A stretch of DNA of 64,000 nt, taken from contig JAGYIV010000014.1 in assembly GCA_018402345.1 (NCBI GenBank), forward strand, positions 62,001 through 126,000. The letters are read 5' to 3'. Under the pieces are notes generated by a model. That model was not told where the DNA came from. It did not search any database and saw only the letters and a program-made list of their open reading frames with translations. Both the position numbers and the translations under genes were made by a program. The DNA is from Terrimicrobiaceae bacterium. Lineage in GTDB: Bacteria; Verrucomicrobiota; Verrucomicrobiia; Chthoniobacterales; Terrimicrobiaceae. This document shows, piece by piece, positions 1-64,000 of this stretch (positions are counted from its first letter, which is position 1; each line of letters starts with the position of its first letter).

Positions 1-1383
1 CCGCTCGACCGCGGGTTCGAGCACGCATTGCTTGTCGGTGGCGGGGCGGTCGGGCAAACGCCCGATTTTTGGGGAAACACGATGTTCGACCCGCATCTGC
101 AGGAGAACGGCGGGTGGAAGCCCTACAAGGGCTACATGACCGACATTCTTGCGGACGAGGCGCTGGCATGGATCCGTCGCGACCGCGAGCCGTGGTTTTG
201 CTATTTGGCCTTGAACGCCCCGCATGAGCCGTTGCAGGTCGGCGAGGAGTGGGCGAAGCCGTATCTCGACGCCGGGTTGCCGCCGAGGTTGGCAAAATTT
301 TACGGGATGATTGCGAACCTCGATGCGCAGTTGGGGCGGTTGCTTGCCGGGTTGGACAGCGACGGACTCGCGCGCCGCACGGTGGTGGTATTTTTGGGGG
401 ACAACGGCACGGCCCTCGGTGGAGATCCGCAGCCCGGCGAATTCAACGCCGGTCTGCGAGGCACGAAGGGAAGCGCCTACCAGGGGGGGGCGAGGATTCC
501 AGCGGTCTTTTCGTGGCCCGGGCATTTTCCAGAAGACCGGCGGGTGAGCACGCTTGCCGGGCTGTGCGATGTGTTTCCCACGCTTGCCGCGCTGTGCGGG
601 TTGGATGTGAGGGCATTTCCGGAAATGGACGGTAGGTCCCTTGAGCCCATCCTCCTCGCGGGTCGGCAGCCCGAGGGTTGGAGTGATCGGGCTCTTCCAG
701 TGCATGTGGCCCGGTGGCCCGCCAACACGCCCGTTGACAAGTTGCCATTCCTGAACAGCTCGATCCGCACCCAGCGGCATAGTTTGGTGAACGGGAGCGA
801 GCTTTATGATCTGGAGGCCGATCCCGGAGAGGAGCGGGACATCGCCGCTTTGCGGCCCGATGTCGTCGACAGCCTGCGCAAGGAGTATTTGGGCTGGTGG
901 AACGGGGCCAAGGATGGCGCGATGGAGCCGCAGCCGTTCGTTCTCGGGCGTCCGGGCACCGGGCCAGTGGAACTCACGTGCATGGACTGGTCGCCTGGAA
1001 GAACGGCCCGCGAGCCGCTGCCAGTGGGGCTTTGGGAGCAGGAAACGATCGCCGCATGGACCTCCGGCAAGGAGATGTTCCAAGTGGATGGGGGAGTTGG
1101 CGGCTGGATGGTTCGAGTGGAGACGCCGGGAACCTACATGATCGAGCTTCGGAGGAGGCCCGCCGGGGCGGCCGAGCCCGCGCCTTACTTGAACGGGGAG
1201 GCTGTTTTGGAGGTTGGCGGGAAGACTTTTCGAAAAGCGGTTCCGGAGGGGGCGGAGGCGGTGGAATTTCGAGTCGCGATGCCCGCCGGGGAGGTTTTCC
1301 TCGAGCCATTGATTTCCGGACAACGAGCATCCGGTCACCCTGAGGGAGCCTATTTTTGCCGGATCGGGCCGGCTGGACCTTGA
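1..1383 (+). CDS. Sulfatase (arylsulfatase family), 5' end outside the window
   Basis: The open frame runs in from the left edge, so the N-terminus with the formylglycine Cys/Ser site is not visible. The 460 residues present include typical sulfatase C-terminal features: a VVVFLGDNG strand-turn, GLRGTKGSAYQGG (the substrate-side Lys loop), a PAVFSWPG segment, a DVFPTLAALCG segment and a DGRSL segment. The last ~130 residues form a separate small beta-rich tail, perhaps an accessory domain. Family enzymes hydrolyse sulfate esters. Next to a GH95 enzyme, desulfation of a sulfated fucose-containing glycan is a reasonable inference, but substrate is not readable here. It is probably exported, though the signal peptide would lie outside the window. 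Confidence 0.9.
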   Translation, partial: PLDRGFEHALLVGGGAVGQTPDFWGNTMFDPHLQENGGWKPYKGYMTDILADEALAWIRRDREPWFCYLALNAPHEPLQVGEEWAKPYLDAGLPPRLAKFYGMIANLDAQLGRLLAGLDSDGLARRTVVVFLGDNGTALGGDPQPGEFNAGLRGTKGSAYQGGARIPAVFSWPGHFPEDRRVSTLAGLCDVFPTLAALCGLDVRAFPEMDGRSLEPILLAGRQPEGWSDRALPVHVARWPANTPVDKLPFLNSSIRTQRHSLVNGSELYDLEADPGEERDIAALRPDVVDSLRKEYLGWWNGAKDGAMEPQPFVLGRPGTGPVELTCMDWSPGRTAREPLPVGLWEQETIAAWTSGKEMFQVDGGVGGWMVRVETPGTYMIELRRRPAGAAEPAPYLNGEAVLEVGGKTFRKAVPEGAEAVEFRVAMPAGEVFLEPLISGQRASGHPEGAYFCRIGPAGP

Positions 1384-1430
1384 GTTCGACGGCGCGCTCC
1401 GAAGCCACAATTTCACAGAACACAACCCAC

Positions 1431-3842
1431 ATGCATCCCATCAAAGACCTGAAACAGGAAACATTCCCCGCCGGCAACCATTCCGCATGGATGGAAAGCG
1501 CCGCACACGACTGGCGCGACGCCACGCCGCTCGGCAACGGCACACTTGGCGCGCTTCATTTCGGGGGGTTGGCCCACGACCGGATTTTGTTCAATCACGA
1601 GCGATTCTACGGGGGGGCGGTGACTCCGCCCTTGCCCGATGTCTCCGACTTGTTGCCCGAGGTGCGGCGGTTGCTCGACGAAGGCGAGTTCACCAAGGCG
1701 AACGACCTGTATCGCCAGAGGTGGGAGGAATGGGGCTACGAGGCCGACAGCGCGCATTATCTTCCCGGTCCTGTGTTGAACTGGCGGCAGCAGATTCCGG
1801 GAGCCTTCCATGGCTACTCGCGCTGGCTGGACTTCACGACCGGAGTGGGCGGGCTCGACTGGCGGCTCGACAGCAAGGTGTTTCGGCGGGTGCTGTTCAC
1901 CTCGATGGCCGACGGATGCTGTGTGTTCCAGCCTTGCGAGAACGGGTCGCCGTCCGACGAGGCCCTTCTGTGGTTTTCGGTTCAGGACCCCTCCGACTCG
2001 CTCGACAGCCACGACGTGCCGCTGCCGGTGAATATCCACCAGCACACGACCATCGGGCCAGACTGGATGGCCTCGTTTTTCGACGGTCCCGAGCAGGCTT
2101 CCTGTGCGGTGGTGGCGCACTGGGGCGGGTTGGCGGGCACGCAGATCGACGGGCGCACTGTGCGGTTGCCCTTGCAGCCCGACTGCCAGATTTTGATTTC
2201 GATGATTGTGTCTCCGACCCGCGAGGGAGTGCGGCAGGAGGTGGAGAGGCTTGGGCGGTTGGCCTCCGACAAGCACCTGCGCTCGAAGCACGAGAAAATC
2301 CACGGAGAGCGCTACGGTCGCTGTGTGCTCGATCTGGATGTCGAGCACGCCGATCTCTCCAATGACGAATTGTTGATGAAAGCCTACCGCGGCGATGTGC
2401 CCGATGCCTTGCTGGCGCGGTTGGCGAACTTCGGGCGCTACTTGTTGATCGCCTCGGCGACCAGCGGCACCCTGCCACCGAATCTTCAGGGGATTTGGAA
2501 CGGAAACCACCAACCGCCGTGGTGGTGTGTGTTTTTCTTCAATGAAAACGTGCAGCAGGCACTCTGGCCTGCGCTTCCCGGCGGGTTGCCCGAATGTGTG
2601 ACCGGACTGTTCGACCTCCTCGAGGAGCGAGTGGAGGATTTTCGCATGAACGCGAAAAAGATGTTCGGCTGCCGAGGGATCCTGCCTCCGCTCTACATGT
2701 CGCCCGAGTGTGGATTGAAAAAGAATCCCCAGGCCCATGTGCAATACTGGACGGGAAGCGGGGCGTGGCTTGCGCAGATTTACCAAGATTATTGGCTCCA
2801 TACGGGGGATCGCGATTTTCTAGAAAAGCGCGCGATTCCCTTCTTCCGCGAGGTCGCGGCGTTTTACGAGGACTTCCTTGTCGAGGGGGTCGACGGCCTT
2901 CTCCACAATTATCCCGCCAACTCTCCTGAAAACAACCCGCTTGGGCATGTCGATCGACATGGTGACCCGGCGCGCGTGTGCGTGGATGCCACCATGGACA
3001 TCTCGCTGGTCCGCGAGGTGTTTGGAAATCTCATCAAGGCGGTCAGGCTCGTCGAAGGCGAGGCTTCCGAGGACATTCCACTCTGGGAGGCGATTCTTGC
3101 CAGGCTCCCGCAATATCGGATTAACGAGGACGGGGCGATTGCCGAGTGGATCGACGCCCGCCAGCGGGACAACTACCATCACAGGCACCTGTCGCACATT
3201 TACGCGCTTTTTCCGGGTCTGGAAATCACGCCGGAGAGCACCGAACTTTTCGATGCCTGCCGGATCGCGGTCGAGAAGCGGCTTGTCGTCGGGCTTGCAG
3301 ACCAGTCCGGGTGGTCGCTCGCGCACATGGCGCACATTTATTCCCGCCTTGGAAAGCCCGGGCGTGCATTGCAATCACTGCAGTTGCTTTGCCGTTCCGT
3401 GGTTGGCGCGAACCTTTTCACCGCTCACAACGACCTTCGAGACATGGGCATCACCATGGACTACCGCAAGGGGCCGCGTCCGCTGGTGCAGACCGAGGCG
3501 AACAATGGTGTGACCTCGGCGGTCTATGAAATGCTAGCTCTTTCCACGGGTGACACCCTGCGGTTGCTCCCTGCGCTGCCTTGGAGCTGGAGGCGCGGGC
3601 GATTGCGCGGCATGAGGCTTCGCGGCGGCGGGGTGTTGAAAATCGAGTGGGACCGCACCGCCGGATGGTGGCGCGCCGAATTCTCAGGCCCTGGGCGGCG
3701 CGTGTATCTCGGAAACAACAAGGGCAAAAGCCTAGAGCTGAAAAACAGCACCGGCGAAACCGGTTCCCATGTGTTCCAAGGAACATTCTGCGAATCGGGG
3801 GTCGTTCTGCCCTCGGGAACAACATTCGACCTAGGAATGTGA
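1431..3842 (+). CDS. Glycoside hydrolase family 95-like (alpha-L-fucosidase / alpha-L-galactosidase type)
   Basis: About 803 residues from the ATG; an upstream in-frame TTG lies inside the sulfatase gene and is less likely. GH95 landmarks appear in order: PLGNGTLGA near residue 33, GTLPPNLQGIWNG near 346, an Asn-Glu-Asn pair near 371-373 matching the two catalytic-site Asn of the family, HHRHLSH near 583, and DQSGWSL with the likely catalytic Asp near 624. GH95 enzymes are inverting exo-enzymes releasing L-fucose or L-galactose. No clear signal peptide is seen, so it may act in the cytoplasm or periplasm on imported oligosaccharides. It follows the sulfatase by 47 nt and precedes a symporter, as in a glycan-use operon. 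Confidence 0.88.
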   Translation: MHPIKDLKQETFPAGNHSAWMESAAHDWRDATPLGNGTLGALHFGGLAHDRILFNHERFYGGAVTPPLPDVSDLLPEVRRLLDEGEFTKANDLYRQRWEEWGYEADSAHYLPGPVLNWRQQIPGAFHGYSRWLDFTTGVGGLDWRLDSKVFRRVLFTSMADGCCVFQPCENGSPSDEALLWFSVQDPSDSLDSHDVPLPVNIHQHTTIGPDWMASFFDGPEQASCAVVAHWGGLAGTQIDGRTVRLPLQPDCQILISMIVSPTREGVRQEVERLGRLASDKHLRSKHEKIHGERYGRCVLDLDVEHADLSNDELLMKAYRGDVPDALLARLANFGRYLLIASATSGTLPPNLQGIWNGNHQPPWWCVFFFNENVQQALWPALPGGLPECVTGLFDLLEERVEDFRMNAKKMFGCRGILPPLYMSPECGLKKNPQAHVQYWTGSGAWLAQIYQDYWLHTGDRDFLEKRAIPFFREVAAFYEDFLVEGVDGLLHNYPANSPENNPLGHVDRHGDPARVCVDATMDISLVREVFGNLIKAVRLVEGEASEDIPLWEAILARLPQYRINEDGAIAEWIDARQRDNYHHRHLSHIYALFPGLEITPESTELFDACRIAVEKRLVVGLADQSGWSLAHMAHIYSRLGKPGRALQSLQLLCRSVVGANLFTAHNDLRDMGITMDYRKGPRPLVQTEANNGVTSAVYEMLALSTGDTLRLLPALPWSWRRGRLRGMRLRGGGVLKIEWDRTAGWWRAEFSGPGRRVYLGNNKGKSLELKNSTGETGSHVFQGTFCESGVVLPSGTTFDLGM

Positions 3843-3884
3843 ATATGCCAATTGGATCTTGACCCAGCCCTCCGACCTCCCCAA

Positions 3885-5705
3885 ATGCAACAATCCCTCG
3901 CCTGGATCGACTACGCCGCCATCCTCATCGTGATTCTTTTCACGATCGGGGTGGCTGTTTACTTCACCAAGTCCGGAGGCAAGGACATGGAGTCCTTTTT
4001 CGTCTCTGGCCGTTCGCTGCCATGGTATGTGGCCGGCGCCTCTCTTACGGCGACAAGCTTCGCGGCCGACACGCCGTTGTGGGTGACAAGCCTGGTGCGT
4101 GAGCACGGCATCCACTTCGTGTGGCAGTTCTGGGCGCCGTTCATCGGAGCGATCCTCACGGTTGTTTACTTCGGACGCCGCTGGCGCCGCCTTGCCTTGC
4201 TCACGGATGTCGAGTTCATCGAAGCCCGCTACGGCGGGGGAGTGGCCAAAATCTTGCGTGGCTGGGGCGGCGCGTTCGGCGCGTTGATCATCTGCCCGCT
4301 CATTTGCGGATGGGTGATCAAAGCCATGGAGACGATCTCGCGCGAGGCGCTCGGGTTGTCAGAAGACCAGCGGGTGTATGTGACAATCGGTGTCGTGCTG
4401 GTGGCTATCATCGTGTCCACATTCGGAGGGCTTTCCGGGGTGGTATATTCGGATTTTTTCCAATTGATCCTCGCCACGCTCGGCACCCTTCTGCTGGCGG
4501 TGCTTTCGGTGGCGGCGGTGGGCGGTCTGGATGTGATGGTGGAAAAACTGCGGGCGATTCCCGACTGGTCGGGGAACAACCTCACAATGGTTCCTGAGAT
4601 CGGCGAGGGGCCGGGTCAGTTGCCTGTGTGGGATGCGATTTCATTTTTCCTGATCGGCATGGGGATCGCCGTAGGAGGCGGCTACAACGCCCAGCGTTTG
4701 CTCGCCTGCAAGGACTCGGGAAACGCCAGCGGAGCGCAGTTGCTGCACTCCATCTTCTACTACGCGCTCATGCCGTGGCCTTGGATCGTTGTCGCGCTGT
4801 GTTCGATGGTGTTGATTCCGCATCTGCCCGACGCCGAGCAGGGCACGGCGTATCCACGCATGCTGATGATGATCCTACCTGTCGGGTTGCGCGGCTTGTT
4901 GATTGCAGCGTTGCTTGCGGCGTTTATTTCCACGATCACGACGTTGTTCAACTGGGGGTCGTCGTATCTCATGAACGATATCTTCCGGCGGTTCATCAAG
5001 GAGGACTGTGCCGCGCACACATATGTGGTGATCGGACGGTTTGCGACGGTGCTGATCGCCGCCGCCGGGGCGACGATCTCGCTCATGGCCGACTCGATTC
5101 TCGAATTGCTCGCGCTTAACTACGTGCTCGGGGCGGGCGGCTACCTGCTTGCGTTTGCGCCGTGGCTCTGGTGGCGCATGAACCGCTACGGCGCGTTGGC
5201 GGCCTTCGTGGCAAGCTGGGCCGTGGCTATCGGTATGCTGGTGTTCAAGGTGTTCGACGCGCCGCTCGGCTACATTCTCGGATTGGAGGAGGGAGTGGTG
5301 TTTTCTTCGGAAATACGCCTGACCGGGGCGAGGATGTTGGTGGCGATTCTGATTGTCACAACCACGGCGGTGACCGTCTCGCTGCTGACCCCGCCGGAAC
5401 CCATGGAGAATTTGAAAAAATTCCTACTGAGGGCGCGGCCGTTTTCCTTCGGCTGGAAGCCGGTGATCCGCGCGCTGGGCGAACCCTACGATGCCGTCGA
5501 GGATTTCGGGCGCACGATGCTATCGTGGGTGATCGGCATGGTTATGGTGCTCTCGCTCCTCTACGGAGTCGGGCAGTTGATCATCGGGTCCACGGTGCTG
5601 GGCATCGGTTGCCTTGTGCTGTCGGCGCTCACGCTGTGGTGGACGCTGGCGCGTCTCAAGGAGGACAATCGGAGGGAACTTGAAGTCTATGGAAGGCATC
5701 CCTGA
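3885..5705 (+). CDS. Sodium:solute symporter family (SSS) transporter
   Basis: 606 residues with about 13-14 hydrophobic segments from residue 10 onward. The SSS start is recognisable: a first membrane helix, then a loop with FFVSGRSLPWY, then GASLTATSFAADTP, which is the region of TM2 that helps form the sodium site. Family members import sugars, sugar acids or amino acids with Na+. The neighbouring sulfatase and GH95 suggest uptake of the released monosaccharide, such as fucose; this is inference. The ATG was chosen over an upstream in-frame TTG because it directly precedes the first helix. The 3' end overlaps the next gene by 17 nt. Confidence 0.92.
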   Translation: MQQSLAWIDYAAILIVILFTIGVAVYFTKSGGKDMESFFVSGRSLPWYVAGASLTATSFAADTPLWVTSLVREHGIHFVWQFWAPFIGAILTVVYFGRRWRRLALLTDVEFIEARYGGGVAKILRGWGGAFGALIICPLICGWVIKAMETISREALGLSEDQRVYVTIGVVLVAIIVSTFGGLSGVVYSDFFQLILATLGTLLLAVLSVAAVGGLDVMVEKLRAIPDWSGNNLTMVPEIGEGPGQLPVWDAISFFLIGMGIAVGGGYNAQRLLACKDSGNASGAQLLHSIFYYALMPWPWIVVALCSMVLIPHLPDAEQGTAYPRMLMMILPVGLRGLLIAALLAAFISTITTLFNWGSSYLMNDIFRRFIKEDCAAHTYVVIGRFATVLIAAAGATISLMADSILELLALNYVLGAGGYLLAFAPWLWWRMNRYGALAAFVASWAVAIGMLVFKVFDAPLGYILGLEEGVVFSSEIRLTGARMLVAILIVTTTAVTVSLLTPPEPMENLKKFLLRARPFSFGWKPVIRALGEPYDAVEDFGRTMLSWVIGMVMVLSLLYGVGQLIIGSTVLGIGCLVLSALTLWWTLARLKEDNRRELEVYGRHP

Positions 5706-6411
5706 AGCCCCTCATGTCCCCCAAGCCGCTGCCCGGGCGTGTTCCGGCGTCTTATCGAAGGGCTTCTCCCTCGTTGAGTTGTTGGTGGTCATGGCGATTA
5801 TTGGGGTGATGGCCGGGTTGTCAGTGCTTGCGTTGCAAGGCATGAAGGCTCCTGCGGTGCAGATGGCCGCCGAGCAGGTCATGAGCGGGCTTAGTCTGGC
5901 CCGCCAAGTGGCGATTTCCAAAAATACGAAAGCGGCATTTCTGATTGCCAATGCATCGGGCAACGGCTTTCCGCAGGAGCCCTACCGCTACTGGGCGGTT
6001 GTTTACTCCAATAAGGGCGCGGGCTATTGGAGTTTTGCCAAGCCGTGGGAGAAGATGCCAGACGGGGCTTTTATTTTGGAGACGAGAGGGCAGTCGGGGG
6101 CCGCTTACAGCCCGATTGGGGGAAACCCTCTTGGTGCCGATTATGCTGCGGGAGCGGTCGCGCCGGATAAATTTGACGAAGACGATTTCACAATTTCCGG
6201 CAGCGCGATTGCGGGACAGTCGATTCCCAATATCACATTTTCGAGTGACGGGTCATCCAGCAGCGCCGCCCGGGCGATCCGTGTTGTTGCCGGCACGGTG
6301 GTCGGGGGCAACGCCACGCTCACCAGCACAACCCAGTATTACTTTGTGGAAACCGATCCCTCTATCGGCCGGATTCGATTACGGGCGCCGGACAGCTACC
6401 GAACTCCATGA
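5689..6411 (+). CDS. Type II secretion/type IV pilus pseudopilin, GspH-like
   Basis: 240 residues. A prepilin peptidase site KG|FSLVELLVVM with Glu at mature position 5 is followed by a single hydrophobic helix. The body is mixed, with Gly/Ser-rich stretches. A GGAGGG Shine-Dalgarno lies about 11 nt before the ATG, inside the end of the symporter gene, which supports this start. It is the first of three pilin-like genes joined by 4-nt overlaps. Pseudopilins assemble a short periplasmic pilus. With no ATPase or secretin nearby the set may serve a dedicated surface or secretion structure; the exact subunit role is uncertain. Confidence 0.85.
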   Translation: MEGIPEAPHVPQAAARACSGVLSKGFSLVELLVVMAIIGVMAGLSVLALQGMKAPAVQMAAEQVMSGLSLARQVAISKNTKAAFLIANASGNGFPQEPYRYWAVVYSNKGAGYWSFAKPWEKMPDGAFILETRGQSGAAYSPIGGNPLGADYAAGAVAPDKFDEDDFTISGSAIAGQSIPNITFSSDGSSSSAARAIRVVAGTVVGGNATLTSTTQYYFVETDPSIGRIRLRAPDSYRTP

Positions 6412-6860
6412 AAAAGCCACCCAGACATGCCTTCAGCCTGATCGAGGTCGTGATCGCCCTCGGGATTTTCGCCTTTTGTGCCATAGCGATTTTCAGCTTG
6501 TTGCCGGTGGCGATGAATTCGGTGCAATCCGTCTACAACGAGAGCAATGCGAACAATATCGCCGAGTCGCTGGCGGGCATGTGGGAGGTTGTGCCGACAA
6601 CAAACACCAACATAACCAACCTTCCGCTGACCAATTTTTATATTGGATCATCGAATGCCAGTATCAGCTACTTCGATGAGTTCGGGAGGGAGACGATCCA
6701 AGCCGATGCGGTGTTGGCGATGAGGTATGCGGCAACGCCAATGGCCGCACCGCTCACCAATTCCTTTTCCGTGACCATGGATTTTTACTGGCCGGCGGCG
6801 TCGATCAACAATGCGAATGCAAAGCCGGGGCGGAGCTTCAATTACATCTTCACAAAGTGA
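6408..6860 (+). CDS. Pseudopilin, PilV/GspI-like
   Basis: 150 residues beginning with a short basic leader and the cleavage motif A|FSLIEVVIALGIF, with Glu5 conserved. It starts within the stop of the previous gene (ATGA overlap), so translation is probably coupled. The mature part is short and Asn/Thr-rich, with no Cys pair visible. Small PilV/GspI-type minor pilins usually sit at the tip of the pseudopilus. It is the middle gene of the three-gene set. Confidence 0.8.
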   Translation: MKKPPRHAFSLIEVVIALGIFAFCAIAIFSLLPVAMNSVQSVYNESNANNIAESLAGMWEVVPTTNTNITNLPLTNFYIGSSNASISYFDEFGRETIQADAVLAMRYAATPMAAPLTNSFSVTMDFYWPAASINNANAKPGRSFNYIFTK

Positions 6861-7780
6861 GAAAGAGAAAGTTTTCAGTTTTCGGTTTTCAGTGTTCAGG
6901 GCGTGGGTTCAGTCGGTTTGTTGGTCCCCGTGGCGCGGCCGGGTTTACGCTTCTTGAGATCCTTGTGGCCGTGACTGTCTTGGCTCTCATGATGACCTTC
7001 CTGTTCGACATGGTGGGATCGAGCGCGAGGCTTTGGGAGATCGGGAACAAGAAGATTGAGGCTGCCCAGGCCGCGCGTGTGGGGTTGAATATCATGGCCG
7101 CCGACCTTCAAAACGCCTTTGCGGGGAACATGACGAGTTACACAAGCAATGGCACGGCGGTGACGAATATCGCTCCGTTTCTGGCAAAAGATGACCCCGA
7201 TGATGCGATTGATCTGGGCGGGGGAGCGGTGAAGGCGGAGGGAAGCCAGCAACTATTCGGTGTTCTTTCCTCGGGTGATACCTCGCAGCCTTACAAGGAG
7301 TTCGGTTACCTGTGCGTTTTTATCGACGATGCTGACGGAGCAGATTCGATGATCGGGGATCGCTATTATCTTTTGCGCAAGTTGGCGAATGGCAGTGCGG
7401 CCAAGGGCAACTTTTTTCTCCGTTCGGCAAGCGACGACTGGGCTGATGACTCCACCGATTTCAATCCTGTCATCGACAATTGTCTGCGGGTGACCTTCGA
7501 GTATTACGGAAACGAGGAGTCCGCCGAAGAGACCCCCTCGTGGACCAGCAACGGCACTTGGACTCCCAGCGATCGTCTTCCGCTTGGGGTGCTGGTGACG
7601 GTCACCGTGTTGGATTCCAGGACGGCGATAAAAATTGCCGATATTAAAAACAACGCTGCGCTGTCAGAGGCTGAAATCGACTCGATTTTTCAAAATGGTG
7701 CCCCTGCCGACGGGGTGGAAACACTCCTTCGTCAAGGCGCCGTCACGATGAGCCGTTTCATCCCGTTCAACCGGCAGTGA
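6857..7780 (+). CDS. Pseudopilin, PilW/GspJ-like
   Basis: 307 residues from a GTG that overlaps the preceding stop (GTGA). A rather long leader of about 28 residues ends in the motif G|FTLLEILVAVTVLALMM with Glu5 in place. The large C-terminal region, with acidic Asp-rich turns, fits GspJ/PilW minor pseudopilins, which bind calcium in some systems. The leader is unusually long for a prepilin and has low-complexity Phe/Val codons, so the true start may be internal. It ends 14 nt before the convergent ligA. Confidence 0.8.
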   Translation: MRKRKFSVFGFQCSGRGFSRFVGPRGAAGFTLLEILVAVTVLALMMTFLFDMVGSSARLWEIGNKKIEAAQAARVGLNIMAADLQNAFAGNMTSYTSNGTAVTNIAPFLAKDDPDDAIDLGGGAVKAEGSQQLFGVLSSGDTSQPYKEFGYLCVFIDDADGADSMIGDRYYLLRKLANGSAAKGNFFLRSASDDWADDSTDFNPVIDNCLRVTFEYYGNEESAEETPSWTSNGTWTPSDRLPLGVLVTVTVLDSRTAIKIADIKNNAALSEAEIDSIFQNGAPADGVETLLRQGAVTMSRFIPFNRQ

Positions 7781-7794
7781 AGCTGTGTGCCCGC

Positions 7795-9894
<2,100 letters not shown>

Positions 9895-9937
9895 TTAGTG
9901 AAGGTAGATTCGAAGCGCGCAGGGAGTGCAAGTGATA

Positions 9938-12106
9938 TCAGTGAGCGTTGCCAAGCACGGAGGAAGGGCTGTCATAATCTACAGGGTTGCTCCAGTTGGG
10001 CGTTGGGATTGAAGCGGCTTGGAGTGGATCGGGTGCGGAATGAATCCAGAGACCGTGACAGCAGGTGGCGAACCAAGGTTCCCGGGTGACGGGGTGCACC
10101 CGAACCCATTTGGCTTCGCGGGCGCCATCGAGTGCTCCCTCGCCGAGTGGTTGGTTGCGGTTGAGAGTTTCCCAAGTGAGGCCCGAGTCGGTGGAGCGTT
10201 GGGCGCTGGCATTTGAAGCAAAGGTGTCCCGATTGCCTGCGATGTAGAGAGTGGATGGGACGAGTGGATCGATCGCGACGGAGAGAACGCGTGGCGGGCC
10301 AGTTTGATCATGCACGAGTCCGGTGAGGGTGGTGGAGGAGTGGGTGTGGCGATCCCAAGCAACGAGATGCGAGCGGGCAGCGAGATAAATGCGTGCGCCA
10401 CCGGGTTCGATTGCCATGTCGGCAATGGTGCCTGGAGTGGTGAAGACCTGTCCCCAATGAACTCCGTGATCGCTTGATGCCACAATAACGGAGGGGTGTC
10501 CTTCCGCTTCGAGGAGGCCGTAGAGAGTGCCGGTGGCGTGGTCATGAGTGCGGACACTCGAGACGCCATGCATTTCCACCCAAGTGCGGCCGGCGTCGAT
10601 GGAGCGGTGGCGGCCGGCAAAAAGAATGGAGGCATCGCGGGGATCGCCATAGGTGAAGGCGGGGGCGACTGTCTCCGGGGAGATGGACCAGCTTCGGCCT
10701 TGGTCGAAGGACAGAGCGCGGCGGACTGGTGCGCCCCAGCTATCGGCTTCGCCGACGAGGAGAGTGTCCGGCGTGGAGGCGTAGGCTGAATAATTATAGC
10801 CGCCCCACCCTTTTTTTCCGGGCTCCATGTAAGTCCAATTATCGCCGCTGTCTGTGGTGAGGAGTGTGGCGTAGTCTTGTGATGCGAGGAACAGCACCGC
10901 TGGGTTGGTGGTGCTGAAATTAAAGCCCCCCCCGATATAGATGTTGTTCACGCCGTTTCCGGCAAGGGCTTGCGTGTGGCCGCCATCCCGCGAGAGCGTG
11001 GGGTAGTCGCCCCCAGTAGAGAGGATGATGTCTGGGTCGGTCGGATGGAAGGCGAAGAGGCCTTCGCGGGCGTTGGTGGGAACGATGACGCGCTCGGGAT
11101 CGATCGTGGAGCGAGTCCATGTCGCGCCGCTGTCGTGGGATAGAAAGCGTGGCCAATCCCAGTCTGGCGATTGACGCCAGAGGGCCAGTCGGGATGCGTC
11201 GGATGGAGCGACAGTGATGCCGCGCAGGGACGATTTCTCTGTGATGATGGCAGCGGCGCCGGGGACTGGCGAAAAGGATGCGCCGCAGTCGTCCGAGTGG
11301 AGCAAAGCGTTCGAAAGAGTGATCCAAACGGAGTCGGGCATGGCTGGAGAGACAGCGAGGCCGGTGATCGCACCGGAAAACAAGCGGGCCCAGGTCAGGC
11401 CGCCATCCTCAGACCTCCATAGGCCAGATGGCGTGGCGGCGTAAACGAAACCATTTGCTGGGTGCACTGCGATCTCGGCGTTGGCGACCATGTCGCTGCC
11501 TGGGATGCGTTGCCAACTCTCGCCGCCGTCGGTGGTCTTGTAGAAGCCCGGTTCGGCAATGGTTTCGCCCCATGAAGGATTGTGGGGTGGATCGATATCC
11601 AGGCGTGACCAGTAGGCTACGCGGGTGAAGCCAAGCTTTGGATCGAAGGTGGTAGGGTCGAAGGCAATCTGTCGTCTAATATCGCGGCAGGCCGACATGC
11701 GAACCGAGAGGGTTTGTCGCCAGGAGGAGGCCTTGTTTGTGGAGAGGTAAAGTCCATTTTTTTCCGAGGGTGAGGAGTTCGCAGCGACGAGCAGGATACG
11801 GTCGGGGTTGTGCGGATCGATCGCTACGGCGGCGGATCCGCGGGAGTGGAGGCCGATATTGGCAGGCTCCCAGTGGCGGCCGCCGTCGAGTGATCGGAAG
11901 ATGCCGCCGACATCCGTGCACCAGAGCATGAAGTCGCCATCGGAGGGAGCGATGGCAAGGGCGCGCACCCATTGGCAGCCATCACCAGTGAGGGTTCCTT
12001 TGGCGCGAAGTTTTTCGTTGGTGAAGGTGACGGGACGCCAAGTGGCCGAGGCCTGCAAGATCCATGTGAACGCCAGTCCGATCACAAGCCATCGTGAGGA
12101 AAGCAT
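9938..12106 (-). CDS. Secreted Asp-box/BNR beta-propeller protein, GH74-like
   Basis: 722 residues with an N-terminal signal peptide (hydrophobic residues 6-20, Ala-Ser-Ala-Thr cut region). At least ten Asp-box turns of the S/T-x-D-x-G-x-x-W type occur across the length, for example SLDGGRHW, TTDGGESW, SEDGGLTW, SIDAGRTW and STDSGLTW. The start of the mature protein (WRPV, then CTDVGGIFRS) resembles GH74 xyloglucanases, where the TDVGG region carries a catalytic Asp. It may therefore be an endo-glucanase, but sialidase-like or non-enzymatic propellers look similar. Its start is 11 nt downstream of the vanZ-like gene, implying co-transcription. Confidence 0.75.
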   Translation of the reverse strand: MLSSRWLVIGLAFTWILQASATWRPVTFTNEKLRAKGTLTGDGCQWVRALAIAPSDGDFMLWCTDVGGIFRSLDGGRHWEPANIGLHSRGSAAVAIDPHNPDRILLVAANSSPSEKNGLYLSTNKASSWRQTLSVRMSACRDIRRQIAFDPTTFDPKLGFTRVAYWSRLDIDPPHNPSWGETIAEPGFYKTTDGGESWQRIPGSDMVANAEIAVHPANGFVYAATPSGLWRSEDGGLTWARLFSGAITGLAVSPAMPDSVWITLSNALLHSDDCGASFSPVPGAAAIITEKSSLRGITVAPSDASRLALWRQSPDWDWPRFLSHDSGATWTRSTIDPERVIVPTNAREGLFAFHPTDPDIILSTGGDYPTLSRDGGHTQALAGNGVNNIYIGGGFNFSTTNPAVLFLASQDYATLLTTDSGDNWTYMEPGKKGWGGYNYSAYASTPDTLLVGEADSWGAPVRRALSFDQGRSWSISPETVAPAFTYGDPRDASILFAGRHRSIDAGRTWVEMHGVSSVRTHDHATGTLYGLLEAEGHPSVIVASSDHGVHWGQVFTTPGTIADMAIEPGGARIYLAARSHLVAWDRHTHSSTTLTGLVHDQTGPPRVLSVAIDPLVPSTLYIAGNRDTFASNASAQRSTDSGLTWETLNRNQPLGEGALDGAREAKWVRVHPVTREPWFATCCHGLWIHSAPDPLQAASIPTPNWSNPVDYDSPSSVLGNAH

Positions 12107-12117
12107 GGAGAGGGGTT

Positions 12118-12513
12118 TTATTTTGGAAGGGGTGCTGATGATTTCAAGCGAAGAAGAATCAATGTGCCTGCGAGTGCACCGGCGAGATCGGCGATCCAGT
12201 CGAAGAGGTCCATCCCCGAGCGGAGCGGGGTGAATTGCTGGCGGTATTCATCGGCAGCGCCGATCAGTGCGAGGATGACAACGGTGAGGATGGCGCAGAA
12301 GGTGCGGCGGAGAGTCCATGTGGAAGAGATCGCCGCCGCGAGCACGCCCGCGCCGCCAAGGTAGAAGACGAAATGGAGCGCCTTGTCCTGGTGGGGAAAG
12401 AGGTGGCGCGGGGCCTGATCACCCGGCAGGCCCGAGAGGACAAAAAGGACCGCAAGCCATGCAGCAAAAGCGGACCAATGGAGAGGAGCGAGGGTTAGGA
12501 GGCGTTGGATCAC
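12118..12513 (-). CDS. VanZ-like membrane protein
   Basis: 131 residues with four hydrophobic segments. The VanZ-family signature is visible: DKALHFVFY after the first helix, then ADEYRQQFTPLR and a following DLFDWIADLAGA. The family is named for a teicoplanin-resistance protein, but most members have no known function; an ordinary envelope role is more likely than antibiotic resistance here. It is the first gene of a two-gene unit with the GH74-like protein. Confidence 0.85.
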   Translation of the reverse strand: MIQRLLTLAPLHWSAFAAWLAVLFVLSGLPGDQAPRHLFPHQDKALHFVFYLGGAGVLAAAISSTWTLRRTFCAILTVVILALIGAADEYRQQFTPLRSGMDLFDWIADLAGALAGTLILLRLKSSAPLPK

Positions 12514-12758
12514 GGCAGGACGGGTCGATTTTTGATCAAAAAGGTTTCAGTGGGTGGAAAAAATCCGACACGCGACGGGGAAAAGGGAGGAAAAACGTGC
12601 GTGGTTGTGGGGGAAAGCGCACAGCGGCGGGGTTGGCACGGTTGATGCTTAGACAATGTCAAGATCAGTCCGGCCGCAGGGACAAACGGTTCGTAAACTT
12701 GGGGGAGGGAGCGAATCGGGGGAGCGGCCGGACTGTTTCCTTTTTATGGGCAGGGAAG
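12514..12758. other. Intergenic region with a long-armed inverted repeat
   Basis: No gene is seen between the vanZ-like start and the stop of the transglutaminase-like gene. It holds a perfect 12-bp inverted repeat (listed separately) and a TTGACA hexamer on the minus strand near 12657-12662. No convincing -10 box is found at the right distance. Confidence 0.4.
12666..12745 (+). terminator. 12-bp perfect inverted repeat followed by a T-rich tract
   Basis: The arm CAGTCCGGCCGC (12666-12677) is repeated in inverted form at 12724-12735, with a 46-nt spacer and then TTTCCTTTTTA on the plus strand. The T tract fits a plus-strand terminator, but the loop is much longer than normal and no plus-strand gene precedes it. 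It may be the end of an unannotated small RNA, or a binding site. Confidence 0.35.
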
Positions 12759-14631
12759 TTATCTGCACTGGGCCTCCATTTCCAAGAGGGCGCGGTCGAG
12801 CGGGCTGGACGGCAAGGGGGTGAACTTTTGGCGCATGATGTAGATGGTGCGTTTCGCGCGGGTTTTGTTGCCCGAGGAGAGCAGGGCGTGGACGAATGGC
12901 AGACCGACCTCTTTCACGAAATCGCCGCCGCCTTTTTTGCCGATGGTCTGGAGTTTCTTGTGGAATTCGAGAGCCGCGGTGTCGATGTCGCCCCGGTCGA
13001 GGGCCGCCTGGACCTGCATGGATGCGACGCCCACACTGAGGTCCGAGCGTTTGTTTTTGTTCTGACGCACGACGAGGGATTCTGTTTTTTGCGCCGAGGC
13101 CGCATCGCCTGTGGCGCGCTGGAGGGTGGCGAGGGCGAGTTGGTGGCGGACCTTGATGTCGGGAGCCGAGGCGAAGCGGGCAATGGCCTCCTTGTGGATC
13201 GCCATGCGCTCAGCGGAGGCGGCGTTGTTGCGTTCCAGGAATGCGGCGGAGGCGTCCCAGGTCATGTGATTCTCCGGGCAGGCTTCGCGGGCTTGGGCAA
13301 GGGAACCGGCGGCGCGATCGGCGAGGCCCGCCGATTCGAGGATGCCCGCCATGGCGGCAAGGTCCACGGAGCGGGTGAATTTCGGCGTGTTGCGGACGCT
13401 GGCGGCGAGAAGTTTGAGTTCGTGATCGCTGACGGGTTGCCAGGTTTGGGGATCGAGCGCGCGGCCGACGGCATAGTTTTGTTGCGAGTAGCGGCCGCAG
13501 TCGAGTTCCCAGCGGTCCTCGCCGCGCAGGTAGCCGAACCAGGCGTGTCCGCCGTCGCTTCCCTGGCCGGTGAAAAAAAGGGTCGGGAGGCCGTTTGCCT
13601 TTCCGGCGAGCATGGCGAAGTAGGCCTGGTCGACGCAGATACCGCCGGTTTTTCGGATCGCCTCGAGGGTGTATGGACCGGTTGTCCAATGGAAGCGGCC
13701 TGCCTTGATTCTGATCCTCGCGGTAGGTGATCTCGTCGAAGGCTTTTGTGAAACGGGAGCGCGGGTGGCGGACGTGTTTGCGTGCCCAGGTGATCTCCGA
13801 TGGGGACACAAAGGCATCGACCATGAATTTGAGTTGGTCCGGCGGGAGGGTGCGGATATCGAGCAGGAGGGCGCCCGAGCGGGCGTCGCGTAACCAGCGG
13901 GAGAACTGGGCGGCGACGGGCGGCACCTCGATCGGCACGAGGTCGCGTGTCACCTGTGGGTGGGGCCACGAGGGGTGCACCGCCGAGTCGTTCACCACGG
14001 CGAGGGCGATGGCGAGGTGTTGGAATTCGGCGAAGGCCGACGGATCAGCTTCGTGCATGATGCGGAGGTTTTTGAGCACGAGGCCGAGGTGGTCGCGGGG
14101 CGAGATGGTTGAAAAAAACGCGCGGGAGAACGACGGGGAGGCGAGGGCGTGGCGGATGAGCGCAGGACCGGCGATGGTGGCCAGCGGGCCCGAGGGGAGC
14201 GAAGCGCCGCCTGGCAGGAGCGAGCGAGTCATCTCGGCGCGGGCCGGGGCTTCGCTGGCGATTTGGCGGGCTGTCTGGCGGTCAAGTTCCTCCAGCGTCG
14301 GCGGCGGGGATTGGTCCAGCGTGAGGAAGTAGATTTGGCCGGTGGATTTCTCGCGGAAGAAATGGCGCTGTGCGAGCGAGGCGTTTTCCTCCGAGGCATC
14401 GCGCGAGAGGAGGTCGGTCCAGCGCCAGAGATCGAGCCACGCGCCCAGGGTTTTGAGCTTCTCCGGCGATGGTTCCGCGACGAGCGCCAGTTCGATTCTT
14501 TTTTTCGAAGAGGCAAACCCCTCGGAGACGATGTGGTCGATCACCGTCGTCGAGGGAGGGGTTCGCAGGTCGAATGCGGCGAGATTGGCCGCGCAACGCC
14601 AGCAGCGCCGCGCCGCAGAGGGCAAGTCCAA
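12759..14631 (-). CDS. Transglutaminase-like (papain-fold) protein, frameshifted
   Basis: Two overlapping frames together make one protein of about 620 residues. The upstream frame is good to a point near 13710 (ending FDEITYRED); the downstream frame continues with IKAGRFHWT and runs to the stop. Removing one A near 13706-13712 would join them. The second part holds a transglutaminase-like triad: Cys in GGICVDQAY, His in GGHAWFGY and Asp in WELDCGRY, followed by alpha-helical repeat-like sequence. The start is uncertain: a signal-peptide-like stretch (RLGLALCGAALLAL) lies in another frame just upstream, starting from a GTG that overlaps the SDR stop, so a second indel near 14590 is possible. 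Substrate is unknown. Confidence 0.65.
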
Positions 14632-14658
14632 GGCGGCGCGTGGCGGGCTTTCGCTGGA

Positions 14659-15426
14659 TCACAGCCCCGGGCTGGAGTGCATGATGCCGCCGTCGGCGAA
14701 GATGGTGGTGGCGGTGAGGTAGCTGGCTCCGTCTCCGGCGAGAAAGGCGACCACGCTGGCGATTTCCTCCGGGCGCGCCATGCGACCCACGGGAATCGCG
14801 TCGTCGAGTTTTTTGAGGAGGGTGGGGTCCTTCATGGTCGAGGTGTTGATCGGTGTGGCAACGGCGCCGGGGCCGACGGCGGTGACGAGAATGTTGTGCG
14901 GGGCGAGTTCGAGGCCGGCGGTGCGGGTGAGCATGCGCATGCCGCCTTTCGAGAGGCAGTAGGCGGTGTTGCCCGGCATGGGCCAATCTTCGTGGACCGA
15001 GGTGATGTTGACGATGCGTCCGCCGCCGCCTTGGGCGATGAATTGCTTCGCGGCGATCTGGGTGCCGAAGAAGGCACTCTTGAGGTTGATGTCGAGGACG
15101 CGCTGATATTGCTCCTCGGTGGTGTCGAGCACGGAGGTGCGGGTTTCCACGCCCGCGTTGTTCACCATGATGTCGAGGCGGCCGAAGGTCTTGACGGCGG
15201 CAGCGACGAGTTTTTGGAGGTCGGCGGTCTTGCTGACATCCGCCTCCACACAGACGGCATTGTCGCCGAGGGCAAGGACCTGTTTTTCGAGGTCTTCGGC
15301 GGTTTCTGGGTGGACGACGTAGTCGATGACGATGTTGGCTCCCTGCTTGGCGAGTTCAAGGACGATGGCGAGTCCGATGCCGCTGTTTCCGCCGGTGACG
15401 ATGGCTGTTTTTCCTTTGAGGTTCAT
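14659..15426 (-). CDS. Short-chain dehydrogenase/reductase, glucose-1-dehydrogenase-like
   Basis: 255 residues starting at the ATG before NLKGKTAIV. A classical SDR: the Rossmann motif TGGNSGIG at 11-18, NNAG, a catalytic Ser in the ITSVHEDW region, and YCLSK as Tyr-x-x-x-Lys. The C-terminal half (GPGAVATPINT, then FLAGDGASYLTATTIFADGG) matches glucose 1-dehydrogenase-type enzymes that use NAD(P)H. The longer in-frame reading upstream is antisense-like sequence inside the antitoxin gene and was rejected. The substrate cannot be told from sequence. It starts 43 nt after higA. Confidence 0.88.
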   Translation of the reverse strand: MNLKGKTAIVTGGNSGIGLAIVLELAKQGANIVIDYVVHPETAEDLEKQVLALGDNAVCVEADVSKTADLQKLVAAAVKTFGRLDIMVNNAGVETRTSVLDTTEEQYQRVLDINLKSAFFGTQIAAKQFIAQGGGGRIVNITSVHEDWPMPGNTAYCLSKGGMRMLTRTAGLELAPHNILVTAVGPGAVATPINTSTMKDPTLLKKLDDAIPVGRMARPEEIASVVAFLAGDGASYLTATTIFADGGIMHSSPGL

Positions 15427-15469
15427 TTGGTGGTTTTTTGTTTGGTTGATTTGAAGCGAAAGTTTGAGT

Positions 15470-15766
15470 CTACGCGGCGAGCAATTTTGCAGCGGGAATA
15501 ATGTTTTTAACGAGTTCCTTGCGCTTTTTGGCGAGGGCCCGGAAGTCACACTCGATTTGGATTCCATGCCAGAAGTTTTCGGATTGCGCGAAGAAGGCTC
15601 CGAAGCGGATCGACATGGCGGGTGTGATCGAGCGGCGGCCGAGGACGATTTCATTGATGGCTCGGGGCGGAACCCCGATGGCGCGCGCCATGGCGTTCTG
15701 CGAAATGCCCATGGGGAGGAGGTATTCTTCGAGAAGAATTTCACCTGGGGTAATTGGAGTTTTCAT
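15470..15766 (-). CDS. higA: HigA/VapI-type antitoxin, XRE helix-turn-helix
   Basis: 98 residues. It opens with the family signature [11 protein letters not shown] and then an HTH ([22 protein letters not shown]) closed by [12 protein letters not shown], standard for HigA antitoxins. It would bind and neutralise the upstream toxin and repress the locus. The ATG at MKTPITPGE was chosen; residues read upstream are not conserved. It lies 32 nt after the toxin gene, the usual toxin-first order of higBA. Confidence 0.9.
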
Positions 15767-15771
15767 AGCGC

Positions 15772-15790
15772 TATAATGTATGGCGTTATA
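15772..15790. promoter_or_regulatory. Imperfect inverted repeat between higB and higA
   Basis: TATAATG and CGTTATA face each other across a 5-nt spacer with one mismatch, in the AT-rich gap between toxin stop and antitoxin start. It could be a HigA operator and an internal promoter for antitoxin supply. No experiment or second copy supports it here; none was noticed before higB. Confidence 0.3.
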
Positions 15791-15798
15791 CGGCAGCG

Positions 15799-16077
15799 TC
15801 AATGATAGTCCACGAGACGGACTTGGGCGGGGCCTTGTGGAGTCCAGCAAAACACTATGCGCCACTGGTCATTGACACGAATCGAGTGGAACCCGCTGAG
15901 ATCACCCTTGAGTGCTTCCAGCCTATTTCCCGGAGGAACTGCGAGATCCTCAAGTCGTGAAGCCTGGTTCATTTGAATCAGCTTCCTGATAGCGACCCTG
16001 GCGATGAATGCGAATCTCCGGTTGGATTCGTTTTCAAAAAGCTCGCGTGTGTCTGCATCGGAAAAATCCTGAATCAT
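15799..16077 (-). CDS. higB: HigB-type toxin, RelE/ParE superfamily mRNA interferase
   Basis: 92 residues starting at MIQDF. The pattern is HigB: an N-terminal [40 protein letters not shown], then [17 protein letters not shown] and the end VRLVDYH. HigB toxins cleave mRNA in the ribosome; the basic/aromatic C-terminal strand with Arg and His fits an active toxin. It begins 8 nt after the glucosidase stop, so it may be read from that transcript as well as its own. Confidence 0.9.
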
Positions 16078-16085
16078 TCTTGAGC

Positions 16086-18754
16086 TTACACCGACGCCGG
16101 GTTTTGGGTGCGGGAGGCGGTGTGGATTTGGCGGGCCATTTTGGCGACGAGGGCGGTCCAGCCGGTTTGGTGGCTGGCACCGACGCCGGCCCCGTTGTCG
16201 CCGTTGAAGTATTCGTTGAATTGTAGAAGGTCGCGCCAGTGAGGGTCGTTGTGGATAAGATCGACTCCGCCTTGGAACGGGCGGCGTCCGTCTTTGTCCG
16301 GCGTGAAGATGCCAACGAGGCGTTTTTGGAGTTCGATCGAGACTTCCCAGAGGGTCATTTCCACGCCGCTGCCGGTGGGGAATTCGACCTTGAACGAGTC
16401 GCCGAAGAAGAAGCCGAATTTTTGGAGCGATTCGATGATGAGGAAATTCATCGGCATCCAGACGGGGCCGCGCCAGTTCGAGTTTCCGCCGAACATCGCC
16501 ACCGGGCTGTCGGCGGGGCTGTAGGCGAGGGTTTCGGTTTTTTCGCCCTCGGTGAAGTGTAGGGATGGGCCTCGTAGACTTTCGACAGCGCGCGGATGCC
16601 GTGGGGCGATAGGAATTCGGACTCATCGAAAAGGCGTTCGCAAATGCGGCGCAGGCGGTCGGGCGGAACCAGCGAGACGAGACGACGGCCATCAATCACA
16701 TCCGAGAGATGGTCAAGGTTCTTGAGAAGATGCGGGCGGTTTTTTTTGAACCAATCGAAGCGCTTTTTCAGAAGCGGGAATTTCATTGCCGTTTCGTGAT
16801 CGAAGCTCTCGACAGCGAAAATCGGCGTGAGGCCAGCCACCGAGCGGGTTTTCAGGTGGGCCGAGGAACCATCGGGGCGGCGGAGCACATCGTAGTAGAA
16901 GCCATCTTCGTCGTCCCACAGCGAGAAACCACCGGAACCGGGCGCGTTGATGGCAGCTGCGAGGTAGATGAAATCGTTGAGGAACTTGTCGGCGATGTCC
17001 TCGTATTCCGGCGAGTCTTTCGCGAGTTCGATCGCGATGTTGAGCATGCTCAGGCAGAACTGCGCCATCCACGCCGTGCCGTCGCTTTGAGCGATGCGGG
17101 AGCCGTCGGGAAGTGGGTAGCGGCGGTCGAACACGCCGATGTTGTCGAGCCCGAGGAACCCGCCTTCGAAGACATTGTCGCCAGTCTGGTCCACACGGTT
17201 TGCCCACCAACCGTAGTTGAGCAGGAGTTTGTTGAAGGCCCGCTTGAGATAGGCGGTGTCGCCCTTGCCGGTCATGCCTCGCTCTATCGAATAAATCCGC
17301 CACGCCGCCCAGCCGCCGATCGGAGGGTTGGCATCCGAAAGCGCCCATTCGTAGGCGGGTTGCTGTGCGCTCGGCGAGGTATAGCGCTCGCCTTGGAGGA
17401 GCATGTTCTGGCGTTTCGCCGTGGTGGGATCGGACAACGCGAAGGCGACGGATTGGAACATCAAATCCCAAGCGCAGAAGTAGGGATACTCCCACGAGTC
17501 CGGCATCGAAATGACATCGTTCGCGTAGAGTTCGCGCCAGAAAACATTGCGGCCTTTCAATCGCTCGGCGGGCGGCTTGGGCATCGTGGGATCGCCTTCC
17601 AGCCAGCGTGTGACCGGATAGCAGTAGAATTTCTTGCACCAATAGAGCCCCGCCAGCGCGCTCCGCATCACGAGCAGGAGTTCGGGCGAGATGCCTAGGT
17701 TCAAATTGGACAAAGCCTGCAAGTGCTCATCCTCGCGTTGCTGGAAAAGCGCGTCGAACGGCGTGCCGAACGGCTCGGGCTTCGGTGGGCGGCACAGGCG
17801 CAAGCGGATCGTCCATTCCTCGCCGGGTTGCAGCGTGTGGCGGTAAACCGCAGCGGCCTTTGTGCCGATTTTGGTGGAGTTGATGGCCTCCGCGTGGCCC
17901 TCGACGATGTAATCATGGAAGGCATCCTTCACATGCGCGGCCTCGTTCGGGACATTGTAGAGGCGGCGCAGGTTGGTTTCGTTTTCGGTGAAAATCCACT
18001 CCGCCCCGGCGTCGGCGTAGAGGTGGTATTCCGGCAGGTCGCAACAATTTGCGACAACCGCCTGGCCACCCGGCAGCAAGTGCATTTCGGGTTTGTTTTC
18101 CACCCCCTCGTCCCAAGCCCAGGTGTTGCGAAACCACAGGGTCGGCAACACGGTGAGCGGTGCGGCATCGGGCCCGCGATTGATAATGCGCAGGCGGATG
18201 GCGATGTCGTCGGGCGAGGATTTGGCGTATTCGACGAAGATGTCAAAGTAGCGGCTGCCGTCGAAAACTCCGGTGTCCACCAATTCGTATTCCGGCTCCA
18301 GACGCGAGCGGCGGGCATTTTCCTCGATCAGTTGGCCATAGGGAAACTCGGCCTGAGGGTATTTGTAGAGGCCGCGCATGAAGGAATGCGTGGGGGTGTT
18401 GTCGAGGTGGTAAAAGTAGTCCTTGATGTCCTCGCCGTGGTTGCCTTGGGGGTTCGAGAGGCCGAACGCGCGTTCCTTGAGGATCGGATCCTTGCCGTTC
18501 CAAAACGAAGGCGCGAAGCAGAGAAGGCCGCGATTGTCGGAAATGCCGAGCAAACCGTCCTCGCCCCAACGGTAGGTCCGCGAACGGGCATGGTCGTGTG
18601 GAAACGAGGTCCAAGCGTCGCCATCGGCCGAGTAATCCTCGCGGACGGTTCCCCATTGGCGGTCTGAGAGGTAGGAGCCCCAGAGGGACCAGTCTGCTGT
18701 TCCTGAGTCACGTTCTTGGATGCGCAGGGATTCAGAGTTCGAGGGCATGGGCAT
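16086..18754 (-). CDS. GH63-type glucosidase (MGH1-like), frameshifted near the C-terminus
   Basis: Read across one frameshift the product is about 890 residues, normal for bacterial GH63-like glucosidases. The N-terminal frame is continuous to about 16555 (YEAHPY); the rest ([14 protein letters not shown], then [15 protein letters not shown] and a conserved tail) is in another frame. One lost base near 16555-16560 explains it. The (alpha/alpha)6-barrel region includes [23 protein letters not shown] and DEDGFYYDV. Family enzymes hydrolyse alpha-glucosidic linkages; bacterial members act on alpha-glucosides or glucosylglycerate-type compounds. No signal peptide, so cytoplasmic. Two close ATGs (18754, 18748) are possible starts. 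The higBA genes follow within 8 nt. Confidence 0.8.
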
Positions 18755-18816
18755 GGGGGGTATTGGTGGGGGTGGAGGGTGGGGATGTCAACATCGGGCT
18801 TTTTGCGGAGTTGGCA

Positions 18817-18855
18817 CAAAAAACGCCCCGCGTTGTAGCGCGGGGCGTTTTTTTT
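18817..18855. terminator. Strong bidirectional intrinsic terminator
   Basis: CGCCCCGCG and CGCGGGGCG form a perfect stem around a 6-nt loop, flanked by an A run on the left and a run of eight T on the right. It lies between the winged-helix gene and the glucosidase, both on the minus strand, and would stop transcripts in either direction. Confidence 0.9.
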
Positions 18856-18895
18856 GATTTTCTCGCCGCTTTTGGTGCGGCGGGAGCGGTGTTGA

Positions 18896-19354
18896 TTACT
18901 GGGCTGGTGTCTCCGCGGGGGCAGGAGCCGCGGGTGCTTCGTGGCCGAGGAGTTTCACGCGGCCGCCTTCGAGGCGCTTGAAGAGGTTGAGTTTTTTGCC
19001 GGTGGTCGAGAACCAGACGTTGACGTTGGCCTTTGGTTTGCCGACTTTTTCGGCGATTTCCTTGATGGTGAGGCCGATGTCTCCAGCGGCGTGGAGCAGG
19101 TTGGTGATTTCCTTTTGGAGGACGCCGCGCGGTGTTTTCGGACCGCGGCGACCGCCGGCTTTTCTGGCTTTGCCACGGCGGCCACCCCGGGCCGAGGCTT
19201 GCCGGAGGATGTTTTTGATGGTTGAGGTATCACCGGAGGCGAGGGCCGCGATCTGACCGTCGATCTCGGTGATTTTTGTTTGGAGCATTTCTTTTTTCTT
19301 TGTCAGAGAAAGAAGTGTGCTCAGTGTCTTGCTGTTGATGTCTGTGACTTTCAT
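18896..19354 (-). CDS. Small winged-helix-like protein with a basic linker
   Basis: 152 residues. Residues 1-45 are a helical segment with heptad character (LSLTKKKEMLQTKITEIDGQ), probably a coiled coil. Residues ~60-90 are a Gly/Arg/Lys-rich linker (ARGGRRGKARKAGGRRG). Residues ~95-140 look like a small winged helix (GLTIKEIAEKVGKPKANVNVWF, cut here to the key pattern IKEIAEKVG..NVNVWF). The tail is Ala/Pro-rich. The layout suggests a DNA-binding, nucleoid-associated or regulatory protein. Name and target are unknown. It is divergent from the phosphopantetheinyl transferase gene. Confidence 0.7.
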   Translation of the reverse strand: MKVTDINSKTLSTLLSLTKKKEMLQTKITEIDGQIAALASGDTSTIKNILRQASARGGRRGKARKAGGRRGPKTPRGVLQKEITNLLHAAGDIGLTIKEIAEKVGKPKANVNVWFSTTGKKLNLFKRLEGGRVKLLGHEAPAAPAPAETPAQ

Positions 19355-19370
19355 GGAAGACAAGTGCTTC

Positions 19371-19380
19371 CTAAATTTAG
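19371..19380. promoter_or_regulatory. Perfect palindrome CTAAATTTAG in a divergent promoter region
   Basis: A 10-bp perfect palindrome in the short AT-rich gap between the winged-helix gene and the phosphopantetheinyl transferase gene. It is a plausible operator, possibly for the winged-helix protein itself. Such short palindromes also arise by chance. Confidence 0.25.
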
Positions 19381-19407
19381 AAAAATGACAAGCGTTTTTT
19401 GTGTGCG

Positions 19408-20070
19408 ATGGAAATAATTCCTCTAAAAGCGGGGAAAATATCATTCCCTAAGATGGGTGAAATTCACATCTGGAAAGCTTTTTCCTCCAACAAAAAAGAT
19501 GGATCAAATTGCCGCGAATACGGGGATGGAAAACAAGTTAGTTCTCGTGGGGGAAGTGGAGTTGTTTCCCCGGGTAGGGCAACTGCCGCAAGGATCGCTG
19601 CGCTTTATTTTGAGGCGGATGTGAGTGATATTGTATTGGGGGTCAATGAAGGGGGGAAACCCTGTCTTGAATGCAACGGGCGTTTGCATTTCAATTTGAG
19701 TCACTGTGGAGGTCATTTGGCTGTGGCATTTGCAAGCGAAGCGGTTGGGTTTGATATGGAGCGTAAAGGCCGGAAGGCAGATTTTTTGGGTCTGTCGAGA
19801 CGGTTTTTCAGTCCCGATGAGGCGATTGAAATCGAGAAGCACGGAGGGGATTTGTTTTTGGAATGGTGGACTGCGAAGGAGGCGATCCTAAAGATGGACG
19901 GGAGCGGGTTGCAGGGTGGCTTGGCGAGGGTGGGGGTGGATTCGCCTGGGTGGGGGAGGTTGGGTCGGGAAAAAGTGGGGTTGCGGCGGTTGGATTGGCC
20001 GGATTTTTGCGCCCATGTCTGCACGAGGGGGGAGGTGCTGGAGGTGCGCGAGTTCGAGTTCAGGGAGTGA
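19408..20070 (+). CDS. 4'-phosphopantetheinyl transferase (Sfp/AcpT type)
   Basis: About 220 residues. Sfp-type motifs appear in order: FNLSHCGGHLAVAFA, VGFDMERKGR (metal-binding Asp/Glu), RFFSPDEAI and FLEWWTAKEAILKMDG. These enzymes load the phosphopantetheine arm from CoA onto acyl, peptidyl or polyketide carrier proteins. A later ATG at 19453 (MGEIHIWKAF) is a credible alternative start, as this matches where many family members begin. The 3' end overlaps the convergent TPR gene by 11 nt. The fatty acid genes fabH and plsX lie 5 kb away. Confidence 0.9.
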   Translation: MEIIPLKAGKISFPKMGEIHIWKAFSSNKKDGSNCREYGDGKQVSSRGGSGVVSPGRATAARIAALYFEADVSDIVLGVNEGGKPCLECNGRLHFNLSHCGGHLAVAFASEAVGFDMERKGRKADFLGLSRRFFSPDEAIEIEKHGGDLFLEWWTAKEAILKMDGSGLQGGLARVGVDSPGWGRLGREKVGLRRLDWPDFCAHVCTRGEVLEVREFEFRE

Positions 20071-21778
20071 CGGGAGCGGCGGACTCCTGCAGTGCGTGTT
20101 GGAGGTTTGCGCGCGCGTCCTCGAGGGTAGGGTTGATTTCCAGTGCCTTTTGGAAACATGCAATCGCTTGTTTCCTGTCGCCGGAGCGAAAAAGTGCCAC
20201 GCCCAGGTTGCACAGGAACGCGGCATTGTCGGGATATTCGCGGGCGAGTTCGGCATAGATCGCTCCGGCTTCGGCAGGTTGGCCATCTAGGAGGAGGGCG
20301 CGGGCCAGATTTTCACGAATGGAGATGATGTCCGGCGAGAGGCGATAAGCTTCCTTGAAATGGCGGATGGCGTTTTTGGTATCCTTTTGGGCGAGGGTGG
20401 CCGAGCCGAGGTTGTTCTGGGTCTCGGCGAGGTCCGGGCGGAGGCGGACGGCCTCGCGGAAGTGGATCAGGGCGGCGGTGGTGTCGCCTCGGTTGAATTT
20501 TCTGGCGCCGAGACGGTTGTGGGCCTGCCATGAGTCGTTGTGGTGTTCCAGGGTGTGGGACCAGAGGGTGTCTTCGTTGAGCCAGACAGCGGCATAGGAA
20601 TGGCTGGTGACGGTCAGTGCCGCGACGACGACGGCGACGGCGGTGCGGAGGAGTGAAGCGACCGGTTCGCGGCGCGATGCGACAAGGCGCGCCGCGCCCG
20701 CGCCGATCCAGGCGAACATGCTGATGACCGGGATGTGCACAAAGTGGTCGGCGACCCAAGAGACCCTCATGAACGACATGGGGATGAAGCCCAGCACCGG
20801 GGCGAGCATGATGATGAAAAATCCGAAGGCCATGATGGCGTCGCGGCCCCAGGAGTTGCGATTTGCCCACATGAAGGCAAAGGCGCCCAAGATCACGAGC
20901 CAGGGGAGAAAATCAAGAACGGCCGGAGGGTTCATTGCCCATTGCGGGTAGGTCGGAAGGAGCGAGTGGGGCCAGACGATTTTGGAGAGGTAGAACAGGA
21001 TGGCAGTGCCCGCGATGGCGAGTCGGGAAGCGGGTCCGCCGATCGGGATCGGTTCGTCGCCGATGGCGCGGTCGAGTTGGAAATGCAGGGTCACGAGGCC
21101 GAGGAGGAGGGAGACGAGAAAAAACGGAGCGCTTGCGGCGATGTCGCGCGGCGTGATGCGGTGTTGCCGCCACCATGTGTGGAGAAGGATCGCCACGGGG
21201 AACATGACCGAGGAACTCTTGGCGAGCATGGCGAGAATGAAGAAGGCGAGGGTGGCCAGATAGGTCGCGAGAGCGGGTTTTTCCCTGTGGAGGACCCAGC
21301 ATGACGCGGCGGCGAGGAACAAAGGGAGCGAGATGGTGTTTTTAAGTTCCGAAATCCAGGCCACGGACTCGACGCAGAGGGGATGGACGGCGAAGAGAAG
21401 CGCCGCCAACCAAGCCCCGCGCAGCCGCATGAGTCGAAGCAGGTTCCAAAGCATGACGGCAGACAGTGCGTGGAGAAGGGTGGAAATGGTGTGGTAGCCG
21501 GCGGGATCGGGTCCGAAAAACTTCCAGAGGAGCCAGAGCGTGCTCATGGTCAGCGGAAAATAGTCCGCGGTGGCGGGGGCGATCCACAAACTCGCGAGGC
21601 CGTCGGGGGATTGGACGACCGGGTTGTTGGTCAGGAGATAGTCGTCGTCCCAGAGCCAGTCGGCATCGTGGACCGGCGAGTAGATCCAAAGGGAGACAAG
21701 CAGGAGAACGCAGGCTTTCAGCAGGGCTGATTCGGTGACGCGGGGGAGCCGGCCGGCGATGGAATCTTGGGTCCGCAT
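20060..21778 (-). CDS. TMTC/PMT-like membrane protein with C-terminal TPR repeats
   Basis: About 572 residues. Residues 20-400 are strongly hydrophobic (roughly ten membrane segments). Loop motifs match TMTC-type glycosyltransferase-like proteins: DWLWDDDYLLTNNPVV near the start and HPLCVESVAWISELKN further on. Residues ~430-570 are four or more TPR units (for example NNLGSATLAQKDTKNAIRHF). Eukaryotic TMTCs transfer mannose to proteins; bacterial relatives are uncharacterised, so a GT-C protein glycosyltransferase role is inference. Start chosen at MRTQDS; ATGs slightly upstream are possible. Confidence 0.75.
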   Translation of the reverse strand: MRTQDSIAGRLPRVTESALLKACVLLLVSLWIYSPVHDADWLWDDDYLLTNNPVVQSPDGLASLWIAPATADYFPLTMSTLWLLWKFFGPDPAGYHTISTLLHALSAVMLWNLLRLMRLRGAWLAALLFAVHPLCVESVAWISELKNTISLPLFLAAASCWVLHREKPALATYLATLAFFILAMLAKSSSVMFPVAILLHTWWRQHRITPRDIAASAPFFLVSLLLGLVTLHFQLDRAIGDEPIPIGGPASRLAIAGTAILFYLSKIVWPHSLLPTYPQWAMNPPAVLDFLPWLVILGAFAFMWANRNSWGRDAIMAFGFFIIMLAPVLGFIPMSFMRVSWVADHFVHIPVISMFAWIGAGAARLVASRREPVASLLRTAVAVVVAALTVTSHSYAAVWLNEDTLWSHTLEHHNDSWQAHNRLGARKFNRGDTTAALIHFREAVRLRPDLAETQNNLGSATLAQKDTKNAIRHFKEAYRLSPDIISIRENLARALLLDGQPAEAGAIYAELAREYPDNAAFLCNLGVALFRSGDRKQAIACFQKALEINPTLEDARANLQHALQESAAPVTP

Positions 21779-21903
21779 GCGGTGGCACATGTAACCGGAT
21801 CGGCCCGGCGAGGCAACCTGCAAGCGGCATCAATGAAGCGGCGGGGGAACTTTTTCGAATTTCCACTTTCTTCCCTGGGCGAAAGGAATACCTTCATCGC
21901 GCA

Positions 21904-22416
21904 ATGGTGAAAGCGCCCCAGTTTGTCGATGATCACATGCGCACTATCATCGTGGGTGTGGCGGACTTCAAATTTACGACGGACCCGTCGGTTTGCCTTG
22001 CGACCTATGCGTTAGGGTCGTGCCTCGGGATCACGTTCCACGACGAGACCCGGCGGATCGGTGGGTTGTTGCATGCGATGTTGCCGACGGCGCAGCTTCA
22101 CAAGGAGCAAAAAATCCGCGAGACGATGTTTTTGGACACCGGGATTCCGAAAGCCTTGAACACGCTGGTGCGAGCGGGAGCGAAAAAGCAGGATATCCGG
22201 TGCAAGGTGTTCGGCGGTGCGCAGCTCATGGCGACGGACAATTTTTTCCGCATCGGATCCAAGAACATCGACATGTTTTACAAGATAAGCCAGGAGCTTG
22301 AGCTGGATGTGGTGGCGTGGGAGGTCAGCGGGAGGATCAATCGAACGATCAAGCTAAACAACCAGACAGGGGAGGTGATTGTGAAAATTCCAACCAAGCC
22401 CGAGTTTTTGCGTTGA
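21904..22416 (+). CDS. cheD: CheD, chemoreceptor glutamine deamidase
   Basis: 170 residues. The family core is complete: LGSCLGITFHD with Cys40, GGLLHAMLP with His57, and KVFGGAQ. CheD deamidates Gln residues of methyl-accepting chemotaxis proteins and can also bind CheC. No other chemotaxis gene is in the window. A second ATG (MRTIIVGVADF, residue 12) is a good alternative start. Its stop overlaps the start of the HDOD gene (TGATG), so the two are translationally coupled. Confidence 0.92.
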   Translation: MVKAPQFVDDHMRTIIVGVADFKFTTDPSVCLATYALGSCLGITFHDETRRIGGLLHAMLPTAQLHKEQKIRETMFLDTGIPKALNTLVRAGAKKQDIRCKVFGGAQLMATDNFFRIGSKNIDMFYKISQELELDVVAWEVSGRINRTIKLNNQTGEVIVKIPTKPEFLR

Positions 22417-23285
22417 TGAAAGCGGCGGCGGATTTTCAGACCGTTGTGGAGATGACGCGCTCGATTCCGTGCGCTCCGGCGATCCTGCCCAAGTTGCTGA
22501 AGTTGACGGAGGGAACCTCCTCGGATTTGGGGGAGCTTGAGATGCTGATCTCTCTGGATACCGGGCTTGCGACGAATGTGCTTCGGACGGCGAACTCGGC
22601 CTATTTTGCGAATGCGCAGCGGTGCGAGAGCATCGCCGATGCGATTCTCCGGTTGGGGAGCAAAACGCTTTACCGGATCGCCGCGTCGACGCTGACCGGC
22701 AGGTGGTTGGTGCATCCGGTGCGTGGGTATGGGTGGGAGCCCGGTGATTTGTGCAAGCACTCGCTGTGTGTCGCGATTTGTGCCGAGACGTTTGCCAAGA
22801 GCATGCATCTGGCGGACCCATCGACTGCTTACACGGCGGGGTTGATCCACGATCTTGGAAAGTTTGCCTTGGCATATGCGAACTTCAGTGTGTTGGACGA
22901 CATTGCGAGCAGGGTGCCCGACGAGTTTGGGACATGGCGCGAGGCGGAAATGGCGATTCTGGGCTATGATTCCATGGATGTGACCAAGGCGCTGTTGGAG
23001 AACTGGGGTTTTCCCTCAACCTTCGTCTCTGTGGGATATTACTACTCCGCTCCCTCTGGGGCTCCCGAGCAGGACAAGATGCTGGTGACGTTGATCCATG
23101 CGGCTAAGCACCTGGCGACACAGTTGGGTTACGGGGTGGGAGTGGACGGATTTTACAGCAATCCCGACGAGTCGGCGTTAAAGGACGCCGGGTTTCGCGA
23201 GGATGAAATGGATGCGGCGATTCCCGACATCCTCACGGCGATCCAGCGGTTCATCCGTGCGGATGGTTCGGTGCATTTCACGTAG
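22416..23285 (+). CDS. HDOD domain protein
   Basis: 289 residues starting at MKAAADFQ. The HDOD fold covers residues ~10-210: PAILPKLLKL, ISLDTGLATNVLRTANSAYF, ILRLGSKTLYRIA and TAGLIHDLGKFALAY. HDOD proteins are HD-like domains, usually without full catalytic metal ligands, that act in signalling, often with chemotaxis or c-di-GMP proteins. Here an HDLGK sequence remains, so phosphohydrolase activity cannot be excluded. Coupling to cheD by a 1-nt overlap suggests a joint role in receptor signalling. Confidence 0.88.
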   Translation: MKAAADFQTVVEMTRSIPCAPAILPKLLKLTEGTSSDLGELEMLISLDTGLATNVLRTANSAYFANAQRCESIADAILRLGSKTLYRIAASTLTGRWLVHPVRGYGWEPGDLCKHSLCVAICAETFAKSMHLADPSTAYTAGLIHDLGKFALAYANFSVLDDIASRVPDEFGTWREAEMAILGYDSMDVTKALLENWGFPSTFVSVGYYYSAPSGAPEQDKMLVTLIHAAKHLATQLGYGVGVDGFYSNPDESALKDAGFREDEMDAAIPDILTAIQRFIRADGSVHFT

Positions 23286-23306
23286 GCTGCATCGAACGTC
23301 TGCGCT

Positions 23307-24413
23307 TTAGAATTCGATCCAGGCCTTTGGCTGCTGGAGGTAGTCGGGCAGGAGCGAAAGGTCTTTCCAAAGGGTGTGGAAGACAGGAGTGGCCGAACCC
23401 GACATGGGTGGAACAATCCAGCTCCAGTCGGCGGAGACGGCGCGACCAGCCTTTTGTTCGCGGGCGGTGAACTCCATGAATTCCGAGGAGGCGCGGTGGT
23501 GGTCCACGATGCGGACGCCGGCATGTTCGAATGAGTGGAGGACGGCGGTGTTGAGTTCCACCAGCGCGCGGTCGCGCCAGAGGGTGGAGGGTTTGGAGGT
23601 GTCGAGGCCCATGCCTGCGGCGACGACGGGTAGCATGTTGTAGCGGGCTGTGTCGCCCAGATCGCGGGAGCCGATCTCGGTGCCCATATACCAGCCGTTG
23701 AACGGGGCCGCGCAAAAGTCGATGCCGCCGATGCGCAGGCGCATGTCCGAGAGGATCGGCACGGCATACCACTTAAGGCCGAGATCGGAAAACCACGGTA
23801 GTGCCGGATGGGTGAGCGGGACTTCCAGTGCCGCTGCCGAGGGAGGAGGGAAGAGTCGCGGAGGGCCGCCGGATTTTTGAATGATAAGGGGCAGGAGGTC
23901 GAAGGCGGTTCCCTCGCCGCGCCACCCGAGGGATTGAGCCTTGCGGGTGAACGCGAGGTTTTTTGGGTCGCCGAGGATGGTGCCGTCAGGTTGTTCATAA
24001 CCGGCATAGCCGAGCAGTTGGTGGTTCCAGATGCGCGAATAGGGTTTCGAGCGCGAGGCGGGCGCAAAGACGGTGATGAGAGGTTGGATTTTTCCGCCGT
24101 TTGTTGCGAGGGCGAGGTGCTCGAGGAGTTCGCTGTGGATGTCCTGAGGTTCGGTGAGATGGCGGCGGTCTCGCACGCGGAGCGAGGGCCAGAAGAGGCG
24201 GCCGATGCAGCGGGCGTTGTTGCGCCATGCGATACGGGCTCCGTGCTCGAGTTCCTCGAAGGCCGGGGTCCATGTGCCGGTGGCTGCGATCTCCTCCGCC
24301 ACGGCGCAACGTCGTGAATTGGAGATCGTGTCTGGGAGGGTCTTCTCAGCGGCGAACGCGGCGAGAAAGGCGTCCGCTTCGCGGATGGCGGTGGCTGTGG
24401 GATCGGCGGACAT
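23307..24413 (-). CDS. nos: Bacterial nitric oxide synthase, oxygenase domain only
   Basis: 368 residues, the size of Bacillus NOS. The heme-ligand motif WRNNARCIGRLFW gives Cys69; the arginine-binding Glu lies in FNGWYMGTEIG (Glu246); the pterin/dimer region reads DHHRASSEFMEF, then ADWSWIVPPMSGSATPVFH. There is no N-terminal zinc hook and no reductase domain, so electrons must come from separate flavoproteins. The reaction is L-arginine to citrulline and NO using a reduced pterin. It is the last gene of a seven-gene minus-strand run, 39 nt after fabH. FolE2, at the head of that run, makes the first pterin intermediate. Confidence 0.95.
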   Translation of the reverse strand: MSADPTATAIREADAFLAAFAAEKTLPDTISNSRRCAVAEEIAATGTWTPAFEELEHGARIAWRNNARCIGRLFWPSLRVRDRRHLTEPQDIHSELLEHLALATNGGKIQPLITVFAPASRSKPYSRIWNHQLLGYAGYEQPDGTILGDPKNLAFTRKAQSLGWRGEGTAFDLLPLIIQKSGGPPRLFPPPSAAALEVPLTHPALPWFSDLGLKWYAVPILSDMRLRIGGIDFCAAPFNGWYMGTEIGSRDLGDTARYNMLPVVAAGMGLDTSKPSTLWRDRALVELNTAVLHSFEHAGVRIVDHHRASSEFMEFTAREQKAGRAVSADWSWIVPPMSGSATPVFHTLWKDLSLLPDYLQQPKAWIEF

Positions 24414-24452
24414 GGAGAATCTACGCGCGCGGGGGCGCGAAGGCCGCCGGAA

Positions 24453-25469
24453 TCACCATTCGATCACCGAGCTGGCGTAGGTGAGACCGCCACCGAAGAC
24501 GACAAGGAGGATGAGGTCGCCCCGCTGGAAACGGCCAGTGCGAGCGGCCTCGTCGAGTGCGATGGCGACCGCGGCGGCCGACGTGTTGCCGTATTTGTCC
24601 AGATTGATATGGAATTTTTCCATGGGCACATCCATGCGATCGGCCATGGCTTCGATGATGCGGATGTTGGCCTGGTGGGGGATGACGCACTTGATGTCCC
24701 GGGCGGTGAGACCGCAGCGTTCGAGGACGACCTGCGAGGCGCGCATCATGGAAGTGACCGCCTGCTTGAAGGTCTCGCGGCCGTTCATTTGAAGCGTGTT
24801 GAGTTTCTGCTCGATGTTGTCGCGGTTGATCGGGAGGGCGCAACCTCCGCCGGGCATGTGAAGGATGTCGCTGTAGTTGCCGTCGCTGGCCATGTAGGTC
24901 GAAAGAATGCCGTTCGAGTCGGGGCGGTGACGGAGGATCGCCGCGCCCGCGCCGTCGCCGAAAAGGACACAGGTGTTGCGGTCCTGCCAGTTCACGATGC
25001 TGCTCAGTTTGTCAGCACCGATGACGAGGACGGTCTCGCAGGAGCGGTTCGCGATGAACTGGCTGCCGATCTCGACGCCGTAGAGGAACCCCGAGCAGGC
25101 GGCGTTGACATCGAAGCAGGCGGCATTTTTTGCGCCGAGGAGTTTTTGGACGTGGCAGGCGGTCGAGGGAAAGACGGTGTCAGGGGTGATCGTGCCCACG
25201 ATGATGAGGTCAATTTCCGCCGGGGTGACGCCGGCGTTTTCCATGGCGTTGCGTGCTGCTGCGGCGGCCATGTGGCTGGTGAACTCGGTCTCCGCGGCGA
25301 TGCGGCGCTCGATGATGCCTGTGCGTTCGACGATCCACTGGTGGCTGGTCTCGACCATGGACTCGAGTTCGCTATTGGTGAGGACGCGGTCGGGCACGTG
25401 GCTGCCTGTGCCGATGATCGAGACCGGGCGGTTAGGCTGGCGCGTTTTCTCGTGAAGGGATTTGCTCAT
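24453..25469 (-). CDS. fabH: Beta-ketoacyl-ACP synthase III
   Basis: 338 residues. The KAS III triad is present: Cys125 in VNAACSGFLYG, His in VIPHQANIRI and Asn in YGNTSAAA. A WIVERTGI motif near residue 45 binds CoA. The enzyme condenses acetyl-CoA with malonyl-ACP to start fatty acid synthesis in the cytoplasm. The first 38 nt overlap the end of plsX, so the two are translated together, as in many bacteria. Confidence 0.97.
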   Translation of the reverse strand: MSKSLHEKTRQPNRPVSIIGTGSHVPDRVLTNSELESMVETSHQWIVERTGIIERRIAAETEFTSHMAAAAARNAMENAGVTPAEIDLIIVGTITPDTVFPSTACHVQKLLGAKNAACFDVNAACSGFLYGVEIGSQFIANRSCETVLVIGADKLSSIVNWQDRNTCVLFGDGAGAAILRHRPDSNGILSTYMASDGNYSDILHMPGGGCALPINRDNIEQKLNTLQMNGRETFKQAVTSMMRASQVVLERCGLTARDIKCVIPHQANIRIIEAMADRMDVPMEKFHINLDKYGNTSAAAVAIALDEAARTGRFQRGDLILLVVFGGGLTYASSVIEW

Positions 25470-26466
25470 GGATTGGTTTCATTGCCTCGACGATGCGGGT
25501 GTTGATGCCGAGCTGCACGGCGGTGCGGGCGGCGCGGACGGCGTTGCGGAGGGCGCGTGGCGAGGAGTTGCCGTGGGCCTTGATGCAGATGCCGTTCACG
25601 CCGAGCAGCGGGGTGCCGCCGTATTCGTCGGTGCTAGTGCGGTTTTTTACGGCTTGGAAAGCGCCCCGGCAGAGCAGCGCTCCGGCGAGGCGAAGCGGGT
25701 TGCGCGTGAGTTCGGTCTTGATCCACTGAACCATCGATTTGGCGAGGCCCTCGATGGTTTTGAGAAAGATGTTTCCAGTGAAGCCATCGCAGACGACGAC
25801 ATCTGCCGGGCGGTGGAAGATGCCGTGGCCCTCGACATTGCCAGTGAAGCGAACGGGGGCTGTTTCGAGAAGTTTGTGGCACTCCTTGTAGAATTCAGTG
25901 CCTTTGCTTGGTTCGGTGCCGATGTTCAGGAGGCCGACGCGGGCTTCGCCTGCGGCCACGACCGATTGGTAGTAGACGCTGCCCATGACAGCGAAGCCCA
26001 CGAGGTGGCGGGGTGCCGGGTCGATGTTCGCGCCGCCGTCGATGAGGAGAAACACACCGCCCTCGGCGGGAATGAGAACGCCGAGGGCCGCGCGCTCAAT
26101 GCCGGGGAGGGTGCGGAGCTTGATGGTGGCGGCGGCGACAAGTGCGCCTGTGTGACCGGCGGAGACGACGGCATCCGCCTCGCCGGATTTCACGAGATCG
26201 ACGGCGCGGCTGATAGACGAATCTTTTTTCCTGCGGACGCTGTCGAGGCCGCTGTCCTGCATGTCAACTACTTGCGATGCGTGATGGCAGGAAATGCGGC
26301 GCTCGATCCCGGTGAGAGAATGGGCTCCGAGTTCGGCACGGATGCGTTGTTCGTCTCCGACAAAGATGATTTCGATGTCGGGAAAGTCCCTGAGGGCCTG
26401 AACAGCGCCGGCAACCGGGTTTTTCGGGGAAAAATCCCCGCCCATGGCGTCGAGGGCGATTTTCAT
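25432..26466 (-). CDS. plsX: Phosphate acyltransferase PlsX
   Basis: 344 residues, the normal length. It opens with the family signature IALDAMGGDFSP and contains SAGHTGALVAAA, LIDGGANIDP, EPSKGTEF and CDGFTGNIFLK, followed by GVNGICIKAHGNSSP. It converts acyl-ACP to acyl-phosphate for phospholipid synthesis. It sits between rpmF and fabH, the widely conserved rpmF-plsX-fabH order, 27 nt after rpmF. Confidence 0.97.
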   Translation of the reverse strand: MKIALDAMGGDFSPKNPVAGAVQALRDFPDIEIIFVGDEQRIRAELGAHSLTGIERRISCHHASQVVDMQDSGLDSVRRKKDSSISRAVDLVKSGEADAVVSAGHTGALVAAATIKLRTLPGIERAALGVLIPAEGGVFLLIDGGANIDPAPRHLVGFAVMGSVYYQSVVAAGEARVGLLNIGTEPSKGTEFYKECHKLLETAPVRFTGNVEGHGIFHRPADVVVCDGFTGNIFLKTIEGLAKSMVQWIKTELTRNPLRLAGALLCRGAFQAVKNRTSTDEYGGTPLLGVNGICIKAHGNSSPRALRNAVRAARTAVQLGINTRIVEAMKPIHEQIPSRENAPA

Positions 26467-26493
26467 CCGGCAGGGCAGGGGCGCCTCGGGAAA

Positions 26494-26676
26494 TTACTCG
26501 GCGCCGATCGTGAGAACCTGGCGTTTGTTGTAGTAACCGCAGGAGGGGCAGGCTGTGTGGCCGGGGAGGGCGGCGCCGCATTGCGGGCATTTGCTGAGTT
26601 TTGGAGCCTTCCAGCGGTTGGCCGCCTTGCGTGTGCGGAGGCGCATTTTCGAGGTTTTGCGTTTGGGAACTCCCAT
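26494..26676 (-). CDS. rpmF: 50S ribosomal protein L32
   Basis: 60 residues, beginning [12 protein letters not shown] as in L32 proteins, with a basic N-terminus and a CxxC...CxxC zinc knuckle (CPQCG and CPSCG), so this is the zinc-binding form. It starts 6 nt after the DUF177 gene, the standard yceD-rpmF arrangement. Confidence 0.96.
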
Positions 26677-26682
26677 AATGTG

Positions 26683-27147
26683 TTACTTGGATTTGGATTT
26701 GAATGTGTCGAGTGCGTCCCATGCGGTGGCCGGTGTCGAACTCGAGTGCCAAGCGGTCCCCGGCGCAGTGTTGCGCGAGGCGGGACATGACCGCTCACCA
26801 CCACTGTCGCAGCGGGGATGCGCGGGCAGGCTGAGGTGAATATCCTCGCGGGCCAGCGGGGTCAAGTCAATCAACTCGCCTTGCAGTTCGTCGAGTTGCA
26901 GGGCGAACGGCGAGATCACGATCTCTTGGTCGAACTCCTCGAGGCAGACGACACAGGTCATGCGAACGGTGATGGAGAGTTCGCCGGTGGCGAAGAGTCC
27001 GCCGCCGGAGCAGCCGACATCCAAGCTGTAACGGAGTTGGGAGACTGGAGTGGCCCCCGCCTCTTCGAGGCCGAGGGCGGAGGGATTCTCCTCGCCTTCG
27101 ATGTGGAGCGTGTCGCCTTCGGGAATTTGGTGAAGGTGGACTTTCAT
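26683..27147 (-). CDS. yceD: DUF177 / YceD family protein
   Basis: 154 residues from the ATG at MKVHLHQIPEG. The DUF177 pattern is clear in the middle: TCVVCLEEFDQEIVI, then LIDLTPLAREDIHLSLPAHPRCD. YceD-type proteins affect 23S rRNA accumulation and are nearly always encoded before rpmF, as here. The C-terminal ~40 residues are Ser/Thr/Ala-rich and poorly conserved. Confidence 0.88.
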   Translation of the reverse strand: MKVHLHQIPEGDTLHIEGEENPSALGLEEAGATPVSQLRYSLDVGCSGGGLFATGELSITVRMTCVVCLEEFDQEIVISPFALQLDELQGELIDLTPLAREDIHLSLPAHPRCDSGGERSCPASRNTAPGTAWHSSSTPATAWDALDTFKSKSK

Positions 27148-27201
27148 GGTCAAACACTACCAATGGCCGCAACGCGGGTCAATGCGGCCCCACCCGACGG
27201 G

Positions 27202-28276
27202 TCAGATTTGGATTTTGCCTTCTTTCGAAAGGAGGATGGCGACCCAGCGGGAGCCAGGGAAATTCGCCAGAATGATCACCATGATGACTGTGATCGGCAC
27301 GCAAAGGAACATGCCCACAACTCCCCAGAGCATGCCCCAGAGGATGAGGGAAATGACCACGACGAGCGGGCTGAGGTTGAGGGTCATGCCCATGAGGTTG
27401 GGTTCGAGGAAGCTGCCGAGTGCCTGCTGGATCACGGTGATGCCAACAACGAGGATGACAAATGGCGTCCAACTCTCGAACTGCACGAGCGCGAGCAGGC
27501 CGGGGAGGATGGTGGCGACGATCGAGCCGATGGTCGGAATGAAATTCAGAATGAACACGAGAAGGGCCCAGAAGGCGGCGAAATCGAGGTCCACCGCGCG
27601 CATGACCGCGTAGCTCATGAGAGCCGTGGCGAGGCTCACGGCTGTTTTGACGCCGAAGTATGTCTGGATGTCGTGATCGATGCGGCGAAGCATGGCCCGC
27701 ACGCGCTCGCGGCGGAAGTCGCCTGGGAAGAGGGCTTCGATTTTCGACGGGATGAAGCGGGACTCCAGAAGAAGGAAGACGGCGAAGACAATGATGAGGG
27801 TGGTTGTTTTGAGCAGGCCGGCTGAGGTTGGTGGCGACAAGGGCCAGCAGGCCGGGGATGTCGAGCGAGCCGAGGAATTGGCGCATGGCGGGGGGTTGCT
27901 CGGTGCCGATGAGTTGGAATACCTTTGCTTGGATCGCGACGATGCGCGTCTGGTATTTCGGGGCCATGTCGGCGACGCGCATGGCGTTGTCGGCGATGAT
28001 GCTAAAGAGCAGGTAGCTGAGGGCGATGACGGCGGCGAATGCGAGCAGAAGGGAGATGGACTGGGGAAGTCCGCGGCCGGCGATTTTGACGCATCCGATC
28101 CAACGCTCGACGACTTTGATGAGGTAGACGCCGATGAGCGCGATGACCAGCGGGATGAACAGGTCCTTGCCTGCCCAGACGACCGTGAGCGTGAGAGCGA
28201 TGACGACCATCCAGCCAGCGGCTTCGATGCTGCGGGGGCGCCAGGGGTGGTGTTTCAAGCGGGTGGGAGGCTCCAT
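27202..28276 (-). CDS. AI-2E family transporter, frameshifted
   Basis: Two frames join into a protein of about 357 residues with eight or so membrane segments. The upstream frame gives MEPPTRLKHH to LALVATNL near 27830; the downstream frame continues SAGLLKTTTLIIVFAVFL to the stop. One extra base near 27826-27832 would account for it. The second half holds the family core (FILNFIPTIGSIVATILPGLLAL, shortened here to FIPTIGSIVATILPG) and GSFLEPNLMG. The family includes autoinducer-2 exporters and Na+/H+ antiporters; the substrate here is unknown. It starts 6 nt after folE2. Confidence 0.82.
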
Positions 28277-28282
28277 GGTGGG

Positions 28283-29059
28283 TCAAGCGGGAGTTTTTTC
28301 GATGAGGGCCCAAGCGCTGTGATTGTGGATGGACTCGAAGTTCTCCACCTCCACGCGATACCAGAGGATATTGGGATCGGCTTCACAACGCACCGCAACA
28401 TTGCGAACGAGATCCTCGACGAACACGGGGTTGGCGTAGGCTTGCTCGGTGACGTGTTTTTCGTCCGGCCGCTTGAGGAGGCTGTAGAGTTCGGAGCTGG
28501 CGGACTCCTCGGCGAGGCGGACCATTTCCTCGATCCAGAGGGGCTTTGCGGTTCTTACCGAGAGGGTGACATGGCCGCGTTGGTTGTGCGCGCCACCGGA
28601 GCTGATCGCCTTCGAGCACGGGCAGAGGGTGGTCACGGGAATCGTCGCTGTGACGATGAAGTCGAGTTTGTCTTCTTCAAGCGTCGCGGCGAAGCGCACG
28701 TTGTAGTCCATGAGGCCCGGAGAGCCGGTGACCGGGGCCTTTTTTTCGAGAAAGAACGGAAACTCGATATCGAGGTGCGCACAGCGGCTTTCGAGGCGGG
28801 AGGCTGTTTCAGAGAGGATGTCGCGGATGTTGCCCACGTGGATCACTGGGCCGTGCGAGGCGAGGACCTCGATGAAGCGGCTCATGTGCGTGCCTTTGAA
28901 ATGGTGGGGCAGGTCGACAGTGAGTTGGACTGTGGCCACAGTGTTTTGAACGGTGTGGTCCTTGTCGCGCACCTGCACCGGGTAGCGAAGGCCTTTGACT
29001 CCCACGCGGTCGATCGGCATGCGGCGGTCGTCTGGTTCGCTTTGGGTATCCTTTAACAT
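28283..29059 (-). CDS. folE2: GTP cyclohydrolase FolE2 (type IB)
   Basis: 258 residues from the ATG at MLKDTQSEP. FolE2 features: RVGVKGLRYPV, a Cys-Pro-Cys pair in TTLCPCSKAIS (Cys146/148), GAHNQRGHV and a C-terminal ENFESIHNHSAWA. The enzyme opens GTP to 7,8-dihydroneopterin triphosphate, the first step to folate and other pterins, without requiring zinc as FolE1 does. It heads the minus-strand run that ends in nos, whose product needs a reduced pterin. Confidence 0.95.
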   Translation of the reverse strand: MLKDTQSEPDDRRMPIDRVGVKGLRYPVQVRDKDHTVQNTVATVQLTVDLPHHFKGTHMSRFIEVLASHGPVIHVGNIRDILSETASRLESRCAHLDIEFPFFLEKKAPVTGSPGLMDYNVRFAATLEEDKLDFIVTATIPVTTLCPCSKAISSGGAHNQRGHVTLSVRTAKPLWIEEMVRLAEESASSELYSLLKRPDEKHVTEQAYANPVFVEDLVRNVAVRCEADPNILWYRVEVENFESIHNHSAWALIEKTPA

Positions 29060-29145
29060 GCGGCGGGAGTCTGCCTGCGCGGGGGACCCTTCGGAAGCCA
29101 AAAAAAATCCGTGCGGGCGGGGGGGGGATTGTCTTTAGTGCGCCC

Positions 29146-29958
29146 ATGGCATCGAATCTTTTTGATCTCTCGGAGGAGGTGGCGATCGTGGTCGGTGGCA
29201 CAGGAGTGCTTGGCGGTGCGATGGCGAGCGCCCTCGCCGAGGCGGGCGCACGGGTGGTGGTCTCGGGGCGCAGCACCGAGCGTGGCGAGCAACGCGTTGG
29301 TGAAATCCAGGGGGAGGGAGGTTCCGCAGTGTTTGTGGAAACCGATGCCACCGAGCGGGAGAGTGTGCTCGACCTGCTTGAAATCGCTACCGACACCTAC
29401 GGAATTCCCACGGTTCTCGTCAACGCGGCGGGGGGAAACAACCCGAATGTCACTGTCTCTCCGGAGCATCCCTTTCCCGAGATCTCCCCCGAGGACTGGG
29501 CCGCGAATTTCGAACTCAACCTGATCGGCGGTGCGTTGATTCCGTGCCAGATCATCGGAGCCGCGATGGTTGAAAACGGCAAGGGAAGCATCATCAATAT
29601 CGCCAGCACATCGGCTCACCTGCCCTTGTCGCGCGTGGTCGCCTACTCTGCCGCGAAGGCAGCCGTGTTGAATCTGACCCAATTCCTCGCCCGCGAGTGG
29701 GCATCCGCCGGGGTGCGGGTGAACTCGATTTCCCCCGGTTTTTTTCCCGCCGAGCAGAATTTGCGCCTGTTGTTCAATCCAGATGGCAGCACGACACCGC
29801 GTGCGGCGGCGATCCTCGGGCACACGCCGATGGCCCGGTTCGGCGAGGCCGACGAATTGGCGGGGGCGGTGGTGTTTCTCGCCAGTTCGCAAGCAAGCTC
29901 CTTTGTGACCGGTTCCGACCTGAGGGTGGATGGCGGGTTCCTGTCGCAAACAATCTGA
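29146..29958 (+). CDS. SDR oxidoreductase, D-mannonate oxidoreductase-like
   Basis: 270 residues. Rossmann motif VVGGTGVLGG at the N-terminus, VNAAGG, catalytic Ser/Tyr/Lys in INIASTSAHLPLSRVVAYSAAKAAV (pattern S..YSAAK), then SPGFFPAEQN and RVDGGF. The PGFFPAEQN segment is typical of the SDR group that includes the Bacillus-type D-mannonate oxidoreductase of uronate degradation. No uxuA or uronate isomerase gene is near, so the substrate is unconfirmed. It is divergent from folE2. Confidence 0.8.
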   Translation: MASNLFDLSEEVAIVVGGTGVLGGAMASALAEAGARVVVSGRSTERGEQRVGEIQGEGGSAVFVETDATERESVLDLLEIATDTYGIPTVLVNAAGGNNPNVTVSPEHPFPEISPEDWAANFELNLIGGALIPCQIIGAAMVENGKGSIINIASTSAHLPLSRVVAYSAAKAAVLNLTQFLAREWASAGVRVNSISPGFFPAEQNLRLLFNPDGSTTPRAAAILGHTPMARFGEADELAGAVVFLASSQASSFVTGSDLRVDGGFLSQTI

Positions 29959-30046
29959 GCCGTCCTGTGATTTGCCCATGCCCCGCGTTGGTGGGGAACG
30001 GCACGCTTGAAGAAGGCCGCAACTAAAACTATCCTCCGGCACCCCT

Positions 30047-31432
30047 ATGGCAGTTAAAACCGAAAAAGACCTTCCGGAGTTTCATCAAGCCACGTGGTTG
30101 AAGGCCATGAGCGCGATGCAGCTCAAGAATTATGGTTACACTGTGCAATTGCTGCAGCCGGTCTTGAAGAGCCATCCGGAGTTCCTCGATGGGCGCAAAC
30201 TGGTTCGCCAAGCGGAGATCGCGAAGACAGGCGGGAAAGCGCCCTTCCTTTCCACAGCGTCCATCGCCGCGATGAAAATCCAATCCACGGTGAAAAAAGA
30301 TCCGCTCGCCGCGCTCAAGGCCATCGAAAAGGCGCTTGAGGGAGATCCGCGCAATGCGCAATTAAACCAGTTGCTCAAAGAAGCGGCCATGGCCGTCAAA
30401 ATGCCCGAGACGGCAGCGTTTGCCTTGGAGACGATCTTGGACGGCGCACCGAAGGACACCAAGCTCATGCACGAGTTGGCGCGCTTTTACATGGAGAGCG
30501 GGTCGCCCGAGAAAGCGCTGGCTCTTTACCAGCGGATTACCGGCATTTCGCCGAACGACTTGGCAGCGATCAAGGGAACAAAGGATGCCGCCGCCTCGAA
30601 CTCCATGCAAAAAGGCGGGTGGGACAAGGCGGAGACGAGCTACCGCGACCTTATCAAGGACAAGGACCAGGCGGTCGCCCTCGAGCAGCAGTCGCGTGTC
30701 GTGCGGAGCGAGGAGATGCTCGACAACCTTCTCGTCGAACTGCACGCCAAAGCCGAGGCCGAGCCAGGTGGGGTCGATACCGCCCGCCGGATTGCGGAAC
30801 TTTACGAGCAGAAAGAGGACTTCGAGAACGCTGTAAACTGGTTTAATTACGCGGCGGCGCTCACCAACAACTCCGACGCCGCGCTTGTCCGCAAGGCCTC
30901 GGATTTGCAGATCAAGCAATTCGAGGCTGCGATCTCGTCCCGCGACGAGTATGTCGCCGCCCATTCGGGGACTCCCGAGGCGGAACAATACGCCGCCGAA
31001 CTGGCCGACCTCCGCGCGCAACGGGATGGACTAAGGTTCGAGGCCGCCCGCCGCCGCGTGGAGCAAAACCCCACCGATCTTCAGTTCCGCTTCGAGTTGG
31101 GGGAGATTCTCGTCGCCATGGAGAAGTGGCAGGAGGCCATCCCCGAGCTTCAAAAGGCGCGCCAGAACCCGAACGTCCGTCTGCGCGCGATGACTCTTCT
31201 AGGGAAATGCTTCACCTCCCGCTCCATGTTCGACCTCGCCGCCAAGACGCTTGCCGACGCCGCCGGCGAGATCACGGCGATGGATTCGCTGAAGAAGGAA
31301 ATCACCTATAGCCTCGCCCTCGTTTACGAACGCATGGATCAAAAAGAAAAGGCGCTCGATTGCCTCAAGCAAATCTACGAGGTCGACTACGGCTATCGCG
31401 ATGTGGCCGCGCGGGTCGAGGGATCCTACTGA
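30047..31432 (+). CDS. Tetratricopeptide repeat protein
   Basis: 461 residues, soluble, almost all helical. Several degenerate TPR units can be picked out, for example at ~90-115 (DPLAALKAIEKALEGDPRNA), ~130-170 (HELARFYMESGSPEKALALY), ~250-275 and ~350-450 (FRFELGEILVAMEKWQEAI; TYSLALVYERMDQKEKAL). There is no signal peptide or catalytic domain, so it is probably a scaffold. A bidirectional terminator follows. Function unknown. Confidence 0.85.
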   Translation: MAVKTEKDLPEFHQATWLKAMSAMQLKNYGYTVQLLQPVLKSHPEFLDGRKLVRQAEIAKTGGKAPFLSTASIAAMKIQSTVKKDPLAALKAIEKALEGDPRNAQLNQLLKEAAMAVKMPETAAFALETILDGAPKDTKLMHELARFYMESGSPEKALALYQRITGISPNDLAAIKGTKDAAASNSMQKGGWDKAETSYRDLIKDKDQAVALEQQSRVVRSEEMLDNLLVELHAKAEAEPGGVDTARRIAELYEQKEDFENAVNWFNYAAALTNNSDAALVRKASDLQIKQFEAAISSRDEYVAAHSGTPEAEQYAAELADLRAQRDGLRFEAARRRVEQNPTDLQFRFELGEILVAMEKWQEAIPELQKARQNPNVRLRAMTLLGKCFTSRSMFDLAAKTLADAAGEITAMDSLKKEITYSLALVYERMDQKEKALDCLKQIYEVDYGYRDVAARVEGSY

Positions 31433-31466
31433 TCCCCGGTGGTTACTCGGTTGCCTTCGGGAAAAT

Positions 31467-31500
31467 AAAAACGGCCGCGATTTTTGTCGCGGCCGTTTTT
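31467..31500. terminator. Bidirectional intrinsic terminator between TPR gene and aldolase gene
   Basis: ACGGCCGCGA and TCGCGGCCGT form a perfect 10-bp stem around a short T-rich loop, with an A run before and a T run after. It sits between convergent genes and would serve both. Confidence 0.92.
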
Positions 31501-31517
31501 GCGATTCGGTTTGCGTG

Positions 31518-32582
31518 TCAGGCAACAGTGACCTCTTTGGCGAGGTAGACATCCTGGATGGTGTGGAGGAGCTTAGCTCCCTCGTCCATCGGGCGCTGGA
31601 AGGCCTTGCGGCCCGAGATGAGGCCGGTGCCACCCGCGCGCTTGTTGATCACGGCGGTGTGGACGGCCTCTTCGAAGTCTTTCTTGCCGCTGGCGCCGCC
31701 GCTGTTGATCAGGCCTGCGCGGCCCATGTAGCAGTTGGCGACCTGATAGCGGCAGAGGTCGATCGGGTGGTCGGAGGTGAGTTCAGTGTAGATGCGCTCG
31801 TCGAGTTTGCCGTAGCTCGAGCCGCCGGTGTTGAGGGCCTTGTAGCCGCCGTTGTTCTCCGGGAGTTTTTGTTTGATGATGTCCGCCTGGATGGTGCAGC
31901 CGAGGTGGTTTGCCTGGCCGGTGAGGTCGGCGGAGACATGGTAGTCCTTGTCGGTCTTGAACGCCGGATTGCGGAGGTAGCACCAGAGCACGGTGGCCAT
32001 GCCGAGTTCGTGGGCGAGGGCGAACGCCTCGGCGACCTCGACGATCTCGCGGTGGGCGTCGTCGGATCCAAAGTAAATCGTCGCGCCGATCGCCGCCGCA
32101 CCCATGTCGTGGGCGGTTTTCACCTTGCCGAAGAGGATTTCCTTAAAGGCGTTCGGGTAGGTGAGGAGTTCGTTGTGGTTGATCTTCACAAGGAACGGAA
32201 TCTTGTGGGCGTATTTGCGGGAGACCGCGCCCAGGACGCCGAAGGTCGATGCCACGGCGTTGCACCCGCCTTCGATGGCGAGTTTCACGATGTTCTCGGG
32301 ATCGAAGTAGGCAGGGTTTTTGGCGAAGCTCGCGCCGGCAGAGTGTTCGATGCCCTGGTCCACGGGAAGAATGGAGACATACCCGGTGCCTGCGAGGCGG
32401 CCGGTATTGTAAATCCATTGGAGATTGTTCAGAACGAGCTGGTTTCTGTCGGTGGGAGCGAAAATGCGATCCACAAAATCAGGCCCCGGAAGGTGGAGCA
32501 TGTCCTTGGGAACGGTGTTGCACTTGTGGTTGAGTAGGTCGTCGGCCTTGTCGCCGAGCATGGATACAATGGAATCGATCAT
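31518..32582 (-). CDS. fbaB: Fructose-bisphosphate aldolase, class I (FbaB/DhnA type)
   Basis: 354 residues from the ATG at [10 protein letters not shown]. Matches the archaeal/bacterial DhnA class I aldolases, about 350 residues in E. coli: [64 protein letters not shown] and [10 protein letters not shown]. It cleaves fructose 1,6-bisphosphate through a Schiff-base lysine in glycolysis and gluconeogenesis, and needs no metal. Gene stands alone between a terminator and the divergent sod gene. Confidence 0.93.
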
Positions 32583-32708
32583 GAGTTGAAGCAGGTTCGG
32601 GGGTGGTTCTAAGGGCAGCGGTGTTCTTTGTCCAGCATCCAAGAAAGCATCCCGGCGGGACTATCAAAGGGAACAAACCCGCTTGAACGCCAGTGCCGCA
32701 GGACTAAG

Positions 32709-33356
32709 ATGGCGACTCAACTCATTACCAACATGTCATTCGAACTTCCTTCACTTCCCTACTCCGTCACGGCCCTTGAGCCGAACATCGACACCCGCAC
32801 GATGGAGATCCATCACGGCAAGCACCATGCCACCTATGTCACCAACCTGAACAAGGCGCTTGAAAGCGCGCCAGAGCTCGCGGGCAAGTCCGTCGAGGAA
32901 TTGATCTCGAACCTCGCGTCGGTCCCTGAGGCAATTCGCGGGGCGGTCCGCAACAATGGCGGAGGGCATTGGAATCACACCTTCTTCTGGAATCTCATGG
33001 GGCCGAATGCTGGCGGGGTGCCAACCGGAGCCCTCGCCGAAGCCATCGACAAGTCGTTTGGCAGCTTCGAGGATTTCAAAGCCAAATTCGAGGCCGCCGG
33101 TCTTGCCCGCTTCGGCAGTGGTTGGGTCTGGCTTTGCGTGAAGGCCGACAAGTCGCTCTGCGTCTGCTCGACCCCGAACCAGGACAACCCGCTCATGGCC
33201 GGAGTCGCCGAGTGCACCGGCACCCCGATCCTCGGATGCGATGTGTGGGAGCACGCCTATTACCTCAACTACCAGAACCGCCGTCCCGACTATCTGAAGG
33301 CATGGTGGAACACAGTGAACTGGGCCACGGTGGAGAAAAACTTCGCGAGCGCCTGA
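32709..33356 (+). CDS. sodA: Superoxide dismutase, Fe/Mn family (Mn-type features)
   Basis: 215 residues from 32709, or 207 from a second ATG at 32733 ([10 protein letters not shown]), which is where most homologues begin. Metal ligands are visible: His in MEIHHGKHH, His in [10 protein letters not shown], and Asp and His in CDVWEHAYY. The Gly-Gly before HWNH and the Gln in NQDNPLM favour manganese over iron. It converts superoxide to hydrogen peroxide and oxygen. No signal peptide, so cytoplasmic. A terminator follows directly. Confidence 0.95.
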
Positions 33357-33378
33357 GTCGCGTTTCGCTTCAATTAAC

Positions 33379-33409
33379 AACGCCCGACTGGAAACGGTCG
33401 GGCGTTTTT
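33379..33409 (+). terminator. Intrinsic terminator after sodA
   Basis: AACGCCCGAC and GTCGGGCGTT form a 10-bp stem with an 8-nt loop, then a T run. It lies 22 nt after the sod stop. Confidence 0.92.
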
Positions 33410-33430
33410 GTTTAAGTGCCCTGCTTCTTT

Positions 33431-34666
33431 ATGGCCCAACTCAATTCCCATTACCTCAAACTCAAAGCCGGTTACCTTTTTCCTGAAATCAACCGCCGCG
33501 TGAAGGCGTTCACCGATGCCAACCCCGAGGGAGCCGCTCGGTTGATCCGGTGCGGGATCGGTGATGTCACCGAGCCGCTCCCCGAGGCGGTGCGCGAGGC
33601 GCTGCACAAGGCGGTGGACGAAATGGGCACGCGCTCGGGATTCCGCGGCTATGGGCCAGAACAGGGTTACGAGTTCCTCCGGCATGCGATTGCTGAAAAC
33701 GACTACCGCTCGAAGGGACTCGAGGTCGCCGACGACGAGATTTTTGTTTCCGACGGATCGAAATGCGACTGCGGCAACATCCTCGACATCTTCGGCCACG
33801 ACAACCGCATCGCCGTGATGGATCCAGTGTATCCTGTGTATGTCGATACGAACGTAATGGCTGGGCACACCGGTGAGGGAGATGACAAGGGGCTCTACAG
33901 CGGGCTCGTTTACCTCCCGTGCAATGCGGAGAACGGCTTTGTTCCGGCGATTCCTAAGGAAAAGGTCGACATCATTTATCTTTGCTACCCGAACAATCCG
34001 ACCGGGACGGTGGCCACACGCGGGCAACTCGAGGCCTGGGTCGCGTATGCGCTGGCGAACGATGCCGTGATTCTCTTCGATGCAGCCTACGAGGCCTACA
34101 TCAAAGACTCTTCGATTCCGCATTCGATTTACGAAATTCCGGGAGCACGGCGCTGCGCGATCGAATTCCGTAGTTTTTCGAAAAACGGCGGCTTTACGGG
34201 CGTGCGGTGCGCATTCACCGTCGTGCCGAAGGACCTTCTCTGCACGACCTCCTCGGGCGAGAAAAAACCGCTGCATCCGCTCTGGAACCGCCGTTTCAGC
34301 ACAAAATTCAACGGCGTCGGCTACATCACCCAGCGGGGCGCCGAGGCGCTGTATTCGCCACAGGGCAAGGAGCAGGTCGCCGCGCTCGTCGAACACTACA
34401 TGGGCAATGCCGCCATTCTTCGCGCGGCGGCGGCAAAGTGCGGGCTTGAAACCTTTGGCGGCGAGAATGCCCCATACATCTGGGTCCGCGCGCCGAAGGG
34501 CAGCTCGAGCTGGGATGTCTTCGACAAGATGCTCAATCAGGCGAATGTGGTCATCACTCCCGGGAGCGGCTTCGGTCCCGCTGGCGAGGGCTATTTCCGC
34601 ATCTCCGCCTTCAACAGCCGTGCGAACGTGGAAGAGGTTGCCCGCAGGCTGTCGGCGGTGTTCTGA
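33431..34666 (+). CDS. dapL: LL-diaminopimelate aminotransferase
   Basis: 411 residues starting at [17 protein letters not shown], the typical DapL opening. It has the family's [47 protein letters not shown], and the PLP lysine in [15 protein letters not shown], with a C-terminal Arg in FRISAFNSR. DapL converts tetrahydrodipicolinate straight to LL-diaminopimelate using glutamate, for lysine and peptidoglycan. This route is characteristic of PVC bacteria, cyanobacteria and plants. Confidence 0.96.
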
Positions 34667-34730
34667 CAGTCCGGGAGGGGGCGCGGGCGTTGACCGGATG
34701 GCGGTGCGCTGATAGAGGTTCACGCCTTTC

Positions 34731-37448
34731 ATGAGCGGCTACAAAGACACGATCAACCTTCCGAAAACAGACTTCCCGATGAAGGCCGGCCTGGCGCAGC
34801 GCGAGCCGGAGATGCTGGCAAAATGGGAGTCGGAGGGACTTTACGAAAAAATCCAGGAGCGCAGGAAGGACGCCCCTCTTTACTTGCTCCATGATGGTCC
34901 GCCTTTCGCCAACGGCGATGTCCACATGGGCACCGCACTGAACAAGATTCTCAAGGACTTCGTGGTGAAATCCAAAACCATGGCCGGCTTTCGCGCGCCG
35001 TTCGTGCCGGGCTGGGACTGCCACGGCCTCCCGATCGAGTTCCGCGTGGTTAAGTCCTCCGCCGGGCTGGCTCCAGCCGAGGTCCGCCGCCGCTCGGAGG
35101 AATACGCGCGCAAGTTCATCGATATCCAACGCCGCCAATTCAAACGCCTCGGCGTGCTCGGCGATTGGGAAAATCCCTACCTCACCCTCGATCCCGCCTA
35201 CGAGGCCGGGATGATCCGCGCCTTCGCGAAATTCGTCGAAAAAGGCCTCGTCTACCGCAAGAAAAAGCCCGTCCTCTGGAGCACCGGCGCGCACACCGCT
35301 CTGGCGGAGGCGGAGGTCGAATACACCGAACGCACCGACCCAGCCATCCATGTCGCCTTCGCTGCCGCCAGCGGCCCGGTCGTTGATGCGTCGTTTGTCA
35401 TCTGGACGACCACACCATGGACACTCCCAGCGAACCTTGCGATCGCCGTCCACCCGCAGGAAAAATACACCCTGCGCAAGGTCACTCTCTCCGACGGATC
35501 AACCCGATCAGTCGTCATTGCCAACGCGCTCTGGGAGGCGTTTCTCGCCGAAACCAAATCCTCGGCCGCTCCCGCCGAACGCGAATTCACCGGTGCCGAA
35601 CTCGCTGGGGCCAAAGCCCGCCATCCGTTCCTCGATCGCGAAGTTCCCGTCATCTCCGCCGATTTCGTCACGATGGAAAAAGGCACGGGGCAGGTCCATA
35701 TCGCGCCCGGCCACGGCGCGGACGACTACCTCGCTGGCCAAGCCAACGGTCTCGATGTCCTCTCGCCTGTCGACGACTTCGGCAAATTCACGGAGGAATG
35801 CGGTGTGCCCGAACTCGTCGGCCTCCATGTCCTTGATCAAGGCAACAAGGAAGTCCTCCGCATTCTCACCGAACGCGGCGCGCTGCTCGGCCAGTCCGAT
35901 TATCTCCACGAATACCCGCACTGCTGGCGTTCCAAAACCCCAATCCTCTTCCGCGCGGTGGAGCAATTCTTCATCCGCATCGACGGACTCCGCGAGACAG
36001 CGCTCACCGAGATCGACGCCACCCAATGGATTCCCCACTGGGGCCGCAACCGCATTCGCGGAACAGTGGAATCCCGCCCCGACTGGTGTATCTCGCGCCA
36101 GCGCACCTGGGGTGTTCCGCTCCCGGTTTTCTACACCGAAAGCGGAGATCCGATCCTCGACCCCGCCGTCATCACCAAAGTCGCCGAGGTCTTTTCCGAA
36201 AAAGGAACGAATTCGTGGTTCGAACTCGACGATGCCGCTTGGGCCGCGCTCGTCGGCCTCCCCGCTGGCACCACTCGCCGCAATGACACGCTCGATGTCT
36301 GGATCGATTCCGGCCTCAGCCACGAAACCGTCCTGCGCCAGCGCCCCGAACTCGCCTTCCCCGCCGACCTCTATCTCGAAGCGACCGACCAGCACCGCGG
36401 CTGGTTCCAGAGTTCGCTCATGACCTCTGTCGCGCTCAACGAAAAAGCCCCCTACCGCACCGTGCTCACCCACGGCTTCGTGATGGATGTCGACACGCGC
36501 AAAAAAATCTCGAAGTCCGCGGCAGGCGGTTACCAGAAGCCCACCGACGCCGACCACTATGTGAACAAATACGGCGCCGACCTGCTCCGCCTGTGGGTTA
36601 GCAGTGTGAACTTCACCGACGATGTTCCCTTCTCCGAGGAAATCTTCACGCGCCTCTCGGATGCCTACCGCCGCGTTCGCAACACGCTCCGAATCCTCCT
36701 CGCGAACCTCCACGACTACGACGCCGAGAATCCCCCCGCTCCCGAATCGCTCACCTTCGTCGACCGCTGGATCCTCGCGCGCTTGCAGGAAGTCGTCGCC
36801 ACCTGCCTCGACGCCTACGAAAAACTCGAGTTCCACCGCGTGCACCACACGATCAACCAATTCTGCGCCGTCGATCTGAGCAGCCTGTATGTGGACATCA
36901 CGAAGGACCGGCTTTACTGCGACCCAAAAAATTCCGCCCGCCGCCTTGCCACGCAGTTCGCCATGCACCGCGTGTTCGATACCCTCGTCCGCCTGCTCGC
37001 GCCCATCCTCGCCTACACCGCCGAGGAGGCCTGGAGCCACTTCCAGAGCGGCAGCTCGGTCCACGCGCAGGATTTTCCAAAACCCGATCCCGCCTTTCAA
37101 AACCCCGACGCCATCGCGTCCATGGACGCCCTCCTGCAAATCCGCAGCCGCATTTCGCAAGCGATCGAGAAACCCCAAAAAGCTGGCGAGATCGGCAGCG
37201 CGCTCGAGGCAAAAATCCAACTTGGCGCCACGCCCGACGAATTGAAGTCCCTCGCACCCGTCCAATCCGAGGCGGAGGAACTCTTCATCCTCAGCGATCT
37301 GGAAGTCTCCGAATCCGCCACGCCGACTTGCGAGGTTTCCAAAACGCCGAACGCCCGCTGCGAGCGCTGCTGGCGCCACCGTCCCGAAGTCGGCCAAAGC
37401 GCCGGGCACCCGACACTCTGCGCCCGCTGCGAAGGGGCGCTGAGCTGA
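34731..37448 (+). CDS. ileS: Isoleucyl-tRNA synthetase
   Basis: 905 residues. Class I features: the HIGH motif is HMGT (65-68, in FANGDVHMGTALNK), GWDCHGLPIE follows, the editing domain contains TTPWTLPANLA and GTGQVHIAPGHG, the KMSKS motif is KISKS, and a C-terminal zinc finger has CERCW and CARC pairs. It charges tRNA-Ile and removes mischarged valine. lspA follows 19 nt later, the common ileS-lspA pair. The plus strand here looks richer in C than in neighbouring genes. Confidence 0.97.
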   Translation: MSGYKDTINLPKTDFPMKAGLAQREPEMLAKWESEGLYEKIQERRKDAPLYLLHDGPPFANGDVHMGTALNKILKDFVVKSKTMAGFRAPFVPGWDCHGLPIEFRVVKSSAGLAPAEVRRRSEEYARKFIDIQRRQFKRLGVLGDWENPYLTLDPAYEAGMIRAFAKFVEKGLVYRKKKPVLWSTGAHTALAEAEVEYTERTDPAIHVAFAAASGPVVDASFVIWTTTPWTLPANLAIAVHPQEKYTLRKVTLSDGSTRSVVIANALWEAFLAETKSSAAPAEREFTGAELAGAKARHPFLDREVPVISADFVTMEKGTGQVHIAPGHGADDYLAGQANGLDVLSPVDDFGKFTEECGVPELVGLHVLDQGNKEVLRILTERGALLGQSDYLHEYPHCWRSKTPILFRAVEQFFIRIDGLRETALTEIDATQWIPHWGRNRIRGTVESRPDWCISRQRTWGVPLPVFYTESGDPILDPAVITKVAEVFSEKGTNSWFELDDAAWAALVGLPAGTTRRNDTLDVWIDSGLSHETVLRQRPELAFPADLYLEATDQHRGWFQSSLMTSVALNEKAPYRTVLTHGFVMDVDTRKKISKSAAGGYQKPTDADHYVNKYGADLLRLWVSSVNFTDDVPFSEEIFTRLSDAYRRVRNTLRILLANLHDYDAENPPAPESLTFVDRWILARLQEVVATCLDAYEKLEFHRVHHTINQFCAVDLSSLYVDITKDRLYCDPKNSARRLATQFAMHRVFDTLVRLLAPILAYTAEEAWSHFQSGSSVHAQDFPKPDPAFQNPDAIASMDALLQIRSRISQAIEKPQKAGEIGSALEAKIQLGATPDELKSLAPVQSEAEELFILSDLEVSESATPTCEVSKTPNARCERCWRHRPEVGQSAGHPTLCARCEGALS

Positions 37449-37467
37449 GTCGGCCCGATCGTTTCCC

Positions 37468-37947
37468 ATGAAGCTTTTGCTCATCCTGACCCTTCCTCTC
37501 TATGTGATGGACCAACTCACCAAGTGGGTCGTGCTCGCGACGATTTCCACCGACGAGTATGTTCCCGTGATCCCGGGTTTCTTCAATCTCGTCCAAGTCC
37601 ACAACACCGGAGCGGCCTTTGGAATGTTCAAGGACAACAACCATTTTTTCATCGGTCTGGCCAGCGCCGCGCTTGTCATCCTTGCCATCATGGCGCGGCG
37701 GGGGTGTTTCATGGACAAGCCCACCCGCATCGGTGCCGCCCTCCTCGCGTCCGGCGTCCTTGGTAATCTCACCGACAGGTTGATTCACGGATATGTCGTC
37801 GATTTCCTCGACGTCATCCTCCCGTGGTATGGCCACTGGCCGGCCTTCAACATCGCCGACGCCGCCATCTGCACCGCCGCCGGCCTCTTCCTGTTCTCCG
37901 GCTTCACCGAAACAAAGGCCCCGCCTCGCGAGAATTTGAGCGCATAG
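37468..37947 (+). CDS. lspA: Lipoprotein signal peptidase (signal peptidase II)
   Basis: 159 residues, four membrane segments. The catalytic Asp pair is seen in GNLTDRLIHGYVVDFLD and FNIADAAI, with the upstream conserved NTGAAFGMF and DQLTKW. It cuts prolipoprotein signal peptides in the inner membrane. Located directly after ileS. Confidence 0.96.
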   Translation: MKLLLILTLPLYVMDQLTKWVVLATISTDEYVPVIPGFFNLVQVHNTGAAFGMFKDNNHFFIGLASAALVILAIMARRGCFMDKPTRIGAALLASGVLGNLTDRLIHGYVVDFLDVILPWYGHWPAFNIADAAICTAAGLFLFSGFTETKAPPRENLSA

Positions 37948-37968
37948 GGAGATCCCTGATGGTTATTA

Positions 37969-38139
37969 ATTTATGAATCTTTGGAGGCTTGGCGTGAGCA
38001 GATTGATCCCGCAGTGGGCCCCTCCGTCTTCATCGCCACCGAGTGGAACGAGTTCACCCCCGCCCATGTGGTTTCCCCTGTGGTGCGCGGCTCCGGAAGA
38101 TTGCTTGGCGGCCAACATGTCAACTCAGCGCTGTGGTGA
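37969..38139 (+). pseudogene. Possible gene remnant with a TEWNEF motif
   Basis: A frame of about 55 codons reads through SVFIATEWNEFTPAHVV and ends in a stop. An I-A-T-E-W-N-E-F run is typical of the C-terminal part of UDP-glucose/GDP-mannose dehydrogenases, but the sequence on either side is too short to confirm this. No start or Shine-Dalgarno. It may be a decayed fragment or chance. The rest of the gap between lspA and the FtsB-like gene holds nothing else recognisable. Confidence 0.25.
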
Positions 38140-38180
38140 ACATCGGCCCCGCGCCAAGACTGGGATCACCAAGCGGGGGG

Positions 38181-38531
38181 TCAGCGGGGTGGTTGCTGGC
38201 CTGCTTTGGTCGAGGGGGTATCGAAGCGGAAAATGGTTTCACCTTCCTTCATGACACCGATTCTGTCGCGGGCGATGATCTCGACATATTCGGGATCGTT
38301 TTCGAGCAGGTGGACTTCGCGGCGGTGGAGGGCGCGCTGGGCTTCCTCGCTGCGCAGGACGGCTTGTTCCTCTTCGAGTTGGCGGGCCAGTTCCTTGCGG
38401 GTCTCGATTTCGGGGTAGAAAAGGAATGAGCCGAGCAGGGCGACACCTGCGAGGATGAGGGCGATGAGTGCGCGGTTGGCCTTGTGCCAGTGTTCGGACT
38501 TGCGGCGACGTTGCGAGCGGAGTTGAGCCAC
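38181..38531 (-). CDS. FtsB/DivIC-like septum formation initiator
   Basis: 116 residues: a basic cytoplasmic tail, one membrane helix (residues ~21-39), then a periplasmic coiled coil (RKELARQLEEEQAVLRSEEAQRA, shortened: leucine/glutamate heptads from ~45 to 75) and the family end ENDPEYVEIIARDRIGVMK. It should bind FtsL and FtsQ in the divisome. Divergent from the RND operon. Confidence 0.85.
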   Translation of the reverse strand: MAQLRSQRRRKSEHWHKANRALIALILAGVALLGSFLFYPEIETRKELARQLEEEQAVLRSEEAQRALHRREVHLLENDPEYVEIIARDRIGVMKEGETIFRFDTPSTKAGQQPPR

Positions 38532-38624
38532 GTCTTATCCCTACTCCTGTGGGCGGTCGGATATCCAGCCGTGATTTTGAAAAATGAAGCATCCTTGCCA
38601 AGTTGTGCGACGTTGCTTAGCCAC

Positions 38625-39665
38625 ATGCCCATGTTTCACCGCCGCACAAAGCGTGCATTGCTTGGATTCCTCGCTCTCGGGCTCGTGGTGGCGGGCGTGG
38701 TGGCAGGTATGAACCGGTATCTGGACGCGCAGAGGGAGAAGCGCCGCAGCGAGGTCGAGCGCAAGGAACTCCTTGCTCCTCCGCCTGTGCCAGTGGTGAT
38801 CGAGTCGATGCCACTCGAGCGGGTGCGCAAATTCACGGCGGCGCTCGAACCTTGGATGAGCGCGGATGTGCCTGCGGAGGTCGCGGGCAGGGTGGTGGAG
38901 GTTTTTGTCGAGGCCGGCGACAGCGTGGTGTTGGGCGATAGTCTGGTGAGGCTGGATGCCACCCGTGCACAGATTCTCCTCGATGCCGCCGCGCTGCGCC
39001 TCTCAGAGACCGAGCGGCTCTTGAACGAGGCGGAGCGGCTGCGCGATGTGAAGGCGATTTCAGCGACGGCCTACGAGACCGCGCTATCCGAGGCGCGGAT
39101 CGCGCGCGCGGCATTTGCCGAGGCGAGGGACACCGTGGAGCGGCATACTGTGAAGGCCCCGTTTGACGGCACGGTCAATGCGCGTCTGGTGGATGTCGGC
39201 GATGCGGTGAATGTGAACGAGCCTGTGGTCGAGATGGTGGATTTGAAAACATTGCGCGTGGAACTTTTTGTCAGCGAGAGCGACCTGCCGGCGTTTCCCC
39301 CCGGCGCGACGTTGCCGTTGAGGCTTGTGTCTGGCAGGGCAGGGCAGCTTGAGCCTGTGGTGCGCTTTGCAAGCCGCTCGGCAGATCCCGCGACGCGTCT
39401 GTTCAAGGTCGAGGCCGTGCTTGAAAACACAGAGCACAATTTACCCGGCGGCATCCAGGGACGAGTCGATGCAGTAGTGCAGGAATTTCCGCCGGGGCCG
39501 GTGGTGCCTGCGGTGGCGGTGCGTTTCGCCGGCGCGGATGCGATCGTGGTCAAGGACACGCCCGAGGGGCCAAGGTCTGTGAAAATCAAGGTCGGACCCG
39601 AGATCGACGGCAAGTTTCCGGTGCTCGAGGGTCTTCAACCCGGAGACAAGGTTTACATCCAGTGA
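38625..39665 (+). CDS. RND efflux system periplasmic adaptor (membrane fusion protein)
   Basis: 346 residues with an N-terminal membrane anchor (~residues 12-30). The biotinyl-lipoyl-like halves are seen at VPAEVAGRVVEVFVEAGDSV and TVKAPFDGTVNARLVDVGD, separated by a helical hairpin, and followed by a beta-barrel region. There is no lipobox Cys. It links the inner membrane RND pump to an outer membrane channel; no TolC-like gene is nearby. The stop overlaps the GTG start of the pump gene. A second ATG at 38631 is possible. Confidence 0.9.
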   Translation: MPMFHRRTKRALLGFLALGLVVAGVVAGMNRYLDAQREKRRSEVERKELLAPPPVPVVIESMPLERVRKFTAALEPWMSADVPAEVAGRVVEVFVEAGDSVVLGDSLVRLDATRAQILLDAAALRLSETERLLNEAERLRDVKAISATAYETALSEARIARAAFAEARDTVERHTVKAPFDGTVNARLVDVGDAVNVNEPVVEMVDLKTLRVELFVSESDLPAFPPGATLPLRLVSGRAGQLEPVVRFASRSADPATRLFKVEAVLENTEHNLPGGIQGRVDAVVQEFPPGPVVPAVAVRFAGADAIVVKDTPEGPRSVKIKVGPEIDGKFPVLEGLQPGDKVYIQ

Positions 39666-42600
39666 AACTGTCCGAGTGGAGCGTCAACAATCGCGTGGCG
39701 GTGAATCTGCTGTGCGTGTTCTTGCTCGTGGCGGGCTGGATGACCGCGACCTCGCGGCTGAAGCTCGATCTGTTCCCCGATGTGTCGACGAATTTCATCC
39801 AGGTCACCACGCTGGATCCCGCGACGAGTTCGGCCGAGGAGATCGAGCGCACGATCACAGTGCCGATCGAGGTCGAGCTGGCGAGCGTGGAGGGAGTGAA
39901 AAAAATCCGCTCGTTCTCCGAGGACAACTTTTCGAACATTTTCATCGAGGTCGAATCCACGATCACAAACATCGACCCTGTGTTGAACGAGGTCCGTCAG
40001 GCGGTGGACAAGGCAAAGGCGAGATTGCCCGCGACGATCGAGCCGCCGGTGATCGAGGAGTTCGACATCCCCTTCCCGCTGGTCACGTTCACGGTCTCCT
40101 ACCCGGCGGACTTCGATCCGATGACGATCCGTCAGCAGCTCGAGCGGCTGGAGCGGAAGCTGCGTATCATTCCAGGTGTCTCGGCGGTGCTGGCCGACGG
40201 ACTCGACCGCCGCGAGGTGTGGGTGGAACTCGATCCACACAAGCTCGAGGCAGCGGGTCTTTCGATCGAGCAGGTCACCGAGGCGGTGCGGCGCAAAAAC
40301 ATCAATGCCGTCGGCGGACGCCTCGACGCCGCAGGCGGGCAGCGCGTTGTTCGGTTGATCGGAGAGATCACCTCGGCGCAGGAACTCGCCGGCACGGCGA
40401 TCCCCCTGCGCGGCGGTGGCACAGTGCTTTTGAGGGATCTGGCCACCTTTCGCGACACCACGGAGGAGCCTCGCACCATGGGGCGCGCGGACATGCTGCC
40501 CGCGGTGACCTTCACGATCATCAAGAAAAAGGGGGCGGATGCGATCAAAACGGTCCAGGCATGCCGGAAGGCGTTTACCGAGGGCGTGCAAGACCTGCCG
40601 CCGGAGGTCGAAACCCGCGCGCTTAGCGACACCACGCGCTTCATCAAAGTCCGCATCAATACGGTCGTCCAGAACGGCGTGCAGGCGCTCCTGCTGGTGA
40701 CCGTGCTGTTGTTGCTCATGTTGAACTGGCGGTTGGCGCTGCTTGTGGCGGTGGGTCTGCCGATTTCCTTCGCGGGGACGATGCTCGTGCTCCAGGCCTG
40801 CGGCTACACGATCAACCTGCTTTCGCTCTTCGGCATGATCATGGCGCTCGGCATGGTGGTGGACGACGCGGTGGTAATGGCGGAAAACTCCTACCGGCAC
40901 TTGCAAAACGGAATGAGTCCCCGCGAGGCCGCGATCCGAGGGGCTTCGGAGGTCTTTTGGCCGGTGCTCGGAAGCGTGGGCACGACGGTGGCTGCGTTTC
41001 TGCCGTTGATCTGGGCGGACGGAATCATCGGGAAGTTTCTCATGATCGTGCCTGTCGTGGTGATTTCGGCGCTCGTCTTCTCGCTGGTGCAGGCGTTCAT
41101 TGTGTTGCCGAGCCACCTGGCGGATTTTGTGAAGCGGGGGAAATCCGCCGCCGAGCTTGCGGCCATGCCACCGGCCACCGGCTTCGCGCGCATTCCGAGG
41201 CTGGTGCGGACGACCTACCGCGACATGCGCGATGTGGTGGATTCGGGGTTGCGCGGGGTGATCGGGTTGTATCTGCATCTGCTGACCATCGCGCTGCGGT
41301 GGCGGTATGCGGCGGTCGGCTTGTTTTTCCTTCTGTTGGTCGGTGCCGGCGGATTGGTGGGAGCGGGGTTGGTGCCATTCAAGTTGTTCTCCACCGATTT
41401 CGCCGATCTGATTTTCGTGAAGGCCGAGCTGCCTGCCGACTACAGCCTGAAGCAGACCTCTCAGGCGGTCGCGCGGCTCGAGCGGCGGATCGCGGAGGTT
41501 CTGCCTGCCGATGACGTGCTGGCGCTCGTGACACGCATCGGCGCGCGGTTCGATCCGACGAACGACTTTCTGGAATACGGCACGAACCTCGCGCTCGTCA
41601 CAGTCGATCTGGACGAGGAGAACCCCGCGTGCCGGAAGGCCTCGGAGATCGCGCGCAGCCTGCGGGGGATCATCAAGGAGTTTCCCGAATTTGTGCAGCT
41701 CGAGGTCAAGGTCGAGGAGGGCGGACCTCCGGTGGGGCGGCCTGTGAATGTCGAGTTGAGCGGGCCGGATTTTTCCGGGTTGCTCCTTGTGGCCGACAAG
41801 ATCGGCGCGCGGCTTGCAGAGATTCCCGGCGTTTACAACGAGGGCAATGATTTTCCACGCGGCAAAACCGAGTTCCGCGTGCGTGTGGATGCCGCCCGCG
41901 CGGGCGAGTTGGGATTGGATGCGACAAGTGTGGCGCGCGCGCTGCAGGGGGGATTTTTCGGTCTCGAGGCCGATCGCATGCGCTGGGGGAACGAGGAGGT
42001 CATCCTGCGCGTGAAGCTCGCCGAGTCGGTCTCGCAGGATCCCGAGCTGCTTCACGGCTTGCGATTGATGAACAACGAGGGGCGGCCTGTCGCGCTCTCG
42101 AGCGTGGCGACGATGGAGAGTGTCACCGGCGTGTCGCGGATCAAGCGCACCAACCAGGAGCGCTTGGTCACTGTGTCGGCGGATCTTGACAGCCGACTCA
42201 CGACTTCGGCCGAGGCGAACCGCATCATTTCCGAATGGCTCCCGGGTATCCTCGCCGAGCACCCCGGCGTGCGCGCCGCGCTCACTGGCGAAAACGAAGA
42301 CAGCGAGCGCAGCATCGACAGCATGAAATTCGCCGCGGTCGTCGCCATGCTTCTCATTTATGGCTTGCTGGCGGTGATCACGAATTCCTTCCTGCAGCCG
42401 GTGGTGATCATGTCGGTGATTCCCTTCGGCATCGTGGGGGTGATTCTTGGACTCTTGCTGGTTGGAAAACCGATGGGGCTCATGTCGATCATGGGCACGG
42501 TCGCCCTCGCAGGTATCGTGGTGAACAACTCGGTGGTGTTTGTGGATTTCATCAATCAATACCGCTCAAAGGCTCTGAAAGCGCACGTCGGAGTTGCATC

Positions 42601-42871
42601 CTCCGGCATGCGCTGGCGCTCGATCATGCATAGTGCTGCGCTGCGCTTCCGGCCGGTTTTTCTCACCAGCGCCACGACGGTTGCGGGGTTGATGAGTCTG
42701 GCGTTCACCGCTTCCGGGCAGGAACAGTTCCTGGCACCCATGGCGCAGGCGATTGTTTTCGGGCTGACCTTCGCGACGTTGATCACACTGGTATTGATTC
42801 CCTGCCTCTATGCGGTGCTTGACGACTGGAACGCTCTCGTGGCGCGCTGGTCGTCCGCCGAACCGCGCTGA
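39662..42871 (+). CDS. RND family efflux transporter permease
   Basis: 1069 residues from a GTG overlapping the adaptor stop by 4 nt. RND architecture: TM1 (NRVAVNLLCVFLLVAGW), the large first periplasmic loop, TM2-6 with ALGMVVDDAVVMAENSYRH, a soluble connector, TM7, a second large loop and TM8-12 with AGIVVNNSVVFVDFIN. The Asp pair in VDDAVV and the NNSVVFVDF region match proton-relay segments. It would export drugs, lipids or other hydrophobic compounds by proton antiport; the specificity is unknown. Confidence 0.93.
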   Translation: MKLSEWSVNNRVAVNLLCVFLLVAGWMTATSRLKLDLFPDVSTNFIQVTTLDPATSSAEEIERTITVPIEVELASVEGVKKIRSFSEDNFSNIFIEVESTITNIDPVLNEVRQAVDKAKARLPATIEPPVIEEFDIPFPLVTFTVSYPADFDPMTIRQQLERLERKLRIIPGVSAVLADGLDRREVWVELDPHKLEAAGLSIEQVTEAVRRKNINAVGGRLDAAGGQRVVRLIGEITSAQELAGTAIPLRGGGTVLLRDLATFRDTTEEPRTMGRADMLPAVTFTIIKKKGADAIKTVQACRKAFTEGVQDLPPEVETRALSDTTRFIKVRINTVVQNGVQALLLVTVLLLLMLNWRLALLVAVGLPISFAGTMLVLQACGYTINLLSLFGMIMALGMVVDDAVVMAENSYRHLQNGMSPREAAIRGASEVFWPVLGSVGTTVAAFLPLIWADGIIGKFLMIVPVVVISALVFSLVQAFIVLPSHLADFVKRGKSAAELAAMPPATGFARIPRLVRTTYRDMRDVVDSGLRGVIGLYLHLLTIALRWRYAAVGLFFLLLVGAGGLVGAGLVPFKLFSTDFADLIFVKAELPADYSLKQTSQAVARLERRIAEVLPADDVLALVTRIGARFDPTNDFLEYGTNLALVTVDLDEENPACRKASEIARSLRGIIKEFPEFVQLEVKVEEGGPPVGRPVNVELSGPDFSGLLLVADKIGARLAEIPGVYNEGNDFPRGKTEFRVRVDAARAGELGLDATSVARALQGGFFGLEADRMRWGNEEVILRVKLAESVSQDPELLHGLRLMNNEGRPVALSSVATMESVTGVSRIKRTNQERLVTVSADLDSRLTTSAEANRIISEWLPGILAEHPGVRAALTGENEDSERSIDSMKFAAVVAMLLIYGLLAVITNSFLQPVVIMSVIPFGIVGVILGLLLVGKPMGLMSIMGTVALAGIVVNNSVVFVDFINQYRSKALKAHVGVASSGMRWRSIMHSAALRFRPVFLTSATTVAGLMSLAFTASGQEQFLAPMAQAIVFGLTFATLITLVLIPCLYAVLDDWNALVARWSSAEPR

Positions 42872-42875
42872 CGCC

Positions 42876-44483
42876 ATGTGGCAGATGCTGTCCTCACTAC
42901 TCGGCGGGTCGGGGTTGTTTTTGCTCGGCATGGTTCTGCTGACCGACGGGGTGAAATCCTTCGCCGGATCGACGCTTGGCGGGGCGTTGTTGCGATTCAC
43001 CGGCACGCCGGCGAAGGCCTGTTTTTCAGGGATGCTGGCGACATTGCTGGTCCAGTCCTCGAGTGCCACGACAGTGACGGTGATCGGATTTGTGAGCGCC
43101 GGGCTGCTGACATTTCCCCAGGCGCTCGGGGTGGTCTTTGGCGCGAGTCTCGGCACGACGGGCACCGGGTGGCTGGTTGCGTTTCTGGGGTTGAAAATCA
43201 ATCTTGGCGCCCATGCGTTGTTGATGGTCTTTGCCGGTGCCGGCATGCGTCTGTTTGGGCGCGGCCGGTGGAGGCCCGCGGGAATGGCGCTGGCCGGGTT
43301 TGGGTTGATTTTCGCGGGTGTGGATGCTCTCGAGCATGGCATGGCGGGGCTTGCGGGGGAGCTGTCGTTGGCGGCATTGCCCCCTGGAGGAATCGGCGGG
43401 CGTGCCGCGGCGGTGCTCGCCGGGCTCGTGTTGACGCTGGTCATGCAATCCTCGAGCGCGGCGATTGCCGCCACCATGGCCGCGCTTCAGGCGGGAACGG
43501 TGAATTTCGAGCAGGCGGCGGGTATCGCGATCGGGGCGGCCATCGGCACCACGGTCACCGCCGCGCTTGCGGCGGCGGGGGCGGGCACTCCAGCGAAACG
43601 CACCGCGCTGGCGTTTGTGGTGTTCAATCTCTGCACCGGTATCATCGCACTTGTGGCGTTGCCGTTGTTTCTGCGCTTGCTTCCCGAGGTTCTGCCGCGC
43701 CTCGGCCTCGACTCGGGCCCCGAGGCGCTTGCGGCGTTTCACACCACATTCATCGCGGTGGGTGTGGGCATTTTTCTGCCACTCGTGCACCCCTTTGCGA
43801 AAGTCGTCGAGCGCCTCCTGCCGGAGAGGGGTCCGGCACTCACGAGGCACCTGGATGTGCTGCTTCTCCAAACGCCGAGTGTCGCCATCGAGGCATCGGG
43901 AAAAGCGCTACGGGAGACCTCGATCGAGACGTTCCGCCTGATCGGGCTTGAGCTACGCGACACCGTGCCCATGGAAGGGCTCAAGGAGAAAGCCGCCCTG
44001 CTGAACGCGGCCGTGCGCGACATCGAGGAGTTTGTGGCGGCCATTCCGTCCACCAATGGGGGCCGCCCGCTGGCGATCCAACTGCACGTGATTGATCATC
44101 TTGTCCGTCTCCAATCCAGAATCCTGCCGGCGGATGCGATCAGGCGGGTCTTGCGAACCGAGTTGCTCCGTGAGGCCGTGTCGCTGACGGAGACCCTCTT
44201 GCTGGAAGCCGCCGCGGGCTTGAATGGCAAAGCTCCCGAGGGCTGGGACGAGCGTGTGCGTGAGCACTCCACGGCGCTTGCCACCCTGCGCAAGGTCGGC
44301 CGCACCCGTGTGTTGGATGAAAGTGGAACCACATTGGCCCCCGAGGACATCCTCGAACGCCTCGATGCCATGCGATGGCTCGACCGGGTCGGCTACCATG
44401 CCTGGAGAATCTGCCACCATTTCTCAACCCCCGCCACGGATGTCGCGTCACCCCGCGACGAGGAATGCCATCCCGACGATTGA
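42876..44483 (+). CDS. Na/Pi cotransporter family protein with PhoU-like C-terminus
   Basis: 535 residues. Two inverted QSSS repeats are present, LVQSSSATTVTVIGFVSAG and VMQSSSAAIAATMAAL, as in NptA/PNaS-type sodium-phosphate carriers. About eight or nine membrane segments fill residues 1-320; residues 340-520 form a helical PhoU-like cytoplasmic region. The start at MWQMLSSLLGGSG is 4 nt after the RND gene, so they may share a transcript. Substrate is probably phosphate, though some relatives are exporters or have other roles. Confidence 0.9.
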   Translation: MWQMLSSLLGGSGLFLLGMVLLTDGVKSFAGSTLGGALLRFTGTPAKACFSGMLATLLVQSSSATTVTVIGFVSAGLLTFPQALGVVFGASLGTTGTGWLVAFLGLKINLGAHALLMVFAGAGMRLFGRGRWRPAGMALAGFGLIFAGVDALEHGMAGLAGELSLAALPPGGIGGRAAAVLAGLVLTLVMQSSSAAIAATMAALQAGTVNFEQAAGIAIGAAIGTTVTAALAAAGAGTPAKRTALAFVVFNLCTGIIALVALPLFLRLLPEVLPRLGLDSGPEALAAFHTTFIAVGVGIFLPLVHPFAKVVERLLPERGPALTRHLDVLLLQTPSVAIEASGKALRETSIETFRLIGLELRDTVPMEGLKEKAALLNAAVRDIEEFVAAIPSTNGGRPLAIQLHVIDHLVRLQSRILPADAIRRVLRTELLREAVSLTETLLLEAAAGLNGKAPEGWDERVREHSTALATLRKVGRTRVLDESGTTLAPEDILERLDAMRWLDRVGYHAWRICHHFSTPATDVASPRDEECHPDD

Positions 44484-44571
44484 CGCGCCATTCGCAGAGG
44501 AACCAATCGGAGGCTTCATATCTGTGCTTTTTAAATAATAAAATCATGATTGCAAATGAAATGATGCTTAT

Positions 44572-44832
44572 ATGCTTTTTATTAGGACCACGGTAACGCT
44601 CGATCCTGATGTCGAAAAACTCCTTCACGAAAGGCAATACCTAACGAAAAAGACATTTAAAGCCGTGCTGAACGATGCGCTTCGCGCTGCCCTCGGCCCT
44701 CCGCAAAAAACTCTACCAAAGTTGATTCCGCCAACCCCGATGGGTCTGCGCACCTGGATCGACCCGGGCGGTCTCTCTGAACTTGCCGACGAACTCGAAG
44801 CCGAAACGTATCTCGCATCCCGTCCGCGTTGA
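44572..44832 (+). CDS. VapB-like antitoxin
   Basis: 86 residues. The N-terminus (RTTVTLDPDVEKLLHERQ, then TFKAVLNDALRAAL) looks like a ribbon-helix-helix DNA-binding domain; the C-terminal half, Pro- and acid-rich, would bind the toxin. It ends 3 nt before a PIN-domain toxin gene. The 60-90 nt upstream are distinctly AT-rich compared with the rest of the window, which may mark the promoter or recent arrival. Confidence 0.8.
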   Translation: MLFIRTTVTLDPDVEKLLHERQYLTKKTFKAVLNDALRAALGPPQKTLPKLIPPTPMGLRTWIDPGGLSELADELEAETYLASRPR

Positions 44833-44835
44833 GGC

Positions 44836-45264
44836 ATGGTCATTCCCGACGCCAACATCCTTCTCTATGCCACGGATCAGGATTGCAGCGACCACGAAGC
44901 CGCTCTCGCATGGTGGTCAAAACCTCTTCAAGGCGTTGAAGAGGGTGGGCTTTGTGCGACTGTTGCGTTTGCTTTTGTGCGCCTCTCCACAGACCGCCGG
45001 GTTTTTCTGAGACCGCTTTCGGCGAGGGATGCGTGTGCCCGTGTCGAGAGTTGGTTGGAGTTTCCAAATGTGACTTGGCTAGACGCAACCGCAGAGGATT
45101 TCGCCACAGCCTCACGGTTTCTGGAGACCGCCGGCACGGCAGGAAATCTCACTACTGAGGCCCAGATCGCCGCCATCGCCCAACGCGTCGTTGGGACCAT
45201 CATTTCCTGTGACCAGGCTTTTGCCCGCTTTTCGGGAATCGATTGGCACGATCCCCTTCGGTAA
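44836..45264 (+). CDS. VapC-like PIN-domain toxin
   Basis: 142 residues. The PIN start VIPDANILLYATD (Asp5) is intact, as is CDQAFARFSGIDW near the end. The middle acidic positions are changed: the usual Glu in the second helix reads AFAFVRLST, and the usual Asp before AAIA reads TTEAQIAAIA (Glu for Asp). The subfamily with FVRLST..RVF normally lacks that first Glu, so RNase activity may remain. It ends 23 nt before the convergent rho stop. Confidence 0.85.
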   Translation: MVIPDANILLYATDQDCSDHEAALAWWSKPLQGVEEGGLCATVAFAFVRLSTDRRVFLRPLSARDACARVESWLEFPNVTWLDATAEDFATASRFLETAGTAGNLTTEAQIAAIAQRVVGTIISCDQAFARFSGIDWHDPLR

Positions 45265-45287
45265 ACCGCCAGAAATGGGCGCTTGGA

Positions 45288-46709
45288 TCAGCCGGGGAGG
45301 TTTTTGAGCAATTCGGCGTTGGTGGGGTATTTGCGGATAAAGAAGAGGAGGCGCTCGATGGCTTCGATGGGTTTGTGGCCTGCGAGGCCGCGGCGGATGA
45401 CGCTGATTTTGTGGAGGTCCTCCTCGGAGATGAGGAGTTCCTCGCGGCGGGTGCCGGATTGGAAGATATCGACGGCGGGGTAGATGCGCTGGTCGCTGAT
45501 CTTGCGGTCGAGGACGATCTCCATGTTGCCGGTGCCTTTGAACTCCTGGAAGATGAGGTCGTCCATGCGGCTGTTTGTCTCGATGAGGGCGGTGGCCATG
45601 ATGGTGAGGGAACCGGCCTCCTCGGTGTTGCGCGCGGCGGCGAAGAGTTTGCGGGGAATCTCGAGGGCGCGTGCGTCGACGCCGCCGGACATGGTGCGGC
45701 CTCCACCGCCCATGGCGTTGTTGAACGCGCGGCCGATGCGGGTGAGCGAGTCCATGAGCACAAAGACGTCCTTGCCCATTTCCACGAGGCGCTTGGCGCG
45801 TTCGATGGCGAGTTGCGCGATGCGGGTATGGGTTTTGACATCCGAGTCGTTCGAGCTGGCCATGAGTTCGGCAGTCGGGACGGTGCGGCGGATTTCGGTG
45901 ACCTCCTCGGGGCGTTCGTCGACAAGGAGGATGATGAGTTTGATCTCGGGGTGGTTTTTGACCACGGCGTCGGCGATATGCTGGAGGAGGGTGGTCTTGC
46001 CGGTGCGCGGCGGTGCCACGATGAGGCCGCGCTGGCCCTTGCCGACGGGGGAGACGAGGTCGATGACGCGCGTGGTGTAGCGCTCGGGGACTGTCTCGAG
46101 TTTGATGCGCTTGTTCGGGTTGACGACCATGAGTTCCTCGAACACGGGGAGCGGCGGAAATTGCTCGGGGTCGCCGCCCTCGATCTCGGTGAGCTTATAC
46201 ATTTGCGGTCCGCGATTGCCCCGGCGGATTTCGCCTTTGACCCAGATGCCGTCGCGCAGGCCGTATTTCCTGACGAGTTCGGGGGTGACAAAGATGTCGT
46301 TGTTCGACTGGGTGAAATTGCGGCGGGACTCGCGGAGGAATCCAAAGCCTTTGCCGGAAACCTCGACGATGCCCTCGGCGTAAACGATCGGAGCCGGTGG
46401 GGGAGGCGGGGCTTGTGGAGCGGGGGCAGGCGCCGGAGCGGCTGGGGCAGGAGTCGGCGGAGCCTCCTGAGGCTGTGCGGGAGCGGGTTCGGGGGACTCG
46501 GCGGGCGCTTCGGAATCGACGGACGGCAAGGTGGCCGCCGGTGTGGCTTCGGGCTGTTCGGCGGTGGGCGTGTCGGCGGACTTCGCTTTGCGGCGAGTGC
46601 GGCCGAGGCGTGGGGTGCGGGTGGTGCGCTTGCGGCGCGGAGTTGCTTTTTCGGCTGCCGCCGGTGTGGCTTGATCCCCGTTGTCCGGGGTTTGCTGTTC
46701 TTCGGTCAT
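45288..46709 (-). CDS. rho: Transcription termination factor Rho
   Basis: 473 residues. The first ~110 are low-complexity: a basic RRKRTTRTPR patch, then Ala/Pro/Glu-rich sequence. Then comes the RNA-binding cold-shock-like domain (GKGFGFLRESRRNF), Walker A APPRTGKTTLLQ, Walker B VDERPEEVTE, and the Q/R-loop region VLMDSLTRIGRAFN and SGGVDARALEIPRK. It is a hexameric RNA helicase ending transcription. The N-terminal extension replaces the short helical domain of E. coli Rho; similar insertions are common in high-GC phyla. Divergent from yajC. Confidence 0.97.
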   Translation of the reverse strand: MTEEQQTPDNGDQATPAAAEKATPRRKRTTRTPRLGRTRRKAKSADTPTAEQPEATPAATLPSVDSEAPAESPEPAPAQPQEAPPTPAPAAPAPAPAPQAPPPPPAPIVYAEGIVEVSGKGFGFLRESRRNFTQSNNDIFVTPELVRKYGLRDGIWVKGEIRRGNRGPQMYKLTEIEGGDPEQFPPLPVFEELMVVNPNKRIKLETVPERYTTRVIDLVSPVGKGQRGLIVAPPRTGKTTLLQHIADAVVKNHPEIKLIILLVDERPEEVTEIRRTVPTAELMASSNDSDVKTHTRIAQLAIERAKRLVEMGKDVFVLMDSLTRIGRAFNNAMGGGGRTMSGGVDARALEIPRKLFAAARNTEEAGSLTIMATALIETNSRMDDLIFQEFKGTGNMEIVLDRKISDQRIYPAVDIFQSGTRREELLISEEDLHKISVIRRGLAGHKPIEAIERLLFFIRKYPTNAELLKNLPG

Positions 46710-47040
46710 GGATTGAGTGTCTCGAGGAATTTTCGCTGCCTTGCCGGTGATCCGGACCTGCTAAAAATTCCTGCGTGAAGGTGTGTCGGGGATGATCGGG
46801 AAGCTCCTACGAGACGTGGTGGAGGAAGTTCGACGAATCCTGCGACGGGTGTGTCAGTCAGGGCTGCGGCGCGGGTTGTGTGTTCTGCGCTGGGGCGGCC
46901 CCAAGAATGCCGACACTCAAGCCGCGCCTGTTCGGCTTGTCAATGCCATATTCTTCGGCGGCGGGGATTTTTTGCGCCGTGGTGTTCTCCCGATCAGTCT
47001 TGCAATGACTTCGGGCCCCACTATCCTTCGCCGCTCAATT
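46710..47040. other. Divergent intergenic region between rho and yajC
   Basis: 331 bases that should hold both promoters and possibly a rho leader. An in-frame extension of yajC reads through part of it from 46783, but the reading is basic and Arg/Gly-rich and unlike YajC proteins, so it was not taken. No terminator hairpin or known riboswitch was recognised. Confidence 0.4.
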
Positions 47041-47382
47041 ATGAAACTCGCCGATCTTCTCCTTCTCGCGCAGGCCGCTCCCGGCGCGCCGCAACAGCCG
47101 AACCTCTTCATGTCGATGATGCCGCTGATCTTCATCTTCATCATCTTTTACTTCCTCCTCATCAGGCCCCAGCAGAAAAAAGCCAAGGACCACGCGAAAC
47201 TGGTCGAGAGCATCAAGACCGGTGACGCCGTGGTCACGAACGCCGGCATCCATGGCGTGGTGACGAACGTGAAGGAAAAGACGGTGCTGATCAAAATCGC
47301 CGACAACGTGAAGGTCGAGTTCGACCGCGCGGCGGTGGTGACGGTGGTGAAGTCGTCCGACACGGAGGCGAGCGCCTCCTGA
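47041..47382 (+). CDS. yajC: Preprotein translocase subunit YajC
   Basis: 113 residues: a single membrane helix (MPLIFIFIIFYFLLIRPQQ, residues ~28-46) and a soluble domain with KTGDAVVTNAGIHGVV and VKVEFDRAAVVTVV. It associates with SecDF-YidC. The start at MKLADLLLLAQ was chosen since upstream in-frame sequence is not conserved. It precedes secDF by 44 nt, the usual arrangement. Confidence 0.94.
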   Translation: MKLADLLLLAQAAPGAPQQPNLFMSMMPLIFIFIIFYFLLIRPQQKKAKDHAKLVESIKTGDAVVTNAGIHGVVTNVKEKTVLIKIADNVKVEFDRAAVVTVVKSSDTEASAS

Positions 47383-47426
47383 CAATGGCCGCAGGGTGGT
47401 GAACGCCCTGCCAAGTTTTTCTCAAT

Positions 47427-49733
47427 ATGACACCCGCGCTGACTTTTGCCTTTGGGCTCTTGCTGTTGATTTTGTTCGGCTGGTATTTCGCCAGCGATGT
47501 GCCTTCGAGGAAACGGTGGTTGGGACTGGTGCTGACGGTGCTTCTTGCGGCGTTCTGCATCGAGCAGGTCGTCCCGCCGGCGCAGAAGATTCGTCTTGGT
47601 CTCGATTTGCAGGGTGGAACGTCGTTTTTGATCCGGCTGGTGCCGCAGGGTGAAAATAGCATCACGCCCGATCTGCTCGACCAGGCGGTGGAGGTGATCC
47701 GCAAGCGTATCGATCAATACGGCGTCAGCGAGCCGGTAATCACGCCGCAGGGCAAGGACCGGATTTTGGTGCAGATCGCGGGCTTGGACACCAAGCAGAT
47801 CGAGGAGGCGAAATCCCAGCTCCAGCGAGTGGCGAAGCTGGAATTCGCGATCGTCGCCGAGGGCGGCCAAGCGAGGATCGACCGCATCGAGGCCGGCGAG
47901 GAGGTCATGGATCCCTCGCTTGTGGTGAAGACATTCCGCCCCGATGCGGAGGGCGGCGAGCCCGAGCGGATTCTGGTGAAGCGACGCCCCGCGCTTACCG
48001 GGGAATCGGTGACCAAGGCGTTCGCGTATTTCGACCAGCAAGGCTACGGCGTGTCGCTCGAACTCGATAGCGACGGTGCCCGGCAGTTCGACGAGGTGGC
48101 CCGCGAGAACCGTGGTCGGCAAATGGCGATCATCCTCGACGGCGAGGTCATTTCCGCGCCCGTCCTCCAGAGCGACAACTACGGGGGCCGCGCGCAGATC
48201 ACCGGCAATTTCGACGACAAGGAGGCCCGCGATCTGGCGAGCGCTTTGGAAAACCCCCTGCGCGTGCCTGTTCAAATCGTCGAGACCCGCAGCGTCTCTT
48301 CCACACTGGGCATGGACTCGATCCGCAGCGGTGTGTTTGCCGCCTTGGCCGGGCTGGGCCTCGTGGTCCTGTTCACGCTTTTCTACTACCGCTTCATCGG
48401 ACTGGTGGCGATCACCGGTCTGCTTCTGAACATGGTCATTCTCTTCGGGGCGATGGCGATGTTCCATTTCACCCTCACGCTGCCGGGCATCGCGGGAATC
48501 ATTCTCACGATCGGCATGGCGGTGGATGCCAACGTGCTCATCTACGAGCGGCTCCGCGAGGAGTTGGCAGCGGGCAAGTCGCTCGCCGCCGCGATCAATG
48601 GCGCCTACGACAAGGCCTTCAGCGCGATTTTCGACGCCAACGTCACTACCTTGATCACCTCGATGATTTTGTTCTGGCAGGCGTCGGGCTCGGTGAAGGG
48701 CTTCGCGGTCACGCTCACGCTGGGCATCATCGCCTCGATGTTCTCCTCGTTGCTCTACACGCGCACGGCGTTCCGCTGGCTAGTTGACAAGTTCGGTCTC
48801 ACAAAGGTCAGTATGCTCGACCTGGTGCCCCGGAAGACATTCGACTTCCTCGGCAAGCGCAACATCGCCGCTGTCCTTTCCGTGCTTATGATCGGCGGCT
48901 CGATCGGTGTGTTCGCCGTGAGGGGAGAGAAAAATTTTGGTATCGATTTCCTTGGCGGGGATTTGCTTGTGATCGACAGCGCCAAATCGCTGACAGTGGC
49001 CGAGGCGCGCACTGCGATCGATGACAACGCCGTGGTGATCCAATTCGAGCGCGAAGGCACCAAGGAGATGCTCACCTTCCGCAGTCCGCAGGGGACATCG
49101 GGGGAAATCCTCAAGAAACTCGACGCCGCGTTCCCCGACAGCGGAATCACTCCCGTCGCGCAGGATACGGTCGGACCACAGATCGGCATGGAATTCGCCA
49201 AAAGCTCTCTCATCGCACTCGGGCTCGGAATGCTCGGCATCCTTGTCTACGTGACCCTGCGGTTTGAATTCTCGTTTGCCCTCGGCGCGGTCGTCGCGTT
49301 GCTCCACGACGTGATCATCTCGATCGGCCTCTTCTCGCTTGTCGGCGGGGAATTGTCCCTCGTCATGGTCGGTGCCATCCTCACGATCGCCGGTTACTCG
49401 ATCAACGACACCATCGTGATTTTCGACCGCATCCGCGAGGGCCTCCGCACCGGTGAGCGCGGAAATATCCAGCACCTCATGAATGTGAGCATCAACCAAA
49501 CGCTGGGCCGCACGATCCTGACCGGCGGCACGACATTACTCTCGGTCGGCGCACTGTATTTCTACGGCGGTGTGGTGCTGCAGGATTTCTCGTTCGCCAT
49601 CATCGCCGGCATCGTGATCGGCACCTACTCGTCGATCTTCGTCGCCGCCCCCGTTGTCCTCTGGACTTCGAGACTGCGCGGCCGGAGCGTGCGCCGCGAG
49701 GTGCTCGAGACCGAGGCCCTTAAGAATGCCTGA
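47427..49733 (+). CDS. secDF: SecDF fusion, protein-export membrane protein
   Basis: 768 residues. SecD half (~1-460): TM1, then LGLDLQGGTSFLIR, the P1 domain, and AVDANVLIYERLREEL in TM4. SecF half (~470-768): NFGIDFLGGDLL, and YSINDTIVIFDRIRE in its TM4, with the conserved Asp of both proton-path helices. SecDF uses the proton gradient to pull exported proteins across the inner membrane. Fused secD-secF occurs in Bacillus and many PVC and Bacteroidetes-type bacteria. Confidence 0.96.
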   Translation: MTPALTFAFGLLLLILFGWYFASDVPSRKRWLGLVLTVLLAAFCIEQVVPPAQKIRLGLDLQGGTSFLIRLVPQGENSITPDLLDQAVEVIRKRIDQYGVSEPVITPQGKDRILVQIAGLDTKQIEEAKSQLQRVAKLEFAIVAEGGQARIDRIEAGEEVMDPSLVVKTFRPDAEGGEPERILVKRRPALTGESVTKAFAYFDQQGYGVSLELDSDGARQFDEVARENRGRQMAIILDGEVISAPVLQSDNYGGRAQITGNFDDKEARDLASALENPLRVPVQIVETRSVSSTLGMDSIRSGVFAALAGLGLVVLFTLFYYRFIGLVAITGLLLNMVILFGAMAMFHFTLTLPGIAGIILTIGMAVDANVLIYERLREELAAGKSLAAAINGAYDKAFSAIFDANVTTLITSMILFWQASGSVKGFAVTLTLGIIASMFSSLLYTRTAFRWLVDKFGLTKVSMLDLVPRKTFDFLGKRNIAAVLSVLMIGGSIGVFAVRGEKNFGIDFLGGDLLVIDSAKSLTVAEARTAIDDNAVVIQFEREGTKEMLTFRSPQGTSGEILKKLDAAFPDSGITPVAQDTVGPQIGMEFAKSSLIALGLGMLGILVYVTLRFEFSFALGAVVALLHDVIISIGLFSLVGGELSLVMVGAILTIAGYSINDTIVIFDRIREGLRTGERGNIQHLMNVSINQTLGRTILTGGTTLLSVGALYFYGGVVLQDFSFAIIAGIVIGTYSSIFVAAPVVLWTSRLRGRSVRREVLETEALKNA

Positions 49734-49854
49734 TTGGATAGGGGTGAACTGGAGAGGGTCAGCGCGCTTGCCCCGCATCCAGTCGTATTCATGCCACCGG
49801 AAGGCGCAAAGGCGTTCAACAGTCGAAGAGAGACGAATACGATTCCGCCAATCC

Positions 49855-50259
49855 ATGCAAACAATCGACCCCATCCACGGACCCAACAACCCGACACCCG
49901 AAGAAGTCGCCCGCATGAAGGTGAAATACTACGGCTCCATCATCGAACTCCGCCCGGAGAAGGAGAGGGAATACCGCGAACTCCACGCCGATGTCTGGCC
50001 TGAGGTGCGTGAAGCCATCGCCAAGGCGAACATTCGAAATTTCAACATTTATGTCACCGAGATCGCAGGGAAGCGGCTTCTCGTGAGCCATTTTGAATAT
50101 ATCGGGTCGAACCCCGAGGCGGATTTCGCGTTGATCGGCAACGATCCCACCACAAAGGAAAAATGGTGGCCGCTCACCGATGCCTGCCAGATTCGCCTGC
50201 CTGGAACCCCCGAGGGCAGCCAGTGGATGCCGATGGAGCAGGTCATGCACCTCGACTGA
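49855..50259 (+). CDS. L-rhamnose mutarotase-like protein (DUF718)
   Basis: 134 residues. After a 20-residue lead, the fold matches RhaU/YiiL: YYGSIIELRPEKEREYRELH (the conserved Tyr/His region, with the pattern EYRELHADVWPEV), NFNIYVTEI, HFEYIG and a C-terminal WWPLTDACQ with M..VMHLD. Mutarotases interconvert alpha and beta pyranose forms. Fucose and rhamnose mutarotases are similar at this level, so either sugar is possible. It is 121 nt after secDF and 56 nt before a permease. ATG at MKVKYYG, residue 21, is an alternative start. Confidence 0.8.
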   Translation: MQTIDPIHGPNNPTPEEVARMKVKYYGSIIELRPEKEREYRELHADVWPEVREAIAKANIRNFNIYVTEIAGKRLLVSHFEYIGSNPEADFALIGNDPTTKEKWWPLTDACQIRLPGTPEGSQWMPMEQVMHLD

Positions 50260-50315
50260 GCAAACAGCCTACCGCTCGCCATCCATGCCGGGCCTCCCCA
50301 GCGAAAAAAACCAGT

Positions 50316-51682
50316 ATGCCCGACCAACTCCAAGCCGCTGGAAAAGCACCCAAGCGGCTGGGCATGGTGCGTCTGGTGGGTCAATGCTGCTCGATCGGGC
50401 CGCTGATCGATATCGCCTTGTTTTTGGGGATCGTGGCCTCGCTCGCAGGGGCTATCGGGCCGCTCGCAGTCGCGCTGGCGGCGGCGGGCATGGTCCTGTT
50501 CTCGCTTGTGGTCGCCTTTTTTGCCTCGGAAACCGGGGAGCCGGTGCGATTGGAGATTATATCGGGCGCGCCTGGGGGCCGGCGGTCGGTGTTGGCGCGT
50601 TGGGTCTTTATGTGATTTCGCTGATTTTCTCGGGGGCCGGAGGGTTCACGATCGCCGTCGGGGAGCTGTGCACGCGGTTCACCGCGCTTTACTTTGAGAT
50701 CGATGTGCCGTGGTGGCTTGGGGCGATGCTTCTGGCTGTGGGCGCCTGGTGGATCAATGTGCGCGGCACGTCCTTCGCCACCGGCATTCAGTTCGCGATC
50801 GTGCTGCTCTCGGTGATTCCGTTTCTCATGACAGCGATCGCAGCTGTGCTGGAGGCTGGTGCCGCGAACACATGGGCGGTCTTTGCGTGGAACAATCCGC
50901 ATGGAGGTGATCTGTTCGCCGCGCTTCTCTTCAGTATCCTTCTTTTTGGCGGGTTCGAAACCGCCGGGGCGCTGGCAGAGGAAAGCAACAAGCCACGGCG
51001 TGACATTCCCATCGCACTTGTGGTCACGGTCACAGCCGCCGCCCTCCTGCTCGTGTTTTGTTCCTATGCTGGCACGATCCACTACGGGCAGGAGGCTGTG
51101 TCGAAGGACTGGGGCGGTGTCATGGATGGATATGCGCGGATGGCCGAGGTGCTGATCGGCCCCTGGGCGGCGCTGTGGATCCGGTTGGCGGTGCTTGTGG
51201 ACTTTGCGGCGACGTGCATCGGATTCACCCTCGCGGCCTCCAAGGGAATCTTCGCTCTCGCGCGGGCCGGAAGGTTGCCCGCTCCGCTGGCCCGCACCAA
51301 CAGGCATGGCGCCCCCTCCATGGCATCCAGTGTCGTGTTGGGATGCGCGCTCGTTGTGATTGCCGGCGGCATGTTCGTTCCCGCCGCCGCGCGCTTCCAA
51401 ACGCTCTTCGTGAGCGCCACCGCGCAGGCGCTGCTGCTTGTGCTCGTCTATGTCATGCTCGCCGCCGGTGGATTGGCCTTGTTGCTGCGGGCCCCGAAAT
51501 CCCAACCCGCCTGGCGGTGGATCGTTTTTCCCGCAGCGATGGTCGTTCCCCTGCTCGCGCTTTACGGAACCCTCGTCCCCCTGCCAGGCAGCCCCGAGAT
51601 TTACGGCTTGGCCGCCGGAATCCTCGCGCTCGCATTGACGGGCGGCTGGGTGGTCGCGCTGAAACGCAGGGGCTTGGTGTGA
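50316..51682 (+). CDS. APC superfamily amino acid permease, frameshifted
   Basis: Read across one frameshift near 50545-50552 the product is about 455 residues with 12 membrane segments. The first frame gives MPDQLQAAGK to FFASETGEP; the second continues GAIGDYIGRAWGPAVG to the stop. One lost G would join them. APC features include SCAGGF-like glycines in TM3 (FSGAGGFTIAVGE), and the conserved cytoplasmic turn GGFETAGALAEESNKPRRDIP (key part FETAGALAEE..RRDIP). Substrate is probably an amino acid or amine; not determinable here. Confidence 0.82.
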
Positions 51683-51697
51683 TCCAAGCGGCTTCGC

Positions 51698-52525
51698 TCA
51701 CGTCAGACTATGGATGACGAGGGCGGTGGCGTTGTCGCGGCCTGAGGCTTCTACGGCGGCTTGGACGATGCGGGCGGCGGGTTGGTCGGCGTATTCGCGG
51801 AGGGCTTCGTCCAGTCGGGCGTCGTAGAGGCCGTCGGTGACGCCATCGGTGCAGAGGAGAAATCGGGCGCCGGGTTCGAGGCCGATGGCGCCGATCTGGG
51901 GGTCGATATAGCGGTGGCCGGCGCCGAGGGCTTTTTGGAGGACATTGCGGCGGGGGTGGGTTTTCGCCTCGCGTTCGTTGAGTTGGCCGTTGCGCTGGAG
52001 CCAGCCGACGTGGGTGTCGTCGTCGGTGACTTGTTTGATGACGCCGCCGGGGGGCAGGAAATAGAGCCTGCTGTCGCCGACGTGGCCGAAATACAGCCAG
52101 CCGGGGGTGAACCAGCACAGCGTGAGCGTGGCTCCCATGCCGGCGCATTCCTCGTAGCTGGAACCGAGGTAGAGGAGGGAGCGGTGGATTTCGGCGAAGA
52201 GTTCCTGAAGGACGTCGCCGAAGCCGCTGGTGATGCCAGCGGCGCGCTGGCGGAAGAGCGGCGGGAGGATGCGGGTGATTTTTTCCACGGCGATGCGGCT
52301 GGCGAACTCGCCTGCCATGGCGCCGCCCATGCCGTCGCTGACGGCGAAGACAAAATCGTTTTCAAGAGTGGGAGCCTCACCCAGTTTTCCGAGGATGCGG
52401 GCGCCTGTGGCATCGATGGCCAGCCCGAGGAACGAATCCTCGTTGTTTTTGCGCACGCGGCCGCAATCCGTCTGCCCCCACCAGGCAAGTGAGCGAACGG
52501 GGGTTTCGATGTCGGGGGAGGTCAT
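51698..52525 (-). CDS. PP2C-family serine/threonine phosphatase
   Basis: 275 residues from MTSPDIETP. PP2C metal-site motifs in order: KNNEDSF, VSDGMGGAMAGEFAS, a central GHVGDSRLYF, CTDGVTDGLYD and GRDNATALVI. It would dephosphorylate Ser/Thr-phosphorylated proteins in the cytoplasm. The start overlaps the stop of a small kinase-like gene (ATGA), so the two are made together. No PASTA kinase is nearby. Confidence 0.93.
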   Translation of the reverse strand: MTSPDIETPVRSLAWWGQTDCGRVRKNNEDSFLGLAIDATGARILGKLGEAPTLENDFVFAVSDGMGGAMAGEFASRIAVEKITRILPPLFRQRAAGITSGFGDVLQELFAEIHRSLLYLGSSYEECAGMGATLTLCWFTPGWLYFGHVGDSRLYFLPPGGVIKQVTDDDTHVGWLQRNGQLNEREAKTHPRRNVLQKALGAGHRYIDPQIGAIGLEPGARFLLCTDGVTDGLYDARLDEALREYADQPAARIVQAAVEASGRDNATALVIHSLT

Positions 52526-52905
52526 GGAAGGGGGTCGAGGATGGTGGCGAACTCGAAGTCGATGAGGCAAAAGCGGCCGTCGGACTGCCGGTAGGTGACA
52601 TTGCGCAACTCGGCGTCGTCGTGGCGCACGCCGTAGCGCTCAAGCTCGGCGAACAGCTCACGGAGGCGGTCGTCGTCGAGATAGTCGACGCGGGTGCCGC
52701 AGCTGGAGGTCACGATTTTCAGCTCCGAGGGGTCGCTGTCGAGCAGGCGGGGGACAAACGGGCAATCGCGTTCATGCAGGTATTTGAGCACGCGGACCTC
52801 GTTCTCGAAGCGTTCTTTGGCCTTGGGGCCCCGGAATTGCTTGTGGACCCGCCCATCGTAGCCGATGCGGACCAAGGCGCGGAGGGTGTCTTTGACCTGG
52901 TTCAT
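52522..52905 (-). CDS. Minimal protein kinase-like protein
   Basis: 127 residues from MNQVKDTLRAL, about half a normal kinase. The sequence resembles a reduced kinase fold: VHKQFRG may hold the strand-3 Lys, RFENEVRVLKYL the helix-C Glu, RHDDAELRNVTY resembles the H-x-D-x4-N catalytic loop and LIDFEF the DFG region. There is no glycine loop and nothing after the DFG-like motif. It is coupled by a 4-nt overlap to the PP2C gene. Catalysis is uncertain; it could be a regulatory pseudokinase. An upstream in-frame extension was rejected as not conserved. Confidence 0.7.
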   Translation of the reverse strand: MNQVKDTLRALVRIGYDGRVHKQFRGPKAKERFENEVRVLKYLHERDCPFVPRLLDSDPSELKIVTSSCGTRVDYLDDDRLRELFAELERYGVRHDDAELRNVTYRQSDGRFCLIDFEFATILDPLP

Positions 52906-52936
52906 GGGGTCATCCTTCCATTCGCGCAGGGGGCTA

Positions 52937-53575
52937 TCAAGGAATCTCCCGACGCCGGAAGACGGGCTCGCAACCCGCCGCGCCGACGATCGCGGCGACG
53001 CTCGCCTCGAGGGCCTCGCGGGCTTTTTGCGGGATGCGGTCCTCCTCCAGATGGCGCTTTGCGGCACGCTCCAAGGCGCGACTGGCGCGGTGTCTTGTTT
53101 TTTCGGGAAGCGCGTTCCAATCCATGCCGGCGGGTTGGATGATGGTGGGAACGGTGAACTCGAGAGAGAGAATTTTCGGCATTGGCAGCGTGCAATCGAC
53201 CAAGCGGCCGCCGGCGCGCACGTCGAGTTGGAATGTCTCTCGGGAGCGGATGCCGGTCTTGGCGGTGTAGGTGCTCTCCACTACGAGTCCCTGGGCTTGC
53301 GGAAGGAGTCCCTCCAGCGTTTCGCGCACAGTGCCGACTGATTCAAGAAGCACGAATTCCTCGGTGCGGCTTGATTGGGCAAAGAGCGCGCCGGCATTTG
53401 CATGGATGCGCGGGGAGAATGGAAAATCCGCGGTGAAGCGTTCGTGAAGGGTGTTGGAGGTCTTCACCGCCTCGGCGGTGGGCTGGAGCATGAAGGTCCA
53501 TATGGCCCAGCATGCGGCGACGGTAACCGCCAACACCGCGAGGAAAACGGCGAATGAAACGCTCCAGGGTTTCAT
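52937..53575 (-). CDS. Membrane-anchored protein, DUF4230-like
   Basis: 212 residues: an N-terminal membrane helix (~8-28), then an exported domain. The pattern VLLESVGTV, VVESTYTAKTGIR, VDCTLPMPKILSLEF looks like DUF4230 proteins, whose function is unknown. The C-terminus is helical and basic (ASRALERAAKRHLEEDR). It starts 37 nt after the prenyl synthase stop and ends 31 nt before the kinase-like start, so all three or four genes may be one unit. Confidence 0.6.
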   Translation of the reverse strand: MKPWSVSFAVFLAVLAVTVAACWAIWTFMLQPTAEAVKTSNTLHERFTADFPFSPRIHANAGALFAQSSRTEEFVLLESVGTVRETLEGLLPQAQGLVVESTYTAKTGIRSRETFQLDVRAGGRLVDCTLPMPKILSLEFTVPTIIQPAGMDWNALPEKTRHRASRALERAAKRHLEEDRIPQKAREALEASVAAIVGAAGCEPVFRRREIP

Positions 53576-53612
53576 GGCAGCCGGTGTGCCCGGCGCGGCG
53601 CGGGTGGCAGGT

Positions 53613-54494
53613 TCAGCATGTGCGGTTCAACATTTGATCGGCGAGCGCGTGGAGGAAGGCTGCCCGGTCGCCGAAGGGCGCGAGGGCTTTGCGTGCGGAA
53701 TTGGTGAGGCGTGCGGCTTCCTTGCGGGATTTTTCGAGTCCGAAGATCGCGGGGTAGGTGGTCTTCCCGGCGGCAATGTCCTTTCCGGCGCTCTTGCCCA
53801 GCGACTCGGTGGATTGGGTGACGTCGAGGATGTCGTCCACGATTTGGAATGCGAGGCCGAGCGACTCGCCGAATTTGCCGAGGGCGCGCACTTCCTTCAG
53901 CGGGGCATTGGCGGCCATGGCGCCGAGGCGCAGGCTCGCGGCGATCATCGCCGCCGTCTTGCCGCGGTGGATGAACAAAAGGTCTTGCGGGGTGGAGGAT
54001 TTGTTCTCGGCCTCGATATCGGCCACCTGTCCGCCGATTAGTGATGAACTGCCAGCGGCGGAGGTGAGCTCAACAAAGAAATCCTGCAGCTTGTGGCGCG
54101 GGGTTTCCTTGGTCTCGGCAAGAATCTCGAAGGCGATCGTGAGAAGCGCATCGCCCGCCAGCACCGCGATGCCCTCACCGAAAACCTTGTGGGAGGTCGG
54201 GCGGCCGCGGCGGAGATCGTCGTCGTCCATGCAGGGGAGATCGTCATGCACGAGGGAATACGTGTGAACACACTCCACCGCGCAGGCTGCGGGGAGGGCG
54301 AGCGCCGGCTTGCCGCCGCAGGCTTCGGCCGCGGCAAGCGTGAGAACGGGGCGGAGCCGCTTGCCGCCGGAGAAGATGCTGTAGCGCATGGCGCGGTGCA
54401 GCGAGACGGGGCGGGTTTTTTCAGAGGGAAGCCAGCGGTCCAAGGAGCGATCGACCTTTTTGCGAAGTGAGTCGATGCGGGTTTTGACGTTCAT
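53613..54494 (-). CDS. ispA: Polyprenyl synthetase, farnesyl/geranylgeranyl diphosphate synthase type
   Basis: 293 residues from MNVKTRIDS. Both Asp-rich motifs are present: DDLPCMDDDDLRRG (first) and FQIVDDILDVT (second), along with GGKRLRP and GKTTYPAIFG. It condenses IPP with allylic diphosphates to make C15 or C20 prenyl diphosphate. The residues before the first motif (HTYSLVHDD) favour a farnesyl or geranylgeranyl product. The final gene of the isoprenoid precursor path ispG lies at the right edge. Confidence 0.9.
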   Translation of the reverse strand: MNVKTRIDSLRKKVDRSLDRWLPSEKTRPVSLHRAMRYSIFSGGKRLRPVLTLAAAEACGGKPALALPAACAVECVHTYSLVHDDLPCMDDDDLRRGRPTSHKVFGEGIAVLAGDALLTIAFEILAETKETPRHKLQDFFVELTSAAGSSSLIGGQVADIEAENKSSTPQDLLFIHRGKTAAMIAASLRLGAMAANAPLKEVRALGKFGESLGLAFQIVDDILDVTQSTESLGKSAGKDIAAGKTTYPAIFGLEKSRKEAARLTNSARKALAPFGDRAAFLHALADQMLNRTC

Positions 54495-54610
54495 GGAAGA
54501 GGAAAAATGTAGCGCCGTGTTATCGATCCGCGGGACGCCGCACAACATTCAATTCGCCGCAGAACTTATTCCTCCCATCGCGCCGCAAGCCGGTGCATGA
54601 TCCCCGCCCC

Positions 54611-55198
54611 ATGCAGCCGATTAAAATTGCCGTTCTTGGTTCCGGAAAAGGGTCCAACTTCCGTTCGATCCTGAATGCGATTCTCGCCGGGCAGATAAAG
54701 GCGAGGCCGGTGATTGCGGTATCGGATGTGCCCGGCGCGGGGATGTTGACGCTGGCGGAGAACCTCGGCGTGCCTACGGCGGTGGTCGAGGAGATGAAAT
54801 ACCGCACGCGGCTTTCCGAGGAGGTCGAGAGCGGACTTGTGGAGACACTGCGTGCCTCGGGTGCCGAGTTGATCGTGCTTGCGGGCTACATGCGTGTCGT
54901 GAAGCAGCCCCTCCTTGAGGCGTTTCCGCGCCGCATCATCAACATCCACCCCTCGCTTCTCCCAGCGTTTCCAGGATTGGAGGCGTGGAGGCAGGCGGTC
55001 GAGGCAGGCGTGGAGACCACTGGTTGCACGGTGCATTTCGTTGATTCGGGAATCGACTCGGGGGAGATCATCGCGCAGGCCGAAGTGCCAGTGCTCCCCG
55101 GCGACACCCCCGAGACGCTGCACGCGAGGATTCAGGAGGCCGAGCACCGACTTTACCCTGAGGTGATCAAGCGCTTCGCTGTCCGCGAGCTTCTTTGA
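54611..55198 (+). CDS. purN: Phosphoribosylglycinamide formyltransferase
   Basis: 195 residues from MQPIKIAVLGSG. PurN signature: LGSGKGSNF, LAGYMRVV, then the catalytic NIHPSLLPAFPG (Asn, His) and VHFVDSGIDSGEII with the catalytic Asp. It transfers formyl from 10-formyl-THF to GAR in purine synthesis. Divergent from the prenyl synthase gene. A GTG at 54593 is an alternative start. Confidence 0.96.
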   Translation: MQPIKIAVLGSGKGSNFRSILNAILAGQIKARPVIAVSDVPGAGMLTLAENLGVPTAVVEEMKYRTRLSEEVESGLVETLRASGAELIVLAGYMRVVKQPLLEAFPRRIINIHPSLLPAFPGLEAWRQAVEAGVETTGCTVHFVDSGIDSGEIIAQAEVPVLPGDTPETLHARIQEAEHRLYPEVIKRFAVRELL

Positions 55199-55279
55199 GG
55201 GGGCGAGCCAGGGCGGTGTTCAATGGGCTTGCATTCGGCGTGGTGGGGGGTGAAATGTCACTCGTCATTCATTCCCCCT

Positions 55280-56023
55280 ATGAAAACAAAATCCAAATTC
55301 GAGCTGTGCAGCGCGTTTCTCCGTTCCTCGTCGTTTTGGCATGACGAGATTGCTCCGGACAGTGTGGAAGGGCCCGTGATCACGATCTCCCAGGCGGCGG
55401 GCGCGCGGGGCAACCCCATTGCCGATGTGCTGGCGGGAGAGTTGCAGGGAAATCGAAATATCCCCAGATTCCGCGAATGGACGATCTTCAACCAATCGCT
55501 TGTTGAGCGCGTGATCGAAGAAAACAACCTGCCGAAATCGACCGTCAACTTTCTGGCCGAGGACAAGCGGGGGCGGATTGCCGATTACATCGGCGAGGCG
55601 CTCGGCTTGCACAAAGGGGCTTATACGGGCGTGGTGAAAACGGCCGAGACGATCCTCCGCATCGCACAGTCTGGAAATGCCGTCATCGTCGGGCGGGGTG
55701 GAAATTTCATCACTAGAAAGATCGAGATGGCGGTGCATGTGCGTCTGGTGGGTGCGCTCGACACGCGGATCAAAAGTTTTGCGAGAATCTACGGAGTCAC
55801 GCCGGCCGAGGCGGAGAAGGAGGTGGCGCGCCGCGATCGCGCGCGGAGGGATTACATCCAGGAGAATTTCGTGGAGGACATCAACGACCCCTGCCACTAC
55901 GACCTGGTGATCAACACCGACAACTTCAGCGATGCCGCTGCTGCGCGTCTCATTATCGCCGCGCTCGAGGAAAAGGCGTCGCTGGTGAGGACATCCGCTG
56001 AAGGCACATCAATGCGCGTCTGA
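55280..56023 (+). CDS. Cytidylate kinase-like family protein
   Basis: 247 residues. Family pattern: VITISQAAGARGNPIADVLA at the N-terminus in place of a standard P-loop, AILRIAQSGNAVIVGRGG, then MAVHVRLVGALDTRIKSF and a RRDRARRDYI helix, ending in DLVINTDNFS. The GARGNP loop lacks the GKS/T of true kinases, so NTP binding must differ. Members of this family are uncharacterised; some sit with DNA-repair or stress genes. It precedes the UvrD-like helicase by 62 nt. Confidence 0.82.
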   Translation: MKTKSKFELCSAFLRSSSFWHDEIAPDSVEGPVITISQAAGARGNPIADVLAGELQGNRNIPRFREWTIFNQSLVERVIEENNLPKSTVNFLAEDKRGRIADYIGEALGLHKGAYTGVVKTAETILRIAQSGNAVIVGRGGNFITRKIEMAVHVRLVGALDTRIKSFARIYGVTPAEAEKEVARRDRARRDYIQENFVEDINDPCHYDLVINTDNFSDAAAARLIIAALEEKASLVRTSAEGTSMRV

Positions 56024-56085
56024 CCGCCCGCGCTTCGGAAGCGTGCCTTGCGCAAGTGGTGGCCAGCACCTAAAACCACCGCCCG

Positions 56086-58089
56086 ATGTCCCGCTTCCGA
56101 CTTTATGATTTGAATCCCGAGCAGCAGCGCGCGGCCACCCATGAGAGCGGGCCGTTGCTGATCCTCGCGGGTGCAGGCACCGGCAAGACACGCACGATTG
56201 TCGCCCGCATCACCTGGCTTGTGTCGACCGGCACGCCGGCGTCCAAAATTCTGGCGGTGACATTCACCAACAAGGCCGCGCGCGAGATGAAGGAGCGGAT
56301 CGCCGGGATGCTCACCGAGGAGCAGGCCGACGACATCACCGCCTCGACCTTCCACGCCCTCTGCGTGCGCATCCTGCGGGGTGATGCCGACAAGCTCGGC
56401 TACAAAAGCAACTTCACCATCTTCGACGAAGGCGACCAGATGGGACTGATCAAAAAAGTCATCAACCGTGTCACGGCGAAGGACGAAAAAATCGATCCCG
56501 GCCTCGCGAAGAATATGATCAGCAAGGCCAAGAACAACGGTTGGGCGGCCCCGGAGGACGACGAGACTGTGATCGGCGCGGTGTATTCGTGCTACAACCG
56601 GGAACTTCGCGCGCTGAATGCGATGGATTTCGACGACCTGCTCACCAATGCCGTGCGGCTGTTGAACGACCATCCCGACGTGCGCGACAAGTGGCGCGCG
56701 CGGTTTTCGCACATGATGGTCGACGAGTTCCAGGACACAAACCGCCTCCAACTCGATCTCGTCAGCCTCCTCGCCTCCGGCGACCCGCCGAACGTCTGCG
56801 TGGTGGGGGACGACGACCAGAGCATCTACGGATGGCGCGGTGCGGAGGTGTCGAACATCCTCGAGTTCGAAAAACATTTTCCGAATCCCGAGGTGATCCG
56901 CCTCGAGCAGAACTACCGCAGCACAAATACGATTCTGACGGCGGCGAACCGCTTGATCAAAAACAACCCGAGGCGGCGCGCCAAGAGCCTGTGGAGTTCG
57001 GTGCAGGGCGGCGATCCAGTGCATGTGGTCTCGGTGCCCGACGACAAGACCGAGGCCGAGTTCGTGGTCGGCGAGGTGGGCGCGATCCGCAACGCGCAGC
57101 GTGTGCCGTGGGAGCAATTCGCGGTCATTTACCGCATGAACGCCCAGTCGCGCCTCATGGAGGAAAACCTGCGGCGGCTGCGGATTCCCTACCGGTTGGT
57201 CGGCGGAAAGAGTTTTTTCGATCGGCGAGAGGTGAAGGACATCCTCGCCACGATCACGTGCCTGGTGAATCCGCAGGAGGACATTTCGCTGCTGCGGATC
57301 ATCAACACGCCGCCGCGCGGCATCGGGGCGACCACCGTGGAGATCGCGCTCGAGCACAGCGCCAAGGCGCATCGCAGCCTGTTCGACACATTGACCGATT
57401 CCGCCTTTGAGGAGCAGGTGTCGCGGAAAACGGCAGCGGCGATCCGCGAGTTCGCCGAGAACCTCGCCGCCGTGCGGATTCATCTCATGACGCCAGGCGC
57501 GGATGCCGCCGCGCTGGTCTCGAGCTATCTGGCCGACACCGGGTATTTCGAGGATTTGAAACGCTCGTGCAAAACCCCCGAGGAGGCGCTCAATAGAGAG
57601 GGCGGGGCCAAGGAGATTCTGAACGCGCTCGCGACCCACCAGGCCAGAAAACGCGGGTCGGTGCAGGATTTTCTCGATGAGTTGTCGCTGAACCGCGAGC
57701 GCGAGGAGGACAAGAAGGACGACGGCACTGGGCTCACGTTGATCACGCTCCACGCTGCGAAGGGCCTCGAGTTTCCGCATGTGTTTCTGATCGGTGCCGA
57801 GGACGGTCTTCTTCCACACGAGCGCTCGAAAACAGAAGGCACCGTCGACGAGGAGAGGCGACTTTTCTATGTCGGCATCACCCGCGCCATGAAATCGCTC
57901 ACGATCACGCAATGCCGGAACCGCATGAAATTCGGCTCCGCCATGCATTGCCGTCCCAGTCCGTTTCTCAAAGAGATCGAAGGCGAGGGCGTGCATGCCG
58001 AGACCTACGAGGATATCATGTCCCGCCCGCTCGATGAAGAAGACATCGGATTCTCCTTCGCCAGCATCCGCGCGAGCCTCGATGATTAG
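56086..58089 (+). CDS. ATP-dependent DNA helicase, UvrD/PcrA/Rep type
   Basis: 667 residues. SF1A motifs: Q motif LNPEQQRAA, Walker A AGAGTGKT (28-35), VTFTNKAAREMKER (Ia), DEFQDTN (II), GDDDQSIYGWRGA (III), EQNYRS (IV), TLHAAKGLEFPHV (V) and YVGITRAM (VI). It unwinds DNA in repair and replication restart. It is shorter than E. coli UvrD (720) with a reduced C-terminal tail that ends soon after motif VI. Confidence 0.95.
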   Translation: MSRFRLYDLNPEQQRAATHESGPLLILAGAGTGKTRTIVARITWLVSTGTPASKILAVTFTNKAAREMKERIAGMLTEEQADDITASTFHALCVRILRGDADKLGYKSNFTIFDEGDQMGLIKKVINRVTAKDEKIDPGLAKNMISKAKNNGWAAPEDDETVIGAVYSCYNRELRALNAMDFDDLLTNAVRLLNDHPDVRDKWRARFSHMMVDEFQDTNRLQLDLVSLLASGDPPNVCVVGDDDQSIYGWRGAEVSNILEFEKHFPNPEVIRLEQNYRSTNTILTAANRLIKNNPRRRAKSLWSSVQGGDPVHVVSVPDDKTEAEFVVGEVGAIRNAQRVPWEQFAVIYRMNAQSRLMEENLRRLRIPYRLVGGKSFFDRREVKDILATITCLVNPQEDISLLRIINTPPRGIGATTVEIALEHSAKAHRSLFDTLTDSAFEEQVSRKTAAAIREFAENLAAVRIHLMTPGADAAALVSSYLADTGYFEDLKRSCKTPEEALNREGGAKEILNALATHQARKRGSVQDFLDELSLNREREEDKKDDGTGLTLITLHAAKGLEFPHVFLIGAEDGLLPHERSKTEGTVDEERRLFYVGITRAMKSLTITQCRNRMKFGSAMHCRPSPFLKEIEGEGVHAETYEDIMSRPLDEEDIGFSFASIRASLDD

Positions 58090-58148
58090 CGCGGCTCCGG
58101 GATTTGGCTTGCGTTCGGGCCGGAGCGAAAGGAATTTTGCGGAAGTTT

Positions 58149-58236
58149 GGAGGGGTGGCAGAGTGGTCGATCGCGCCGGTCTTGAAAACCGGAGGGCCGC
58201 AAGGTCCCGTGGGTTCGAATCCCACCCCCTCCGCCA
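58149..58236 (+). tRNA. tRNA-Ser (anticodon UGA)
   Basis: 88 nt with a 7-bp acceptor (GGAGGGG/CCCCTCC), D arm GGTCGATC, anticodon stem CCGGT/ACCGG with loop CTTGAAA (anticodon TGA, reads UCA), a serine-type long variable arm (GGGCCGCAAGGTCCC) and T arm GTGGGTTCGAATCCCAC. The CCA end is encoded. The tail from the T arm to CCA is copied twice in the repeats that follow. Confidence 0.97.
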
Positions 58237-58374
58237 TATCCGCGCAGCGGATTCTGAATCCTAGGTTTGGGATGAGAACGAAGTTCGAGCGCCGCTCAGC
58301 GGCACAGACCGCGCGAAGCGCGGCCCCGAAGGGGTGAAGGCCGAAGGCCGGAATCAATCCCACCCCCTCCGCCA
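58237..58374 (+). repeat. Tandem repeat unit 1, 138 bp, ends with a copy of the tRNA-Ser 3' end
   Basis: It starts TATCCGCGCAGCGGAT directly after the tRNA CCA and ends AATCCCACCCCCTCCGCCA, the 3' end of the tRNA. It holds a chain of small perfect hairpins with 3-nt loops: ATCCGC-GCA-GCGGAT (58238-58252), GGATT-CTG-AATCC (58249-58261), GCCGC-TCA-GCGGC (58291-58303), CCGCGC-GAA-GCGCGG (58309-58323), CCCC-GAA-GGGG (58324-58334) and GGCC-GAA-GGCC (58339-58349). Confidence 0.9.
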
Positions 58375-58512
58375 TATCCGCGCAGCGGATTCTGAATCCT
58401 AGGTGTGGGATGAGAACGAAGTTCGAGCGCCGCTCAGCGGCACAGACCGCGCGAAGCGCGGCCCCGAAGGGGTGCAGGCCGGAGACCGGAATCAATCCCA
58501 CCCCCTACGCCA
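58375..58512 (+). repeat. Tandem repeat unit 2, 138 bp, slightly diverged
   Basis: A second copy in direct tandem, with a few substitutions. All hairpins are kept; the last becomes CCGG-AGA-CCGG (58479-58489). The tRNA-like end is altered (CCCCCTACGCCA), so the terminal acceptor-like match is weaker than in unit 1. Confidence 0.9.
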
Positions 58513-58596
58513 AATCCGCGTAGCCGTCCCGGCCTTATTGAGACTGGCTTGCTTGCACATGCTCCACCTATCGGATTGATGGAGTCCTCTGCCTTA

Positions 58597-58760
58597 CACA
58601 GGCGGGACGCCTGTGCCCCTCTCTTGAAGTCCGAAGCAACGGGCAATTTCCGGATGAGAACGAAGTTCGAGCGCTTTTGGACTTCTGGAATGTAGTGCGG
58701 GCGTCCCGCCTGCGATCGTAAGTCATTCGATGTCAGGCGGGACGCCCTGACCTACATAAG
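58597..58760. repeat. Cluster of REP-like palindromes (GGCGGGACGCC family)
   Basis: Three related palindromes occur in 160 bp: CACAGGCG-GGA-CGCCTGTG at 58597-58615 (perfect 8-bp stem), GCGGG-CGT-CCCGC near 58697-58709, and GTCAGGCG-GGA-CGCCCTGAC near 58732-58751 (one bulge). A partial copy of the tandem repeat core (GGATGAGAACGAAGTTCGAG) lies at 58652-58672, and a degenerate one near 58868-58892. No protein gene is seen in 58513-58895. Confidence 0.7.
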
Positions 58761-58895
58761 CAATCCTGAAAATCCAGAGCCTTGGAGACTTTGGAATAAA
58801 ACCAAAGTCTCTTTACGACTGGAATCTCACGCCCATTCCACGAAGAGGATTGTGAAAGCGAAGCGTGGGCTGAGAACTCGGCTCGATCGTCGCCG

Positions 58896-60095
58896 TTACA
58901 GTTTGTGGCCCATTTTCTTTTTTTTGGTTTCGAGGTAGCGGGCGTTGTGGGGGTTGGATTTCGAGCGGATGGGGAGTTGTTCGACGATTTGGATGTCGTA
59001 AGCCTCGAGACCGACGACTTTGCGGGGGTTGTTGGTGAGGAGGCGGATTTTGTGGACGCCGAGGTCGGCGAGGATTTGGGCGCCGAGGCCGTAGTCGCGG
59101 AGGTCCATGGGAAAGCCGAGGCGGAGGTTGGCTTCGACGGTGTCGAGGCCGTCCTCTTGGAGTTTATAGGCGCGGATTTTGGGGCCGAGTCCGATGCCGC
59201 GTCCCTCCTGTCGCATGTAGAGGAGGATGCCGCTGCCCTCCTTTTGGATGCGCTGCATGGCCTGATGGAGCTGGGGGCCGCAGTCGCAGCGGCGCGAGCC
59301 GAAGACGTCGCCGGTGAGGCATTCGCTGTGCACGCGAACGAGGGTGGGTGTGGAGGCGGAGATTTTTCCCTTCACGAGGGCGATATGGTGCATGCCGTCA
59401 ACGAGGGAGCGGTAGAGGTGGAGATCGAAATCGCCGAAGTCGGTGGGCATGAGGATGGTTTCCTCGCGTTCCACGAGGCGTTCGCTCTTGCGCCGGTGGG
59501 CGATGAGGTCCTGGATCGAGCACATTTTGAGGCCGTGCTTGCGTTTGAATTTGACCAGATCGGGCAGGCGGGCCATGGAGCCGTCCTCCTTCATGATCTC
59601 GCAAATGACGCCCGAGGGGTCGAGGCCGGCGAGGCGGGAGAGATCGATGGCGGCCTCGGTGTGGCCTGCGCGGCGGAGCACGCCGCCGTCCTTGGCTTGG
59701 AGGGGAAAGACGTGGCCCGGTTGGACGAGATCGCCGGGTTGGGACTTGGGATTGGCGAGGACGCGGATCGTGGCGGAGCGGTCTTTGACGCTGATGCCAG
59801 TGGTGGTGCCTTTGGTGGCGTCGACCGAGACGGTGAAGTCTGTTTTGAAGAGCTCTCGGTTTTGGGCGACCATGCGCTGGAGACCAAGGCTGGCGGCGCG
59901 TTCGGTGGTGATGGGGGCGCAGACGAGGCCGCGTCCGAATTTCACCATGAAATTGACGGCGGCGGGGGTGACTTTGGAGGCGGCCATGACGAGGTCGCCT
60001 TCGTTTTCGCGGTCGGCGTCGTCGGTGACGATGACCATCCGGCCTCGCCTGATGTCCGCAATGACTTCGGGGATCGTGTCGAATGGTTTTTTCAT
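58896..60095 (-). CDS. ribBA: Bifunctional riboflavin synthesis protein RibBA
   Basis: 399 residues from MKKPFDTIPEV. DHBP synthase half (~1-205): DDADRENEGDLVMAA, RPGHVFPL-like GHVFPLQAK, and GHTEAAIDL. GTP cyclohydrolase II half: VRVHSECLTGDVFGSRRCDCG (zinc Cys), RQEGRGIGL and TNNPRKV. It supplies both precursors of riboflavin, from ribulose 5-phosphate and from GTP. No FMN riboswitch was recognised in the 96 nt before it. Confidence 0.97.
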   Translation of the reverse strand: MKKPFDTIPEVIADIRRGRMVIVTDDADRENEGDLVMAASKVTPAAVNFMVKFGRGLVCAPITTERAASLGLQRMVAQNRELFKTDFTVSVDATKGTTTGISVKDRSATIRVLANPKSQPGDLVQPGHVFPLQAKDGGVLRRAGHTEAAIDLSRLAGLDPSGVICEIMKEDGSMARLPDLVKFKRKHGLKMCSIQDLIAHRRKSERLVEREETILMPTDFGDFDLHLYRSLVDGMHHIALVKGKISASTPTLVRVHSECLTGDVFGSRRCDCGPQLHQAMQRIQKEGSGILLYMRQEGRGIGLGPKIRAYKLQEDGLDTVEANLRLGFPMDLRDYGLGAQILADLGVHKIRLLTNNPRKVVGLEAYDIQIVEQLPIRSKSNPHNARYLETKKKKMGHKL

Positions 60096-60191
60096 GGGTG
60101 GGGCAAGCGATACCACACGCTGTGGCGGGAGGAAAGGAGGTGTGTTTTCAAAAAACTGGCGGGGTGGAGCGAGGTTTGAGACGGTTGGCTG

Positions 60192-61463
60192 ATGCCGGAA
60201 AACGACCTCCACCGTTCGTTGGAAATCCACAAGGGGTTGGTGGAGGTGAGTGCGTTGATCAATGGAATCACGAATCGCGAGGCGTTGTTGAGGGAGGTGC
60301 TGGACGTGGCTCGGCGGGTGATCGGTGCGGAGGCGACGTCCATCTTTCTTTGGGAGGAGGAGAGCGGCAACTTGAGGCTGGAGATGGATGCGCGGGGCGG
60401 GGGCTGGGTTGAGCGGCCTGGGATCGTGGTGCCGCGGGGGGCAGGAATCGCGGGGTGGGTCTTCGAGACCGGCAAGGCGCAATTGATTCCCGATGCTTAT
60501 GCGGATGCGAGGTTTTTCAAGGAGGCGGACAAGGTGACGGGTTTCAGGACGCGGTCGATCCTGTGCGCGCCATTGATCGCGGGAAGTCGCACAATCGGGG
60601 TGCTGCAGGTGCTGAATCCTGCGGCGAAAGAGTCATTCGACGCCGTGGAGTTGGAGGGACTGGTGGCGCATGCGAATCTGGCGGCAACGGCGATTGGCAA
60701 GCTGCAAGCGCTCGAGCGGGAACGCGAGCGCGAGCGACTCGAACGGGACCTGGCGGTGGCGGCGGAGATCCAGCGTGAGCTTCTGGCGCGTGCGATCCCG
60801 CAAACGCTGAGCGGAGTGGTTTTCGCAGCGCACAATGTGCCGGCGGCGTGGGTGGGCGGTGATTTTTACGGGGTGTTTCCGCGGGGGGATGGAGATGTTG
60901 ATTTTGTGATCGGCGATGTCTCGGGCAAGGGGATGCCTGCGGCGTTGCTCATGGCACAGACGCTCAGCGCACTGCCGTTTGTGTTTCAGGCGGCGGGTGG
61001 ACCCGCGGAGGCGCTCGGGCTGCTGAACCGCACATTCAGCGAAGGCATGGTGCGCGGCATGTTTATCACTGTGCTGGCCGGGCGGATGCGACCATCGCGG
61101 CGGGAGGTGATGCTGGCGAGCGCGGGGCATCCGTCGCCGGTGGTGGTGGATGCGGTTGGGGTGGCGCGGGAGTTTGGGATTCCAGTCGGCTTGCCGGTGG
61201 GTATCACGCCGCAGGTGGATTATTCCCATAGTGCAGTTCGCTTGGATGTAGGCGGTCGGGTGGTGTTTTTTACGGATGGGCTGGCCGAGTCGCGTGCGGC
61301 GGCGGGGGGATGTCATTTCCAAGACAGGATGCTGTCTGAAATCTCGGGTCCGCCCGACACATGCGTGGGAATGATGCGTCGGGTGGTGGAGGCGGAGGGC
61401 AGGCACCGCGGGGGGATGGCGTTGCGCGATGATTTGACCGTGCTGGTCGGCGCGTTTGAGTGA
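60192..61463 (+). CDS. GAF domain plus SpoIIE/RsbU-type PP2C phosphatase
   Basis: 423 residues. GAF domain at ~15-170 (GAEATSIFLWEEE, GAGIAGWVFETG, SILCAPLIAG, GVLQVLNP). A charged coiled-coil linker at ~172-190 (ALERERERERLERDL), then SpoIIE phosphatase at ~195-423 with WVGGDFYGVF, IGDVSGKGMPAALLM, LASAGHPSPVV, VFFTDGLAES and LRDDLTVLV. It likely senses a small ligand and dephosphorylates an anti-sigma antagonist. No anti-sigma gene is nearby. It is divergent from ribBA, and rseP follows after 51 nt. Confidence 0.93.
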   Translation: MPENDLHRSLEIHKGLVEVSALINGITNREALLREVLDVARRVIGAEATSIFLWEEESGNLRLEMDARGGGWVERPGIVVPRGAGIAGWVFETGKAQLIPDAYADARFFKEADKVTGFRTRSILCAPLIAGSRTIGVLQVLNPAAKESFDAVELEGLVAHANLAATAIGKLQALERERERERLERDLAVAAEIQRELLARAIPQTLSGVVFAAHNVPAAWVGGDFYGVFPRGDGDVDFVIGDVSGKGMPAALLMAQTLSALPFVFQAAGGPAEALGLLNRTFSEGMVRGMFITVLAGRMRPSRREVMLASAGHPSPVVVDAVGVAREFGIPVGLPVGITPQVDYSHSAVRLDVGGRVVFFTDGLAESRAAAGGCHFQDRMLSEISGPPDTCVGMMRRVVEAEGRHRGGMALRDDLTVLVGAFE

Positions 61464-61514
61464 TCGTGTCGCGGATTGATTTTTTTTCGGATCGGAGGAT
61501 GGTGGTGTCCTTGT

Positions 61515-62891
61515 ATGTTTTTCGACGGACTGAAATTTCTCTTTATCTGCCTTGAGGTCATTCTGATTTTCAACCTGCTCATCGTGGTTCACGAGTTGGG
61601 GCATTTCCTCGCCGCGCGCTGGCGCGGTCTGGTGGTTGAGAAGTTTGCGATCTGGTTCGGCAAGCCGATTTGGAGCAAGACGATCGGTGGGGTCGAATAC
61701 CGGCTCGGCTCGATTCCGGCGGGCGGGTTTGTGGCGATTCCGCAATTGGCGCCCATGGAGGCGATCGAGGGCGAGAGCGGGCAGAGCCGTGAGCACCTGC
61801 CGCCGGTGAAGCCCCTCGATAAGATCATCGTGGCGGCGGCGGGTCCGCTGTTCAGTTTCGGACTTGCGTTTGTGATGGCGTGCATCGTGTGGATGGTCGG
61901 CAAGCCGCAGAGCGAATTCGACACAACGATTGTCGGCTATGTGAAGGAGGGTGGGCCCGCCGCTGTGTCAGGGATGCGGCCTGGAGACAATATTCTTTCG
62001 GTCGATGGAAAGCCTGTGAAGCATTTCTTGAGCGGCACGGACAGCGTGAAGTGGCGTGTGGTCCGCAGCGAAGGGGAGACGATTCCGATCGTGGTCGAGC
62101 GCGAGGGCCAGGAGATCACGCTGAATTCGGGGTGGGCGAAGCCCGAGACTTCGAGTTGGAGGCGGCCTGCCTTGCGGGAAATCCAAATTGGCCCGCGCAT
62201 CGTGCCTGGCGTGGGGTTTGTGGTGCGAGGAAGTTTGGCCGACACGTCGGGATTGAAGGCTGGGGACCTTGTCACCGCTGTGAATGGAGTGCCGCTTTTC
62301 AATCTCAGCGAACTCGGGCCGGTGATCGACGCGAACCGCGGGAAGACGGTGGCATTCGAGATCGAGCGGAATGGCCAACCCGCCACAGTGGACGTGGCAT
62401 TGCCGCCCGCCACGGCGGATGCCACGCCGGTGGATTTCGGCATCGAGTGGGGGCGCACGAAGTTGGTGCATCCGTCGCCGTTCGCCCAAGTGTCGGATGC
62501 GGCGACGAGTATTTTTCGCATGGTCGGGGCGTTGCTGTCGCCGGCGTCGGATGTCAAAGCCGCGCATTTCAGCGGGCCGGTGGGCATCATGCGGCTCTAC
62601 TACCAGATTTTCGAAGCCGAGGACGGATGGAGGATCGCGCTGGCGTTCAGCGTGCTGATCAATGTGAACCTCGCCTTGCTGAACCTGTTGCCATTTCCGG
62701 TGCTCGACGGCGGGCATATCACGCTCGCGATCATCGAGGCGATCCGCCGCAAGCCGATCAGTGTGCGGGTGCTTGAGGTGGTCCAAACCGGCTGTGCGTT
62801 GCTTCTGATCGGGTTCATGCTTTACCTGACCTTCTACGATGTCGGTGACATCGTCGCGGACAGCAAGCCGCCGGTGGAGCGGAGGAATTAG
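61515..62891 (+). CDS. rseP: RIP metalloprotease RseP
   Basis: 458 residues starting at MFFDGLKF. Zinc-site HELGH at residues 26-30 in the first helix and the LDG motif (FPVLDGGH) near the end. Two PDZ domains lie between ([16 protein letters not shown] and [14 protein letters not shown]). It cuts transmembrane segments of anti-sigma factors or leftover signal peptides. Located 2 nt before ispG. Confidence 0.95.
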
Positions 62892-62893
62892 GC

Positions 62894-64000
62894 GTGGGGC
62901 TGGAGTTTCGCAGCCATTTTCCACGGCGCGCCAGCAGGGAGGTGCGGATCGGTCGGTGGGCGGTGGGCGGGGAAAATCCATTGCGCATCCAGTCGATGCT
63001 CACGAGCGACACGATGGACACCGCCGCGTGTGTCGCCGAGACGCTTCCGCTCGTGGAGGCGGGGTGCGAGATTGTGCGCATCACGGCGCCGACCGTGAAG
63101 GACGCGCGGAACCTCGAGGCAATCCGAGAGGCATTGCGCGCACTGGGGTGCGATGTCCCCTGGTGGCGGATATTCATTTCAAGCCCGATGCCGCATTGGA
63201 GGCGGCGAAGTGGGTCGAGAAGGTGCGGATCAACCCCGGCAATTTCGCCGACTCGAAGAAATTCAACATCCGCGAATATACGGATGCGGAATATGCCGCG
63301 GAGATCGAGCGTATCCGCGAGCGGTTTGCGCCGTTGGTCTTGGTCTGCAAGGAGCGAGGAATCGCGATGCGCATCGGCACGAATCACGGCAGCCTGAGCG
63401 ATCGCATCATGAACCGCTTCGGCGACACGCCCGCCGGCATGGTCGAAAGCGCGATCGAGTTCGCGCGGATCGCGCGGGCGTTGGATTACCACGATTTTGT
63501 GTTTTCGATGAAGGCGTCGAACCCGAAGGTGATGATCCAGGCCTATCGGTTGCTGGTTGCGCGCCTCGATGAGCTCGATCGCAGCGACGGCGGCGGTTGG
63601 AATTATCCCATCCACCTCGGTGTCACCGAGGCAGGCGACGGCGAGGATGGCCGCATCAAGAGCGCGATCGGCATTGGAAGCCTGCTCGCTGACGGCATCG
63701 GCGACACGATCCGTGTGTCGCTCACGGAGGATGCGCGGCATGAGATTCCCGTGGCCAAGGCGTTGGCGGAGATTGCGACTCCGCATGCTCCTGCTCCCGC
63801 GCTGGAAGGTTGGCCGTTCGATCCCTTCACCTACACCCGCCGGGCCAGCCAGCGCATCGAGGTGGCCGGGGTGCCATTGGGAGGTGGCGAGGTGGTGCGT
63901 GTGGTGGTGCGGCGGGCGGTATTCGACAAGGTGGCTCACAAGCTGGATGGCTTGGGCGACTACAGGCCGGAGGTTGTATTCGAGGATGCCGGTGTCGTGG
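62894..64000 (+). CDS. ispG: 4-hydroxy-3-methylbut-2-enyl diphosphate synthase, long form; frameshifted, cut by window edge
   Basis: Starts at a GTG, 2 nt after rseP. The first frame reads [23 protein letters not shown] and ends GCDVP near 63159. The next frame continues [44 protein letters not shown] and [20 protein letters not shown] up to the right edge. The join lies in CCCC; one further C restores the frame. After RVSLTED the sequence has the extra domain of the long IspG form found in chlamydiae and plants. The 4Fe-4S Cys ligands lie beyond the window. It makes HMBPP in the MEP pathway. Confidence 0.92.

Follow-up and report, generated by a model that had tools for sequence, protein, structure and literature searches.

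Why should a tRNA gene be followed by tandem copies of its own 3' end, set apart by short stretches of noncoding sequence? The question is raised by the tRNA-Ser(UGA) gene of a Terrimicrobiaceae bacterium, which lies in the 64,000-nt stretch analyzed here (the window; positions 62,001 to 126,000 of contig JAGYIV010000014.1). The original prediction likened the array behind this gene to the direct repeats that integrases leave at tRNA att sites, and offered two readings of it: a noncoding satellite that integrates at or amplifies from tRNA genes, or a processed RNA cotranscribed with the tRNA. One known system has a bearing on this choice. The rtT repeats of the E. coli tyrT operon were first described decades ago; rtT is a small stable RNA released during tRNA processing, for which a tie to the stringent response has been proposed. 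To our knowledge, rtT has remained a one-off since its description.

Two 138-bp units follow tRNA-Ser(UGA)

The tRNA-Ser(UGA) gene occupies positions 58149 to 58236 on the forward strand, as do all features of the array (ARAGORN; 56.6 bits with the Rfam tRNA model). Behind it, direct repeats at 58218 to 58355 and 58356 to 58493 (each 138 nt, 97% identity) are followed by a third piece of 31 nt (58494 to 58524, 90%), forming by far the strongest array in the window (Tandem Repeats Finder; period 138, 2.2 copies, score 565). Each unit has the same plan, read 5' to 3': an arm a' ending in GGAT, GA, a GAAC...GTTC hairpin, a second GA, small hairpins, and an arm a (ATCC...CCA). The source of arm a is the last 18 nt of the tRNA (ATCCCACCCCCTCCGCCA; 58219 to 58236).

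Spacer 1 (58237 to 58266), which contains the mini-hairpin ATCCGC-GCA-GCGGAT at 58238 to 58252, leads into arm a' of unit 1 (TTGGGAT, 58267 to 58273; complement of 58357 to 58363). The conserved RtT-like motif of this unit, GGATGA-GAAC-GAA-GTTC-GA (58270 to 58288), is a hairpin with GA on both sides and starts 33 nt behind the tRNA on the same strand. It is followed by a variable core (58289 to 58356) with the mini-hairpins GCCGC-TCA-GCGGC, CCGCGC-GAA-GCGCGG, CCCC-GAA-GGGG, and GGCC-GAA-GGCC, and by arm a (58357 to 58374), which is identical to the tRNA 3' end through CCA (18/18). Spacer 2 (58375 to 58404) repeats spacer 1. Arm a' of unit 2 (GTGGGAT, 58405 to 58411) differs from that of unit 1 by one base and belongs to a 10-nt arm at 58402 to 58411 (90%); the same conserved motif (58408 to 58426) and a core with the same mini-hairpins (58427 to 58494) then precede arm a (58495 to 58512), which matches the tRNA 3' end in 17 of 18 positions (CTCC to CTAC). 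Repeat comparison placed the end of the array in a partial third spacer (58513 to 58524). It also found a solitary third copy of the motif, lacking arms, at 58652 to 58674, which is probably a decayed unit. The 23-mer GGATGAGAACGAAGTTCGAGCGC shared by these copies occurs three times, versus zero in 100 shuffles, ruling out chance. The near-identical units closing in the tRNA 3' end that were originally described are thus borne out.

The interval had also been described as noncoding and packed with mini-hairpins. Consistent with this, no coding candidate was found in the window array, and the units are dense in short hairpins with 3-nt loops. The spacers of the array were likewise searched for an intrinsic terminator, and none was found. 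The arms of unit 2 are complementary (GGTGTGGGAT/ATCCCACCCC), and its minimum-energy fold contains the a'/a helix (z of −2.4); unit 1, whose mutated a' brings one further mismatch, has a minimum-energy fold that lacks this helix and is modestly better than shuffles (z of −1.4). Collapse of the repeat as an assembly artifact is unlikely, since the units are not identical and independent assemblies of relatives carry one to five of them.

Three further observations concern the surroundings of the array. Between it and ribBA, positions 58599 to 58747 hold inverted repeats based on CAGGCGGGACGCC, including a 20-nt pair at 90%, which look like a separate dispersed palindrome family. A subthreshold Rfam match to sX4 (RF02223; 43.2 bits, cutoff 70) spans the tRNA and spacer (58138 to 58279), and a weak match to the same model occurs on the E. 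coli tyrT operon, suggesting that sX4 may contain a class II tRNA plus trailer. A 29-nt match elsewhere in the same genome (C2:606066) was considered as a further copy and was taken as chance, given that no tRNA or motif lies nearby.

The units resemble E. coli rtT

A covariance-model search had been proposed as a check on the array. The Rfam RtT model (RF00391) matched both units (37.9 and 37.7 bits; E of 8e-5 to 9e-5 in 5 kb), and a search of the whole genome picked out both (E of 1.1e-5 and 1.3e-5). Because these scores fall short of the Rfam gathering cutoff of 45 bits, we file the units as RtT-like rather than as members of the Rfam family. Among 14 control genomes, the model rang in E. 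coli alone. When 20 family loci were tested at this cutoff, units were recovered in just 2. In 114 genomes from the class of Pseudohongiella, the model rang in 18, with 5 above the cutoff; nearly all of the 30 loci fetched from this class sit close behind tRNAs for Ser, Gln, Tyr, Glu, or Val.

We compared the window with the tyrT-tyrV operon of E. coli MG1655 (NC_000913.3:1285800-1287600), which holds four RtT units built on the same plan (a' GGGGAAGGAT, a ATCCTTCCCC...CCA). In both species, tandem units lie directly behind a tRNA, each closes in the tRNA 3' end, and a' is complementary to that end; both also share a GGATGAGAA...TTCGA hairpin motif with tandem GA, plus GC-rich mini-hairpins. 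Behind tyrV, the CCA of the first unit's copy is also the exact end point of the annotated RNA rttR (b4425). The tandem-GA motif in RtT has been reported independently (PMC7657543). The systems differ in the tRNA and lineage (tRNA-Ser(UGA) in Verrucomicrobiota versus tRNA-Tyr in enterobacteria) and in unit length (138 versus 178 bp). In the window, the a'/a pairing is also shorter, at 7 nt (10 with one mismatch), and the hairpin has a 3-nt loop, in contrast to the longer hairpin of E. coli. Given the shared plan in MG1655, the E values near 1e-5, and the matches in the class of Pseudohongiella, homology of the window units to RtT is well supported, and the family as curated in Rfam looks too narrow. 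We found no generalized RtT family in the literature searched, in which older papers are thinly covered.

RtT-like units follow many tRNAs in several lineages

A single occurrence lacking relatives would have spoken against the original prediction. Instead, relatives are many, and nearly all lie behind tRNA genes. Among the 97 related genomes searched, most of those belonging to the genus have units behind serine tRNAs (Ser-UGA, Ser-GGA, and Ser-CGA), and the motif GGATGAGRACGMAGTTCGA (up to 2 mismatches) occurs in 37 of the 97, versus far fewer matches of a reversed control. In GTDB genome contigs, GGATGAGRACGMAGTTCGA was found in 98 stretches, mostly from Verrucomicrobiota (Akkermansiaceae, Opitutales, and Chthoniobacterales, including Chthoniobacter flavus Ellin428, where the unit lies behind tRNA-Glu). 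Outside this phylum it was found in Pseudohongiella nitratireducens, Oleiphilus, Rhodospirillaceae, Rickettsiales, and Saccharibacteria records. Placement is strongly biased. Exact motif matches in GTDB genomes number 111; 81 of them follow a same-strand tRNA at a distance of less than 700 nt (4.6% expected by position), and none lies ahead of a tRNA or on the strand opposite to it. Among the 19 exceptions, several sit behind displaced or truncated tRNA pieces. Across the motif loci, the GAAC/GTTC ends and the flanking GA are constant, and the inner hairpin varies.

A wider pattern, GGATGAGAACN{1,25}GTTCGA, was also searched. Its strictness makes it overlook true units, and some of the genomes counted are chance matches. 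The pattern occurred in 60 of 388 genomes of Verrucomicrobiota, 33 of 274 in the class of Pseudohongiella, 10 of 190 in the class of the Rhodospirillaceae metagenome-assembled genome (MAG), and 2 of 145 in the phylum of the Saccharibacteria record, with a handful of matches for its reversed control. Of the places matching this pattern in fetched loci, 27 of 35 from the class of Pseudohongiella and 21 of 36 from the Verrucomicrobiota set lie behind a tRNA, versus 1 of 80 in viral contigs. For 24 tRNA classes covering 13 amino acids, a copy matching the adjacent tRNA end in 13 or more of 18 nt was confirmed; Trp brings the total to 14 types. These copies span Verrucomicrobiota, Gamma- and Alphaproteobacteria, and Saccharibacteria. 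The tandem number ranges from one to five units per locus.

Among viral sequences, the wider pattern matched at least 120 stretches in IMG/VR, of which 80 were scanned and 1 adjoins a tRNA (L249); the others look like chance. In this exception (L249:2596-2636), tRNA-Ala(GGC) is accompanied by a unit and a genuine copy of its own end. This unit lies between a symporter gene and an endolysin; because of the symporter gene, it is probably host DNA at the edge of a provirus. In a separate case, a contig binned to Eubacteriales (CSMAG_119) carries nearly the same tRNA-Arg-type unit as the Verrucomicrobiota MAG CSMAG_116 from the same project (L121 and L200), and is probably misbinned.

Both arms are fitted to the adjacent tRNA

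Arm a reproduces the 3' end of the neighboring tRNA, from the T-loop to CCA. Across the family, copy identity is 0.96 to 1.0 up to CCA, 0.92, 0.92, and 0.85 in the last three bases, 0.67 at one base beyond the tRNA 3' end, and then ~0.4. The boundary of the copy is therefore sharp and coincides with the tRNA 3' end. Tests of whether copies derive from mature RNA with an added CCA gave no support, as genes lacking an encoded CCA have copies that lack it too.

In the other arm, a', the GGAT is constant; its pairing partner is the ATCC that nearly all tRNAs carry in the T-loop and T-stem. Beyond this fixed part, a' forms 2.34 of 3 Watson-Crick pairs with tRNA positions 63 to 65 (T-stem), versus 1.01 in permuted data, and 2.02 of 5 pairs with positions 66 to 70, versus 1.54. 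Where the tRNA has a G-U pair, the base in a' is A in 18 cases and G in one, indicating that it answers the 3' strand of the tRNA and ruling out that it is a duplicated 5' strand of the T-stem. We quantified covariation in a composite alignment of the arms and inner hairpin, with the variable core deliberately omitted and with copies picked for their similarity to the tRNA rather than for complementarity to a'. In the arms, 78.7% of cells were paired (69.0 ± 0.8 in shuffled data), with a covariation score of 0.247 (0.102 ± 0.010 shuffled; 0.07 to 0.12 in slid controls) and 138 cells with two-sided changes (74.5 ± 7.3 shuffled; 40 to 69 slid). The GAAC...GTTC hairpin is lengthened by variable complementary bases (90 extra pairs versus 31 ± 5 shuffled), so that its stem changes while the GA flanks persist.

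In some lineages the a'/a helix covers both the T-stem and the acceptor strand. A Pro-GGG unit (CGGGACTACAGGAT/ATCCTGTAGTCCCG; L189) forms 14 pairs; Ile (11 pairs, L197), Glu (13, L403), and Arg (12, L408) units also form long helices. Differences between the copy and the tRNA were informative at 19 sites: the partner of a' is the tRNA at 13 of them and the copy at the other 6. This split, which counts against the interpretation favored below, may reflect decay of the end copies; alternatively, a' may pair with the tRNA itself. The re-fitting of the arms could be due to selection on RNA pairing or to templated correction, both of which fit the data.

A proposed RNA mimic of half a tRNA and its alternatives

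We favor, with moderate confidence, the interpretation that the window holds a two-unit array of RtT-like noncoding elements, whose trailer RNA mimics the acceptor/T half of a tRNA and is matured at its 3' end like one. The trailer would be transcribed together with the tRNA, and a' would then pair with the distal arm a to form a mimic of the T-stem/acceptor half that carries the mini-hairpins and a free, CCA-like 3' end. The enzymes that mature tRNA 3' ends may trim the 3' end of this mimic, and there may be a cut on its 5' side as well; a small stable RNA would be released, as for rtT. The least certain step is what the released RNA does. Its simplest target would be the output of the tRNA gene from which it comes: acting as a decoy, competing for the enzymes of the tRNA 3' end, or serving as an alternative partner of the tRNA 3' strand would each fit the anatomy. 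Tandem arrays may grow through recombination between the duplicated tRNA ends, and units may arrive at other tRNA genes by transposition or conversion and then be re-fitted to the new tRNA.

A possible but less probable alternative is that the unit is primarily a DNA element, a satellite of ~110 bp that inserts or recombines at tRNA 3' ends, takes its arms from the target, and is transcribed only incidentally. Cores do recur at different tRNAs of one genome, suggesting that units also spread or convert: the Ser-GCU and Ser-GGA cores of the Rhodospirillaceae MAG are 100% identical, the Ser-CGA and Ala-UGC cores of genome G086 are 90% identical, and closely similar cores lie behind the Trp, Asn, and Lys tRNAs of genome G867, where the Lys copy is an Asn/Lys mosaic. 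At a Ser-GCU locus (L120), the second unit carries foreign, Ser-GGA-type arms. Some units are preceded by terminators, and repeated spacers trail many last copies. Judged as a miniature inverted-repeat transposable element (MITE), which has fixed terminal inverted repeats and a target duplication, the unit gives a mixed picture: its arms are inverted repeats that vary with the adjacent tRNA, and its spacer is duplicated in some loci only. However, the unit is noncoding and no protein partner was found for it, the exact motif has zero matches in IMG/VR, the hairpin and arms covary as paired strands, and a defined RNA is made from the unit in E. coli. REP/BIME sequences and MITEs are likewise short, palindromic, noncoding DNA present in many genomes. 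They are scattered, whereas RtT-like units are tied to tRNA 3' ends and to one strand, and have arms that follow the neighboring tRNA.

It is improbable that the units are a passive by-product, in which the tRNA 3' end and its trailer are duplicated in tandem, a' is kept complementary by templated (quasi-palindrome) correction during replication, and the product has no function. Units do decay easily within the genus, as seen at the uvrD/ribBA site itself (L014 compared with the window) and at a second shared site, where units are decayed or truncated (L009 and L011 compared with L007). In Salmonella, rtT behaves as a variable-number tandem repeat (PMC2658671). Local duplication, however, cannot yield a family in which one 19-nt motif stands behind unrelated tRNAs in several phyla, nor would it be expected to keep the GA flanks although the hairpin stem changes.

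Least probable are attL/attR scars of a tyrosine-recombinase island or phage at the tRNA 3' end: the repeated segment (T-loop to CCA) is the usual att core and such sites also show direct repeats of tRNA 3' ends, but the interval here is ~100 bp, noncoding, and bordered by an arm on each side, the 267-kb contig of the window has no PF00589 integrase match (all seven matches in the genome are on other contigs), genes for a UvrD-type helicase (56086 to 58089) and RibBA (58896 to 60482) flank the array in an order conserved in genome G005, and att exchange accounts neither for a' as an inverted copy of the tRNA 3' strand nor for a core that stays the same behind different tRNAs while its arms match each of them. 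Some units do lie behind displaced tRNA 3' ends that resemble scars and lack a tRNA body (L196, L211, L187, L176, and L157), and these may mark old island junctions. At these loci, the unit travels with the displaced end, indicating that it is older than the insertion.

The original interpretation is thus partly supported. Its cotranscribed RNA has a precedent of the same anatomy in E. coli rtT, its amplifying satellite agrees with the recurring cores and variable copy number, and its att-site reading fared worst, retaining the direct repeat itself.

Implications and exceptions to the proposed cotranscription

Extending the interpretation as an RNA mimic beyond the window, we think it more probable than not that RtT is a bacteria-wide class of tRNA-trailing, tRNA-customized RNA units that are mobile between tRNA genes and re-fitted in both arms, spanning at least 14 amino-acid types and at least four major lineages. 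If so, an undescribed process of copying or selection would operate at tRNA 3' ends, and the units would have a general role in the output of tRNA genes. With the RtT architecture present behind Ser, Pro, Gln, Glu, Arg, His, Ile, and other tRNAs, a one-off becomes a general, testable problem: what does a mimic of half a tRNA do when it is made beside that tRNA, and how are its arms tailored? For annotators, duplicated tRNA 3' ends can occur in the absence of any island.

An intrinsic terminator lies between the tRNA and the unit in 15 of 125 loci, which counts against simple cotranscription at those loci. Strong terminators of this kind were observed in Akkermansiaceae behind tRNA-Pro or tRNA-Thr (L118, L123, L134, L159, L173, and L189), and this terminator-bearing group also holds the longest arms (13 to 14 pairs).
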